From a virus, in IMG/VR virus record IMGVR_UViG_3300031673_000129, positions 1-43,793 of that record: a stretch of 43,793 nucleotides of DNA. The stretch is one strand, 5' to 3'. Below, piece by piece: positions 1 through 43,793 of the stretch; within the stretch, counting starts at the first letter, position 1; each line of letters begins with the position of its first letter. The translations under genes and the position numbers were made by a program. The notes below the pieces were generated by a model. That model was not told the DNA's origin and ran no database searches. It saw only the letters and a list, made by a program, of their open reading frames with translations.

Positions 1-32
1 ATATATTTTTCATAATCTTTATGTAATTTCAT
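1..32 (-). CDS. Partial second copy of the 57-aa early gene (runs off window)
   Basis: On the minus strand an ATG at 32-30 follows GAGGAG at six bases. It opens the same codons (MKLHKDYEKY) as the complete gene at 43601-43774. The window ends after ten codons. This is the gene that crosses the circular join and not a separate locus. Confidence 0.8.
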   Translation of the reverse strand, partial: MKLHKDYEKY

Positions 33-50
33 TTCTAATCTCCTCATTAA
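1..50. repeat. Direct terminal repeat, left copy
   Basis: These 50 bases are identical to 43743-43792. The match breaks at the next base (g at 51, t at 43793). A gene start and its ribosome binding site lie inside the repeat, and the gene body is found only at the right end. The simplest reading is an assembly of a circular or circularly permuted genome with an overlap at the join. A genuine short terminal repeat is the alternative. Confidence 0.85.
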
Positions 51-84
51 GTCTCTACACTTCTCAATAAATGTATACTTTTAG

Positions 85-109
85 GTGAACATTTCTACGG
101 TAGTGAACA
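85..109. repeat. Paired GTGAACA direct repeats
   Basis: GTGAACA occurs at 85-91 and again at 103-109, a period of 18 bases. The site is about 50 bp upstream of the minus-strand start at 32. It could be a regulator binding site for the early operon that begins across the join. No protein is assigned. Confidence 0.3.
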
Positions 110-234
110 CTATTGCCATAGATGTTACATTACAACTGCAATATATTCCACCCCGTCGAAAGTATTACACTTATAATGTAATTTGTGTCCTGTCAGGTTA
201 CGTTGTGCATAACCAATATAACTTATTTTTACAG

Positions 235-275
235 TCCACTAATGCCAGATTTTCTGAAAAACCCGCATTGGTGGA
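235..275. repeat. Inverted repeat; also a diverged copy of 43558-43603
   Basis: Arms TCCACTAATGC (235-245) and GCATTGGTGGA (265-275) pair over 11 positions with one T-G wobble, around a 19-base loop. About 46 bases from 234 align without gaps to the segment starting at 43558 with roughly three quarters identity. The two copies have the same orientation and flank the 57-aa gene that crosses the join. Confidence 0.6.
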
Positions 276-280
276 TTTTG

Positions 281-490
281 CGACACTACCCACCCAGTCG
301 CTACCGCCTGCAGAACGGCTACCCAACCATACAGCACGTATAGACTTACACATCGTAAGTCGACTGTATAGTTACTCCTTACCACTCACGCCAGGGTGTG
401 CATTGTTAAGAGGCATGGTGAGTGTAATATGGTGCCTGAGGGTAACAAGTCTAAAAACTTGCCATTCTAAAAAGAATCTGTTTACCCCCA
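281..490. other. Gene-free block with nested hairpins
   Basis: No supported gene. The block folds readily: a perfect 7-bp hairpin at 343-361 (GACTTAC / GTAAGTC, 5-base loop), a 7-bp stem CACTCAC 383-389 with GTGAGTG 418-424, and GTTAC 371-375 with GTAAC 442-446 enclosing it. It lies directly downstream of the tmRNA-like RNA on the minus strand. It may be a 3' extension of that transcript, a separate small RNA or an origin region. A plus-strand open frame crosses it but also runs through the RNA gene and is not considered real. Confidence 0.45.
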
Positions 491-494
491 TTAA

Positions 495-629
495 TGGTGG
501 AGGCGTCGGGAATCGAACCCGAGTCTGGTTTTCACCTTAAATTACGATGCCCGTAGCGGTTCTCACTACTTGCGGGCAGGAGTCGTATGTAATTTCAAAG
601 CTACTCTGCCATCGAAACCTTACACCCCC
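495..629 (-). ncRNA. Compact tRNA/tmRNA-like RNA (135 nt, encoded CCA)
   Basis: On the minus strand GGGGGTG (629-623) pairs over all seven positions with CGCCTCC (505-499), followed by A and CCA (498-495). A five-pair T arm with a TTCGATT loop lies at 506-522. The 5' part reads GTAAGGTTTCGATGG, close to the D-loop signature GG(T/A)TTCGAnGG of bacterial tmRNA, with no normal D stem and no anticodon arm with U33. The middle folds into one long interrupted hairpin (AAATT/AATTT, ACGA/TCGT, GCCC/GGGC, GTAG/CTAC). Bacterial tmRNA is normally about 350 nt with a tag frame and pseudoknots, so this is either a minimal phage tmRNA or a tRNA-like relic. A frame from GCT gives ALKLHTTPARK and then TAG TGA, unlike usual ALAA-ending tags. 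It sits three bases after the phosphoesterase gene and is probably co-transcribed with it. Confidence 0.55.
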
Positions 630-632
630 ATA

Positions 633-1877
633 TTAAATTATTACCTCAAAGACCGTTCTTTTTTTCCGTATCCTGTCACTACTTTTAGCATTATAGGCTT
701 CAATTTCAGTTTCAATATCATATCCCTCAATATGTTCCGTATGTTGTAAATCTATCTTAATGCTATCTATCCTATTCGAACTATAAATGATATGTATATT
801 TTGACTTGCCCTACTGGTTAACTGCAATCCCCTTTCACTATATTCATTAGCCCCTACAATAGAACTACCCCTTGCGTATACATCACCTATTCGTGCTGAA
901 TGTAGGTGTCCTGATACTATAAAATGAATTGTTATCCCTTTAGCCGCATATTTACCTTTTATTCCCTGTATTGCGTGTTCAGTTTTTCCTTTTATTTGGT
1001 GTCCATGAATAAGCAATATATTTTTATTTCCTACCTTTACAATCTGCTCCATTGGGTCAGTATTGGTAAGAAATGTTATTCCTTTACTGCCCTTGAATAG
1101 ATAATCCAATATATTAAATATCGTAAAGTCATAATTATCCGTAGCTAATATATTATTCCAGGCTATATCTTTGGCTATCCTGCTTTCATTACCTGTTACA
1201 TTAGCTACCGTTAAATTAAAATCTTTATTTAAGTCAAGGATCATCAGTTCAATTAACCGGACAGCTAAAAAAGTAGCTTTACTTCTATTAGTCGCTTGTG
1301 CCAGCAATTCATCTAACCGCCTATCAGAATTAAGCAAATCCCCTGTCACAGCAAACAAAATATTCTTAACATTCTTTAGCTTAAAATATTCCCTCGCTTC
1401 TTCAACGAATAATTTACATCGTTTTGAGGCCACATTAAAATCATATTTATTGATGGCAAGGTTGACCAGTTCGTTAAAGTGCGGGTCGGTTAAATGGAAT
1501 ATCCCCGCTGCCTCATTCTGGTAATTTTTATGTTTAATGGTAAATTTAGCAAGATTATATTGGTCTAATACTTTAACTAATTCATTATTATATTCACTTA
1601 CCGCATTATCTAACCTTGCATATTCCCGAAATGATTTCCGTTCTATACGGTTAGAATCGGCAAACCGCTGGGTTTTTTTAGCAAGTCTAATATTCTCTCT
1701 TAATATTTCAAGGTCTATGTCCGGGAATTGGTCTAATATTTTTTTATCCGTAAATGTGGTTTGACAATCTTTACAGAAGAATTGTTGTGCTTTTTCTGTT
1801 TCCCTTTTTTTTAATTTTGCATATCCACTATAAATCCAATCGCTTGAGCCACATTCCGGACATTTTATATCTATCAA
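633..1877 (-). CDS. Zinc-ribbon metallophosphoesterase
   Basis: 414 aa. Residues 1-45 form a zinc ribbon (C6, C9, C35, C38), resembling the nucleic-acid-binding ribbon in front of some transposases. From about residue 125 a calcineurin-like phosphoesterase is recognisable by its ordered metal motifs: TDPHFN, TGDLLN, GNES, LIHGH and SGHLHS. The usual GNH(D/E) is GNES here, so the catalytic His is missing or replaced, and activity is uncertain. Phosphodiesterase action on nucleic acid or nucleotides is a family-level inference. Start: TTG after GGAGGTG; no better ATG exists upstream of C6. It is the last protein gene of the late operon, after the lysis genes. Confidence 0.8.
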   Translation of the reverse strand: MIDIKCPECGSSDWIYSGYAKLKKRETEKAQQFFCKDCQTTFTDKKILDQFPDIDLEILRENIRLAKKTQRFADSNRIERKSFREYARLDNAVSEYNNELVKVLDQYNLAKFTIKHKNYQNEAAGIFHLTDPHFNELVNLAINKYDFNVASKRCKLFVEEAREYFKLKNVKNILFAVTGDLLNSDRRLDELLAQATNRSKATFLAVRLIELMILDLNKDFNLTVANVTGNESRIAKDIAWNNILATDNYDFTIFNILDYLFKGSKGITFLTNTDPMEQIVKVGNKNILLIHGHQIKGKTEHAIQGIKGKYAAKGITIHFIVSGHLHSARIGDVYARGSSIVGANEYSERGLQLTSRASQNIHIIYSSNRIDSIKIDLQHTEHIEGYDIETEIEAYNAKSSDRIRKKRTVFEVII

Positions 1878-1898
1878 ATACCCACCTCCTAAAAGTAT

Positions 1899-2072
1899 TC
1901 ATCTTCTATCGCTACCATCTTCATACTCCTCTGGCACCGGGCAAATCCCGCCTTCACACTCGATAGTTGTATTTCTATCAAGGCTACTTTTGGTATTATT
2001 TAGTCTTATTGAAAGCCCAATTAAAAATGATATAATTATTATTAATAAATAGATTAGTATAACTTTTATCAT
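1899..2072 (-). CDS. Small membrane protein beside the lysin (spanin/holin candidate)
   Basis: 57 aa. Residues 3-21 form one strongly hydrophobic segment (ILIYLLIIIISFLIGL), followed by a polar tail with two cysteines (C39, C44) and an acidic end. It lies between the SleB-like lysin and the phosphoesterase, starting 11 bases after the lysin stop, with AAAGGA upstream of the ATG. The position suggests a part in lysis, as a second holin, antiholin or inner-membrane spanin, but no family is recognised. Confidence 0.6.
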   Translation of the reverse strand: MIKVILIYLLIIIISFLIGLSIRLNNTKSSLDRNTTIECEGGICPVPEEYEDGSDRR

Positions 2073-2082
2073 ACTTTTTCCT

Positions 2083-2523
2083 TTACCTTACACCTCTAAT
2101 CAGTCTAAGGTTATTCACTCCATAGACAGCCATATACTCTCCTTCTTCTGCCCAATATGGAGGGTTGCTGTCTAAACTCTTATCGTAATAATGCTTCACA
2201 CCAACAACAGGATTGTGTTTCTCTGCACTTTGCATAACAACTATTGCTACACCGATACACACTTCCCAGAGCCTGCCTTTAATTACACCTTTTATTACCT
2301 TATAATTATGGTCATCTTTATTCCAACAGCTAAACTGCTTCGGTTGTAAAACTACATCTTTGTAAGTACCGCCATATCTTTTTGCTTGTAGCCTATTCCG
2401 TATAACCCATCCAACTGCAAACATAGTCTCTATACTTTCTCCTCTTGCTTCACCATAAATAGTTTTTGCAAGGTGTAAAAGGTCAGTATTTAGGGTTGCA
2501 ATCGTAGATAATTTGGAAATCAT
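2083..2523 (-). CDS. Endolysin, SleB-type cell wall hydrolase
   Basis: 146 aa, the size of an isolated Hydrolase_2/SleB catalytic domain. Family marks are AKTIYGEARGE near residues 20-29 with the likely catalytic Glu25, VGWVIRNRL, YKDVVLQPKQFSCW and the late HYYDKSL..NPPYW. SleB proteins cleave peptidoglycan glycan strands as lytic transglycosylases. There is no signal peptide, so release would need the neighbouring holin candidate. The ATG overlaps the stop of that gene by four bases (ATGA), indicating translational coupling. Confidence 0.85.
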   Translation of the reverse strand: MISKLSTIATLNTDLLHLAKTIYGEARGESIETMFAVGWVIRNRLQAKRYGGTYKDVVLQPKQFSCWNKDDHNYKVIKGVIKGRLWEVCIGVAIVVMQSAEKHNPVVGVKHYYDKSLDSNPPYWAEEGEYMAVYGVNNLRLIRGVR

Positions 2524-2864
2524 TTAATCTTTTCCTTTATTTCTTTCAATTCACTTCTTAATTTAGCTATTGCGGGATTTCTACCATTTAATAATTCCAA
2601 TATTCTATCAAAACCTGCCAATAATTTATTCCATGCTTCATCACTATTTTTTTCATACTTGTCGAGATTTTTTAGAGTTTGTGCTTGTATAACCGCAATA
2701 TCCTTATTTAGCTTTTTACTTTCGGTTACGTTATTATCTATATTGGTTATTTTTCCTTCAAATAAGCTCCACATTTTACGTATAAGAAAAGTAGCTACCC
2801 AAAAGATAAAAATATATGTGCCATACTTATAAATTGTTTCACCTGTAATTCCTGTTAAATCCAA
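2520..2864 (-). CDS. Holin candidate (N-terminal membrane span, coiled coil)
   Basis: 114 aa. A short N-terminus precedes one hydrophobic span (about residues 14-30, YGTYIFIFWVATFLI). The rest is a charged, heptad-rich region likely to form a coiled coil. This layout, and the four-base overlap with the lysin, match XhlA-like or other one-span holins, although most such proteins carry the span at the other end. Assignment rests mainly on context. AAGGAGATG precedes the start. Confidence 0.55.
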   Translation of the reverse strand: MDLTGITGETIYKYGTYIFIFWVATFLIRKMWSLFEGKITNIDNNVTESKKLNKDIAVIQAQTLKNLDKYEKNSDEAWNKLLAGFDRILELLNGRNPAIAKLRSELKEIKEKIK

Positions 2865-2877
2865 TTACATCATCTCC

Positions 2878-4485
2878 TTAAAAATTACTAAAAATAAATA
2901 ATACATTCGTTCCGCTTGGTGCTGTTTCCTCACTCCCATAAGTAAGTAAAGTATCCCATAAACTATTATAGGTTGCCTTTATCCAAGCGGCAGAACGTGC
3001 AATGTTTGAAACTCTGGCTTCATCAATAATACCTGTAAATTTTTCATTTGCACTCGCTGTTCTTCCTAAATATAAATTAAGAGCATTTGTTCCACAAGCA
3101 CCAGTTAAATCACTATCTTCTTCTGTTCCATTGAAATATATTTTTGAATTTGTTCCATCTTCCGTTGCAGCAAAATATTGATAAGTATTATCTAAGACAG
3201 TGGTAGAAATTGAATTTCCTGAATCCATTATAAGTTGTACACCAAATCCTGGTTCAGTGGTTCTTAATCCATATCCAGTATAACCGTTACCACTTTTGTC
3301 TCCTTTATGGACAATCCCACTATAATTAGTGGTTTGTGCAGAAGGAGCCTTAATAAGTGCTTCCACTGTTGGGGTTGTACAGTCAAGTCCAACATTATCT
3401 GACATTGTAATATAATCACTTGTGAAACTTTGCCCTTTGCCTATTTTCCCTACAACTTGAATCGGGTTATTAGCACTCAATTTTGTTCCATCATTATTAT
3501 TAGAAGTACTGTCTTTTATCGTTGAAGTAGTTGCATCATTCATGTGATAGACTGCTTTAAAATTACTGTCCCAGACAGCAACTCCAGCAGTCGTATCTAT
3601 TGCTCCAATATAAGTTGTATTATCTGCGTGGTCATTGTCATAATACATATAGAAATCTGTATCTGCATCGTGTGTGATAACCCAACCATCCCTGCTGACG
3701 TGGTATATTGCTTTATGCCCATAAATCCTATAATAAATCACATAGGTATCTACTGTTGGTAAAATCCAATTTGATGCATGGTCAGTGCTATATGCAGCTT
3801 GTCCTATTCCACCAGCAGCGTCTCTTTGAACTAACCAACGAACATCAGTTGCTTGGTCAGGAATATAATAAACCAACCAATAAGTTCCTGCTGATAAAGT
3901 AAATGGAGTGTACGAAGCCTTATTCCACGCAGTTGTAGTGATATCTCCATTGGCTACAGTTCCAGTAGCATTGGCGTGGGCAAGAGTTCCAGAAGGTTCA
4001 CTACCAACATCAGTTTCAATACGAAAAGTAATATCTCCCGTAGGATTTCCATTTTGACCTGTAAGATATATGGATGCACCATCACAAGAAAAACCCATGC
4101 CTATAGTAAATTTACTTGCAATCCAGTAATCAACATTAGACCCATCTCCAAGATATCCAGGGGAATCTCCACCAGTCTCAAAGTTGCTTTTTATATTTTC
4201 ATGTGCAAATAGTTCGCATTCAGCATATAGTTCAGTTTCCCCATCTGCTTTTGTAAATGCAACTTTCATATAGTCTGCATCTGCATCAAGTTCACTAAAT
4301 ATTTCTTCTGCTTGTGAACCTGTTAAAAATACAGTTACAGGAAACCAAGTTAAATTAGCGGTGTCTATTTTAGTATTATCTATAGTTAATTTTATTCGTT
4401 GGTCATATCCTGCTACCCAGCAAAAGCCAGTTAAGGTAAAGGTTAAACACAATATTAATATTAATGGTAATATATATTTTTTCAT
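2878..4485 (-). CDS. Secreted DUF2341/LamG-like adhesin in tail-fibre position
   Basis: 535 aa. Residues 1-20 look like a signal peptide ending near GFCWVAG. The segment YDQRIKLTIDN..FPVTVFLTG followed later by DFYMYYDN.HADNTTY matches DUF2341 split by an insertion of about 150 residues (roughly 100-265) that looks like a jelly-roll domain. Residues about 305-505 are a LamG/concanavalin-like module (AVYHMND..TIKDSTSNNNDGT, GKGQSFTSDYITM, YFNGTEED, FTGIIDEARVSN). Such modules bind carbohydrate. A cleavable signal peptide is not expected on a virion fibre, so it may coat the host surface or carry a retained hydrophobic N-terminus. Confidence 0.7.
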   Translation of the reverse strand: MKKYILPLILILCLTFTLTGFCWVAGYDQRIKLTIDNTKIDTANLTWFPVTVFLTGSQAEEIFSELDADADYMKVAFTKADGETELYAECELFAHENIKSNFETGGDSPGYLGDGSNVDYWIASKFTIGMGFSCDGASIYLTGQNGNPTGDITFRIETDVGSEPSGTLAHANATGTVANGDITTTAWNKASYTPFTLSAGTYWLVYYIPDQATDVRWLVQRDAAGGIGQAAYSTDHASNWILPTVDTYVIYYRIYGHKAIYHVSRDGWVITHDADTDFYMYYDNDHADNTTYIGAIDTTAGVAVWDSNFKAVYHMNDATTSTIKDSTSNNNDGTKLSANNPIQVVGKIGKGQSFTSDYITMSDNVGLDCTTPTVEALIKAPSAQTTNYSGIVHKGDKSGNGYTGYGLRTTEPGFGVQLIMDSGNSISTTVLDNTYQYFAATEDGTNSKIYFNGTEEDSDLTGACGTNALNLYLGRTASANEKFTGIIDEARVSNIARSAAWIKATYNSLWDTLLTYGSEETAPSGTNVLFIFSNF

Positions 4486-4488
4486 TGT

Positions 4489-4971
4489 TTAATCCTTTAC
4501 GTCAAGTAGAACACCAACTATATAAGTGTCGGCAGTTCCATAATTCATTATTTTTAACACATCAACCGCTGCGTTGGTTTCTGTGAATACTAATTCCGTT
4601 CCACCTTCCTCAAGTATCGTATCGCCACCATCAAAAGCAACGGTATACGCACCACCATAAATAATCCTTACAGTTAAAGTGCCTACAAATTCATTGGAAA
4701 ATGACAAAGTAGTATTTTCCGATACAGTCACCTTTTGATACTGCCCATTATCCCAGTCGATAGTCTTGGCTGCCCCTGAATTGCCATTATCATATTCTCC
4801 ATTAAACTGAATGTTATTCACTTCATATATGATATGGTTATTCATGGCTAAATCATGTAGAAAATCTGTAAGAGCGCCAAGCTGACCTGTAGAGGGCGCA
4901 CTCCATATATAGACAAATCCTGCTATTAATATTAATAGGATAATCAAGATTATATTTAATTTTTTGTGCAT
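4489..4971 (-). CDS. Membrane-anchored small fibre-like protein
   Basis: 160 aa. Residues 5-24 form a hydrophobic anchor or signal (LNIILIILLILIAGFVYIW). The C-terminal 90 residues (AAKTIDWDNGQYQKVTVSENTTLSFS..GTLTVRIIYGGAYTVAF) resemble the beta-rich domain that ends many phage tail fibres, with the pattern TIDW.NG..Q.VT...NTTL. It starts just upstream of the LamG gene in the same operon. It is probably a surface or fibre accessory. Confidence 0.6.
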   Translation of the reverse strand: MHKKLNIILIILLILIAGFVYIWSAPSTGQLGALTDFLHDLAMNNHIIYEVNNIQFNGEYDNGNSGAAKTIDWDNGQYQKVTVSENTTLSFSNEFVGTLTVRIIYGGAYTVAFDGGDTILEEGGTELVFTETNAAVDVLKIMNYGTADTYIVGVLLDVKD

Positions 4972-4989
4972 AAAGTCACCTACTTTATA

Positions 4990-5018
4990 AAATTATCAAA
5001 GGGCGGTTTTACCCGCCC
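4990..5018 (-). terminator. Hairpin between fibre genes
   Basis: On the minus strand GGGCGG gtaaaa CCGCCC (5018-5001) forms a six-pair GC stem with a six-base loop. It is followed by TTTGATAATTTT. It lies between the stop at 5040 and the start at 4971. It is probably a partial rho-independent terminator that lowers expression of the distal genes, because the U-tract is interrupted. Confidence 0.55.
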
Positions 5019-5039
5019 CTCAATAATTAATTGTTATTT

Positions 5040-6320
5040 TTATGGATGGTAATATACGGTTATGTCCTCATTCTGAACGATAGTAGAGCAGTCTAAGGTG
5101 TTATAGGTTGTATTCGCTTTTCCGGCTATTTCTCCGTATTCTTCAACACCATCAACTGTTTTTAGATAGATGTCAGCTTCGGCACTAATTGCATTTTGAA
5201 GCCCGATAATATCACCTATGCCGATGGTTACATTATCTGAAGCACTAAGCCCAACGGGTGTATTAATATTACTTACATATACAAACGGTTTTACACCACT
5301 TGCAATACTACCAGCAATTATAGTTATTGCATCAGTTGCTGCAGTAGTGCCATCTGCCAAAGTCCCGGTAATAGTTACTACACCAGAAGGAGTGGCAACA
5401 TTAGAACAGGTCACGGTAATATTCCTACCATAATCGGGGTTGGTAATTGCTGTTGAGACATCCTGACTTGCACCAGTTCCGGTTATAGCTGCGTGAACAT
5501 AATCGGCATCAGCCGCGTCAACATCCATGAAATGGGCTACATAATTGGCCGTAGCAGTTACCCCGGTTATTCCAGTACCACCACCAACAAATTCTGTAGC
5601 TGTTACCGTACCGGTAGAAGGATTATAGGTAAAGTCTCCATCAGTTTCTGCATCTTGCGCACCTGTTGCTCCATCTGCAAAGATTACCAAACAAGCTAAA
5701 GCTTCATTTTCGTTATCTGTCGCGGTAAAAGTTGCTGCATTTCCGGTTATACTTCCAGCTATGGCATTAGCCACTTCTAAATCAGTAAACCAGCCTTTAG
5801 TGATTTTCGTTCCAGTCGAACCTATATCACCGGTTAATTGCAAATTAGCACCGTCATAGGTAAACGATGCAGCTCCCTCTATTGTTCCGTTTCCAGTCCA
5901 TACGCCAACCTGACTATCAACAGGAGTTCCTACTGTAACTGCCAAAGATAATTCTGCCGGAGTCTGCCAACTGAAATTCGCACCGGTAGTATCAAAAGTC
6001 AGTATGTCATTATCAGAAGGTTCTTCATCGGCATTTAAATCAGCCTCTAAAATCAGGCCATCGGTAATAACGGTTGCAGTACCTATCGTCTGGTCACTAT
6101 CAGGTACGGTAATAACTCTGTCTGCTGTCGGGTCTGTAAAGGTCAGCACAGTTTCATATTCATCTGCGGATGATCCTTCTGCCTCTATCTCGTCAACAAT
6201 TTTTATATCAAAGCCAAATTCTGTAGTTGGTCCAACATTGCCATAAGCAGGAGCTGTCAATCCATTTACAGACATTACAAAAAATGCGAGTATCACAAGT
6301 AAGATAGTTAATTTCTTCAT
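5040..6320 (-). CDS. Tail-fibre-like protein with signal peptide
   Basis: 426 aa. The N-terminus has a textbook signal peptide (MKKLTILLVILAFFVMSVNG, then LTAPAYG). The body is low in charge and rich in Gly, Thr, Asp and Val, with fibre-type repeats such as FTYDGANLQLTGDIGSTG and VTATEFVGGGTGITG. Residues about 265-426 share a domain with the C-terminus of the gene at 6672-7991 (HAAITG.GASQD.ST.I.NPDY.RNI). Likely an adhesin or receptor-binding fibre. The signal peptide is unusual for a virion protein. Confidence 0.65.
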   Translation of the reverse strand: MKKLTILLVILAFFVMSVNGLTAPAYGNVGPTTEFGFDIKIVDEIEAEGSSADEYETVLTFTDPTADRVITVPDSDQTIGTATVITDGLILEADLNADEEPSDNDILTFDTTGANFSWQTPAELSLAVTVGTPVDSQVGVWTGNGTIEGAASFTYDGANLQLTGDIGSTGTKITKGWFTDLEVANAIAGSITGNAATFTATDNENEALACLVIFADGATGAQDAETDGDFTYNPSTGTVTATEFVGGGTGITGVTATANYVAHFMDVDAADADYVHAAITGTGASQDVSTAITNPDYGRNITVTCSNVATPSGVVTITGTLADGTTAATDAITIIAGSIASGVKPFVYVSNINTPVGLSASDNVTIGIGDIIGLQNAISAEADIYLKTVDGVEEYGEIAGKANTTYNTLDCSTIVQNEDITVYYHP

Positions 6321-6341
6321 TTAAAATCACTTTCCTTTTTT

Positions 6342-6659
6342 TTAAATTTTCTTTCTTATATTGATAGTTATTTCGTATCTATCACCTTCTAAAAACGTTT
6401 TAGTGTAATTAAACACATCGTTCACTATATGTAACTTTCCCATAACGGCTACTTTACAATTTTCTAACTTGACGAGTTTGTCATTCATGCCGTCTATAAT
6501 AGTTACATCTAATCGTGTTTCTTCTTCGGTAGGTTCAGTCACTGGTTCTTTAATGGGTTTAGGTTCCTGTTCTTCTCCACTACTACCCAAAAAACATAAA
6601 CCAATAATCAGCACTGCGATTATGGTTATGCAGATTGATTTTTTCCTCCAATTAATCAT
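6342..6659 (-). CDS. Unknown membrane-anchored or secreted protein
   Basis: 105 aa, not recognised. A positively charged start (MINWRKK) precedes a hydrophobic segment (residues 8-26), then a Pro/Glu-rich linker of about 20 residues (EPKPIKEPVTEPTEEE), then a small beta-type domain. It may be anchored outside the membrane by its N-terminus. GGAGGTG lies upstream. It sits between two fibre-like genes that share a C-terminal domain. Confidence 0.55.
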   Translation of the reverse strand: MINWRKKSICITIIAVLIIGLCFLGSSGEEQEPKPIKEPVTEPTEEETRLDVTIIDGMNDKLVKLENCKVAVMGKLHIVNDVFNYTKTFLEGDRYEITINIRKKI

Positions 6660-6671
6660 TTTTCACCTCCT

Positions 6672-7991
6672 TTATATAGTCAAAACTGACTTATATCTTA
6701 ATTCCATATCTTCGTAATTTACTATAGTTGCACAATCGACCGTGTGATAAGTTGTATTTACATTACCGGATAATTCACTGGTTTTATCTTCAGTATTTAC
6801 TTTCTTTTTATAGACATCGGCAGCCGAAGTTATTGGATTTAATAATCCTATTTTGTCACTAAATCCTACCGTTACCGTGTCATCAGCAGTCACTCCGGCA
6901 GGGATATTAATATTAGTAATTGTATCAAAAGCCTTGTTTCCATAAGCTGTTGAGCCTGCTATAATAGCAATAACTTCAGTCGTAGAAGTACCCCTCACAA
7001 TTCCGGTTATAGTTACATTCCCGGAGGGACTTGAAACGTTTGTCGTAGTGATAGATATATTTCTAGCATAGTCGGGATTGTTTATTTCTGTTGAGATATC
7101 CTGAGAAGCACCATTCCCGGTTATAGCTGCATGTATACCGTCAAGATCGGCCGGTAATAAATCTTGAAAATGCTGACAATGACTTGATGAAAATTCATGA
7201 AATATAAAAGTCCTGGCATCGGTAACCGAATCGACCACGCCACCGGATATTACAACCGTTGCAAGTTGTATTGAATTAGCAGGTATACTTCCGGTTGTTG
7301 AACTTATTACACCTGTCCGGGTAAGGTAGATTTTATAGGTATCATCATCTGTTGAAATAGTGTAAGTCTGTGCTGCCACCGTAACCTCAACATCATTTAT
7401 AAGTGTGTAACCACTTGCGATATCAACTTTTGAATCAGCCCCGGCATTATCAGTAACCTCACACATATTACCGGTATAAACTATGCCATCACCGAATAGC
7501 CCGGTAACCCATTTTGCGATACTTGCCGATGGTTCTTGTTGAGTTACAATAATACTGAAAGTTGTAGCGACACCCAAAGCAGATGTCGGGAAATTGACTC
7601 TAATAAATATAATTCGATAACAGTCCGATGGGATATTCCCCAAACTTAACCAACCGTCTTTTCCTACCGGTTGGAAGTCTGCCATATCGTCATCGGTATA
7701 ACCTGAGGCATCACCGCCGTCCTCCCCTTCTTCTATAGTGGTGGATTTGACTTCAACCCATTTTTGAAAAGTAAGTGGCTCGACTTCCTGACCGTCATCA
7801 TCACGTGCTGTAATCTTTACATAAGTCATAGGGATACTGCCAAGCACCGCACCTTTATCATTCCATAAATGATATTCCGTGCCATCAGCATCTGGCTTGT
7901 ATCCACCCGCACTACCTGTGCCGAAATTTATAGCTGTTATAATTGTGTCATCATCACTATTGTATAGTTTCGGATTTGGGTTTATCGCCAT
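6672..7991 (-). CDS. Tail fibre or baseplate-distal protein
   Basis: 439 aa, no signal peptide. Residues 1-160 are beta-rich and may attach to the tail. A middle region (about 165-270) reads like phage fibre neck domains, with repeated DDDTYKIYLTRTG and VSGGVVDSVTDARTF-type strands. The last 160 residues are homologous to the C-terminus of the protein at 5040-6320, including PSGNVTITG, NINIPAGVTADDTVTVG and NTTYHTVDCATIVNYED. It is the likeliest true structural fibre of the block, with the shared end as a receptor-binding or trimerisation module. Confidence 0.6.
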   Translation of the reverse strand: MAINPNPKLYNSDDDTIITAINFGTGSAGGYKPDADGTEYHLWNDKGAVLGSIPMTYVKITARDDDGQEVEPLTFQKWVEVKSTTIEEGEDGGDASGYTDDDMADFQPVGKDGWLSLGNIPSDCYRIIFIRVNFPTSALGVATTFSIIVTQQEPSASIAKWVTGLFGDGIVYTGNMCEVTDNAGADSKVDIASGYTLINDVEVTVAAQTYTISTDDDTYKIYLTRTGVISSTTGSIPANSIQLATVVISGGVVDSVTDARTFIFHEFSSSHCQHFQDLLPADLDGIHAAITGNGASQDISTEINNPDYARNISITTTNVSSPSGNVTITGIVRGTSTTEVIAIIAGSTAYGNKAFDTITNINIPAGVTADDTVTVGFSDKIGLLNPITSAADVYKKKVNTEDKTSELSGNVNTTYHTVDCATIVNYEDMELRYKSVLTI

Positions 7992-8015
7992 AAAATCACC
8001 TCAACTTTTTATCTA

Positions 8016-8984
8016 CTAAAAATAAACTAAACCACATATTCTTTTATATCCTGCAGGAGCATTTATAACTTCCTTAACTTCTGAAGTAAATCTATTAAAA
8101 ACAAATATTACATCGTCTTCAATCCCATAATATCCATTATCACCCATAATTAAATCTACCCCATTTGTAGTTAAACCATTGGCTGCAGGGGTTGGATAAC
8201 TTGAACGTGGATTGTCAGGACAGTCAAAACTACTGGTAATTGAAGCCGTTATTCCATTATGAAAATAAACTTTATCACTCGTTCCATCGCAACTAATTAA
8301 ATTTCCACCTACTACAAGCAATCCCCTCGGAAGGGTAGATGGGCTATTAAAACTACTTAAAATAGAAGAAGATATTCCATTATGGATATAAATTTTACGT
8401 TTCCCCCAATCACAACTAATTAAATTAGTTCCATCAAAGGCAAGCCCAGATGGAAAAACACCAGGTGTTGAAAATGACTCCGTTATTTCCGCTGTCATTC
8501 CGTTATGAACATATATCAAGCTGTCATCTTCTCCACAAGAGATTAAATTACCATTTGCACAACATAAACCCGTAGGCCAACCATCAGGCGCTGAAAAGGT
8601 TTCCAATATTGTTTCATTTATGCCACTATGTTTTGATATAATTCCGCTTTCAGTATCTAATGTAAAGAAGAAATGGGCAATTGATATAGTTGGTGGTAAT
8701 ATAATCGGTAATTCCTTGCAACCATTCATATATAAAATCCGCACCTTATCGCCAACTGCTAAATTAGGATTCCGAGATAGAGTAAATATTTTGGGATAAG
8801 CTCTATCTGATTCGGATATAAACACATCATAGCTGCCATCGCCATTATCAGTTGCCACTATGCCAGTTACCACATTACCCCGAAAAACAATATTTCTAAT
8901 TGAATCTTTTATAATTACACTAATAGGTTTTAGCATAATTAAAACCCCTATAAAAATTAACAGTATAAATAAATATTTTTTCAT
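8016..8984 (-). CDS. Membrane-anchored OB-domain/beta-propeller protein
   Basis: 322 aa. Residues 3-22 are a hydrophobic anchor or signal. Residues about 37-100 are an OB-like domain clearly related to the next upstream gene (VTGI..DNGDGSYDV.I..SDR.YPKIFTL, GDKVRILYMNG..ELPI). From about 115 to the end there are four to five repeats of roughly 41 residues with the core NLISCD....K.Y.HNGI...I..SF..P...P.GL, typical of a beta-propeller. Propellers bind ligands or proteins, so recognition of a host structure is likely. The gain of a membrane anchor on a baseplate-type domain is odd. Confidence 0.6.
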   Translation of the reverse strand: MKKYLFILLIFIGVLIMLKPISVIIKDSIRNIVFRGNVVTGIVATDNGDGSYDVFISESDRAYPKIFTLSRNPNLAVGDKVRILYMNGCKELPIILPPTISIAHFFFTLDTESGIISKHSGINETILETFSAPDGWPTGLCCANGNLISCGEDDSLIYVHNGMTAEITESFSTPGVFPSGLAFDGTNLISCDWGKRKIYIHNGISSSILSSFNSPSTLPRGLLVVGGNLISCDGTSDKVYFHNGITASITSSFDCPDNPRSSYPTPAANGLTTNGVDLIMGDNGYYGIEDDVIFVFNRFTSEVKEVINAPAGYKRICGLVYF

Positions 8985-8999
8985 ACATATTTACCTCCT

Positions 9000-9302
9000 T
9001 TAAGTGCCAAGCGAGTTTACCCCGCTGGTCACTTCAATAAATTCTATATCTCTCAATATGCCTGCCACTACAGGCTTTTCACGGTTGCCGTATTCCCATA
9101 AAATACCAACCTTATCGCCAATCTCATAAGTGGGGTCGGTTTGGATAGTAAAAATATTAGGATAATCTTTATCAGAACCTGCAATCTCAACTTTATATTT
9201 GCCGTTCCCCTGGTCTTCTTTAATTTCACCTGTAATATAGGTATTCCTAACCCCGATATTCTCTATATTGTTTCTTCTTGAAGTCCAGACAAATTTAAGC
9301 AT
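9000..9302 (-). CDS. Small OB-fold baseplate protein
   Basis: 100 aa from the ATG at 9302, which overlaps the end of the hub gene. The pattern NTYITGEIKEDQGNGKYKVEIAG and YEIGDKVGILWEYGNREKPVVAG fits the five-stranded OB fold seen at the base of gpV-like and other tail-tip proteins. It follows the hub gene, where the central spike or an accessory is usually encoded. The assignment rests on fold pattern and order. Confidence 0.55.
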   Translation of the reverse strand: MLKFVWTSRRNNIENIGVRNTYITGEIKEDQGNGKYKVEIAGSDKDYPNIFTIQTDPTYEIGDKVGILWEYGNREKPVVAGILRDIEFIEVTSGVNSLGT

Positions 9303-10974
9303 AAAAAACACATCCTATCCGTGTACGTGCCTTTATCTTGCCTTCTTTATCAATGTCAATATAATGGATGGCTTCCTCAACTAAATAACGGCTTTTATCA
9401 TAGCCAATTTTTTTATCGGTCAATTCCGGAGTATGCCCGACTATTAATTTGGGATTGAAGATTATTCTAAAATCAGGTTGTTCAGTAAATCGATGGCTAT
9501 CTAAAATAACATTTTCCCCTACTCTTTTGCATTGTTCCGGCGTTTCGGCAAGTGGAAATGGGAGCGTGCCTTCATTGTTGGGTTTACGTTCTCCATATAA
9601 AGTGATAGAATTTGTATCGGTTACGGTTGCCTTGATTTGTGTATAGGTGATAGTGGAGGTAAAGGTTTCTTCGGGGTTTTCTTCTTCTAAATCTTCTACT
9701 GCATCACCTTCATCTTTAACTTTAAAAGTAATAGTTATAGAAAATGCTTTTTCTGTAAAATCCCAATCTAAAGTGCTTGTAATTCCTCTTGCCACCATAA
9801 CATAATTACTGCCTTGTCCTGCCTTTGTAGCACCACCAGTAATAGAGAATGAAAGCCCTTTAATCTTTCCGCTATCAGAACCAGTAATTGTAAATTTATA
9901 ATTTTGAGATGTAGGGAAAATATACCCTGACGGTTTCGTATACCCTATATAAGAGGCAGTAACCTTAATAGTAGCATCGCCTTCACTCCAACCTTCTACT
10001 ACTTCACCTGCAGAAAATGATTTGGAAAAACTATAATCTGTATAAGTATCTTCCGGTTCTTCTGCTGGTTCAACCTCTTGTTCGGTTCCATCCTGAGTTA
10101 TCGTTTCTTCTTCAAATATTGCACCCAGTATAATTACTTTATTTATTATTCCCCTATCCAACGTTTCCAATCCTAATTGGACAAACTTATCTTCCCCATA
10201 TTCCCAGTCAGCAGTGGGATAATCGCCTGTATCAGTCTTAATAGTCCTTGTTTTAACCTGCATTACACCATTCTCATCAAACCGCACTTGCCAACCCTCT
10301 ATGGCACATTCTTTTTGAATCATATCCCAGATATTCTGGTCTTGAAAACTATGGTCAATAGTTACTGCATCACCTTGCGGAACGTTAACATTTGTTACTC
10401 CTGCCTGCCCTGCAAGATATTCAACAATTGAACCCCTGTATTTCCTGTTAGCTGATTCCTGAACCGATATCAGGGTCATAGTCTTATCTAATAATTTCTT
10501 GCCATAATCACGCCCCGTTATAGTCAATCTATAACCGCCGTCATAAGTAGTTCTTGTTTCATCAACTAACCCTGTAAACATCTTAATTTCCTGACCGTTA
10601 ATATAGGCTGTAATAATTACAACCGAATTAACGGCTATATGGGAATCGACTAATGGGGAATATTTGGGGTCGCCTAAACTAAATGAGAAGCTACTAATAT
10701 AATTAAGGTTATGTTTTATCATGATTTGCCCGACTAATGAATCGGAAACGTCCTCATCATCTACGGTAATCGTCATTCGTATACCCTGACTGGTATTAAC
10801 GCAAGCCTCGACAATATCCCGATTCACCTCAACCTCACATGGTATTTTAAAGCCATTGAAATTATTGAGACCGCCGTCATCTACCAAAACAGAACAAGCT
10901 ATATCAAGAAAAGTTGGCTGTACATCTGGCTGTTCATCGACTGCTATAAAACACTTAATTTCCATTTCAGACAT
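9295..10974 (-). CDS. Baseplate hub / tail-associated protein (gpD/gp27-like)
   Basis: 559 aa from ATG 10974, chosen over an in-frame GTG at 10989 because GAGGAA lies nine bases upstream. Residues about 60-160 (VVIITAYINGQEIKMFTGLVDETRTTYDGGYRLTITGRDYGKKLLDK) match the gpD/gp27 hub fold, followed by a Tal-like segment (FQDQNIWDMIQKECAIEGWQVRFDENGVM). The region about 300-470 is a less conserved beta insertion. It would form the ring below the tail tube that joins the fibres. Confidence 0.7.
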   Translation of the reverse strand: MSEMEIKCFIAVDEQPDVQPTFLDIACSVLVDDGGLNNFNGFKIPCEVEVNRDIVEACVNTSQGIRMTITVDDEDVSDSLVGQIMIKHNLNYISSFSFSLGDPKYSPLVDSHIAVNSVVIITAYINGQEIKMFTGLVDETRTTYDGGYRLTITGRDYGKKLLDKTMTLISVQESANRKYRGSIVEYLAGQAGVTNVNVPQGDAVTIDHSFQDQNIWDMIQKECAIEGWQVRFDENGVMQVKTRTIKTDTGDYPTADWEYGEDKFVQLGLETLDRGIINKVIILGAIFEEETITQDGTEQEVEPAEEPEDTYTDYSFSKSFSAGEVVEGWSEGDATIKVTASYIGYTKPSGYIFPTSQNYKFTITGSDSGKIKGLSFSITGGATKAGQGSNYVMVARGITSTLDWDFTEKAFSITITFKVKDEGDAVEDLEEENPEETFTSTITYTQIKATVTDTNSITLYGERKPNNEGTLPFPLAETPEQCKRVGENVILDSHRFTEQPDFRIIFNPKLIVGHTPELTDKKIGYDKSRYLVEEAIHYIDIDKEGKIKARTRIGCVFYA

Positions 10975-10975
10975 T

Positions 10976-11527
10976 TTATGCTTCCTCACAAATTAAGGTA
11001 TATCTCGCCACATCTTTTATTATTGGTGTACGGACATAGTCTATAAAATTCACATAATATTTAGGCTCATAAAGGATAACGATATTATTGTCTACGTCTG
11101 CCGGTGCGTCGGTAAAAACCATTCTACCACGCCCGGAAACATCGGCATTCAAAGTCGGTGATTTTGACACCCCACCAACTGTTATAGTTGGTAATGGGTC
11201 GGTAATACTGTTCATTCTTCTTTGGGTATAGAAGGTTTTAGTCGTGCCATCCCCTGATAATACTTCTTTGATCTGTATGTAATCGATATAATCAAGACTG
11301 CCGATATGCTTAAATTCTTCTTCAACATCCCGGCATTTGCTATTTACAACATCGGTTATTTCAAAGCGATATTTATCGATAGGCTGATCCTCTGCATTGA
11401 CGTTTCGGTTAATGATCATCACACCGTATGGAGTACGTTCATAGACTTTGAGAGGATTATTTTTCGCCTTGTATCCTTTAGGAGTATCTAAGGTAGTTGA
11501 ACCTATCGCTATTGTGCCTTCTGCCAT
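10976..11527 (-). CDS. Distal tail protein candidate
   Basis: 183 aa, mostly beta with charged loops (KNNPLKVYERTPYGVMIINRNVNAEDQPIDKYRFEI split over two strands). No firm family match is seen. Its place, right after the tape measure and before the hub gene, is where Dit proteins are normally encoded. The stop (TAA) overlaps the ribosome binding region of the hub gene. Confidence 0.5.
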   Translation of the reverse strand: MAEGTIAIGSTTLDTPKGYKAKNNPLKVYERTPYGVMIINRNVNAEDQPIDKYRFEITDVVNSKCRDVEEEFKHIGSLDYIDYIQIKEVLSGDGTTKTFYTQRRMNSITDPLPTITVGGVSKSPTLNADVSGRGRMVFTDAPADVDNNIVILYEPKYYVNFIDYVRTPIIKDVARYTLICEEA

Positions 11528-11536
11528 AATTGCCTC

Positions 11537-14185
11537 CTATGCCATTCCGGGAATTAACAGATTCCCGCTTCTGTAGAATTCTCTTGAATTTTCTTCAAGT
11601 ACCTGTTCAAGTACTCTTTTTATTTTATTTTCGTCTCCATCGCCTTCGATAGTTATGTAAATAGTTGGAGAATAAGATTTTGCACCGGCTTGATAGGCTT
11701 TGTTTTGTTCTGGTGTTAATATCCCTTCACCCTCATGGACCTTAGCTATCCCAGACTTAGTCACAAGAGGGGTCCCCGTTGCTAACCCTGGTATCTCACT
11801 TAGTATTTGTCCTGGTTGTTGTCCAGGTGTATTACTCGGTATTTCTATAACATCGTATCCTTCCTCTAACATATGTTGAGCTTGCTCCGCCCCTACACTT
11901 GCAATATTTACCCCATCTTTATAGATGTTATATCTTCTGCCTGCCTTTATTCCTTCTAACTTATTTAATATGTCTAATTCTTTTTGATAATATTCCAGTA
12001 TCTTTTTAATCGCTTCTATTTCTTCTTTTGCACTCAATCCCGCCTGTTTAGCTATCTCGATTAATTTGGCTTTCTTCTCATCAAGTAATCTTATTTCGTT
12101 TTCTCTTTGAGTATGAGTCAGTTCATACATACGATCTTCGATGGATTTCATCACATCAATATATGTTTTGCCTAATTCTTCGATTTTATTTTTATTTTCT
12201 TCTAAAGCCTTCGATAAGTCATACCATGCTTGGGTTTCAGGGACTGCTTCTTCTAATTTCTCTTTTAAAATTACAGCTTCTTGCCCCAATAAAGCTAATT
12301 TTGCTTTATTGTCTTCTGCTGAATCTCCCAATAAACCTAATTGGGCTGTAATTAAATCCATATCTTTTAATGGTTCTAATATTTTACCTAACTCTTCATT
12401 CATTTCCTTTAATGCTTTTGTATTATCGGCAATCTCTTCTTTTTTCTTATACCATTCTTCCGTGCCTTGTTCTAAAAGCATTAATTCGGTTTGTAGAATT
12501 ACATCAGTTTTATTAAGTAAGTCTATTAAATTAGTATAATATTTAATGCTATCATTAACGGCTTGATTGCCTGCACCATATTCTTTAGTTAAAAGACTCA
12601 TTTCCTGTGTTATATCTTTAACGGTTGTCGCTATTATTTTTGCGTTAACTTGCTGTTCTACTGCCGCTATTGTCCATACATTTAAAGCATCGGCATAATC
12701 GCCATATTTAGCGATAAGAGGATCCATCATTTCGCTGACTGTTTTGCCCTCTTTTTGCATTTTAACAAATTCTTCAACTGAAATTCCTATTTTTTCAGCA
12801 GCATTTTTTTGAGCTTTCGCTAAATTATCATAAGCATCTTGAACGTCCTGAATTGTCACACGATGAGAATGTAATACCTCATCTAAACTTTTAATAACAT
12901 TCCACCAGATAATTACATTTGCAGTAATTAACAAGATAGAAGTGTTAAGTGGAGTAAGTGCTACCTTAACAAGACCTATACCAGTAACAAGACCAGGTAA
13001 TGCAAGAGTTAAAGGCCCAACTACTGCCAATAATGCACCAACCAATGCCGTTACCTTTACCAATGTAGCTGCTAATTCGGGATTTGCTTTAATCCAATCG
13101 CTTGTTTTTGTAATAGTTTCTGTTATTTTGTCAATTAAAGGCCGAAGTGCAGGCATAAAATCCTGTACCAATGTTATCTGAAATTCCTCAAAAGCTGATT
13201 TTAAAAGTTTCATTGAACCTTGAAAAGTATCCATTTGAGTGGTTGCCATATCAGTAGCTTTGGTAGTATCGGTAACTTTATCGGTCATCTCCTGAATAGC
13301 ACCTGTGCCTTGCGATACAAGTGCCAACATACCCGGCCCAGCTCTTATCCCAAATATTTGCATAGCGTCTGCGGCGGTCATACCAGCCTTACCTAAATCA
13401 TCAATAATATCTTTAAAGGGTCGCATTTGACCGGCTGAATCAGTAATACTGACCCCCAATCTACCCATTGCATCTGCTGTAGCTTTTGTAGGATCGAGTA
13501 ATTTAGCAAAAGCCATTCGGAGTGCTGTTCCTGCTGCTGCACCTTCAAGACCTGCATTATAAAGGTTCATTAGAATACCAGCAGTTTCTTCTAATGTTAT
13601 CCCCATACTTTTAGCCATTGGTCCAACATAAGACATTGACTCTTTTAATTTGACCATTGTGGCCTGTGAACCTGAAATAGCGGCAGCGAAAACATTAGAT
13701 ACTCTACTGGCTTCTTCTGCTTCAAGGTTGTATTGTGAGAGGGTTGCTGCAATTGCTTCAGAGGTATAAGCAAGGTCACTTTGAGTTGCCGCAGCAAGTG
13801 TCATTGTGCCACTTAAAGCACCGATAACTTCATCAGCTTTCATACCAGCAGAAGCAAGGTAATACATAGCGTCTGCTGCTTGGCTTGCGGTATAGACTGA
13901 TTTTTCACCCATATCACGAGCGGCATCACTCATTCTTTTTAATTCTTCGGTGGTCGCTCCGGCAACAGATGCGGTATTAGCCATTGACTGTTCAAATTTA
14001 GAGGCAGTTTTAATGGCCATAACAAAAGCTGCTGTTATGGCAGCCCCGACAATGGTCATTCCCTTACCAATACCACTAATTTTTTTACTAAAACTATCCA
14101 TACCAGTACTTGCAGTTTTTAAACCGCTCATTAAATTCGTGGTATCTGCTTTTATCGCTATTAAAAGTTGTTCTTCGTTAGTCAA
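11537..14185 (-). CDS. Tail tape measure protein
   Basis: 882 aa. The N-terminal 300 residues are a TP901-type tape measure core: KKISGIGKGMTIVGAAITAAF, then SKFEQSMANTASVAGATTEELKRM, SAGMKADEVIGALSGTMTLAAAT and the GLEGAAAGTALRMAFAKLLDP block. A hydrophobic stretch at about 365-430 follows, which fits membrane insertion at DNA entry, then long coiled coils (about 440-760). The C-terminus (TKSGIAKVHEGEGILTPEQNKAY) is typical. The length predicts a tail of roughly 130 nm at about 0.15 nm per residue. Confidence 0.9.
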   Translation of the reverse strand: MTNEEQLLIAIKADTTNLMSGLKTASTGMDSFSKKISGIGKGMTIVGAAITAAFVMAIKTASKFEQSMANTASVAGATTEELKRMSDAARDMGEKSVYTASQAADAMYYLASAGMKADEVIGALSGTMTLAAATQSDLAYTSEAIAATLSQYNLEAEEASRVSNVFAAAISGSQATMVKLKESMSYVGPMAKSMGITLEETAGILMNLYNAGLEGAAAGTALRMAFAKLLDPTKATADAMGRLGVSITDSAGQMRPFKDIIDDLGKAGMTAADAMQIFGIRAGPGMLALVSQGTGAIQEMTDKVTDTTKATDMATTQMDTFQGSMKLLKSAFEEFQITLVQDFMPALRPLIDKITETITKTSDWIKANPELAATLVKVTALVGALLAVVGPLTLALPGLVTGIGLVKVALTPLNTSILLITANVIIWWNVIKSLDEVLHSHRVTIQDVQDAYDNLAKAQKNAAEKIGISVEEFVKMQKEGKTVSEMMDPLIAKYGDYADALNVWTIAAVEQQVNAKIIATTVKDITQEMSLLTKEYGAGNQAVNDSIKYYTNLIDLLNKTDVILQTELMLLEQGTEEWYKKKEEIADNTKALKEMNEELGKILEPLKDMDLITAQLGLLGDSAEDNKAKLALLGQEAVILKEKLEEAVPETQAWYDLSKALEENKNKIEELGKTYIDVMKSIEDRMYELTHTQRENEIRLLDEKKAKLIEIAKQAGLSAKEEIEAIKKILEYYQKELDILNKLEGIKAGRRYNIYKDGVNIASVGAEQAQHMLEEGYDVIEIPSNTPGQQPGQILSEIPGLATGTPLVTKSGIAKVHEGEGILTPEQNKAYQAGAKSYSPTIYITIEGDGDENKIKRVLEQVLEENSREFYRSGNLLIPGMA

Positions 14186-14200
14186 TTACTTCACTCCAAT

Positions 14201-14229
14201 TTGACAATTTATTTAAAAAGTTGTATATA
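14201..14229 (+). promoter_or_regulatory. Moron promoter
   Basis: TTGACA at 14201-14206 and TATATA at 14224-14229 are separated by 17 bases. They lie just upstream of the tape measure start on the opposite strand, and direct transcription into the lipoprotein gene. This is the only convincing plus-strand promoter in the late region. Confidence 0.7.
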
Positions 14230-14235
14230 TAATTC

Positions 14236-14340
14236 AACAAGGCAGGCGAGCCGAGTTTTATGTTATTCTGAAGGTTCTATTAACCTGTAGTCATGCCTTC
14301 AGGAGCAACTCCTTAGACTTAGTTCGCCTATCACTAATAG
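14236..14340 (+). promoter_or_regulatory. Structured leader of the lipoprotein gene
   Basis: The leader of roughly 110 nt can close a helix AGGCGA 14244-14249 with TCGCCT 14324-14329. Inside are two exclusive hairpins, TGAAGG 14269-14274 with CCTTCA 14296-14301 or AGGTT 14272-14276 with AACCT 14282-14286, and a 5-bp hairpin AGGAG/CTCCT at 14301-14313. The closing helix ends about 7 bases before AGGAGG. The layout is that of a cis-acting regulatory RNA. No known riboswitch class is recognised. Confidence 0.45.
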
Positions 14341-14352
14341 GAGGATAAAATT

Positions 14353-14727
14353 ATGAAAAAATTTACTATAATTTTTATTGCCTTTTTATCTTGCTTCTTA
14401 CTTATTAGCTGTTCAAATAATACATCTCAAGAGACTATTGGAAATCCCAAAGAACAAAAAGAAGCTAATATTGAGTTTGTAGATTATAACCATTATTCAG
14501 AATATGATTATTACCATATTGAAGGTATTCTCATTAATAATGGAGAATCACAAGCTGAACAGGTTGAAATAAAAGTAATATTTTATGACGAAAACAATAA
14601 ACTATTATTTATTGAAAAAACATATGCTGACCCTTATAATCTTTTACCTAACCAAAAAGCAACCTTTAGAATATTATTTCCATTAAAAACTTTTCACCAT
14701 TTTGAAATGACCCCTGTATGGCAATAA
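14353..14727 (+). CDS. Lipoprotein moron with FxLyD-like domain
   Basis: 124 aa on the strand opposite to all its neighbours. Residues 1-20 form a lipoprotein signal with lipobox LLISC (Cys20), then an Asn/Ser/Gln-rich linker. Residues about 38-124 (IEFVDYNHYSEYDYYHIEGILINNGESQAEQVEIKVIFYDENNKLL) fit the FxLyD/DUF3426-type extracellular beta sandwich. AGGAGG lies seven bases before ATG. Its stop is two bases from the stop of the converging tail gene. With its own promoter it fits a moron expressed in the infected or lysogenic cell. Superinfection exclusion or surface change is only a guess. Confidence 0.8.
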   Translation: MKKFTIIFIAFLSCFLLISCSNNTSQETIGNPKEQKEANIEFVDYNHYSEYDYYHIEGILINNGESQAEQVEIKVIFYDENNKLLFIEKTYADPYNLLPNQKATFRILFPLKTFHHFEMTPVWQ

Positions 14728-14728
14728 T

Positions 14729-14860
14729 TTATTCCGGATTTCCATTCTGAATTTTAAAGACCTTAAACGCATATGGGTAATAATCAATTAATTCAGTTAA
14801 AGGGATTGACAGAATGCTTTTTTTACTCCAATGATACGTGCTGGCAAAAACCATTACTAT
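14729..14860 (-). CDS. Tail assembly chaperone extension, reached by -1 frameshift
   Basis: A 43-codon open frame begins in the -1 phase at the slippery run at the end of the upstream gene and ends with TAA at 14729-14731. It has no good start of its own. Its product (IVMVFASTYHW, then SILSIPLTELIDYYPYAFK) resembles the C-terminal half of G-T type tail chaperones. Fused to the 93 upstream residues it gives a longer chaperone of about 136 aa. As in lambda, the fusion would recruit tail tube subunits to the tape measure. Confidence 0.7.
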   Translation of the reverse strand: MVMVFASTYHWSKKSILSIPLTELIDYYPYAFKVFKIQNGNPE

Positions 14861-14868
14861 TTTTTGCC
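14843..14868 (-). other. Programmed -1 frameshift site
   Basis: On the minus strand the zero-frame codons are GGC AAA AAA TAG, a C AAA AAA slip site at 14866-14860 directly followed by the stop. GGCAAAAA (14868-14861) also has a perfect inverted copy TTTTTGCC (14850-14843). A hairpin holding the slip site or just downstream of it could tune frameshifting. Confidence 0.6.
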
Positions 14869-15138
14869 AATCCCCGATTTGAAATATTGGTCGTACCCGG
14901 TAATTTTTAATATCTGCGATTGTAAATTACCAAAACCTTCAATCCCAGAATTTTCAAATTCTTTCTGGTCTTTGAATATTCCAGGATTGAATTTATCAAT
15001 TACGTACCAAATGAAATAATAAGAATAATCAATCTCGTCCATTTTATATTTCATTTTGTCTTTTTGTAATATTTTTGTATCTTCTACGAGTAATTTACCA
15101 ATCTGATATTCCTTGCCGTTAAAATATGTCTTCTCCAT
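14857..15138 (-). CDS. Tail assembly chaperone (G-type)
   Basis: 93 aa, mainly helical and charged (EYQIGKLLVEDTKILQKDKMKYK, then YFIWYVIDKFNPG), placed between tail tube and tape measure where lambda gpG equivalents are found. It ends GGC AAA AAA TAG, a slippery end that leads into the 43-codon extension. GGAGGG precedes the ATG. Sequence similarity to known G proteins is weak, so the call rests on order and the frameshift signal. Confidence 0.7.
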   Translation of the reverse strand: MEKTYFNGKEYQIGKLLVEDTKILQKDKMKYKMDEIDYSYYFIWYVIDKFNPGIFKDQKEFENSGIEGFGNLQSQILKITGYDQYFKSGIGKK

Positions 15139-15159
15139 ATTTCCCTCCTTTCTTATTTA

Positions 15160-16602
15160 TTAATAACTTGTTTCTAAATTGGTAATAGTAATCTTTACCG
15201 CATACCCATCACTCACGCTATATTTCGCTTTTCCATTTACTTTGCAGGATAGCCTTCCCGGACCTTCTACATTAATCGGGTAAGCAATGTATCGCATAGC
15301 CGGTATATCAATAACGAATTTATAGTAATACCCGGTTTCACATTCCGCACCGGTAAATGTAATCTGAAACGCCTGTTCACTACCTAATATAAACTTGTTA
15401 TATTCTGTTTTATCGACAAAGTCAGTCGTAAAGCTAAAAGTGAAAGTCCGGTAGCCGTCCCGATAAAGCATGCGTGGTAAATCTGATTGGTTAAGACTAT
15501 ATTTGCGGACAATCTTGTTATTAAGATTCAAGGTAAAATCTTCCAAGTAGTCATGGTCACTAGTCGCAATTTTTACCTGCGCCTGACTCCAAGTAAATGG
15601 ATTGGTCGTTTCTAAGTTAACCGATTCCTTATTTATTTCCGTTTCTTCTTTGGCCAGTATCCCGGCTGTAGCTTTTAAGATTTTTTCACCTGTACCGAAA
15701 CTTAAAGCCAAGGTATTAACTACTCCGCCCTTATATTGCCATGCCTTGTCATCTGCCTGATCCCTGTAGACCTCAAAAGTATATGGCGGTAAGGTGCATA
15801 GAGTGGCAAAATCAGCCTGTACTGGTGTAAATACGTGGTCTTTGGTATCGGTAGCGTCAGAAGTAACAATTCGTCTCACATCATCTATCCGAATGGTAAA
15901 TTCACCCTTATCAACAGCCATCTTAATACCGATAGAAATAACTGCATTAAGATAATCATTAGTAATAGCAACAGTGCATTCTTTCCATACATTTGCAACA
16001 AGTGCGTCTATATTGACCGATTTCATAGTCACGCCTTCTTCTCCACCACATTCTTCCACTTCACTGGCTATAAATACAAGGTCGCCTGCATCGCAACCTA
16101 CGGATGATTTAATCCATAATTTTACGTGGGTATCATCTGTCATATCTGTTGAAGCTACTACTTCGGTGGCTAAAATATCAGGGTCATCTACATCAGCGGT
16201 AACCTGTAATTTAACCGAAGCACTACCCTTTTTATAATCACCTGAATCGAGTCCGGATATTACACCACCATCGACTAATTCATTCCAGGCATCCTCACAA
16301 TCCTCTAATTCTAATTCAGCCGTTCCAGCAGCCACCGCAGCAGCCGGCGCACCTAAGGCACTACGCAAGATATGTCCGATACTTGCCGGATGTACTTCAA
16401 ATACAATATCACCTCCAAATCTCTTTTCACCTAATAAACTAATTGGTTCATCTACCACTGCACGTTGAGATTCTGACATTATTTCTTCTATGTCCGGAGT
16501 AAGCGATTCCCGGATAAATGGAAGGAATTTATCGGCAACCTGTGCATCGCCCCAAGTTGACTCTTTTTTTAGTCCAATATGTGACCTAATTCCTGTTGGC
16601 AT
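15160..16602 (-). CDS. Major tail tube protein with inserted beta domain
   Basis: 480 aa, against 250-330 for most tube proteins of this class. Residues 1-92 (GIRSHIGLKKESTWGDAQ, SLLGEKRFGGDIVFEVHP, HILRSALGAP) and about 255-480 (YTFEVYRDQADDKAWQYKGGVVNTLALSFG, PFTWSQAQVKI, ILGSEQAFQITFTG) together match the Phage_tube_2 type fold. Between them, about 95-246, lies a separate domain (EDCEDAWNE, KKGSASVKLQV, FTIRIDDVRRI) that looks like a carbohydrate-binding jelly roll. The insertion would decorate the outside of the tail. The start overlaps the upstream gene. Confidence 0.8.
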   Translation of the reverse strand: MPTGIRSHIGLKKESTWGDAQVADKFLPFIRESLTPDIEEIMSESQRAVVDEPISLLGEKRFGGDIVFEVHPASIGHILRSALGAPAAAVAAGTAELELEDCEDAWNELVDGGVISGLDSGDYKKGSASVKLQVTADVDDPDILATEVVASTDMTDDTHVKLWIKSSVGCDAGDLVFIASEVEECGGEEGVTMKSVNIDALVANVWKECTVAITNDYLNAVISIGIKMAVDKGEFTIRIDDVRRIVTSDATDTKDHVFTPVQADFATLCTLPPYTFEVYRDQADDKAWQYKGGVVNTLALSFGTGEKILKATAGILAKEETEINKESVNLETTNPFTWSQAQVKIATSDHDYLEDFTLNLNNKIVRKYSLNQSDLPRMLYRDGYRTFTFSFTTDFVDKTEYNKFILGSEQAFQITFTGAECETGYYYKFVIDIPAMRYIAYPINVEGPGRLSCKVNGKAKYSVSDGYAVKITITNLETSY

Positions 16603-16795
16603 TCAAAACATCTCCTTTCTTTTTAGATTTTTTTATTTTAACTTTTTTCTTAACTTCTTTTACTTCGTCAAAATAGCTTGTAGCTAACATTTTCTTAGCC
16701 ACCAATTCATCTTCTACATCTACAACCTGTTTCGGTTTATATAACCCAAAATCAGGGAAGAAAAGTTCGCTATTATGATTAAACTTCAATTTCAT
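16586..16795 (-). CDS. Small tail-region protein of unknown function
   Basis: 69 aa. The N-terminal half is compact (FFPDFGLYKPKQVVDVEDELVAKKML). The C-terminus is a Lys-rich tail (VKKKVKIKKSKKK). Short proteins of this kind often lie beside tail tube genes in siphophages. Its end overlaps the tube gene start by 17 bases, and GGTGATCC lies upstream. Confidence 0.6.
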   Translation of the reverse strand: MKLKFNHNSELFFPDFGLYKPKQVVDVEDELVAKKMLATSYFDEVKEVKKKVKIKKSKKKGDVLNANRN

Positions 16796-16807
16796 AGGAT
16801 CACCTAC

Positions 16808-17239
16808 TTAACTTATTCTTTTTGTATATTTAATGGTTGTTTCTGATATTCGTAAATTAACACCTACTTTTTTAGCAAGAGCATATCTTGTCTGTATTAT
16901 GTCGATAATATAAACATAATCACTAAAATAATTGTTTCTTAATGCTATTTTAATCTCTCCATCAATATCATATATCTGTTTGTTATTAGCCAGAGTATCG
17001 GCATATTTTACATAAGTTAAAATAGGTATACTGTATATCTCGTCATATATTCCGCCTTTTGCCATTACTGGAAATTCTTCATTTAAAAGTGGTGGAGAGC
17101 CTACACAAATGACCGGGTAAGCTGAAAATGTTTCCTGGTCACCGAAATAAACACCAACAACACCTTCTATTGCAGCAGTGTTAAGTGCCTCAATAATTTT
17201 ATCTACAAGAGCTGTGATATAACTTTCAGCTAAAGCCAT
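16808..17239 (-). CDS. Tail terminator candidate
   Basis: 143 aa, alpha/beta (ITALVDKIIEALNTA, then YPVICVGSPPLLNEEFP and DEIYSIPILTYVKY). Size, strand order and location between the HK97 gp10-like protein and the tube gene fit the tail terminator that caps the tube. No signature motif is seen. Confidence 0.55.
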   Translation of the reverse strand: MALAESYITALVDKIIEALNTAAIEGVVGVYFGDQETFSAYPVICVGSPPLLNEEFPVMAKGGIYDEIYSIPILTYVKYADTLANNKQIYDIDGEIKIALRNNYFSDYVYIIDIIQTRYALAKKVGVNLRISETTIKYTKRIS

Positions 17240-17614
17240 TTAATAAGATTTCCCCCTAACAATGGTGATAAGCATATTGCCACCTAATTTTTTAATATCT
17301 TCTCTTTTCTGTTCAAGTGCAGGCTTCATATATGGAAACATTGCTTCCAAAGCTGGACCATAATCAACCTGTGGACCCGTTAAGGAAACTGGTTTAGTTG
17401 TAAGACTGCCACCCTGAAGCTGTGTTGAAATAGAATTTTTACAACGACCTGTAAGCACATGCACTAATTGCCTACCTTTACCACCAACAAGTTCCCCGGC
17501 TTTTAAGACAAACCTTTGAGCTTCAGTTTCTGCTCTGTTACCCATCAGTCTAAAACGGTTAGCCAAATCCATACCCTGTAAAATTTCCATTGATAAAAAT
17601 TTAGGTTTAGCCAT
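17240..17614 (-). CDS. HK97 gp10-like neck/tail protein
   Basis: 124 aa. The segment KGRQLVHVLTGRCKNSIST followed by VSLTGPQVDYGPALE and FPYMKPALEQKREDIKKL matches the HK97-gp10 family pattern (TG.L..SI, YA.~vE, PF..PAL). This family joins the head completion complex to the tail. Its start overlaps the upstream stop by one base. Confidence 0.7.
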   Translation of the reverse strand: MAKPKFLSMEILQGMDLANRFRLMGNRAETEAQRFVLKAGELVGGKGRQLVHVLTGRCKNSISTQLQGGSLTTKPVSLTGPQVDYGPALEAMFPYMKPALEQKREDIKKLGGNMLITIVRGKSY

Positions 17615-17934
17615 TACACAATCCCCATTTTTAATTCAACTATAGTACCCCAAATACGTGGAGTATCTAAGACTGCATAAATAATTGACCCGTGTATCAC
17701 CCTGTCACCGGCTTGAAAAGTTGCAGCAGTAGTTAAATAATAACCAAGATGTGAAAATTTAATATTGATATATGGACTTTGAAAATTCGCTATAGAAAAC
17801 GAACTTGCCGGATATATTGCCATCTTTATATCAGTTACAATTTCGGCCCAAGCCTCAATCGAATCTCCGGTATTGCTCGCTTTTCTCTTTTGTGTTACAG
17901 TCTTATCAAGCATGTATTCGCTAAGTTCAGACAT
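17614..17934 (-). CDS. Head closure protein candidate (gp16-like)
   Basis: 106 aa, beta-rich (TVTQKRKASNTGDSIEAWAEI, FQAGDRVIHGSIIYAVLDTPRIWG). Size, fold pattern and place between connector and gp10-like protein match head closure proteins of SPP1/HK97-type phages. It would seal the connector channel after packaging. Confidence 0.6.
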   Translation of the reverse strand: MSELSEYMLDKTVTQKRKASNTGDSIEAWAEIVTDIKMAIYPASSFSIANFQSPYINIKFSHLGYYLTTAATFQAGDRVIHGSIIYAVLDTPRIWGTIVELKMGIV

Positions 17935-17938
17935 CTTA

Positions 17939-18457
17939 CTACCAGCCTACTTTTCGCCATCGTTTTAATCTGCCACCAAAAACATCAAATACAGTCACAG
18001 GTTTATTACCATCTTTTTTTGCATAAGTGATTGAATGTGGCCCCAGTTTTTCTGATTGTATATTCCCGACTGTTACCGGTGATAAAGACGAGGCTTCCCA
18101 GGTAATCATTTCATCTACAATATCTAATAGTTTTTGCGGTATATTCAATTCATAGATAGTGACATAATCTAAGTCTTGGTCTGATTCCTCATCTAATAAA
18201 GTTACATTAACAGTCACAGAATTATCACCGACTACAGTCACCTTATACACGCCGTCATTTAATCGAGTCCCGACGATACGGATATATTGATCTACCCTAA
18301 TATCGAGGGCATAATCAGTAAACTCATAGCTATCATCGGCAAGGGTAATCGTACTTGCCCCTTCAACTGATTCAATATCAACATAGACATGGGGTGCATA
18401 AGTATATACAAAGTAGTTATTTAAATATGCAAGGACTTCATCAATTTCTAAGGCCAT
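17939..18457 (-). CDS. Head-tail connector (adaptor) protein
   Basis: 172 aa. Helical ends (LEIDEVLAYLNNYFVY; IPQKLLDIVDEMITWEASSL) and the terminal SEKLGPHSITYA...GGRLKRWRKVGW fit adaptor proteins that dock under the portal. An all-beta insertion, about residues 28-100 (GASTITLADDSYEFTD..GVYKVTVVGDNSVTV), is not part of the minimal fold. Confidence 0.65.
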   Translation of the reverse strand: MALEIDEVLAYLNNYFVYTYAPHVYVDIESVEGASTITLADDSYEFTDYALDIRVDQYIRIVGTRLNDGVYKVTVVGDNSVTVNVTLLDEESDQDLDYVTIYELNIPQKLLDIVDEMITWEASSLSPVTVGNIQSEKLGPHSITYAKKDGNKPVTVFDVFGGRLKRWRKVGW

Positions 18458-18463
18458 AAGATA

Positions 18464-18805
18464 TTACCTACCTTTTTGCCAATTATGTTTTAATAGCCAA
18501 GTAAATGTTCTTGCTGTTGTGGTCTGTTGTGCGTCTGCTACGATTTTGACAAAGCGATAACCTTTTAACCCTATTAAATCATCACTTGACACGGCAAACC
18601 CTCCAGTAGTTGCAGTAATAGATAGGGCTGTTGCGCCTTTAGACTTTAAGGTAACATAATCCCCCGCCAATGCGGAACTTACCGTAAAGGTCAAATTGGC
18701 ACTTATTAATGTCGGTATAATCAGCCCCAATATTTCACAATCCTCTAAATCAACAGCACTTGATGTTTGACCATCAATAGCAATTGTGCATGATTTCACA
18801 TCCAT
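18464..18805 (-). CDS. Capsid decoration/stabilisation protein candidate
   Basis: 113 aa with almost no long helices. The pattern VDLEDCEILGLIIPTL, ANLTFTVSSALAGDYVTL and LKGYRFVKIVADAQQTT resembles small beta-sandwich structural proteins often encoded near the capsid gene in phages. It may bind the capsid surface. GGAGATG precedes the start. Confidence 0.5.
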   Translation of the reverse strand: MDVKSCTIAIDGQTSSAVDLEDCEILGLIIPTLISANLTFTVSSALAGDYVTLKSKGATALSITATTGGFAVSSDDLIGLKGYRFVKIVADAQQTTTARTFTWLLKHNWQKGR

Positions 18806-18809
18806 ATAA

Positions 18810-19082
18810 TTACATCTCCTTAATAGGAATTTTAAAACTTACTTTTGCATCTCTCATTGATTTTGGCTTGGTAACATTTTTTATGTTTGGTGTAATTGGC
18901 TTCTCTTTCTGCCCTATAAACCTAACCTGCGGGTGATATCTCTTAATGGCCTGGACTTCATCTTTACTGATTAATGCTTCGCCCTTCTCATTAAACCTTA
19001 CAAAATATTCACCAGTTTCGGGGTTGTAGAGCCTACCATGTCCAAAAATCTTAATATTTTTAACTTCTTTTTTATCTACCAT
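18810..19082 (-). CDS. Head-region protein of unknown function
   Basis: 90 aa. The core GHGRLYNPETGEYFVRFNEKGEALIS looks like a short beta hairpin domain, followed by a basic, disordered tail. It is co-transcribed with capsid genes and has GGAGG upstream. No family is recognised. Confidence 0.55.
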   Translation of the reverse strand: MVDKKEVKNIKIFGHGRLYNPETGEYFVRFNEKGEALISKDEVQAIKRYHPQVRFIGQKEKPITPNIKNVTKPKSMRDAKVSFKIPIKEM

Positions 19083-19097
19083 TATTTTCCTCCTTTC

Positions 19098-19442
19098 TTA
19101 ATTTTCACTAAACTTAATAACTTTTTTACCATCGTCGGGTATTTCCGGGCAGTCATAAACTCGCTTAACAAATGGTCTATCATTATTAGAGAATCCTCTA
19201 AACTTCTTAAAATTGACCAATATCTTTTTGTAATCATCTTCGGTTAGCGTAACTTCCAAATTCGCTTTTTCAATCTTAACCACCACCGGATCAATCTCCA
19301 GCATTTCCAGACTATTTAACCCTAAGCTGGCATGGGTTATAACATTGACTAAAGCATCTTTAAATTGATAGGTTACAACTTGATAAATCCCCTGTTGATT
19401 TCTAATCGAATAAGTATAGTTTTCCAGATTAAGTTTTCGCAT
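19098..19442 (-). CDS. Head-region protein of unknown function
   Basis: 114 aa. N-terminal NYTYSIRNQQGIYQVVTYQFKDALVNVI, then a middle with LEVTLTEDDYKKILVNFKKF. Similar short proteins follow capsid genes in phages with an SU10-like capsid. A structural or assembly role is possible but unproved. Confidence 0.55.
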   Translation of the reverse strand: MRKLNLENYTYSIRNQQGIYQVVTYQFKDALVNVITHASLGLNSLEMLEIDPVVVKIEKANLEVTLTEDDYKKILVNFKKFRGFSNNDRPFVKRVYDCPEIPDDGKKVIKFSEN

Positions 19443-19468
19443 TATTTCCTCCTTTTTTAATATTGAAA

Positions 19469-19494
19469 GCGGGTTTCAAGTATGTGAAGCCCGC
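19469..19494 (-). terminator. Hairpin after the beta-helix gene
   Basis: GCGGGTTTCA (19469-19478) and TGAAGCCCGC (19485-19494) pair over nine or ten positions around a six-base loop, 15 bases after the beta-helix stop. On the minus strand it is followed by TTTCAATATT, a weak U-tract. It may be a partial terminator or an mRNA-stabilising hairpin that keeps capsid message abundant. Confidence 0.5.
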
Positions 19495-19508
19495 AAAGCA
19501 TTTTGAAT

Positions 19509-20402
19509 TTAAGCTATAACTGCAAATGGTAAAGTTCTTGTTCCGTCGCTCCCGGTTATTATATTTCCGCACATTAATGGAAGTTCGCAATCGAATCCGT
19601 TAGCTTTGGTAGCTGCAGTGACAAAACGATTATTTACAACCAGCCAATCATCTGAATTTTCATCGAGGCATAAGGTAGTTGCATAAATAGTATTGCCTCT
19701 TAGACTGCAAGCATAAAATGTGGAATTGTATATTGCTATTCCTACAGAACCATAAATTAAATTATCCACAATCTCACATTCGGTAGCGTTTCCTACTGTA
19801 ATATCAATAGCTGCAGTAGAGAACATTGCTCCGGTGTTCCATTTTGGCAGGAATTTACAACCTTCCACTTTTACATAATCCGGTGAAACAAGTTGTAATC
19901 CGATGGTCTCAGCAGCATTAGCGACAAATCTACAATTATGAAATTCTAATCCACCGTTACTAGTATTCTTGAAGATAATTCCGCCAGCACCCCAAAATTC
20001 CATATTATAGAAATGACATCCCATACCAGAACTAGCCGGTATAACATGATTTCCGGTTAGTCTGCAATATGGATTTGCATTACATGACCCTACCCCGATA
20101 ACATCAGTTTTATCAGCGAGTAAGACTAAATCTTCGGTAAGGGCATCGCCTTTGCAATAGATAGTATTTCGAGCAGCCCATCCCCATTTACCAGCAGCAA
20201 TATTAGCGTGACTGGCAGCAAGTGCAACGGCCAGAGTCTTAAAGGCCGTTTCCCAGCTTAAACCGTCATTGGTATCAAGTCCGGCATTGCCTTCAACATA
20301 ATAAATCTTGCCTTGCACTTCCTGTAATACATCTAGTATGTTATCCATCTGTTCCCTTAATCGAGGGCTTCTTATTCTTTCAATTACATCAATATCACTC
20401 AT
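19509..20402 (-). CDS. Right-handed beta-helix protein next to the capsid gene
   Basis: 297 aa from ATG 20402 (GGGGGTG upstream). A longer reading from 20459 would overlap the capsid gene in another frame and is rejected. Residues 1-35 are helical (VIERIRSPRLREQMDNILDVLQEVQ). Then comes a pectate-lyase-type helix entry (YYVEGNAGLDTNDGLSWETAFKTLAVAL), followed by coils rich in Asn, Gly and Cys (CHFYNMEFWGAGGIIFKNT, FHNCRFVAN, VEGCKFL). Such folds are common in fibres that bind or cut glycans. Its place directly after the capsid gene suggests a head fibre or decoration. Confidence 0.65.
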   Translation of the reverse strand: MSDIDVIERIRSPRLREQMDNILDVLQEVQGKIYYVEGNAGLDTNDGLSWETAFKTLAVALAASHANIAAGKWGWAARNTIYCKGDALTEDLVLLADKTDVIGVGSCNANPYCRLTGNHVIPASSGMGCHFYNMEFWGAGGIIFKNTSNGGLEFHNCRFVANAAETIGLQLVSPDYVKVEGCKFLPKWNTGAMFSTAAIDITVGNATECEIVDNLIYGSVGIAIYNSTFYACSLRGNTIYATTLCLDENSDDWLVVNNRFVTAATKANGFDCELPLMCGNIITGSDGTRTLPFAVIA

Positions 20403-20419
20403 TATTTTTTTTACACCCC

Positions 20420-21352
20420 CTAAGATGTAGCCAGGCCGGTCATAGTTAAATGCATCCATTCTGGACCATAATCAAGCCCTAACATGGTAAACATCTGTCC
20501 TTCTTCGGCAGCTCCGACTTTAGCTAAGTCCTCATAGAATAATGCGGGTCTATTAGGTATCTGACAAAATACTGGAGTACATACGGCAAGGTCAGCAACC
20601 AAAATAGTAGACGAGGTCAAATGAGGCTCTAATACAATGCCCATTTCACCAAAGTCAGTCAGTATCGTTTTGATAGCTAGTCCGCCATAAGTTCTACTTT
20701 CCGGAGCATAACCGTAGATGTCAGAGAATTTGGTCATATTGAATGCACCGCAGAAAATAACCGGTCTAATAAACTTTGCACCGTTATTCCAGCCGTCAAT
20801 CAATGCGGCATTAAACAATGCCTTAGTTAAAGTAGCTCCACCTTCAGCAGTAGTATTAGAAACAGCAGCAACAACAATTCCTCTTGAAGTAAACGCTGTA
20901 TCCTCATCTGCATAAGGTACATAAGCACCGTGCAGAAAAACATAGTCAACATCTCTTGCCATCTTCTGCAGGGTGACCAGTTTCTGCCAGTCCTTTTCGT
21001 TTAATACATTGCTCTGTTGTCCGCCGATATTAAGACCGGATAACTGCCCCATCGTGGCCATCTTGACATAAGTCAGGTCGACACTCTCTTGGAATATCTG
21101 AACAGTATTGTAAGTCTGCCCTCTGGTAAAGTTCTTAGGTGCGGGTGGTCCGGCAGCGGCAACGGCCTCAGTAATAGCCGGTTGGGCGACCGCAGTAATC
21201 GTATACTCGCTGGTAATTGGGAAAGTTAACGCTTTAGTAACTTTAGCGCCATTAATACCTCCAATCATAGATAAAAATGGGGTCTGCTCTCGTGAAGCAG
21301 TAAATAACTCACCTGCATAATTCGGCAGGTCGTTAAGGTAACCTTTAGCCAT
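20420..21352 (-). CDS. Major capsid protein (SU10/DUF5309-type)
   Basis: 310 aa. Residues 15-45 read GELFTASREQTPFLSMIGGINGAK, then QPAITEAVA, FTRGQTYNTVQIFQESVDLTYVKMA, and a later block ARDVDYVFLHGAYVP..TSRGIV. This series is characteristic of the SU10 major capsid/DUF5309 family, an HK97-fold capsid. It follows the scaffold gene in the usual order and forms the icosahedral shell. Confidence 0.85.
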   Translation of the reverse strand: MAKGYLNDLPNYAGELFTASREQTPFLSMIGGINGAKVTKALTFPITSEYTITAVAQPAITEAVAAAGPPAPKNFTRGQTYNTVQIFQESVDLTYVKMATMGQLSGLNIGGQQSNVLNEKDWQKLVTLQKMARDVDYVFLHGAYVPYADEDTAFTSRGIVVAAVSNTTAEGGATLTKALFNAALIDGWNNGAKFIRPVIFCGAFNMTKFSDIYGYAPESRTYGGLAIKTILTDFGEMGIVLEPHLTSSTILVADLAVCTPVFCQIPNRPALFYEDLAKVGAAEEGQMFTMLGLDYGPEWMHLTMTGLATS

Positions 21353-21381
21353 AACTTATTAACAACTCCTTAATTAATTTT

Positions 21382-22017
21382 TTATTTTTTACTTTCTTTA
21401 GCACTCTCATATTTCTTGCTTTTTAGTGCTATTGATGTCATAAAATCGCCTTTATCCTCAGCCTCTTTAATCTGGACGTCCAAGTCTTTAGGTTGTGGAG
21501 TTCCTTTATCGCCTTCTGGTATATGTCCGGGCGAACCAACAATCTTATCCTCGCCGAATAAATAGGCATCAGATTCTTTTAATTTGTCCAGTTGGTCTTT
21601 TAGTCCGTTTATCCCCGCATCGCTAACCGTGATTTTATCCATATCCAGCAGTGCCTTAATGGCTTTAACATTCTTACCTTGTGCGTCTTTGATTCCTGTT
21701 TGGATGGCAAAGTCTTTGTCTTTTGCTGCAATAGTTGCCTGATAATCAGTATCTTTCTTTTCATTGTCAGCCCTCAAACTTTTTATTTCACTTTCAAGCT
21801 CTTCATTGCCTTTTGCCTTCTTCTCCAAGTCCTTCAGTTGCTTCTTATAATCGTCAAGCTGTTCTTTCTGCTGTTTAACTTCTTCAAGTTTTGCGTTAAA
21901 CTTATCAACCGGGATATACTTTCCTTCTTCTAGTTTTATTAGCTTCACATCACCAACCTTTTCACCAATCTCTTTCGTGTATAAATCACCAAGTAATTCT
22001 TTCAATACATTTGACAT
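21382..22017 (-). CDS. Scaffolding protein (GP20-like)
   Basis: 211 aa, highly charged. The N-terminus (LKELLGDLYTKEIGEKVGDVKL) precedes a coiled coil (about 38-95) and a region AIQTGIKDAQGKNVKAIKALLDMDKI typical of the phage minor structural protein GP20/scaffold family. The C-terminus is disordered and basic. It would direct capsid assembly and then leave. GGAGAC is upstream of the ATG. Confidence 0.8.
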   Translation of the reverse strand: MSNVLKELLGDLYTKEIGEKVGDVKLIKLEEGKYIPVDKFNAKLEEVKQQKEQLDDYKKQLKDLEKKAKGNEELESEIKSLRADNEKKDTDYQATIAAKDKDFAIQTGIKDAQGKNVKAIKALLDMDKITVSDAGINGLKDQLDKLKESDAYLFGEDKIVGSPGHIPEGDKGTPQPKDLDVQIKEAEDKGDFMTSIALKSKKYESAKESKK

Positions 22018-22115
22018 ATTACTGTCTCCTTTCGATTAGTTTTTGATAAATAGGTTACCTTCCTATCTTTCGAAATGCTTCGTTTTTAGTCTGAACTTTT
22101 AGCGACCGTTATAAA

Positions 22116-22167
22116 CAAAAAAAAGAGCGTCTCAAATCAAGATTTTACTCTTGATAAAAGACGCTCT
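22116..22167 (-). terminator. Strong rho-independent terminator after the HNH gene
   Basis: AGAGCGTCT (22124-22132) and AGACGCTCT (22159-22167) form nine perfect pairs. A second inner helix ATCAAGA/TCTTGAT (22136-22142, 22149-22155) extends it, and eight U residues follow on the minus strand. It closes the HNH gene transcript. Readthrough or an unseen promoter must supply the scaffold and capsid genes downstream. Confidence 0.85.
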
Positions 22168-22225
22168 AAGGCGTTCTACAGACTTATTTAATTTTGTTTA
22201 ATTACTAATTTATGTTATATTATAT
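22168..22225. other. AT-rich spacer
   Basis: Short spacer between the HNH stop and its terminator; no feature seen beyond AT-richness. Confidence 0.4.
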
Positions 22226-22933
22226 TTATATAGCCAATGCTGACTGGAATGGTCTATATAATTTATTATACTTGATTAAATTTTCTCTTGCAGGCAATAG
22301 TTGTAAATTATCTAATGCCCAACATTTCTTGAAGTCTGTATCTTCAGACTTGATATAATTAAAAGCTGATATTGGTATAATATGGTCAATATGGAGTTTA
22401 CCATCAATATAGTCTTGCCATGTATATCCTTCTGGTATAGTCTTTTGCAAATGGATTTCTAAATCTTTTAATGTATAATTAATAAGCAATTCCAACTTTC
22501 TACTAGCCTTATTACCTTTTAATGAGTGCCGCATTAAATTACTTATCTTACCATCAAGATTAAATTTTAAATCTATTTTTCGCTTATTTCTACAATTTTC
22601 ATTTCTTTTTTCACGATTATTTTCATGATACTGTTTATAATATTCTTTTACTTTTTCAATATTATTTAAATGCCATTGCCTATTACATTCTTTTAACTTT
22701 TCGCTATTATTTGTATAATATTGTCTATTTGTTTCTTTTGCCTTTTCAGGATTATCTATACGCCATTGTTTAGTATGTTCTTTTAACTTTTCAGAATTCT
22801 TTATACAATACTGCTTATTATATTCTTTTACCTTATCGGGATTGTTTAAACGATAAAGCCTATGCAATTCTTTTATCTTATCAGGATTATTTTCCCGCCA
22901 TTGTTTCGCGTATGCTTTTTTATCTAACATCAT
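22226..22933 (-). CDS. Free-standing HNH endonuclease with 15-residue repeats (copy 2)
   Basis: 235 aa. The N-terminal 125 residues are seven tandem units of about 15 residues built on NNPEK.KE.N.QY/W, probably a DNA-binding rod. The C-terminus holds the HNH core LHIDHIIPISAFN and the closing KCWALDNLQLLPARENLIK. It is homologous throughout to the gene at 26243-26932. HNH genes of this kind act as mobile homing nucleases. It has a dedicated promoter upstream and a strong terminator downstream, and sits between the minor head and scaffold genes. Confidence 0.85.
   Translation of the reverse strand: MMLDKKAYAKQWRENNPDKIKELHRLYRLNNPDKVKEYNKQYCIKNSEKLKEHTKQWRIDNPEKAKETNRQYYTNNSEKLKECNRQWHLNNIEKVKEYYKQYHENNREKRNENCRNKRKIDLKFNLDGKISNLMRHSLKGNKASRKLELLINYTLKDLEIHLQKTIPEGYTWQDYIDGKLHIDHIIPISAFNYIKSEDTDFKKCWALDNLQLLPARENLIKYNKLYRPFQSALAI
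22600..22915 (-). repeat. 45-bp tandem coding repeat in the HNH gene
   Basis: Seven units of 45 bases, clearly related though diverged, encode the 15-residue protein repeats. On the plus strand each carries a version of TTCTTTTACCTTTTCAGGAT. The pattern favours unequal exchange as a source of length change. Confidence 0.7.
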
Positions 22934-22948
22934 CGTACCCCTATATTA

Positions 22949-22978
22949 ATTATATCACACTTATAATCTCGCTGTCAA
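22949..22978 (-). promoter_or_regulatory. Promoter of the HNH gene
   Basis: On the minus strand TTGACA (22978-22973) and TATAAT (22954-22949) are separated by 18 bases, both perfect consensus. The -35 box overlaps the stop codon of the upstream gene. Transcription would start near 22942, a few bases before the ribosome binding site. The surrounding bases also match the late promoter at 29073-29102. Confidence 0.8.
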
Positions 22979-23205
22979 TTATCCTCATCACCTGTGCTGT
23001 CCAGTAGCTTCTCGTCTAGCTTAAATGATATGCCGACCTGCCCAGCCTTCGTGGACATTCTAAGCGTGCCGACATACTTGCCCTTGTAATAATAATAGGT
23101 ATCGTCAGGGTCAAGGGCGGATGTAATCGCCTTAACATCACACTTATAATATACGACTTGCTTAGGGTATTTAGGGTCAAGGATAGCCATGTTAGTATTA
23201 TACAC
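22975..23205 (-). CDS. Unknown small head-region protein
   Basis: 76 aa from a GTG that overlaps the upstream stop (TAGTG), or 71 aa from the ATG at 23190; no strong ribosome binding site for either. It contains DTYYYYKGKYVGTLRMSTKAGQVGISFKL, a beta-type core. Not recognised. Confidence 0.5.
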   Translation of the reverse strand: MYNTNMAILDPKYPKQVVYYKCDVKAITSALDPDDTYYYYKGKYVGTLRMSTKAGQVGISFKLDEKLLDSTGDEDN

Positions 23206-24116
23206 TAAATACCTAACGGATTCAAATATGATAGCTCGTTAGCTTTACGCCACTCCTCGAATTTCATGGTCTCAGGTACTTCCACCCACTCATCACCGAC
23301 TTTAGCGGCTTTCGTGCCTTTATGACTTTGACCCATTTCAGGGATAGTATCACAACGACAACGGGGATGCATTACTGGAAAATTAACCCCTTCTATAGCC
23401 TCTGATAACTTAAATACCTGCCCGTCTAAACCTGCACATATATCACAGGTGTTTTCTTCCATTGCCGCAGTATATTGATACATTTCTATATCAGCTTCTT
23501 TGTACCCGTCTAAATGAGCCTGATTCATAAAGTGGCTCGTTTCGGTCTTGACTAACACGCCAGCCTGCCGATACGATACATCCATTTTACCAGCTAAGTT
23601 CTTGATCATCTTATCGTATGGCTGCCCCTGTACAAGCCCTTGTGTCATGGTCTGCTTCAAATTGCGGTATAGCTTGTCTTTATTATCCCATAAGCGGTCT
23701 GAGAAGTCTGCACCACTCCAGGGATAGGCCAATATTTTCGCCAGTGCATTGCTGTTAAGCGGTGTAAAGCCAAACTCCATGCCACCCTTGCCTAAATCGA
23801 ATATGCTATTGTAAAACTCGTTCTGATAGGTATTGCCGAATAGCACCTTCATTTCTTTGTTCTGCTTAAAGAATAGCTTGGTCAGCTTCGGGTCCATATT
23901 GGTCATCACTTGCTTTACATAAGTAGCCCGATATGTACCTTTGCCAGTTTTCATATATTTAGCGTATATCGAGGCCATTTCTTTTTGCAGTTGGTTATAA
24001 TTGGCAATGTAGGCCTTCTTGATTGCTTTCGATACATTATCGGCATCTTGCCAGTATTTAGTTGACCGCAAGGCTGTCCGCTTCTGCCAGTAAGTGTTAA
24101 ATTCGGGTTGGTTCAT
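23205..24116 (-). CDS. Minor head protein (MuF/SPP1 gp7-like)
   Basis: 303 aa. The C-terminal domain has the MuF marks: LVKTETSHFMNQAHLDGYKEADIEMYQYTA split over two segments, then C224-x2-C227 (CDICAGLDGQVF) and H250 PRCRC, a likely zinc site. In SPP1 such proteins bind the portal and enter the procapsid. It lies downstream of the portal with the usual gene order. The ATG overlaps the previous stop by four bases. Confidence 0.85.
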   Translation of the reverse strand: MNQPEFNTYWQKRTALRSTKYWQDADNVSKAIKKAYIANYNQLQKEMASIYAKYMKTGKGTYRATYVKQVMTNMDPKLTKLFFKQNKEMKVLFGNTYQNEFYNSIFDLGKGGMEFGFTPLNSNALAKILAYPWSGADFSDRLWDNKDKLYRNLKQTMTQGLVQGQPYDKMIKNLAGKMDVSYRQAGVLVKTETSHFMNQAHLDGYKEADIEMYQYTAAMEENTCDICAGLDGQVFKLSEAIEGVNFPVMHPRCRCDTIPEMGQSHKGTKAAKVGDEWVEVPETMKFEEWRKANELSYLNPLGI

Positions 24117-24448
24117 TTATTTAAAACCCTCATATACTCCATAATAAACTCTGGATTATCTCGGATAAAGCAGGAAAAACATGTAGTTAATTGACAGGTC
24201 ATTCTCTCATTATTTTCTAAATCGAAACGCATTTCATAACCCATACCATGTATAGCCTCGTGTAAAATTACCTGAAGCTCATACTGATAATCAAGCGAAT
24301 CGAGTACTTTAATTTCTTTATATCCTTCATCAATATGCCCGTCTAAAGAATGCCCATCTTCTACAATATGTTTATGGTAAGTAATTTTATAATCGCTTGC
24401 TACAATTCTTAACTTCTTAAATCTTACCTGTTTCTTTTCTTGCTTCAT
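24113..24448 (-). CDS. Zincin-like metalloprotease (HExxH)
   Basis: 111 aa from ATG 24448 (GAGGTGATT upstream; an in-frame GTG at 24454 is an alternative). The segment QVILHEAIHGMGYEM contains HExxH, the zinc-binding helix of ImmA/IrrE and related phage metallopeptidases. The N-terminus has short strands (RIVASDYKITYHK). Four cysteines or Met follow. Head-gene location suggests proteolytic maturation or a host-directed role, which is unproved. Confidence 0.65.
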   Translation of the reverse strand: MKQEKKQVRFKKLRIVASDYKITYHKHIVEDGHSLDGHIDEGYKEIKVLDSLDYQYELQVILHEAIHGMGYEMRFDLENNERMTCQLTTCFSCFIRDNPEFIMEYMRVLNK

Positions 24449-24450
24449 AA

Positions 24451-24525
24451 TCACCTCTTAAATATAAAAAATATTATCGACATCGCAAATATACTAAAAT
24501 AGCCGATTATCAGTTGCCAGAACAT
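24451..24525 (-). CDS. 24-aa membrane peptide
   Basis: MFWQLIIGYFSIFAMSIIFF plus a basic end: essentially a single membrane span. AAAGGA lies upstream and the stop overlaps the ribosome binding site of the next gene (AGGTGA). Small but well placed in the operon. No function is known. Confidence 0.5.
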   Translation of the reverse strand: MFWQLIIGYFSIFAMSIIFFIFKR

Positions 24526-24738
24526 CTATATATCCTTTAATTCAAAATTGTCTTTATTAAAATCATCACAAATAACGAAACTACCTACATTAATTTCTTG
24601 GCTCATTTCAATTAATGCTTCATAATTACCTAACCCATAATTGCGAGTTGTATTATCAATACATTCAAATATCGTCCCTTTAGGAATTATAATATCCTTT
24701 TTAGATACAATTACTTTACGTTTCTTCTTGGTTATCAT
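24526..24738 (-). CDS. Unknown small protein after the portal
   Basis: 70 aa from ATG 24738 with GGGGG upstream, overlapping the portal end by 23 bases. Composition suggests a small beta barrel (KVIVSKKDIIIPKGTIFECID). Not recognised. Confidence 0.55.
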   Translation of the reverse strand: MITKKKRKVIVSKKDIIIPKGTIFECIDNTTRNYGLGNYEALIEMSQEINVGSFVICDDFNKDNFELKDI

Positions 24739-26224
24739 TAATATTTCCCCCTTCATTTATATTATTATTACCATTCCTCACACTCTCGCCATAAGCGTCT
24801 ATCTCGGCCTTTTCTTCTTTCTCCATCTGCTCTATTTCAGCCTTAGCGTCCTCGACAAATGGGTTATTAGCGACTGCAGTGGCCTTGCTCATAAACGGGC
24901 TCATTAATACCACTTCCTCGCATAGCTCTTTGGTGTTATAGATAGTCGATTTATTAATGACAAAGCCAAAGTCCTTGTAATCGTATCCCGGTTTGTTTAC
25001 GCGATTAAAATATTCACATACAAACCAGGTCAAATCTTCAAAGGCTTTCTTTAGTTTCCGAATAAGTGTATTTGCTTTCATATCCAGTCCTGTAAACAAT
25101 ATTTTAAGCGCTACACCACTCGTATTTTTCACTAATTTATTCAGATCAACGCCCTGCCCGATAGAGTAAATTTTGTTATCAAGTAATTCCAACATTGTTT
25201 TGCGAGCCTCGACTGGTATTTCTAGCCGTTCAGGGGTTGCCCCTGCATGCTCATCAGCGTCAAGTTTAATGGCTTTAAAAATAATTAGATTTTTCATAAA
25301 CTCGCCCAGGTCAGTTCCTTCGTAGCCTTTTAATATCCAAATAGCGGTCTGAATGTCTTTAATGTCATTTAAAAAGCCCGATGTAACAGCGTCGTAAGCG
25401 TCGATATACCGTTTAATTGGTTCTAAATCTGTGGTCGATTTTGAATTATTATAAAGCAAAATAAATGGCACTTTACCCCAGCCTTGCCCTGACTTTTTGT
25501 CTTTATTGCTTGTGTTATATTTCAGGAAGTGGGGAGCGGGATTCTGTTCATAATTAACATCTTTTTCATAATCGCCCTTTTCATTTTGCAGGTAATAAGT
25601 GACATCATAAGAAGTCCACCACTCGGCAGCGTATCGGGTCTCGGCTTCTTTGGATTGCTTATTGAAAACTTGAACCTCGTAATAACGGATAATCTGATTG
25701 ATCTGCTTTTCGTGGTTGGTGTCATAGATGGGGATAATTTGCTCACTTGGTACAATTTCGTACTTAAACACGCCTTCGGTATCTATAAAGCAATGCACCG
25801 TCTCCCATGCCTTATTGGACGCCCCGACAATCCAGTCGTTCACGGTATCCTCAAAGTTCTCGCCCAGCACTTCATTGATATTGTCGGTCATCTCGTCCCG
25901 TTTAATCTCGGCAAGAGTCTTGTCTTTGACCTCTAATACAACGGGATTCCCGATAATATAACTTGCCTTCTGGTCGACTAACAGTTTTTGGAAATTGTTA
26001 GTTACATGCCTATTGCTTTTATTCCAGTCGATATATTTTATGTCCTCAACTGTATATTCCCGAAAGTCCTCATCTAATATATCAGGTTTGTTGCCGTAGT
26101 AATCTACCCCTTCGGCCATTTTCTTCTTGACATCACTATCCAAGTCAGTCTCGATAAGATTTTTTAAAATTTCCTCCGGTGTAAATGTACCTGATTGCAG
26201 TTTCTGAAGAGCCTCGTTTAACAC
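24716..26224 (-). CDS. Portal protein (SPP1 gp6-like)
   Basis: 502 aa. Family marks: MAEGVDYYGNKPDIL near the start, NRHVTNNFQKLLVDQKASYIIGNP, then TVHCFIDTEGVFKYEIVPSEQIIPIYD and YNNSKSTTDLEPIKRYIDAYDAVTS. This matches the phage portal SPP1 family. It forms the dodecameric ring at the vertex where DNA enters. The C-terminus is acidic and Asn-rich. Standard order after terminase, interrupted only by an HNH gene. Confidence 0.9.
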   Translation of the reverse strand: MLNEALQKLQSGTFTPEEILKNLIETDLDSDVKKKMAEGVDYYGNKPDILDEDFREYTVEDIKYIDWNKSNRHVTNNFQKLLVDQKASYIIGNPVVLEVKDKTLAEIKRDEMTDNINEVLGENFEDTVNDWIVGASNKAWETVHCFIDTEGVFKYEIVPSEQIIPIYDTNHEKQINQIIRYYEVQVFNKQSKEAETRYAAEWWTSYDVTYYLQNEKGDYEKDVNYEQNPAPHFLKYNTSNKDKKSGQGWGKVPFILLYNNSKSTTDLEPIKRYIDAYDAVTSGFLNDIKDIQTAIWILKGYEGTDLGEFMKNLIIFKAIKLDADEHAGATPERLEIPVEARKTMLELLDNKIYSIGQGVDLNKLVKNTSGVALKILFTGLDMKANTLIRKLKKAFEDLTWFVCEYFNRVNKPGYDYKDFGFVINKSTIYNTKELCEEVVLMSPFMSKATAVANNPFVEDAKAEIEQMEKEEKAEIDAYGESVRNGNNNINEGGNINDNQEET

Positions 26225-26242
26225 AAATAAACACTTCCTTTT

Positions 26243-26932
26243 TTATATAGCCAATGCTAATTGAAATGGCTGATTTAATTTATTACCTTTTGATATATTT
26301 TCTATTGCCGGTAGTAATTGAAGATTATTTAGACTCCAGCATTTCTTAAAATTTATATGTTCAGGTTTAGTAAAATTGTATACACTTATTGGAATGATGT
26401 GGTCAATATGTAATTTGCCTGTTAAATAATCTTGCCATGTATAACCCTTGGGCATTGTCTTTTGTAAATGCACAATTAAATCGTTTAAATGGTAGCCAAC
26501 AAGACTTTCCCAATGTCTACCGTTTTTATTACCTTTTAAAGACTCCCATATAGCTGTCCTTATCTTATGGTTAAGATTATATTTTATGTCTATTTTAAGT
26601 CTCTCTCTATGATATTTATTGATTTCCATTTTATGATTTTGTCTCCATTGTCTGTCTTTTTCAGGATTATTAAAACGCCGTTGTCTTTGACTTTCTAATA
26701 TAGCATCTTTATGCTCTTGGTAATATTTTTTACTATATTCTGGGTTATCCCTTTTTCGCTTTTCAAAATATTCTTCCATATATTTTTTCCTATGTTCAAA
26801 GTTAATTTCTTCCCATTTTTTTTGATATTCCTTCATGTATAATGGGTTATTCCCTCGCCATCGTTTTTGATGCTCTTTTATTCTTTCTTTATTCTTTTTT
26901 TGATATTCCCTCATATATTCTTTTCTGTTCAT
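26243..26932 (-). CDS. Free-standing HNH endonuclease (copy 1)
   Basis: 229 aa. A long charged N-terminus (about 1-125) with irregular NNPE..K.Y..-type repeats precedes the HNH core LHIDHIIPISVYN and FKKCWSLNNLQLLPAIEN. It shares the closing motif QPFQLALAI with copy 2 (RPFQSALAI). It is inserted between the large terminase and portal genes without a promoter of its own. GGGGAAT precedes ATG. Confidence 0.85.
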   Translation of the reverse strand: MNRKEYMREYQKKNKERIKEHQKRWRGNNPLYMKEYQKKWEEINFEHRKKYMEEYFEKRKRDNPEYSKKYYQEHKDAILESQRQRRFNNPEKDRQWRQNHKMEINKYHRERLKIDIKYNLNHKIRTAIWESLKGNKNGRHWESLVGYHLNDLIVHLQKTMPKGYTWQDYLTGKLHIDHIIPISVYNFTKPEHINFKKCWSLNNLQLLPAIENISKGNKLNQPFQLALAI

Positions 26933-26943
26933 ATTCCCCTTTT

Positions 26944-28359
26944 TTACTTTAAAAAACTAATTGTCGGCCTTTGTATATCCTCAGCCAGCATAGTCGTACA
27001 GTCATTTGCGTCATCATGCAAGTTATCTCCAGCCTTCATATAGCTTGTCAATGACTGCAAAAACCTGTCATACTCGCTACCTGCTTTGTAATCACTCCTG
27101 AAAACAAAGTATTCTTTGATAAAAGCAGCTTTCATTAAGATACGCGTTTCCTTATTCCTCGTCGTCACCTTTGTCTTAACTAAGCACCTGCAACCCTCTG
27201 CCTCTAATAGCTTCTTTACACCTCTTGCAAAAGACTTGCCCCCGAAATTGCTTTCGATAGTGGTAACTTCAACGTGCCAGTCGATTAACTGCTGTGCCAG
27301 CTTAGGCTCGGTGATTTCCGTGCCTTCTTGGGTAAATATCACGTCTACGATATAAACCCTATCACCATAAATAAATCCAACTACCGAGCAAAAGTAGTCC
27401 GTTCCCTCGTCGGCCGTGTCTACGCGGCCCCGAATCCCATCGGGTGGCTTAACCTCGCCTGTTTCTTTGTTTGCCAATAGCTCATCGATGGTAAATCGCT
27501 TCAACTGCTCTATCGGTAATAATATCCCTTCGGCTTCGATGGGGTTCTGCTGCCATTCGGCCTGCCAGATCATCTCATCTGTCATGACCTTCATTTCAAG
27601 CAGCTCTTTGGTGGTTTTTACATCGCTGCAAAAGGTCTCGCCATCATCATCTAACGCCGGAATAACGATTTTCTTACCGCCATTAGCCTCGTCAAAAAAC
27701 CCCTGTGTTTCTAACCGGCCAAATATATCCCTTCTTGACCAACGGGTATTGATGAATATTTCAGGACAACCGCTATCAAGTCTTGACTTGTGGGTCGAGG
27801 TGTACCATTTCCACTTTTTCTCTAATACCGGCTCACTTAATGCCTCATCTACGTTTTTGATAGAATCATCAATTATAGCCGCTAAATTACAGCCCTTACC
27901 TAGTATCGTACCGCCTACACCAGCGCAAAAATAAGAGTTCTTATCGGCTGTCGTAACCGCCCAGTTATCTATCCGGTGCTTATCTCTGCTTAGGATCATG
28001 TCCGGGAATATCTGCTTATATTTGTTACTCCCGGCAATCCAGCCTCTGATATCATAACTAAAATCTTCTGCTAAAGTAGCCGAACAGCTATTCCGCATGA
28101 TACAGCCGGTTGACTTATTGCCTAATTCCCATGCACACCATAGCGAGGTGATATAACTTTTCCCTGTCCGTGGTGGTAAGCATACGCCGAGATGTAATAT
28201 CTTACCTTCGGTAATCATCTGTAATGCTTCAGCTACTGGCTTTAATATCTTCTGGCGCTTGGTAAAGAAATCATAATCCATGTGTAGGCAGAAGTCCCAG
28301 AAGGATTTTCTACATAAGACTACTTTGGCACGTTCTCTAATAACATCATTTATCTGCAT
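26944..28359 (-). CDS. terL: Terminase large subunit
   Basis: 471 aa. ATPase part: Walker A LPPRTGKS at 61-68, Walker B LAAIIDDS with Asp164/165. Nuclease part: RVDTADEGTDY with Asp314, TIESNFGG, and C-terminal HDDANDC. The protein packages DNA into the prohead through the portal and cuts the concatemer. The start overlaps the small subunit gene by 14 bases. Confidence 0.92.
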   Translation of the reverse strand: MQINDVIRERAKVVLCRKSFWDFCLHMDYDFFTKRQKILKPVAEALQMITEGKILHLGVCLPPRTGKSYITSLWCAWELGNKSTGCIMRNSCSATLAEDFSYDIRGWIAGSNKYKQIFPDMILSRDKHRIDNWAVTTADKNSYFCAGVGGTILGKGCNLAAIIDDSIKNVDEALSEPVLEKKWKWYTSTHKSRLDSGCPEIFINTRWSRRDIFGRLETQGFFDEANGGKKIVIPALDDDGETFCSDVKTTKELLEMKVMTDEMIWQAEWQQNPIEAEGILLPIEQLKRFTIDELLANKETGEVKPPDGIRGRVDTADEGTDYFCSVVGFIYGDRVYIVDVIFTQEGTEITEPKLAQQLIDWHVEVTTIESNFGGKSFARGVKKLLEAEGCRCLVKTKVTTRNKETRILMKAAFIKEYFVFRSDYKAGSEYDRFLQSLTSYMKAGDNLHDDANDCTTMLAEDIQRPTISFLK

Positions 28360-28810
28360 TGGCTTTACTTATTTTTTTTAATTCGTTTAAAGTCAATAAA
28401 GCTAATTTCTTATCTAATTCCTCAAGTCCCTTCATTTCGTTTATATCAGTCGCTTCACCCATTAAAGTAAGGTCAAGTTTGGCAAGTGTTTCAAGGTCTT
28501 GCGGTCTATTGATTATAATTTTACCTTCATTTAATTTTTGTTTATAAAGGTCAACAGTCTTTCTAATTAAAGCTCTATAATCAGCTTTTGAATTAACTAC
28601 GGTTTCATCAGTTTTGGCTTTTAATTTTTTACTATTGTTTATATCTCTTAGCCCAATTCTCTCTTGCCAATTAAATGATTTAGACCATCTGGCGACTGAC
28701 ATATTGCTAACTTTAAACTCACCTTCTACTAACTTGAAACTTCTCTTATCTCCAAGACTGTAATAATATTCAAATGCTTCTTTATGTCTGAGTGTTTCCT
28801 TCACTACCAA
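28346..28810 (-). CDS. terS: Terminase small subunit
   Basis: 154 aa. The segment VEGEFKVSNMSVARWSKSFNWQERIGLRD matches the helix-turn-helix plus W.~~f.WQ.R pattern of small terminases. A helical C-terminus follows. The start is probably the TTG at 28810 (GGTGG upstream) or GTG 28804. It would bind the packaging site and load TerL. Confidence 0.75.
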   Translation of the reverse strand: MVVKETLRHKEAFEYYYSLGDKRSFKLVEGEFKVSNMSVARWSKSFNWQERIGLRDINNSKKLKAKTDETVVNSKADYRALIRKTVDLYKQKLNEGKIIINRPQDLETLAKLDLTLMGEATDINEMKGLEELDKKLALLTLNELKKISKANADK

Positions 28811-28970
28811 TCACCACCTTGACCAATTCGTCTGGCTTGTGTATCCTATTCAATTTATCTAAGATATCATCAGTCGGTTGGAACTGTAATACTAATCTCG
28901 CTTCTTTATCAAGCGATACTAAAGATTTTGTTTTAATTTCTTTTATTAACGCTTCAAATTTTACTTCCAT
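28782..28970 (-). CDS. First gene of the late operon, unknown
   Basis: 62 aa from ATG 28970, chosen because GAGGTG lies five bases upstream; the earlier in-frame ATG lies inside the U-tract of the leader hairpin. Sequence MEVKFEALIKEIKTKSLVSLDK then VLQFQPTDDILDKLNRIHKP suggests a small beta-hairpin domain. It overlaps terS by 29 bases. Confidence 0.6.
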   Translation of the reverse strand: MEVKFEALIKEIKTKSLVSLDKEARLVLQFQPTDDILDKLNRIHKPDELVKVVIGSEGNTQT

Positions 28971-28979
28971 ATTCACCTC

Positions 28980-29026
28980 AAAAAAAATAGCCACCTCAAC
29001 AGGCTTTCACCCATCAAAATGGCTAT
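28980..29026 (-). terminator. Leader terminator/attenuator before the late operon
   Basis: On the minus strand ATAGCCA (29026-29020) pairs with TGGCTAT (28993-28987) and is followed by eight T. The hairpin lies between the strong promoter and the first late gene. In this place it would stop transcription unless bypassed, so antitermination or attenuation is suggested. The loop of 26 bases is long for a plain terminator. Confidence 0.6.
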
Positions 29027-29037
29027 CTGGTAGCTCT
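29020..29037 (-). repeat. 18-bp direct repeat, copy at the late leader
   Basis: AGAGCTACCAGATAGCCA on the minus strand, identical to the copy at 29314-29331. Each copy follows a TATAAT box by about 35 or fewer bases and supplies the 5' arm of a hairpin. Confidence 0.7.
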
Positions 29038-29072
29038 ACGGTTATTTAATTTTAAACACACTCCTATATATA

Positions 29073-29102
29073 ATTATATCACAGCTTATCCCATCGTGTC
29101 AA
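29073..29102 (-). promoter_or_regulatory. Late operon promoter
   Basis: TTGACA (29102-29097), 18-base spacer, TATAAT (29078-29073), all consensus. The -35 box overlaps the last codons of the upstream gene. Predicted start near 29066 gives a leader of about 95 bases with the attenuator hairpin. Confidence 0.8.
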
Positions 29103-29274
29103 AAATATCTATTTGTTCCATTATATCAAGGTCATCGACCAGTAGCGGAAAAGCTCTTCTTTTCCTCGCTCCACACTGGCCATATCTTTTTCTCCTGAAA
29201 TATTTCTGCATTACTTTAGTATTATATTCTATTTTACGCTTTAGTTCCTTAGAAAATGTCTCATTACCTGCCAC
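29086..29274 (-). CDS. Small basic protein, unknown
   Basis: 62 aa from a GTG at 29274 (GGGGG eight bases upstream). A TTG at 29301 is possible. Helical and basic in the middle (QKYFRRKRYGQCGARKRR), acidic at the end. May bind nucleic acid. The GTG lies in the 3' arm of a near-perfect 13-bp hairpin, so translation may be controlled. Confidence 0.5.
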   Translation of the reverse strand: MAGNETFSKELKRKIEYNTKVMQKYFRRKRYGQCGARKRRAFPLLVDDLDIMEQIDIFDTMG

Positions 29275-29331
29275 CTGATAGCCCCCTTTTGTAAATAGCA
29301 AATATACTGTTTCTGGCTATCTGGTAGCTCT
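29271..29331 (-). promoter_or_regulatory. Second copy of the leader element (hairpin over a start codon)
   Basis: The 18-bp repeat at 29314-29331 is followed on the minus strand by a pairing segment. CTACCAGATAGCC (29327-29315) and GGCTATCAGGTGG (29283-29271) pair in 12 of 13 positions including one G-U. The stem holds the presumed GTG start. A TATAAT box lies just upstream at about 29343-29348, with no clear -35 box. Confidence 0.5.
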
Positions 29332-29365
29332 GTGATATTTATTATATCAAAAAGATTTTATTCTA

Positions 29366-29578
29366 TTAAAATTCTTCAAATTTATCGTCACCAATGTCTA
29401 TATAGCCTAATTGTTCTAAATCTCTATTAAGAACATTTATATTGCCACTCACATCATTGCAATTTAATAAGACATCTCCATTAAACTCTTTTAATATTCT
29501 AATTAATTTTTTACACTTAATGGCTTTGCCTATTATTATATTTTTATCAGCATTTTTAAAATCATTTTTTAGATACAT
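29366..29578 (-). CDS. Unknown small protein
   Basis: 70 aa from ATG 29578 (GGAGG six bases before); a longer reading from 29647 would overlap the upstream gene heavily. MYLKNDFKNADKNIIIGKAIKC then LNRDLEQLGYIDIGDDKFEEF; not recognised. Confidence 0.6.
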   Translation of the reverse strand: MYLKNDFKNADKNIIIGKAIKCKKLIRILKEFNGDVLLNCNDVSGNINVLNRDLEQLGYIDIGDDKFEEF

Positions 29579-29798
29579 CATTCCCCTCCTTATGTTCTTC
29601 AAATTTAAAATATAGTGATAATTTAGCCCATTCAGGACTTTTTTCATCTAAAGTAAATCTTAAGTCATCAAGAACTGCTGTTCCAACTCCTTCATTTAAA
29701 AAAATTAACAATGCTTCTGCTAAATCACTTTCAAATTTTTCCATTTTCCCGTGTATAATCTTTTGTATATTTTCTAAATCGCTTTTGAATTTATTCAT
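29562..29798 (-). CDS. Unknown helical protein
   Basis: 78 aa, helical and acidic (LENIQKIIHGKMEKFESDLAEALLIFLNEG). The ATG overlaps the previous stop (ATGA). Not recognised; part of the early small-gene block. Confidence 0.6.
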   Translation of the reverse strand: MNKFKSDLENIQKIIHGKMEKFESDLAEALLIFLNEGVGTAVLDDLRFTLDEKSPEWAKLSLYFKFEEHKEGNDVSKK

Positions 29799-30043
29799 TC
29801 CTTCACCCTCACAATCACCTTTCCCTCAACTTCATAAGGTTCGCTTTCTATCATTTCAACTATAAGTTTTTCCTCAACTTCACTTCTAACACGCATATAA
29901 TTATGACACTTTGGACATTTCACTATCTGTTTTTTTGGGTTTCCACGTAAATCAAACCCTGGCGATCCCACAAAAAAACATCTATTGCAGGGTCGCCCGT
30001 TCTTTAATTTTCCCTGACATCTAACCTCTATATCTTTTATAAT
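29795..30043 (-). CDS. Com-like zinc-ribbon protein with a non-AUG start
   Basis: About 81 aa. The frame is open from ATT 30043 or ATA 30040, four to seven bases after GGAGG, and no ATG, GTG or TTG is available before the first zinc ligands. It reads IEVRCQGKLKNGRPCNRCFFVG and then IVKCPKCHNYMRV, two cysteine pairs that form a zinc ribbon like those of Com-type regulators. It ends in an ATGA overlap with the next gene. Either AUU/AUA initiation or a sequence error at the start must be assumed. Confidence 0.55.
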   Translation of the reverse strand: MIKDIEVRCQGKLKNGRPCNRCFFVGSPGFDLRGNPKKQIVKCPKCHNYMRVRSEVEEKLIVEMIESEPYEVEGKVIVRVKE

Positions 30044-30067
30044 ATCACCTCCTGCATAAATAGTAAA

Positions 30068-30274
30068 TCATTTCCTCACCATATCGTTTAGCCTAAAATC
30101 ATTCAGCATAATTCTTGGTATCCCCTCAGCCCTGCCTATTGCCCTCTTGATCCGCATTTTATCCTCTATCGCCTCCTGCATGAATCTCTCACTACAACCA
30201 ACATTGTCAAGATATTCATTAATATATTCGAGCAAGTTCCGGGCAGTCTGTTCGGGTATGTGTAAAGTTACCAT
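30068..30274 (-). CDS. Unknown small protein
   Basis: 68 aa (VTLHIPEQTARNLLEYINEYLDNVGCSERF and RIKRAIGRAEGIP). Helical. GGGGG lies upstream of the ATG. Not recognised. Confidence 0.55.
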   Translation of the reverse strand: MVTLHIPEQTARNLLEYINEYLDNVGCSERFMQEAIEDKMRIKRAIGRAEGIPRIMLNDFRLNDMVRK

Positions 30275-30314
30275 AATAATTACCCCCTAAAATTACTTTC
30301 ATTAATATACCAAA

Positions 30315-30467
30315 TTATTTATTTAATTTTCTCCATTGTTTCAATCGTTTTTGCCATGCTCTTTCTATTTCACTTTTTCTGACCTTATCAATTTCTTTAT
30401 CAATTTTTTCAAGTGACACTAAATCCTTACTTTGAATTTCGATATAATTCTCAATTGCTTTTTGCAA
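30315..30467 (-). CDS. Unknown 50-aa charged protein (TTG start)
   Basis: TTG at 30467 follows GGGGAGGTG. The product is a charged helix (QSKDLVSLEKIDKEIDKVRK, then ERAWQKRLKQWRKLNK), likely a coiled coil. Not recognised. Confidence 0.5.
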   Translation of the reverse strand: MQKAIENYIEIQSKDLVSLEKIDKEIDKVRKSEIERAWQKRLKQWRKLNK

Positions 30468-30500
30468 TGCTATCACCTCCCCTTTTTTAATTTATAGCTT

Positions 30501-30689
30501 TTATTTTTTTGTTCTAACATTATATTCAATGCTTTCTAAATAACTATTGAATGATTTGGTCGTATTACTTAAACTCTCATTAAGATTTATTAATTCTTCT
30601 GCTATAATTATTAAAATTTGATTATTATAATTGCCCCTTGTTTCTTCTTTTTTTGCTTTAATTGATAATAATTTTTCTTTGTTTGACAA
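30501..30689 (-). CDS. Unknown small protein (TTG start)
   Basis: 62 aa from TTG 30689 with GGGAGGTG upstream. Helical, Asn- and Lys-rich. Not recognised; follows the resolvase gene directly. Confidence 0.5.
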   Translation of the reverse strand: MSNKEKLLSIKAKKEETRGNYNNQILIIIAEELINLNESLSNTTKSFNSYLESIEYNVRTKK

Positions 30690-30696
30690 TTCTTTT

Positions 30697-31110
30697 TCAC
30701 CTCCCTTTAATCTCTATTTCCGTTCTCGGATTATCCTTATCTATATTAAATGTAACATTGGGTTGACCTATCACGTCATAACTATCATCGGCTATAAAAC
30801 CTTTATCTACTAATAAATCTTGCCATGCAATCAGTCCACCGCCCAAATAATTAGCTATGTCACGCCTTCGGTTGACTTTAAAATATATATCGAAAGTTAT
30901 GGTTGCCTTTTTAAAATAAGGTTTTACTCTTGTAAAGGTCTGTTCATATATTAACCAACTCATCCTCTCCTTATATTCCTTCCTTTTAGCCCAATGCATA
31001 TTCACATATTTATTCTTGCTTAACGGCACTTCATTAATGGTTATCTTTATTTTGGCTCGCCTCCTTTCGCTTAACATATATTTCAGCACTTTGGCTTTAA
31101 CCTTTATCAT
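30697..31110 (-). CDS. rusA: RusA-like Holliday junction resolvase
   Basis: 137 aa. The early IKITINEVPLSKNKYVNMHWAKR and the acidic core RRRDIANYLGGGLIAWQDLLVDKGFIADDSY fit RusA: Asp84, Asn87, Asp98, Lys103 and Asp108/109 fall at the family's ligand positions. The enzyme resolves four-way junctions and would debranch DNA before packaging. It lies near the end of the replication genes. Confidence 0.85.
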   Translation of the reverse strand: MIKVKAKVLKYMLSERRRAKIKITINEVPLSKNKYVNMHWAKRKEYKERMSWLIYEQTFTRVKPYFKKATITFDIYFKVNRRRDIANYLGGGLIAWQDLLVDKGFIADDSYDVIGQPNVTFNIDKDNPRTEIEIKGR

Positions 31111-31366
31111 TGGTCGCCTTATTTTTGGGGAAGTATTTTTGCTCTTTCCCTTTTATATAATCCTCCCACCACGTTCCGATGTGACTTTCATCTTTTATCT
31201 CTTTAAATATCTGCTCGTACTTTTCATCTCGTTGAAGTAAGGAAATAATTTCTCCTTGTTTTTTATTGATATCACTACACTTATAACCACCAATACATTT
31301 AAAAGCATTTGTCATTTGCTTTATAATCTCTATCGCTTCTTTCGTATTCATCTTCTTAACTTCCAT
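31097..31366 (-). CDS. Unknown small protein
   Basis: 89 aa: TKEAIEIIKQMTNAFKCIGGYK, later WWEDYIKGKEQKYFPK. Shares the EII..LQR pattern with the gene at 32150-32494 (EIISLLQRDEKYEQIF here, DNIIQLLQRGEKIKEE there), so the two may be distantly related. Overlaps its neighbours. Confidence 0.6.
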   Translation of the reverse strand: MEVKKMNTKEAIEIIKQMTNAFKCIGGYKCSDINKKQGEIISLLQRDEKYEQIFKEIKDESHIGTWWEDYIKGKEQKYFPKNKATNDKG

Positions 31367-31700
31367 CGCTTCTCACCTCCTCTAATACCTCCAATTCCCG
31401 CTTTAGTAATATCGCCTTATCATCATCTACGCAATTATTAAGTAGTGCCTCAAGTTCACGCTGTCTAATTTTCTTCTCGTGCCACTTCCACGCTTCGGTT
31501 TTAATATACTCCAACCCGCTGAAACTCCACCTATTTATTATTGCCCTATTCACTTTTCCCCAATCTATATTTTCCGAAGATACCATACAGAAATAATAGG
31601 TTAAGGCAATATCATTTCTCTTACATTCTTTGTGTTTGATTTCGTTTAGTATTGTTGATTCGCAACACACTAATTCCATTGTAAAATTATCGTTATTCAT
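31356..31700 (-). CDS. Unknown early protein
   Basis: 114 aa from ATG 31700 (AGGAGGG upstream), preferred to 31730. Mixed alpha/beta start, then NRWSFSGLEYIKTEAWKWHEKK and a charged helix. Not recognised. Confidence 0.55.
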   Translation of the reverse strand: MNNDNFTMELVCCESTILNEIKHKECKRNDIALTYYFCMVSSENIDWGKVNRAIINRWSFSGLEYIKTEAWKWHEKKIRQRELEALLNNCVDDDKAILLKRELEVLEEVRSDGS

Positions 31701-31713
31701 CTTTTCCCTCCTT

Positions 31714-31953
31714 TCATTTCTTAACCTCAATAGCTAACCTATATACCATTACATCTTCATTGCTTTTCCTTTTTTGCTTGTCAATGTCTAGTATTAGATT
31801 GTTGAAATGGTCCCTTACCTCGGCCAGGTCTATCTTGGTATTCAGGTCAGCCTTAATTTCTTTACCGGCTATCACATCATCTAATAGCTCTTTGGTTAGA
31901 TATAGTTCACTTTGCCATTCTTTTATATATTTAAATCTAAGTTTTCTTTTCAT
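31714..31953 (-). CDS. Unknown small protein
   Basis: 79 aa. KEWQSELYLTKELLDDVIAGKE then VRDHFNNLILDIDKQKRK; helical. ATG overlaps the previous stop by four bases. Confidence 0.55.
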   Translation of the reverse strand: MKRKLRFKYIKEWQSELYLTKELLDDVIAGKEIKADLNTKIDLAEVRDHFNNLILDIDKQKRKSNEDVMVYRLAIEVKK

Positions 31954-32162
31954 CTTTTACCTAATATTTCCTTCCTTATTTTTTGTTCAATTTCCCTTTG
32001 TTTCTTTTCTTCTTGTGATTTATTTATCAAATTCTGGGATAGAGAAAAGGGACTTGTTCCTTTATGCGTTTTAGATTCATAATTTTTCTGCTTTCTGATT
32101 TTCTTGCTCCTTCGCCTATCTTTGAGCCATTTTTTCTTTTTTAGAATGCTTAATTTGTCCAT
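31950..32162 (-). CDS. Small very basic protein
   Basis: 70 aa with about 22 Lys and Arg (LKKKKWLKDRRRSKKIRKQK). Probably disordered and nucleic-acid binding. Overlaps the upstream gene by 13 bases. Confidence 0.5.
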   Translation of the reverse strand: MDKLSILKKKKWLKDRRRSKKIRKQKNYESKTHKGTSPFSLSQNLINKSQEEKKQREIEQKIRKEILGKR

Positions 32163-32494
32163 TTAATCACATCCTTTATAATCTCGATAATTGACTTATA
32201 TATTTTACTACCTAAATTTCCCGATAACCTATCTATCGAATAACCTAATTCCTTTTTTAGCCAATCATTAATTTTGTTAAAATCTTCCTCTGGAATAAGT
32301 AAGAAAACATCTTCAGGATAGGGATTTTCCTTTTCCAAAAATTGAATCAATTCCTCTTTGATCTTCTCCCCACGTTGTAAAAGCTGAATAATATTGTCAA
32401 ACCAATCTATCTCGCTTTTAAACCATTTTTCGTGCAATCCGGATTTTAAATATTCTATGATTTTTATCATATCTTGAGCATTCAATGTTTTCAT
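32150..32494 (-). CDS. Unknown early protein
   Basis: 114 aa, helical: MIKIIEYLKSGLHEKWFKSEIDW, NIIQLLQRGEKIKEELIQFLEK, then EEDFNKINDWLKKELGYSI. Not recognised. AAGGTG lies before the ATG. Confidence 0.6.
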   Translation of the reverse strand: MKTLNAQDMIKIIEYLKSGLHEKWFKSEIDWFDNIIQLLQRGEKIKEELIQFLEKENPYPEDVFLLIPEEDFNKINDWLKKELGYSIDRLSGNLGSKIYKSIIEIIKDVIKWTN

Positions 32495-32602
32495 TTAATC
32501 ACCTTCTCCTTTCTTTATAAGGCCCTTCCGTTTAAATGTTTGAGCCAGGAGCCAAAGTTCGGGTTTTGGAAAACTCCTAATCCCACCTTGCAGGTTAGTC
32601 AT
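32495..32602 (-). CDS. Unknown 35-aa protein
   Basis: The ATG lies inside the stop region of the upstream gene (GATGACTAA). The product is basic (FPKPELWLLAQTFKRKGLIKK) and its last codons contain the ribosome binding site of the next gene. Confidence 0.45.
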   Translation of the reverse strand: MTNLQGGIRSFPKPELWLLAQTFKRKGLIKKGEGD

Positions 32603-33020
32603 CAGCTTTCACCCACTTTTCGCCAGTCCAGATTTTGTGGTATTTCTCGTACATAACAAAGGCAAGCCAGAGTTCGTTTAGACTACACTCTTTCGTTTCA
32701 GCTCTTTTTTGAAAAACTACCCATTGGCTAAACCACCACAATAAATGTATTGGGAATACATATTCGTCTTTTTGGGGTATATAGTTTTTAGGGAAATTTT
32801 TGAAAAAATGCTCATTAGATAATTCTGTCATCATCTCCTGCAACTGCTCTTGTGTGGGTAGCCAAACATACCAAACCTTCATATAAGATTTTATGTGTCC
32901 ACAACCCATTCCTACAGTCTTATCATTTTTATATATAAACCTATCCCAATCTACTGGTTTCCACGCCTTCTGCATTTCCTCTGCCTTCTCGCACATCTTA
33001 ATATAATTTTGTGTTATCAT
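32595..33020 (-). CDS. Unknown phage protein, Trp-rich
   Basis: 141 aa. It begins with a helix (YIKMCEKAEEMQKAWKP), then VWYVWLPTQEQLQEMM and WWFSQWVVFQK, and ends WLAFVMYEKYHKIWTGEKW. Similar Trp-rich proteins of this length are common in siphophage early regions, without known function. Confidence 0.6.
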   Translation of the reverse strand: MITQNYIKMCEKAEEMQKAWKPVDWDRFIYKNDKTVGMGCGHIKSYMKVWYVWLPTQEQLQEMMTELSNEHFFKNFPKNYIPQKDEYVFPIHLLWWFSQWVVFQKRAETKECSLNELWLAFVMYEKYHKIWTGEKWVKADD

Positions 33021-33021
33021 C

Positions 33022-33186
33022 TTATTTCTCCTTTCTCCTCCTATTTAATTTTATTTCCTCTTTTAAATTTTCTATTCTACATTCTTCATTACAAAACAGA
33101 TGACCTGCGTAAACATTATTTATTTCGATATTAAATCTCTTTCCGCAGTGCCAACAATAGACGGGAATTTCTGTTACTTTAGTCAT
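33022..33186 (-). CDS. Small zinc-ribbon protein
   Basis: 54 aa. CWHCGK (C11, C14) and CNEEC (C32, C36) form a zinc-binding pair with a basic helical tail (IKLNRRRKEK). It sits between the replication initiator and the Trp-rich protein. GGGGGG lies upstream. Likely binds nucleic acid or acts as a protein-interaction module. Confidence 0.6.
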   Translation of the reverse strand: MTKVTEIPVYCWHCGKRFNIEINNVYAGHLFCNEECRIENLKEEIKLNRRRKEK

Positions 33187-33189
33187 CGC

Positions 33190-34008
33190 CTACCCCCCTT
33201 TTCTCCTTATTAATCTCTTTATCCCTTCCCTTGCAGTATCTTTATATCTTTCTGCTTCTTCCTTGCTCATTTTTTTTGATTCATACTTTGGATAACTAAA
33301 CTCACCATCTTTTGTAGTCCCTTTTAGCGGGAATACCCCCTGCCAGCTATTCATAATACTCTGGTTAAGGATAGCTATTTGCCCGTTTTCACTACTATCT
33401 AATTTATCCAGTTCATTAATAATTAATTCTTCCGCTCGTAATGTCATTGGTTTCCTGATTTTAGTTCTCATGGCTTTGTATTCTTCCCAGGCTTTTGAAA
33501 AAGCAACACTTTTTTCCTTTTCTTTATTCTTATCATTCTTTACATTCTTATCATTCTTGTTTGTTGCCCTTTGCTTGCCCTTACCTTGCCCTTTGCTTGC
33601 CCTCAACTTGCCCTTTTGCTTGCCCTTATAGCTTTCCCCATCTTGATAAAGGTTATATTTTATAATAGTTATGTGGGTATATTTGTTTGTCGTTTTGATA
33701 GCCAAAAAATCCATTTTACTTAAAGTTGACAAAATTAGTCGGATTTTCTTACTTGTAATTAATTTATCGTTAATTTTCTTTCTAATACTCTCAACCGATG
33801 TGATAAAACTGCCCCGCTTAATGTTAATAAATTTCTTCTGGTGATTATCCCACCATTTATTATCTTGATGATTTGCCATCAATATTAGATAGATGGTTAT
33901 CAGTTTTTGAATAGCATTTAAAGATGAGAATGTTTTACTGCTAAAAACCCGCCTTGATACCTTTACATAGCCATCTTCTAAATATTCTTGCTCTTGATTA
34001 TCGCTCAT
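33190..34008 (-). CDS. Replication initiator (O/DnaD-like)
   Basis: 272 aa. Residues 10-115 (YVKVSRRVFSSKTFSSLNAIQKLITIYLI..IKRGSFITSVESIRKKI) are a winged-helix domain of phage replisome organiser type. Then comes a Lys-rich, repetitive linker at about 125-165 (KGKQKGKLRASKGQGKGKQR). The C-terminus (WEEYKAMRTKIRKPMTLRAEELIINELDKL..LNQSIMNSWQGVFP) is the small helical domain found at the end of many phage initiators. It would melt the origin and recruit the host helicase. Confidence 0.75.
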   Translation of the reverse strand: MSDNQEQEYLEDGYVKVSRRVFSSKTFSSLNAIQKLITIYLILMANHQDNKWWDNHQKKFINIKRGSFITSVESIRKKINDKLITSKKIRLILSTLSKMDFLAIKTTNKYTHITIIKYNLYQDGESYKGKQKGKLRASKGQGKGKQRATNKNDKNVKNDKNKEKEKSVAFSKAWEEYKAMRTKIRKPMTLRAEELIINELDKLDSSENGQIAILNQSIMNSWQGVFPLKGTTKDGEFSYPKYESKKMSKEEAERYKDTAREGIKRLIRRKGG

Positions 34009-34019
34009 TTATCACACTC

Positions 34020-34604
34020 CTAAAATAATGTTGATTGATATTTTAATCTACTAAATTTATGTTCTATCGAATCATATGACCTATCCATTAATCGAGCAAT
34101 TTTTTTGTAATTCATATCTTCGGAATTAATGATAATCCTTTGTACTTCGAGAGCAGTCCATTTTTTAAATCTATTTTTAGGGAGTTCTCTGTCTTTTATT
34201 CTTTTTGCCTGTAGCCATTGAGGTTCATAACCAAGTCCATATAATTCAATTTTTCTGCTATCAAATCTATCTTGATTATTCTTTAACCATTTACACAAAT
34301 CACAATGTTTGATTAGCCAAAATCGCCTTTTAAAAAGCATAACCTTTCTTTCCGCTTTTAAATTATGATTTATAATCCATCTTATAACTGTATGCTGGTC
34401 AACTTTTAATAAAACGGCTACTTGATTCGCTGTCATATATTCGTCTGCTCTCGTGATTGCTCCTAAATTCATTCTCTTTGCTTTTAATTTAACTGCGATT
34501 TTTGTTCTTTTTAAATAGATAGAAATATAATTTAATGTATGACTACCCCAAGATTCCTTTAAATAATCTTTTTCAGATTTAGACCAACTTTTACCTTGTC
34601 CCAT
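34020..34604 (-). CDS. DNA-binding protein: two Myb-like domains around an HTH
   Basis: 194 aa. Residues 5-48 (WSKSEKDYLKESWGSHTLNYISIYLKRTKIAV) and about 145-190 (WTALEVQRIIINSEDMNYKKIARLMDRSYDSI) are SANT/Myb-like units. Between them, 57-112 is an excisionase/MerR-type HTH (MTANQVAVLLKVDQHTVIRWI). A transcription or origin regulator is likely. Confidence 0.7.
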   Translation of the reverse strand: MGQGKSWSKSEKDYLKESWGSHTLNYISIYLKRTKIAVKLKAKRMNLGAITRADEYMTANQVAVLLKVDQHTVIRWIINHNLKAERKVMLFKRRFWLIKHCDLCKWLKNNQDRFDSRKIELYGLGYEPQWLQAKRIKDRELPKNRFKKWTALEVQRIIINSEDMNYKKIARLMDRSYDSIEHKFSRLKYQSTLF

Positions 34605-34607
34605 ATC

Positions 34608-34979
34608 TTATCCCACCTCTGCAAATATACTCAACTGCACTATTTCCTTCTTCCTTGCCTTCTCAGCCAGGCAATTCCTGTTCATATTTCTTGCCCTCAA
34701 TAATATACTTATCCCCTTATGTCTTAATTCCCGGTAACATTCCAACCTTTCCGCCTCATTCTCATACCAGTAATAACCGCCTCTCGGAGTGCTTATGATG
34801 GGTGCGCCGTTATCTATTAGTTCACGCAGGATTATCCGGGTTGTTCTCTCGGTAATGTTAGTACCTCCCCTGGCAGTACATTCTTCGGTTATTTGGGATT
34901 GTGTCCTCTTGTTCTGGTCGCCAACACAGGATTTTATAATACGGTATATGATGGCCACAATGGCATTATGGTCAGTCAT
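34608..34979 (-). CDS. Winged-helix protein with C-terminal clamp-binding motif
   Basis: 123 aa. Residues 1-75 form a winged helix (RTQSQITEECTARGGTNITERTTRIILRELIDNGAPIISTPRGGYYW). A helical region follows, and residues 115-119 read QLSIF, matching the sliding-clamp consensus QL(S/D)LF. The protein may tether to the host DNA polymerase clamp at the phage replication fork, or compete for it. Its place just upstream of two DNA-binding genes supports a replication role. Confidence 0.65.
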   Translation of the reverse strand: MTDHNAIVAIIYRIIKSCVGDQNKRTQSQITEECTARGGTNITERTTRIILRELIDNGAPIISTPRGGYYWYENEAERLECYRELRHKGISILLRARNMNRNCLAEKARKKEIVQLSIFAEVG

Positions 34980-35016
34980 TTAGATTCCCCCCCCTTTTTA
35001 TAGTTTTTTTATTTAT

Positions 35017-35079
35017 TTATAGTTTATTTCTATGAAGTTCTTTATGATGTTTTCTACTTAACCAATATATAAATTCCAT
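35017..35079 (-). CDS. Possible 20-aa peptide
   Basis: ATG at 35079 follows AGAGGTAAAATAAT. The product MEFIYWLSRKHHKELHRNKL is basic. It fills the only sizeable gap in this block. Weakly supported. Confidence 0.25.
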   Translation of the reverse strand: MEFIYWLSRKHHKELHRNKL

Positions 35080-35080
35080 A

Positions 35081-35839
35081 TTATTTTACCTCTGGAAATT
35101 CTTTTATCTCTACCGGATAAATTTCCTTTAAGTTATCTTTTAGATAAACCGGGATCTTATCTCTTTTACAATAGTCAACTATATCGTCAATCCATTCTTT
35201 TTTTGGTATGACCTTGCCTTTCCTATTCCCGGTTTCAGCCCCCAGGATAACCCAATCAAAATGTTTCAAATATTTATAAGAATGCATTTTAGACAATAAT
35301 GGTTCAAAAGAAACATACTTTATATTATTGTCTTTATAATTAGTTTCTAAAAATTTGACTAATGCCCAAATATCATTATAAAAGTCATTTTCTTCTGTTA
35401 TCGTTATTCCTAACCAACAATTTTTGGGGAAATCATATTTTGAATAAACTTCAGGATACTTGGTCAAAAATTGAAAAATATGTTGAGGATATTCATAGAT
35501 TTTAAATATTACTTTATTTACCCAATTTGCTTCCCAATGTGCTATTTCACTCATAGACCCTACAAATATCCGTTGCGGTTTTTTGGGGAATTCTTTTAAA
35601 AATTGTGATTGTAAGAAGGTTGGTTTAAAGCTTTTAAAATCTTCTCTGTATCTTATATATGCTTCACCTTCTATGAAAAATGTAACATTGTCTATAATCT
35701 TTCGTATCTCATCTTCCGTATTAAATACATTTCTCCAAAACCTTTTTGCTATCTTCCGAGCATAACAATACTCACAGTGATTATTACAACCCCAAACTGG
35801 ATTCCAGGTGGTATTACACCAACCTATTTTATTTTTCAC
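35081..35839 (-). CDS. Gp37/Gp68 family (DUF5131) protein
   Basis: 252 aa, the typical length. TTWNPVWGCNNHCEYCYARKI contains C18-x3-C22-x2-C25, the ligand spacing of a radical-SAM iron-sulfur cluster. FVGSMSEIAHWEANWVNKV, FLTKYPE, NCWLGITITEENDF and FDWVILGAETGNRKGKVI are the later family blocks. The family is widespread in phages, and its reaction is not established. Start is GTG after AAGGAGATAG. Confidence 0.85.
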   Translation of the reverse strand: MKNKIGWCNTTWNPVWGCNNHCEYCYARKIAKRFWRNVFNTEDEIRKIIDNVTFFIEGEAYIRYREDFKSFKPTFLQSQFLKEFPKKPQRIFVGSMSEIAHWEANWVNKVIFKIYEYPQHIFQFLTKYPEVYSKYDFPKNCWLGITITEENDFYNDIWALVKFLETNYKDNNIKYVSFEPLLSKMHSYKYLKHFDWVILGAETGNRKGKVIPKKEWIDDIVDYCKRDKIPVYLKDNLKEIYPVEIKEFPEVK

Positions 35840-36042
35840 CCTATCTCCTTTTCTATCTCTGGTATTATTCCATATAAAAATTCGGTTAATTCTTTAGGTG
35901 GAAATCCAGTATAAAATTTATTATTTTTCCCTAACCAAAATTCTAATATCTGGTATTCATTTTCTCTTGTTTTCATAAAGATAACACCAGTTCCACAAAA
36001 TTGATTTAAAAGTCTACTTTTACTTTCCTTTGTTAATTCCAT
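35836..36042 (-). CDS. Unknown small protein
   Basis: 68 aa (NQFCGTGVIFMKTRENEYQILEFWLGKNNKFY). Mixed fold. Overlaps both neighbours. Not recognised. Confidence 0.55.
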   Translation of the reverse strand: MELTKESKSRLLNQFCGTGVIFMKTRENEYQILEFWLGKNNKFYTGFPPKELTEFLYGIIPEIEKEIG

Positions 36043-36263
36043 TCTATCTCCTCCCCCTCTACCATTTCCTTATAATCTTCTTCTTGTTTTCTTTTCATAT
36101 ACTCTTCATAATCTTTTTTTATCGCTTCTTCATAGTCATGCTCTCTTTCGATATCTTCTCCATATTCAAGACCTTCAATATAATCAGAATTATTTAGGTA
36201 TTTATGTCTAAAAGTTCCCATATAAGCGTCATCTAAACCTCTGTTAAAATCTGCTATACTCAC
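36033..36263 (-). CDS. Unknown acidic protein
   Basis: 76 aa, rich in Glu, Asp and Tyr, with a helical C-terminal half (EEAIKKDYEEYMKRKQEEDY). ATGA overlap with the upstream gene. The ending EMVEGEEIEWN resembles that of the upstream protein (KMVEGEIE). Confidence 0.55.
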   Translation of the reverse strand: MSIADFNRGLDDAYMGTFRHKYLNNSDYIEGLEYGEDIEREHDYEEAIKKDYEEYMKRKQEEDYKEMVEGEEIEWN

Positions 36264-36523
36264 TCTATCTCCCCCTCTACCATCTTCCGATGTGCCTCAA
36301 TGTCGCCCTCAATAGCATCTTTCTCCTCATCGGTTAACTCGACTTCGTTATCACTCTTGCTATAAATCTCGTACCTTTCTTCCCAGTTTAACCCGTTCCA
36401 AATTTCCTCTACTTCAATTAAATATGCCTCATCAGGATACTCATTCGCCATTAACTCGACCTTTAAATCGTAATCTAAATCATTCCACCAGTCCTCGACA
36501 GTTTTGTATAATTTGATTGACAT
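36260..36523 (-). CDS. Unknown acidic protein
   Basis: 87 aa from ATG 36523, placed by AGGAGG nine bases upstream; a start at 36565 is rejected. SIKLYKTVEDWWNDLDYDLK, later DEEKDAIEGDIEAHRK. Very acidic. A DNA-mimic or inhibitor is conceivable but not shown. Confidence 0.6.
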   Translation of the reverse strand: MSIKLYKTVEDWWNDLDYDLKVELMANEYPDEAYLIEVEEIWNGLNWEERYEIYSKSDNEVELTDEEKDAIEGDIEAHRKMVEGEIE

Positions 36524-36524
36524 T

Positions 36525-36617
36525 TTAGATTTTCCTCCTAATATAAAGAAATAACCCAATAACAAGAATTAATATCGCTGCCAATTCTATCAAAAAATAT
36601 ATATTTCTGATAAACAT
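36525..36617 (-). CDS. 30-aa membrane peptide
   Basis: MFIRNIYFLIELAAILILVI followed by a short basic tail: a single membrane span. GGAGG is 12 bases before ATG. Its last codons encode the ribosome binding site of the next gene, so translation may be coupled. Confidence 0.5.
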   Translation of the reverse strand: MFIRNIYFLIELAAILILVIGLFLYIRRKI

Positions 36618-36621
36618 ACTT

Positions 36622-36948
36622 TTAGGTTACCTCCTTTAAATCTTCTTCTAAAACATAATTGGTATGTGCCATATCATAGGCAACCTTATAAACTTCCTTT
36701 GTTTCTGTTTTTTCGTGTTCGATATGGCCAAAGCAATTCGGGTCATCATCATTAAATGTATATTCGGCTTTTTCTGCTAGACGTCTTTTTCCAACAATAA
36801 ATCCGGATCTTTCCTTACTAAGTTCAACTATTTTTATTTTGCTTACTCTAACTATTTCGACATCATCAAAATCTTTTTTTTCTATATCAAAAACAACTTT
36901 CCGTATCACCCTTTTATACTTGATCTTCTGCCCTAATTTAAATTTCAT
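36622..36948 (-). CDS. Unknown beta-barrel protein
   Basis: 108 aa. MKFKLGQKIKYKRVIRKVVF followed by alternating strands suggests an SH3-like barrel. A Cys/His-containing loop (DPNCFGHIEHEK) lies near residue 72. Not recognised. Confidence 0.6.
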   Translation of the reverse strand: MKFKLGQKIKYKRVIRKVVFDIEKKDFDDVEIVRVSKIKIVELSKERSGFIVGKRRLAEKAEYTFNDDDPNCFGHIEHEKTETKEVYKVAYDMAHTNYVLEEDLKEVT

Positions 36949-36971
36949 TTCCTTTACCTCCTTTTATATTT

Positions 36972-37151
36972 TTACTTAACCCACTTAACCTGGATTGTCC
37001 CGGGCTTTCCTGACTTTAATATTTCCTTCATTCTTGCTCGACTATTATGCTCAGCAAGCCAACAGGCTAACTGACTCTTGCCCTTAAAATGTATCTTGTT
37101 ACCTTCAACGTAATACTCGACCGTTTCTTTAATCCAGACTTCTTTAGGCAT
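36972..37151 (-). CDS. Unknown 59-aa protein
   Basis: KEVWIKETVEYYVEGNKIHF then a helix SQLACWLAEHNSRARMKEIL and a closing strand IQVKWVK, a plausible small alpha/beta fold. AAGGAGG precedes ATG. The leader upstream can form an 8-bp hairpin. Confidence 0.55.
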   Translation of the reverse strand: MPKEVWIKETVEYYVEGNKIHFKGKSQLACWLAEHNSRARMKEILKSGKPGTIQVKWVK

Positions 37152-37399
37152 GGGTTGCCTCCTTATTAAAGGAGATAGGAACAGACAAACCCTCTCCTTT
37201 GTGATATTGTTAATTTTAATTTATATATAATCGGGGAATTACCCAAACCCTCTATGATTTAGTTATAGACAAATTATTGTATTCTGTTTTTAAACCCTTT
37301 GTAATTTCCCCTACTTGGGTTTCAATAACTAATAAAATATAAAATATAATTGCAGGGCAGGACTTTCACCTGCCCCTGGAGTGTATAAAAATGAAAAAG
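37152..37399. promoter_or_regulatory. AT-rich repeat block (origin or regulatory leader)
   Basis: 248 bases without a gene. On the minus strand there are three GGGTTT elements, two of them AGAGGGTTTG. A long-range pairing GGGGAAATTAC with GTAATTCCCC flanks an AT-rich core, and AAAGGAGA pairs with TCTCCTTT (about 37159-37194). A GC hairpin at 37353-37378 (CAGGG..CCTG) follows the gp3-like gene and may end its transcript. Iterons, an AT-rich core and palindromes together are what a replication origin shows, but leader control is equally possible. Confidence 0.45.
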
Positions 37400-38620
37400 T
37401 TACTCAGTAGCCTTTGCCTTGCCTCTGAATGGGATTGCGTTATTAATACTGCTTCCTGGGATATCCTGGTCGGTGATTTCCTGGTCTTCCTTAATTACCT
37501 TTTGTAGTTCTATCAGCTTTTCTGGGTGATCCACGATATACGTTTTGGCCTGCGATGCAACTATACCCTCGAAGAAAATTTTATATCTCACTGCAACATC
37601 AATAATATCGCCCCAAGTATTCAAGCCATATTCCTTTGCAAGTTCTTCAATATCTGCAAGTATTTCCTTTCTTTTATCAGCTATTTTCTGTGCTTCTTCT
37701 GGAGTTCTAATGGAAGTTTTGCCTGCCTCTATCTGCTTTTTAAGTTCAGCCTGTCGCTTGTTGATTTCCTCGTATTCCTTATTTAACGCTTCCTGTTTCT
37801 TAACAGTTTCTTCCTCTCGTGCTTTAGTCTCTTCTTCTGTTTCCTCTGCAACGTATGCGTTATTTATTAATGGCAATTCAGTGGCTTCAAGTTCATATTG
37901 GCCATTTTTCTGCTGACCTAAATATAATATTTCACCGTTTGCCACTCTCCTAATTTCTTCAACGCTTGCAGCGATTTCAAGAGTAACTACCCAATGATCC
38001 TTCATCTTTGCAGTTCCCGGTATTTTCAGTTTCTTTAATACTCTCCTCATTCTGAAAGGTATCATAGCCCAGCAACCGCCGGTAGTCTTATTAGCCAATT
38101 CAAAAGCACTATTGCATTCTTCTATTGATACCGTTCCCCCAACTCTACATTGATAGAAAGTACCTATTGAAACCGAAGGCATCATAAATTTTAAATATCC
38201 CGATTTTACACAACCACCGATTTTAGTTTTTTTATCGTAGGGTCCATAATGCTCACAAGGGCATTTAACTTCTTCCCATCTACCATTTTCCAGGTTAAGT
38301 TTTTGTGCGGTTTTTGATACATCGCCATCTCCCTGACATAACAGGGCTTCATTGCCTCCGTATTTTTCGTAACATTGCGGAAACACTTCTTCCCTATTGG
38401 CTCTCGGAAAAAATACGATTAATTCTGTCGGTTCTTCTCCGTAGATTTTTGTTACTTCTTTTGGGCATACAAAATATTTGAGTTCAAGTGGATGTTCTAT
38501 GCCTTGTTCGTTCTTAACCTTAATACCTAATCTTATTTTTCCCCCTATGGGTAATTTAATATTCTTTGTTTCAGGTATCGTTGTATATCTACCTTTATCG
38601 AATTTACCATCACCGTTCAT
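37400..38620 (-). CDS. phiC31 gp3-like protein (recombination directionality factor family)
   Basis: 406 aa from ATG 38620 (AGGAGG eight bases upstream). Family blocks in order: LPIGGKIRLGIKV, PLELKYFVCPKEVTKIYG, LIVFFPRANREEVFPQCYEKYGG, LLCQGDGD, VKCPCEHYGP, GYLKFMMPSVS and TGGCWAMIPFRMRRVL. These match the phiC31 gp3-like family, whose founder controls integrase direction. Most members lie in phages without that use. The C-terminus adds a coiled coil (about 265-325) and a tail. No integrase is present here, so a recombination or ssDNA-related role is more likely. Confidence 0.65.
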   Translation of the reverse strand: MNGDGKFDKGRYTTIPETKNIKLPIGGKIRLGIKVKNEQGIEHPLELKYFVCPKEVTKIYGEEPTELIVFFPRANREEVFPQCYEKYGGNEALLCQGDGDVSKTAQKLNLENGRWEEVKCPCEHYGPYDKKTKIGGCVKSGYLKFMMPSVSIGTFYQCRVGGTVSIEECNSAFELANKTTGGCWAMIPFRMRRVLKKLKIPGTAKMKDHWVVTLEIAASVEEIRRVANGEILYLGQQKNGQYELEATELPLINNAYVAEETEEETKAREEETVKKQEALNKEYEEINKRQAELKKQIEAGKTSIRTPEEAQKIADKRKEILADIEELAKEYGLNTWGDIIDVAVRYKIFFEGIVASQAKTYIVDHPEKLIELQKVIKEDQEITDQDIPGSSINNAIPFRGKAKATE

Positions 38621-38795
38621 TTCCATTTCCTCCTAATTTTTTATTTTCTTCCTGCCTTATTCGATCCATTACGAATGCAGTGAAGTAACCATTTAGTTTA
38701 ATATCTTCCTGTCTTTGCTTTAATAGCTCAAGTTGTTGTTCTACATTCAGACCGTTCATTTTAGCCAGCCCTTTAGCTAATAGTTTTAGGGTCAT
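38610..38795 (-). CDS. Duplicated 61-aa protein (copy A)
   Basis: MTLKLLAKGLAKMNGLNVEQ, then LELLKQRQEDIKLNGYFTAF: helical, basic N-terminus. Nearly identical over its first 55 residues to the product of 39706-39888. Start ATG 38795 overlaps the upstream stop, with GGAGG six bases before. Not recognised. Confidence 0.65.
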   Translation of the reverse strand: MTLKLLAKGLAKMNGLNVEQQLELLKQRQEDIKLNGYFTAFVMDRIRQEENKKLGGNGNER

Positions 38796-39259
38796 CATAA
38801 CCCTCCATTCAGCTTGTAATTAAATTTAGGCTCTTGTGGTGTGATAGTCAGGCCTTCATCGCATACATCATCGTGTCCTATTAAGCCATCGGCATAATCT
38901 TTTTTTAATTGTGCTTTCTTAAATTCCTCAACTACTTTGAGATATCTAATTCTCCTTTCATCATCATCTTTTGCCCACATAATTAGTTTAGGAATATCAT
39001 ATTCCCAGCTATCTGGCATAACCCGAAAAGCACACCAGCCCGCAGAAGTCTCAATTTTCTTCTCGCCTGACTTCGATAAGTTTTCTTCTAATGAAAGTTC
39101 CCTATTTCCAATTGCCTCAGTTATCTTTTTAATCTCTTCATTGTTTGTTTTGCAAAGCGTATCATTTTGCCTTTGCAAGATTAAGATATCCAATTTAGCT
39201 TTAGCGATTTCCTTCAAGTCATCTTCGATAGTAGTTTTAAATACATCAACATTAACCAT
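38795..39259 (-). CDS. Gam/Gp157-like protein
   Basis: 154 aa. The N-terminal two fifths is a coiled coil (TIEDDLKEIAKAKLDILILQRQND), followed by SGEKKIETSAGWCAFRVMPDSWEYDIPKLIMW, which fits the strand pattern after the coiled coil in Mu Gam and Siphovirus Gp157 proteins. These families bind DNA ends or protect phage DNA from nucleases. It is next to the SMC-like ATPase gene group. Confidence 0.55.
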   Translation of the reverse strand: MVNVDVFKTTIEDDLKEIAKAKLDILILQRQNDTLCKTNNEEIKKITEAIGNRELSLEENLSKSGEKKIETSAGWCAFRVMPDSWEYDIPKLIMWAKDDDERRIRYLKVVEEFKKAQLKKDYADGLIGHDDVCDEGLTITPQEPKFNYKLNGGL

Positions 39260-39288
39260 TTCTTTTTCCTCCCCTTACTTAATATTTC

Positions 39289-39453
39289 TTACCAAAAAAA
39301 TCTACCGTTAAAATGCTTCATAGGCCTACCCCCTTCGTGTGTTATTTTAAGGTCACAAATTGTGACCTCTACTACTTCATTTTCCTTATGTAGTAGCCAG
39401 GCAGTCTTGACTATCATCAAGATAAATAGTGCAAAGATTATGTTAAGGAACAT
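39289..39453 (-). CDS. Small membrane protein
   Basis: 54 aa from ATG 39453 (GGGAGG upstream). Residues 1-21 (MFLNIIFALFILMIVKTAWLL split) form a membrane span; the rest is soluble with a short basic end (MKHFNGRFFW). Not recognised. Confidence 0.5.
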   Translation of the reverse strand: MFLNIIFALFILMIVKTAWLLHKENEVVEVTICDLKITHEGGRPMKHFNGRFFW

Positions 39454-39709
39454 TGGTTGCCTCCCTCATTTTGTTTTTAGCCCCACTTTTATAGGCAAAA
39501 CAATTTTTCCATTCATTTTCGTTAAAACATTCAAAAACATCTTTTTTCCGCCCAATTAAATCACAAAATTGTACTCTCGTAATATTTCCCCCTCCATCAT
39601 CATGATCAAAAAATACATAATCTTCTTTACCACCTAAATCTTTATAATTTATCTCTTCATTAAACGTTCTATCAATTAATTCTGGATTAGTTACATACGG
39701 ACATTTCAT
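39443..39709 (-). CDS. Cys-containing small protein, unknown
   Basis: 88 aa. MKCPYVTNPELIDRTF at the start and QFCDLIGRKKDVFECFNENEWKNCFAYKSG at the end provide four Cys, possibly a metal site. A similar layout (start MKCP.., end C.A...) recurs in small phage proteins of unknown function. Overlaps both neighbours. Confidence 0.6.
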   Translation of the reverse strand: MKCPYVTNPELIDRTFNEEINYKDLGGKEDYVFFDHDDGGGNITRVQFCDLIGRKKDVFECFNENEWKNCFAYKSGAKNKMREATNVP

Positions 39710-39888
39710 CTTAATATTCCCCCCCCTAATTTTTTATTTTTTTCCTGCCTTATCTTGTCCATAACGAATGCAGTGAAGTAACCATTTAGTTTAATATCTT
39801 CCTGTCTTTGCTTTAATAGCTCAAGTTGTTGTTCTACATTCAGACCGTTCATTTTAGCCAATCCTTTAGCTAACAGTTTTAGGGTCAT
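39706..39888 (-). CDS. Duplicated 60-aa protein (copy B)
   Basis: Differs from copy A (38610-38795) by a few residues in the last quarter (DKIRQEKNKKLGGGILR against DRIRQEENKKLGGNGNER). DNA identity exceeds 90 percent over about 165 bases. Overlaps the end of the upstream gene by 23 bases, with GGGAGG before ATG. Confidence 0.65.
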   Translation of the reverse strand: MTLKLLAKGLAKMNGLNVEQQLELLKQRQEDIKLNGYFTAFVMDKIRQEKNKKLGGGILR

Positions 39889-40051
39889 GTTTTTTCCTCC
39901 CTATCTTTATTAGTATCTGGTCAAAGCGCTTAGGGTCAATCGGGATTTTTTTATATTTCTTTTCCTCTTTGGCTATATCCTCTGCTAACTTTTTCTCATG
40001 GTATGCGTCATCACCGATTAGACTTTCCTGTTCTGGCGTTAATTCTTTCAT
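39866..40051 (-). CDS. Unknown charged protein
   Basis: 61 aa: ELTPEQESLIGDDAYHEKKL then a basic helix (AEDIAKEEKKYKKIPIDPKRF). Probably a short interaction module. Not recognised. Confidence 0.55.
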   Translation of the reverse strand: MKELTPEQESLIGDDAYHEKKLAEDIAKEEKKYKKIPIDPKRFDQILIKIGRKKHDPKTVS

Positions 40052-40087
40052 TTACTTTTTCCCCCTTAATTAAAATTTTCTATCACA

Positions 40088-41338
40088 TTAAAACGGTACA
40101 TCTTCGTTTTCGGCTTTTACCTCCCCATCTTCGATGTAAAATCCTTTAGTTCCAGTATCGTCTACTTCTTCGACCCAAACCTGGCAATTGAACTCTTTCG
40201 CCATCTGACGAATTATTTCCTTATTTTCATCATCTAATAGCGTGTAATCCGAAATACTTACAACGTTTAACTTTTTACTTGAAACCATCGCTATTTTCAT
40301 GGCAACCCTTAATTGTTCTGAAAAGGATATTTGAGAGAATGGAATATCGTCATAAGCGATATCTGTTTCGGTTAGACTTAGTTTCTGATCTGGGATCTTG
40401 TGCCAGTTTTCCTTTAGGCCTTTTTCTAATTTAGCGGTTTCCCCTTCTATGTTCTGGGTAAATTTATCATATTCGGCCTGTGCTTTGTTTTTCTTTTCAT
40501 CTGCTATTCTATTACGTTCCCTTGCCCTTACCTGTTCATTTATCTCCTGTGAATTATTAAGTTTTTCCTTTAAAGAATCAACGGGAATTCTTTTGTTTGC
40601 CTGCAAGTAATTTTCGCAATTATTAACAAGAGTTTTTAACCTTTCTATTTCTTTTAGTGATTGCTCTTTGTTTCTGGTTGCTTCGTCAATTTTGGTATTA
40701 ACTATCATTGCCTCTTGTAATTCATTATTAATGTCGGTGATTGATATTACTTTTTCCGGTAAATCTTCAATCGTTATTGGTTCTCTCTCTCCGGATAATA
40801 ATTTAACCTCTCTGCCTTTTATCGTTCTTTGTTCTCTAAGATCAGCAATCCTTGCTTCTATCTCATCAACATTAAGTCCGGTTAAATTAATAAGTATATC
40901 TCTATGCTCTTTTCCACTCATCGTTGTAAACTTCCGCGGGTCAACACTCAAAAATCCTATAAAATCATCCAATAACTTTTGCGGAGAAGTATATACCAGT
41001 CCTTTTCCGTTAGTTACCTTTAGGTATGTCTTATCATTCGCTGTCCAATTTCTATTTATAATAAACAAAGGTTCCGGGATTTTACCTTGTGTAATTTCAT
41101 CATCTGTTAAATCCTCGCATAAAGTTACTTGAATATCGGCAAACTTTGCCCCTTTTCTAATAGGCATAGGTACGCCTTTTGATCCTGCTTTCCATAATAA
41201 GGCATACCATAACGAGTCAATTGCAGATGTTTTCCCCGCTCCATTCTTGCCGGATATAATCACCATATTATCTTTTGGTGTTATATCAATCACTTTAATT
41301 CCTTTTACGTTTTCACTTTTTAGATTTAATATTTTCAT
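40088..41338 (-). CDS. SMC/RecF-like ATPase
   Basis: 416 aa. Walker A GKNGAGKT at 30-37. Residues about 160-320 hold a coiled coil. The signature region reads SFSEQLRVAM (338-347) in place of LSGGQ, and NVVSISDYTLLDD (358-370) stands for Walker B, with an unusual ISDY in place of the DE pair. Phage proteins of this size act with a nuclease in DNA repair or recombination. No SbcD-like nuclease is adjacent; the phosphoesterase at 633-1877 is far away. GGGGAGG is upstream. Confidence 0.8.
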   Translation of the reverse strand: MKILNLKSENVKGIKVIDITPKDNMVIISGKNGAGKTSAIDSLWYALLWKAGSKGVPMPIRKGAKFADIQVTLCEDLTDDEITQGKIPEPLFIINRNWTANDKTYLKVTNGKGLVYTSPQKLLDDFIGFLSVDPRKFTTMSGKEHRDILINLTGLNVDEIEARIADLREQRTIKGREVKLLSGEREPITIEDLPEKVISITDINNELQEAMIVNTKIDEATRNKEQSLKEIERLKTLVNNCENYLQANKRIPVDSLKEKLNNSQEINEQVRARERNRIADEKKNKAQAEYDKFTQNIEGETAKLEKGLKENWHKIPDQKLSLTETDIAYDDIPFSQISFSEQLRVAMKIAMVSSKKLNVVSISDYTLLDDENKEIIRQMAKEFNCQVWVEEVDDTGTKGFYIEDGEVKAENEDVPF

Positions 41339-41356
41339 TACTTTTCCTCCCCTTAA

Positions 41357-41506
41357 TTAAAATTTTCCTTTACCATCGATAGCGCCCATTAAAATATTTC
41401 TGCATCCCCCCTTTACTAATATAATTTCTTTCTCTTTCTTGCCTTTATAGATATTCCAAGCGATCATTAATATTAACCAGGCAAAAACAATGTAAACAAA
41501 AGTCAC
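41357..41506 (-). CDS. Small membrane protein (GTG start)
   Basis: 49 aa. FVYIVFAWLILMIAWNIYKG is one membrane span, followed by a basic tail (GKKEKEIILVKGG). GTG 41506 follows GGGGGTG. Not recognised. Confidence 0.5.
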   Translation of the reverse strand: MTFVYIVFAWLILMIAWNIYKGKKEKEIILVKGGCRNILMGAIDGKGKF

Positions 41507-41518
41507 AGAATCACCCCC

Positions 41519-41695
41519 TTACTTGCTATTGATTCGGATTTGGACTTCATAGACTAATTGATTAGCTATTTTTTTAGAATAATTTTCAATATCAAAATCT
41601 TCATCAACTATATTCAGATATTTTAAATCAGAAATAGACTTCGATATGCTTTCTTTAAAAACCACCCTCAATTGCTCTAACTTTTCTTCTTTCAA
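41519..41695 (-). CDS. Unknown 58-aa protein (TTG start)
   Basis: TTG 41695 follows GGGGGG. Helical: EEKLEQLRVVFKESISKSIS, later YSKKIANQLVYEVQIRINSK. It is the first gene after the structured block, so that block forms its 5' leader on the minus strand. Confidence 0.5.
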   Translation of the reverse strand: MKEEKLEQLRVVFKESISKSISDLKYLNIVDEDFDIENYSKKIANQLVYEVQIRINSK

Positions 41696-41716
41696 TTTTT
41701 CACCCCCCTTTTTTTA

Positions 41717-41800
41717 CAAGCCTCCGTTTAGGTCCTTATAGCCAGGACGCAAAGCCCCCTGCCGGAGGGAAAAGCCCTAACTCAACCTTGCGGAGGCTTG
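41717..41800. ncRNA. Structured module 1: four-helix RNA-like fold
   Basis: CAAGCCTCCG (41717-41726) and CGGAGGCTTG (41791-41800) form ten perfect pairs. Inside, TTAGG (41728-41732) can pair with CCTAA (41776-41780), enclosing two hairpins: TCCT/AGGA (41733-41747) and CCCT/AGGG (41757-41769). Read on the plus strand it contains GGACGCAAAGCC, a string conserved in the c-di-GMP-I riboswitch, but the other conserved parts of that class are absent. Read on the minus strand it ends eight bases before the GGGGGG of the next gene, the place of a leader regulator. Strand and function are unknown. Confidence 0.55.
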
Positions 41801-41810
41801 ATATTTATTT

Positions 41811-41928
41811 GCCTGCCCTGACAGGATTCCCCACCCTGTACCCATCCGACATCTTTCCTTATCTGCTATCGTGCAACCTTCTGGAAGTTAAAGATGCTTA
41901 CCTGACGCCAGAACGCCACAGGGCAGGC
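41811..41928. ncRNA. Structured module 2: long closed stem
   Basis: GCCTGCCCTG (41811-41820) and CAGGGCAGGC (41919-41928) form ten perfect GC-rich pairs. Inside are ACAGG/CCTGT (41821-41825, 41835-41839) and CATCTTT/AAAGATG (41850-41856, 41890-41896). It stands ten bases from module 1 with the same plan. A plus-strand frame from TTG 41788 crosses it but lacks support. Confidence 0.5.
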
Positions 41929-41944
41929 ATGATTAAAATAAAAC

Positions 41945-42088
41945 AAGCCCTGAAAATCTTGCGATTCTCAAAGCTTTTTAACTTAACTATTCTATTTTAG
42001 ATGTTTACCCTATGGTAACCAATAGGTAACCATATGATATATTATGAGACGTTAAAAAAAGCCTAAAATAACGAAAGCCCTGAAAATC
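41945..42088. repeat. Direct repeats AAGCCCTGAAAATC and GGTAACCA
   Basis: AAGCCCTGAAAATC occurs at 41945-41958 and 42075-42088. Between them GGTAACCA is repeated at 42014-42021 and 42025-42032, period 11, one helix turn. There is no gene in 41929-42138. Repeats spaced by a helical turn suggest a protein-binding array such as an operator or origin iterons. Confidence 0.5.
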
Positions 42089-42138
42089 CCCACTTATTCG
42101 ATTTTAGCTAATATGGGAATTTTAGCAATTTTTTCATT

Positions 42139-42321
42139 TTATCCCCCGGTATTTAAAATCCTATCTCTATTTTCTTTATTACATAAACATTCAAAACTTT
42201 CATGATCTTTGAATGTTAGATAATATTTTAATCCCTTTAAAGAAAATTGCCTTGTTCCTTTATCTATCGGAGTCCAGCTTTTCCATTCCATTAACTTAAT
42301 GAATGTTTTTTGTGAAAGCAT
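42139..42321 (-). CDS. Unknown 60-aa protein
   Basis: Start ATG 42321 (GGAGG five bases before) rather than TTG 42333. LSQKTFIKLMEWKSWTPIDK then a short beta region with YYLTFKDHESFECLCNKEN. Follows the regulator gene and probably shares its transcript. Not recognised. Confidence 0.55.
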   Translation of the reverse strand: MLSQKTFIKLMEWKSWTPIDKGTRQFSLKGLKYYLTFKDHESFECLCNKENRDRILNTGG

Positions 42322-42336
42322 TATATCCTCCAAAAT

Positions 42337-42525
42337 TTATTGATGTTCGCTTATAACCTTATCAATCTTTTCTATGATGCTTCTATTAGTTGGGTTGGCT
42401 TTCCCATTGATCCAACGAAACCAGGTAGTCGTACCAATGCCTAACAAATGGCACATAGTTACATAGTTGAAATGTTTTCTAATACTAATCTCTATTAACT
42501 TTTGGATTCTTATATTTTTAATCAT
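42337..42525 (-). CDS. Cro/cI-like HTH regulator
   Basis: 62 aa from ATG 42525. The HTH is NYVTMCHLLGIGTTTWFRWIN followed by GKANPTNRSIIEKIDKVI, the classical phage repressor arrangement (gly-x-gly turn, then a recognition helix). A reading from 42564 is rejected because its first codons are the promoter itself. With the -10 box only five bases before the ATG, the transcript would be leaderless. It likely controls the palindromes to its right. Confidence 0.75.
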   Translation of the reverse strand: MIKNIRIQKLIEISIRKHFNYVTMCHLLGIGTTTWFRWINGKANPTNRSIIEKIDKVISEHQ

Positions 42526-42530
42526 GCCTA

Positions 42531-42560
42531 ATTTTACCATAAGGAAATTAATTTTGTCAA
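42531..42560 (-). promoter_or_regulatory. Promoter of the regulator gene
   Basis: TTGACA (42560-42555), 18 bases, TAAAAT (42536-42531). The start would fall at or within one base of the ATG at 42525, as for lambda cI read from PRM. Confidence 0.7.
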
Positions 42561-42564
42561 GCAT

Positions 42565-42779
42565 TATTTTGAAAATAAATGAAAATTCGTATATATAACC
42601 AAAGAAATAGCAATAAAATAGTAGTATATTAGTTTATTTTTGTGCAAACTATACAAAAAGCTAAAATTTTGCGTTTTAAGGGGGATCAAGGGGTCTCGCT
42701 TATGAAGTTATGTATATATAGCAAGATTAACGAATTTTCATACAAAATAGGGGTCATTTTATACCCTGTGGGGGTATAC
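42565..42779. promoter_or_regulatory. Immunity-type control region with inverted repeats
   Basis: ATGAAAATTCGT (42579-42590) has a perfect inverted copy ACGAATTTTCAT (42730-42741). TATACCC (42760-42766) and GGGTATA (42772-42778) form a 7-bp palindrome with a 5-base centre. Each 12-bp site is next to a TATATATA run. No supported gene lies here; a plus-strand frame from GTG 42642 lacks a ribosome binding site. Confidence 0.5.
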
Positions 42780-42813
42780 AAAACAAAAAGAGCCAGCTTT
42801 TACACTGACTCTT
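42780..42813 (-). terminator. Rho-independent terminator of the small-peptide operon
   Basis: Minus strand: AAGAGTCAG (42813-42805), loop TGTAAAAG, CTGGCTCTT (42796-42788), nine pairs with one G-U, then TTTGTTTTG. It ends the transcript of 43774-42916 before the control region. Confidence 0.8.
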
Positions 42814-42830
42814 CTTGCAGGAGGAAAAAA

Positions 42831-42908
42831 ATGAAAGCTGGGCATTATTCCGGTTCCAGCTACCGGGGGGAGAAATTACAGCCAACGTCTTTTTCAACTG
42901 GCAATTGA
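42831..42908 (+). CDS. Possible 25-aa plus-strand peptide
   Basis: ATG 42831 follows AGGAGG at a good spacing. Product MKAGHYSGSSYRGEKLQPTS plus five residues. It is antisense to the end of the peptide operon and its terminator. Weak support beyond the ribosome binding site. Confidence 0.3.
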   Translation: MKAGHYSGSSYRGEKLQPTSFSTGN

Positions 42909-42915
42909 TGTCCTC

Positions 42916-43077
42916 CTAAACGTTAAACAATATTCTCAAAACTAAAACTAAAACATCATCTAATGGATTATCTGTTTCTTTGGCTTTAGCTTCCATTTTA
43001 GTTAGCATATCCTTGATATATTCTCTCAACTGTGGAGAGATAGTTGATATAATTTTCTTTAACAATTCTAATAGCAT
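42916..43077 (-). CDS. 53-aa amphipathic protein
   Basis: MLLELLKKIISTISPQLREY, a charged helix (IKDMLTKMEAKAKETDN), then VLVLVLRILFNV. The shape suggests membrane association at both ends. GGAAGGTG lies upstream. Third gene of a run of very small genes. Confidence 0.55.
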   Translation of the reverse strand: MLLELLKKIISTISPQLREYIKDMLTKMEAKAKETDNPLDDVLVLVLRILFNV

Positions 43078-43107
43078 TAATATCACCTTCCTTTCTTATT
43101 TACTTTT

Positions 43108-43194
43108 TTATAGCCACGGTATTTCTACACCAAAAATTAGAGCAATCATAAGAGCTATGAAAGCTCCGAATAGCACTCCAATTAAATTATGCAT
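43108..43194 (-). CDS. 28-aa membrane peptide
   Basis: MHNLIGVLFGAFIALMIALI then FGVEIPWL: one membrane span, with AAAGGAG seven bases before ATG. Similar in plan to the next upstream peptide (both end in P-W plus one residue: IPWL, LPWG). Confidence 0.55.
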   Translation of the reverse strand: MHNLIGVLFGAFIALMIALIFGVEIPWL

Positions 43195-43233
43195 AATAAA
43201 TCTCCTTTCATTTAATAATTATTTAATTTACTT

Positions 43234-43314
43234 TTAGCCCCAGGGTAATTGGAACCAACCGCAAACTAATCCGATTAGAAACATCATGAGTCCACCAAAT
43301 AAAAGACCACCCAT
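43234..43314 (-). CDS. 26-aa membrane peptide
   Basis: MGGLLFGGLMMFLIGLVCGW then FQLPWG: one Gly-rich membrane span. The ribosome binding site AAAGGAGGT is ideal. Small hydrophobic peptides in this position may act on the membrane or as toxins or antiholins; no evidence decides. Confidence 0.55.
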   Translation of the reverse strand: MGGLLFGGLMMFLIGLVCGWFQLPWG

Positions 43315-43600
43315 TTGTTATTACCTCCTTTCTTGATTTAATACATTAAACTTCCTGTATCTGTCCATAGTAGTGAGGTTAATTGTGAACTATCTGGTAA
43401 TTCCGAACAGTCTAAAATAGTCATGACTTTTATCAAAAATACTACGGTTTTAGTCAACTATGACTAAAAGCTTGTCTAGTATTAACAAAAATGTATATTA
43501 TCTATTCCCAAGTGATTACATTTTGCAATAACTATGTATAAATACGGAGACCATCAGAGTCCACCAATGCCAGATTTACGGAAAATCCTCTTTTAGTAGA
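43315..43600. promoter_or_regulatory. Operator region with AGTCA/TGACT palindromes
   Basis: AGTCATGACT (43419-43428) is a perfect 10-bp palindrome. TTTTAGTCA (43448-43456) and TGACTAAAA (43461-43469) form a 9-bp inverted repeat with a 4-base centre. Both use the half-site AGTCA/TGACT. A weak minus promoter (TTGACT 43457-43452, then ATAAAA 18 bases on) overlaps the second palindrome. The rest, to 43600, holds the diverged repeat described at 235-275. Confidence 0.55.
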
Positions 43601-43603
43601 TTA
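43558..43603. repeat. Diverged copy of the 234-280 element
   Basis: Gap-free alignment to 234-279 with about 76 percent identity, including the shared core AATGCCAGATTT. On the minus strand TCTACTAA and TTGGTGGA form an 8-pair stem with two G-U pairs. It lies at the stop codon of the 57-aa gene. Confidence 0.5.
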
Positions 43604-43774
43604 TTCTTTTTGCTTCAAACCCAGTAAAGCGATTGCCTTTAATTCATCAATTAGTTGTTTCAGTTTAGATACAGTATTGTATCCATCATAATCAAAGGCA
43701 ATATCGGCTATTAATTGTAATGCCCCAGCTTTGCTATGCTGAATATATTTTTCATAATCTTTATGTAATTTCAT
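43601..43774 (-). CDS. Unknown 57-aa early protein (crosses the circular join)
   Basis: Start ATG 43774, since the in-frame ATG at 43789 lies inside the ribosome binding site GAGGAG. MKLHKDYEKYIQHSKAGALQ, then helices LIADIAFDYDGYNTVSKLKQ and DELKAIALLGLKQKE. All-helical and not recognised. Its first ten codons recur at 32-3. Confidence 0.65.
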   Translation of the reverse strand: MKLHKDYEKYIQHSKAGALQLIADIAFDYDGYNTVSKLKQLIDELKAIALLGLKQKE

Positions 43775-43792
43775 TTCTAATCTCCTCATTAA
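43743..43792. repeat. Direct terminal repeat, right copy
   Basis: Identical to 1-50. Together the two copies mark the end overlap of a circular map of about 43,742 bp. Confidence 0.85.
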
Positions 43793-43793
43793 T

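Follow-up and report, generated by a model that had tools for sequence, protein, structure and literature searches.

Location and anatomy of the window RNA

The window, which is the whole stretch of 43,793 nucleotides that was analysed, corresponded to a 43.8-kb IMG/VR virus record with genes for a large terminase, portal, major capsid, tape measure, and endolysin. A recombination-directionality-factor-like protein (PF18897) was encoded at 37400–38626 (minus strand), and a tyrosine integrase was not found in the record. On the minus strand at 495–629, the window carried a 135-nt RNA with its 5' end at 629 and its encoded 3' CCA ending at 495 (window coordinate = 630 minus RNA position). The Rfam tmRNA family RF00023 matched this RNA with 51.7 bits (gathering threshold 47; E = 1.2e-17) in an alignment from the first to the last model position, in which only 50 nt of the middle stood opposite 276 model positions. 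The earlier note had placed a tmRNA-like RNA at these positions without naming the strand, and the Rfam match above threshold, the 7/7 acceptor stem, the T arm, and the CCA confirmed it. ARAGORN called neither a tRNA nor a tmRNA. The tRNA family RF00005 gave no match over the RNA in the Rfam scan, and an ordinary tRNA, defined by a cloverleaf with an anticodon arm, was therefore rejected. The minimum free energy (MFE) was –48.3 kcal/mol (z = –3.26), lower than that of all 200 dinucleotide shuffles.

An exonuclease gene (PHROG 284; 633–1877, minus strand) precedes the RNA, with 3 nt between the end of its stop codon and the RNA. This spacing pointed to probable excision of the RNA from the mRNA of that gene; the same arrangement of exonuclease gene and RNA was found in the related locus L005. 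The hexamer TAATAT (630–635, minus strand, in the window) stood directly 5' of the RNA in seven loci (the window, L005, L019, L026, L029, L027, and L032), where the preceding genes differed and TAA was the stop codon of the preceding gene in all but L019. This hexamer could be a mark of processing or of a mobile unit.

From the match to RF00023, the homologues, and covariation, we described the RNA as a mini-tmRNA consisting of a tRNA-like domain (TLD), a short H2 helix, and an extra helix with a hairpin, without a conserved tag frame. All of its parts lie on the minus strand. The 5' strand of the acceptor stem, GGGGGUG (623–629, RNA 1–7), pairs 7/7 with the 3' strand, CGCCUCC (499–505, RNA 125–131), and includes the G3:U70 pair that is the identity element for alanyl-tRNA synthetase; the discriminator A73 and the encoded CCA follow at 495–498 (RNA 132–135). 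The tmRNA-type D-loop core UUCGA (612–616, RNA 14–18) holds the positions equivalent to U17 and G19 of E. coli, and the A of the linker GAC (523–525, RNA 105–107) is equivalent to A334. In E. coli, A334 forms with A15 and U17 a pocket for Trp122 of SmpB, and a mutation of G19 blocks SmpB binding (PMC8363625). The T arm, UCGGG-UUCGAUU-CCCGA (506–522, RNA 108–124), was assigned by Rfam and alignment. Comparison with homologues placed the H2 helix at UGG (609–611, RNA 19–21) and CCA (526–528, RNA 102–104). Between the strands of H2, the middle of the RNA consisted of a helix and an inner hairpin. The helix, GCUUUGAAAUUAC (589–601, RNA 29–41) with GUAAUUUAAGGU (534–545, RNA 85–96), was drawn from the comparison with the homologue L025, and the MFE fold pairs part of 589–601 differently. 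The inner hairpin, UGCCC-GCAA-GUAGUG-AGAAC-CGCUAC-GGGCA (548–578, RNA 52–82), was taken from the MFE fold. The 7-bp acceptor, G3:U70, and A73 predict charging with alanine, and the counterparts of U17, G19, and A334, all of which were present, predict SmpB binding. The pseudoknots PK1–PK4 were missing from the RNA, which has 135 nt against about 350 nt in tmRNAs. The description as a tRNA-like 3' end, which the earlier note had offered as one reading, proved too weak, because both acceptor halves, the D-loop, and H2 are retained.

The middle of the RNA as structure

L025 was the sole match in a search for near copies of the middle of the window RNA. It was also the closest homologue, with 137 nt and an Rfam score of 56.7 bits. 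The tag frame proposed earlier, which begins at the 5' strand of the middle helix, is present in the window as ALKLHTTPARK followed by two stop codons, but in L025 it reads ALKLHI and one stop codon. In contrast, five pairs were changed on both sides and yet remained paired: RNA 5–127 in the acceptor, 53–81 and 56–78 in the inner hairpin, and 108–124 and 109–123 in the T stem. Pair 6–126 was changed on one side, and 41–85 was broken. The loss of the frame with retention of the pairing indicated that the middle behaves as structure and not as code. The 11-residue tag was therefore rejected, as its frame is unconserved between the two RNAs and sits in a helix, and the view that the RNA lacks a degradation tag was borne out. 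An mRNA-like region with a resume codon, a tag frame, and a stop was not recognized in the window RNA, and its relatives of about 80 nt have no room for a tag. Covariation in homologues, on which the earlier note had staked its claim, was observed in the compensatory pairs against L025 and in the acceptor, T arm, and H2.

A family of short RNAs

We scanned 2.9 million virus contigs for a D-loop and a T arm with acceptor end at short spacing and then retained matches with a 7/7 acceptor; the patterns prescribe some D- and T-loop positions, and the counts refer to the collections searched. The first scans gave 40 distinct RNAs of 74–139 nt, including that of the window and one from a genome contig (L152). 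Thirty-eight were used further, since L013 (G3:C70) and L152 passed the acceptor filter but had no Rfam match. A second scan without the CCA requirement added at least 41 RNAs, and 39 of the 41 listed had 80–83 nt once the CCA was added. The family thus comprised at least 79 distinct short RNAs with a 7/7 acceptor, i.e. at least 78 besides that of the window, and most of them were a TLD with an H2 stub of about 80 nt. Of 50 records that carry short RNAs, 45 had an RF00023 match above the cut-off. A scan for longer forms of about 140–200 nt gave nothing convincing, and L003 (a full tmRNA) and L004 (a tRNA) were false leads.

The G3:U70 pair was found in 79 of 79 listed RNAs (38/38 and 41/41), although the patterns allowed C70; L013 stands outside this count. 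The wobble was never replaced by A:U or G:C, whereas the neighbouring pairs were nearly always of the Watson–Crick type. Because position 70 was also T in 107 of 124 pattern matches that failed the acceptor test, the weight of this result rests on the G at position 3. The linker A corresponding to A334, for which the patterns made no demand, was likewise present in 79 of 79 listed RNAs. Conservation of U17 and G19 provides no independent test, as both lie within the search pattern; L005, found through a neighbouring gene without the D-loop pattern, retained UUCGA.

In the block alignment A1 (32 distinct rows), the acceptor, H2, and T stem were paired in 99.8% of cells, and double changes occurred in 9 of 15 pairs; acceptor pairing was a selection criterion, but pairing of H2 and the outer T stem was not. 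The covariation score was 0.584, compared with 0.171 for shuffled alignments and at most 0.125 for slid partners. RNAalifold analysis of 35 sequences, mainly of the second set, gave an H2 of seven base pairs, six of which showed double changes, and the 80-nt class showed a small hairpin within H2 of roughly YAARNCC-GCAN-GG. As judged from these alignments, the structure of the short RNAs is under selection.

Distribution and genomic setting

When the 51 loci of the first set were grouped by at least two shared proteins, they fell into 28 groups, which indicated that the phages are diverse. Among the phages related to the window (L005, L019, L026/L029, L027, L012, and L201), the TLD ends were kept and the middles differed, with lengths of 89–135 nt; exceptions were L012, with a broken T stem, and L005, with a changed T loop. 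The syntenic RNA of L005 (7246–7343, 98 nt) kept the acceptor, UUCGACAG, and an H2-like helix, and its T loop read CUGACCG in place of UUCGAUU. Short RNAs lay inside phage tRNA arrays in L196, L205, L210, L215, and L230, and further ones adjoined one or two tRNAs. In L025, a tRNA-Sec-like RNA (587–659, minus strand; 39.9 bits, threshold 47) was located between the mini-tmRNA and two tRNA matches.

Isolated phages also carried such RNAs, none of them annotated as RNA: an 83-nt RNA in Stenotrophomonas virus Jojan60 (ON045087, 37722–37804; 61.8 bits), and RNAs in the Streptomyces phages BRock, pSt2308, and GiJojo (64.5, 61.0, and 57.4 bits, respectively). In GiJojo, gene 44 (L286, 551–793), which is annotated as a hypothetical protein and may have been called spuriously, overlaps the TLD-only RNA. 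Alone3 and Tomas seem to carry diverged forms, and several other candidates from isolates were ordinary full-length or permuted tmRNAs. A 123.6-kb record (G018) contained a full tmRNA (L241, 1501–1892; 94 bits) and a TLD-only RNA (L199, 1769–1850). In Tunturiibacter phage Tunturi_4 (L274, 216–563), a gene annotated as a release factor with an RF-1 domain lies directly upstream of a permuted-tmRNA match, which suggests a phage with two rescue parts; as the gene adjoins a permuted tmRNA, another class, it was rejected as a partner of the short RNAs.

No such RNA was detected with the short pattern in 796 bacterial genomes (398 from each of two phyla). Among the 398 genomes of each phylum, the pattern matched two in one phylum and none in the other, and both matches were an identical 49-nt string without the acceptor of the short RNAs. 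With longer spacing, the scan of genome contigs gave, among the matches listed, one with a 7/7 acceptor, the above L152 without an Rfam match. In the sample searched, the short RNAs are restricted to phages. The virus records, many of them fragments, contained no SmpB (50 records), no RF-1-domain or ArfB-like protein (33 records), and no tyrosine integrase (PF00589; 35 records). The lack of SmpB in the 50 records suggested that SmpB of the host would be used.

Separate from the mini-tmRNA and 72 nt downstream of it, the window contained an abiF-like motif (RF03085; 384–422, minus strand; 36.1 bits, gathering threshold 37). The same motif lay within 300 nt after the mini-tmRNA in L019 (5104–5140, minus strand), L026 (5400–5436, plus strand), and L029 (L287, i.e. 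G011:C1:1293–1329 of the same record), with 35.9 bits, below the threshold of 37. An Abi_2 protein was absent from 12 records with the longer form, including the four with the motif. The antitoxin abiF RNA binds AbiF and neutralizes it (PMC12373285), so an orphan would be in keeping with a decoy against host defence, and the motif is a possible decoy against AbiF of the host. It is consistent with a decoy reading of the mini-tmRNA, but is no proof of it.

Possible function of the short RNAs

Our best explanation, held with moderate confidence on the basis of sequence, is that the RNA is a phage-borne tmRNA derivative, reduced to the tRNA-like domain and a short H2, that acts as a dominant-negative inhibitor of trans-translation in the host. 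The RNA would be excised from the mRNA of the gene before it, the host alanyl-tRNA synthetase would charge it with alanine, and host SmpB and EF-Tu would bind it; it would then compete with host tmRNA for SmpB and stalled ribosomes. With neither a resume codon nor a tag, it could accept the nascent chain but could not complete trans-translation, so tagging and rescue in the host would be inhibited during infection, presumably to the benefit of the phage. Parts of this scheme follow known steps: G3:U70 specifies alanine, the alanyl-tmRNA–SmpB complex enters the stalled ribosome with EF-Tu (PMC8363625), and work cited there crystallized a tmRNA fragment on the ribosome together with SmpB and EF-Tu. 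As reported for Mao et al. 2009 in PMC4131195 and PMC11915505, a TLD-like molecule strongly inhibited tmRNA whether it was chargeable or not, perhaps by titration of SmpB. That inhibition did not need alanylation, yet G3:U70 is invariant in the family, so mere titration of SmpB does not explain everything; the invariance suggests that charging matters and that the action is ribosomal. Against the inhibitor stand the deviating T loop of L005 and T stem of L012, and the co-occurrence of a full and a short tmRNA in G018.

The main rival is rescue without a tag, in which the alanylated RNA with SmpB would enter stalled ribosomes, take the nascent chain, and eject the broken mRNA, while another factor frees the ribosome; the phage would gain recycled ribosomes, and truncated proteins would be spared proteolysis. 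The alanine identity of all 79 listed RNAs, for which pure titration has no need, is in its favour, as are the position of short RNAs among phage tRNAs, i.e. translation helpers, and the mitochondrial tmRNAs without a tag frame that are nevertheless kept together with SmpB (PMC11915505). We regard it as rather unlikely, because a template-less tmRNA has no known chain-release step, a release-factor-like protein was absent from the 33 records, and the sole experiment on a similar molecule reported in PMC4131195 showed inhibition and not rescue. A decoy for alanyl-tRNA synthetase or EF-Tu, aimed elsewhere than at trans-translation, would explain why little in the family is as constant as G3:U70 and the half formed by acceptor and T arm. 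A plain tRNA-Ala would suffice for that purpose, however, and such a decoy has no use for the linker A that is equally constant, nor for the UUCGA retained in L005. The conserved SmpB-contact nucleotides thus point to trans-translation as the target and leave the decoy a small probability.

A minimal trans-translator with a very short tag in the middle would read GCA GAG UAG in the window and GCA GAA UAA in L019. Two-residue tags are known (PMC11915505), and GAR-UAR recurs in the window, L025, L019, L005, L022, and L036. The motif recurs among the longer forms but is no constant of the 80-nt class, just a few nucleotides separate it from the D-loop, and it could as well be an internal loop of the AGUA/GAA type next to H2. 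With the longer frame unconserved too, a short tag is very improbable. The least credible account is a dead remnant or an attP left from integration at host ssrA, a common integration site (PMC11915505, PMC10865867) of which a Moorella phage record has a 3' fragment under an integrase gene. In the short RNAs, however, both ends are present and covary, the 35 records gave no tyrosine integrase, and the lengths cluster at 80–83 nt.

Bacteria rescue their ribosomes mainly by trans-translation. A large and mostly unannotated family that is confined to phages in the sample and constant in its alanine and SmpB features would imply regular manipulation of ribosome rescue by phages, and it points to widespread interference of phages with this process, or to a widespread way around it. 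Going further, we tentatively consider, at somewhat less than even confidence, that template-less tmRNAs are a widespread phage tool against trans-translation of the host, and that in the group of the window they share an RNA island with an orphan antitoxin RNA of the abiF type, as sets of host-RNA mimics that disarm several RNA–protein systems. The short RNAs are natural minimal molecules for study of the tRNA-like domain alone, a question shared with mitochondrial tmRNAs, and their presence in isolated phages makes knock-outs feasible.

Comparison with known tmRNAs

Full bacterial and phage tmRNAs (RF00023) share with the short RNAs the acceptor with G3:U70, the UUCGA of the D-loop, the T arm, the start of H2, and the CCA. 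The short RNAs differ from them by the lack of PK1–PK4, the resume codon, and the tag, and by a length of 63–139 nt instead of about 350 nt. Permuted two-piece tmRNAs (RF01849–RF01851 and RF04321), which occurred in several isolated phages examined, also have a tRNA-like domain. In the window, however, the acceptor strands stand in normal order in one short RNA, no coding piece was found, and RF04321 reached only 30.3 bits on part of the RNA (threshold 47); a two-piece tmRNA was therefore rejected. Mitochondrial tmRNAs (RF02544) have likewise lost the tag frame and kept the TLD, but they are organellar with a nuclear-encoded SmpB, whereas the Rfam match of the window RNA was to RF00023. The nearest known case is mycobacteriophage DS6A, for which a 'TLD only' tmRNA has been recorded (Hudson 2014, PMC4131195; 2025 database paper, PMC11915505) as the single phage RNA of this kind named in the papers found. 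Judged by the published description, the window RNA resembles it as a tag-less phage RNA with little more than the tRNA-like domain. DS6A was an isolated example, whereas here RNAs of this kind, with a regular H2 stub, came from a large number of unrelated phages, and that of the window adds a helix and hairpin of about 55 nt. By its sequence anatomy, the window RNA departs from tmRNA proper in the tag and pseudoknots and is a longer variant of the TLD-only kind. This kind was already known from DS6A; what is new is the breadth and constancy of the family.
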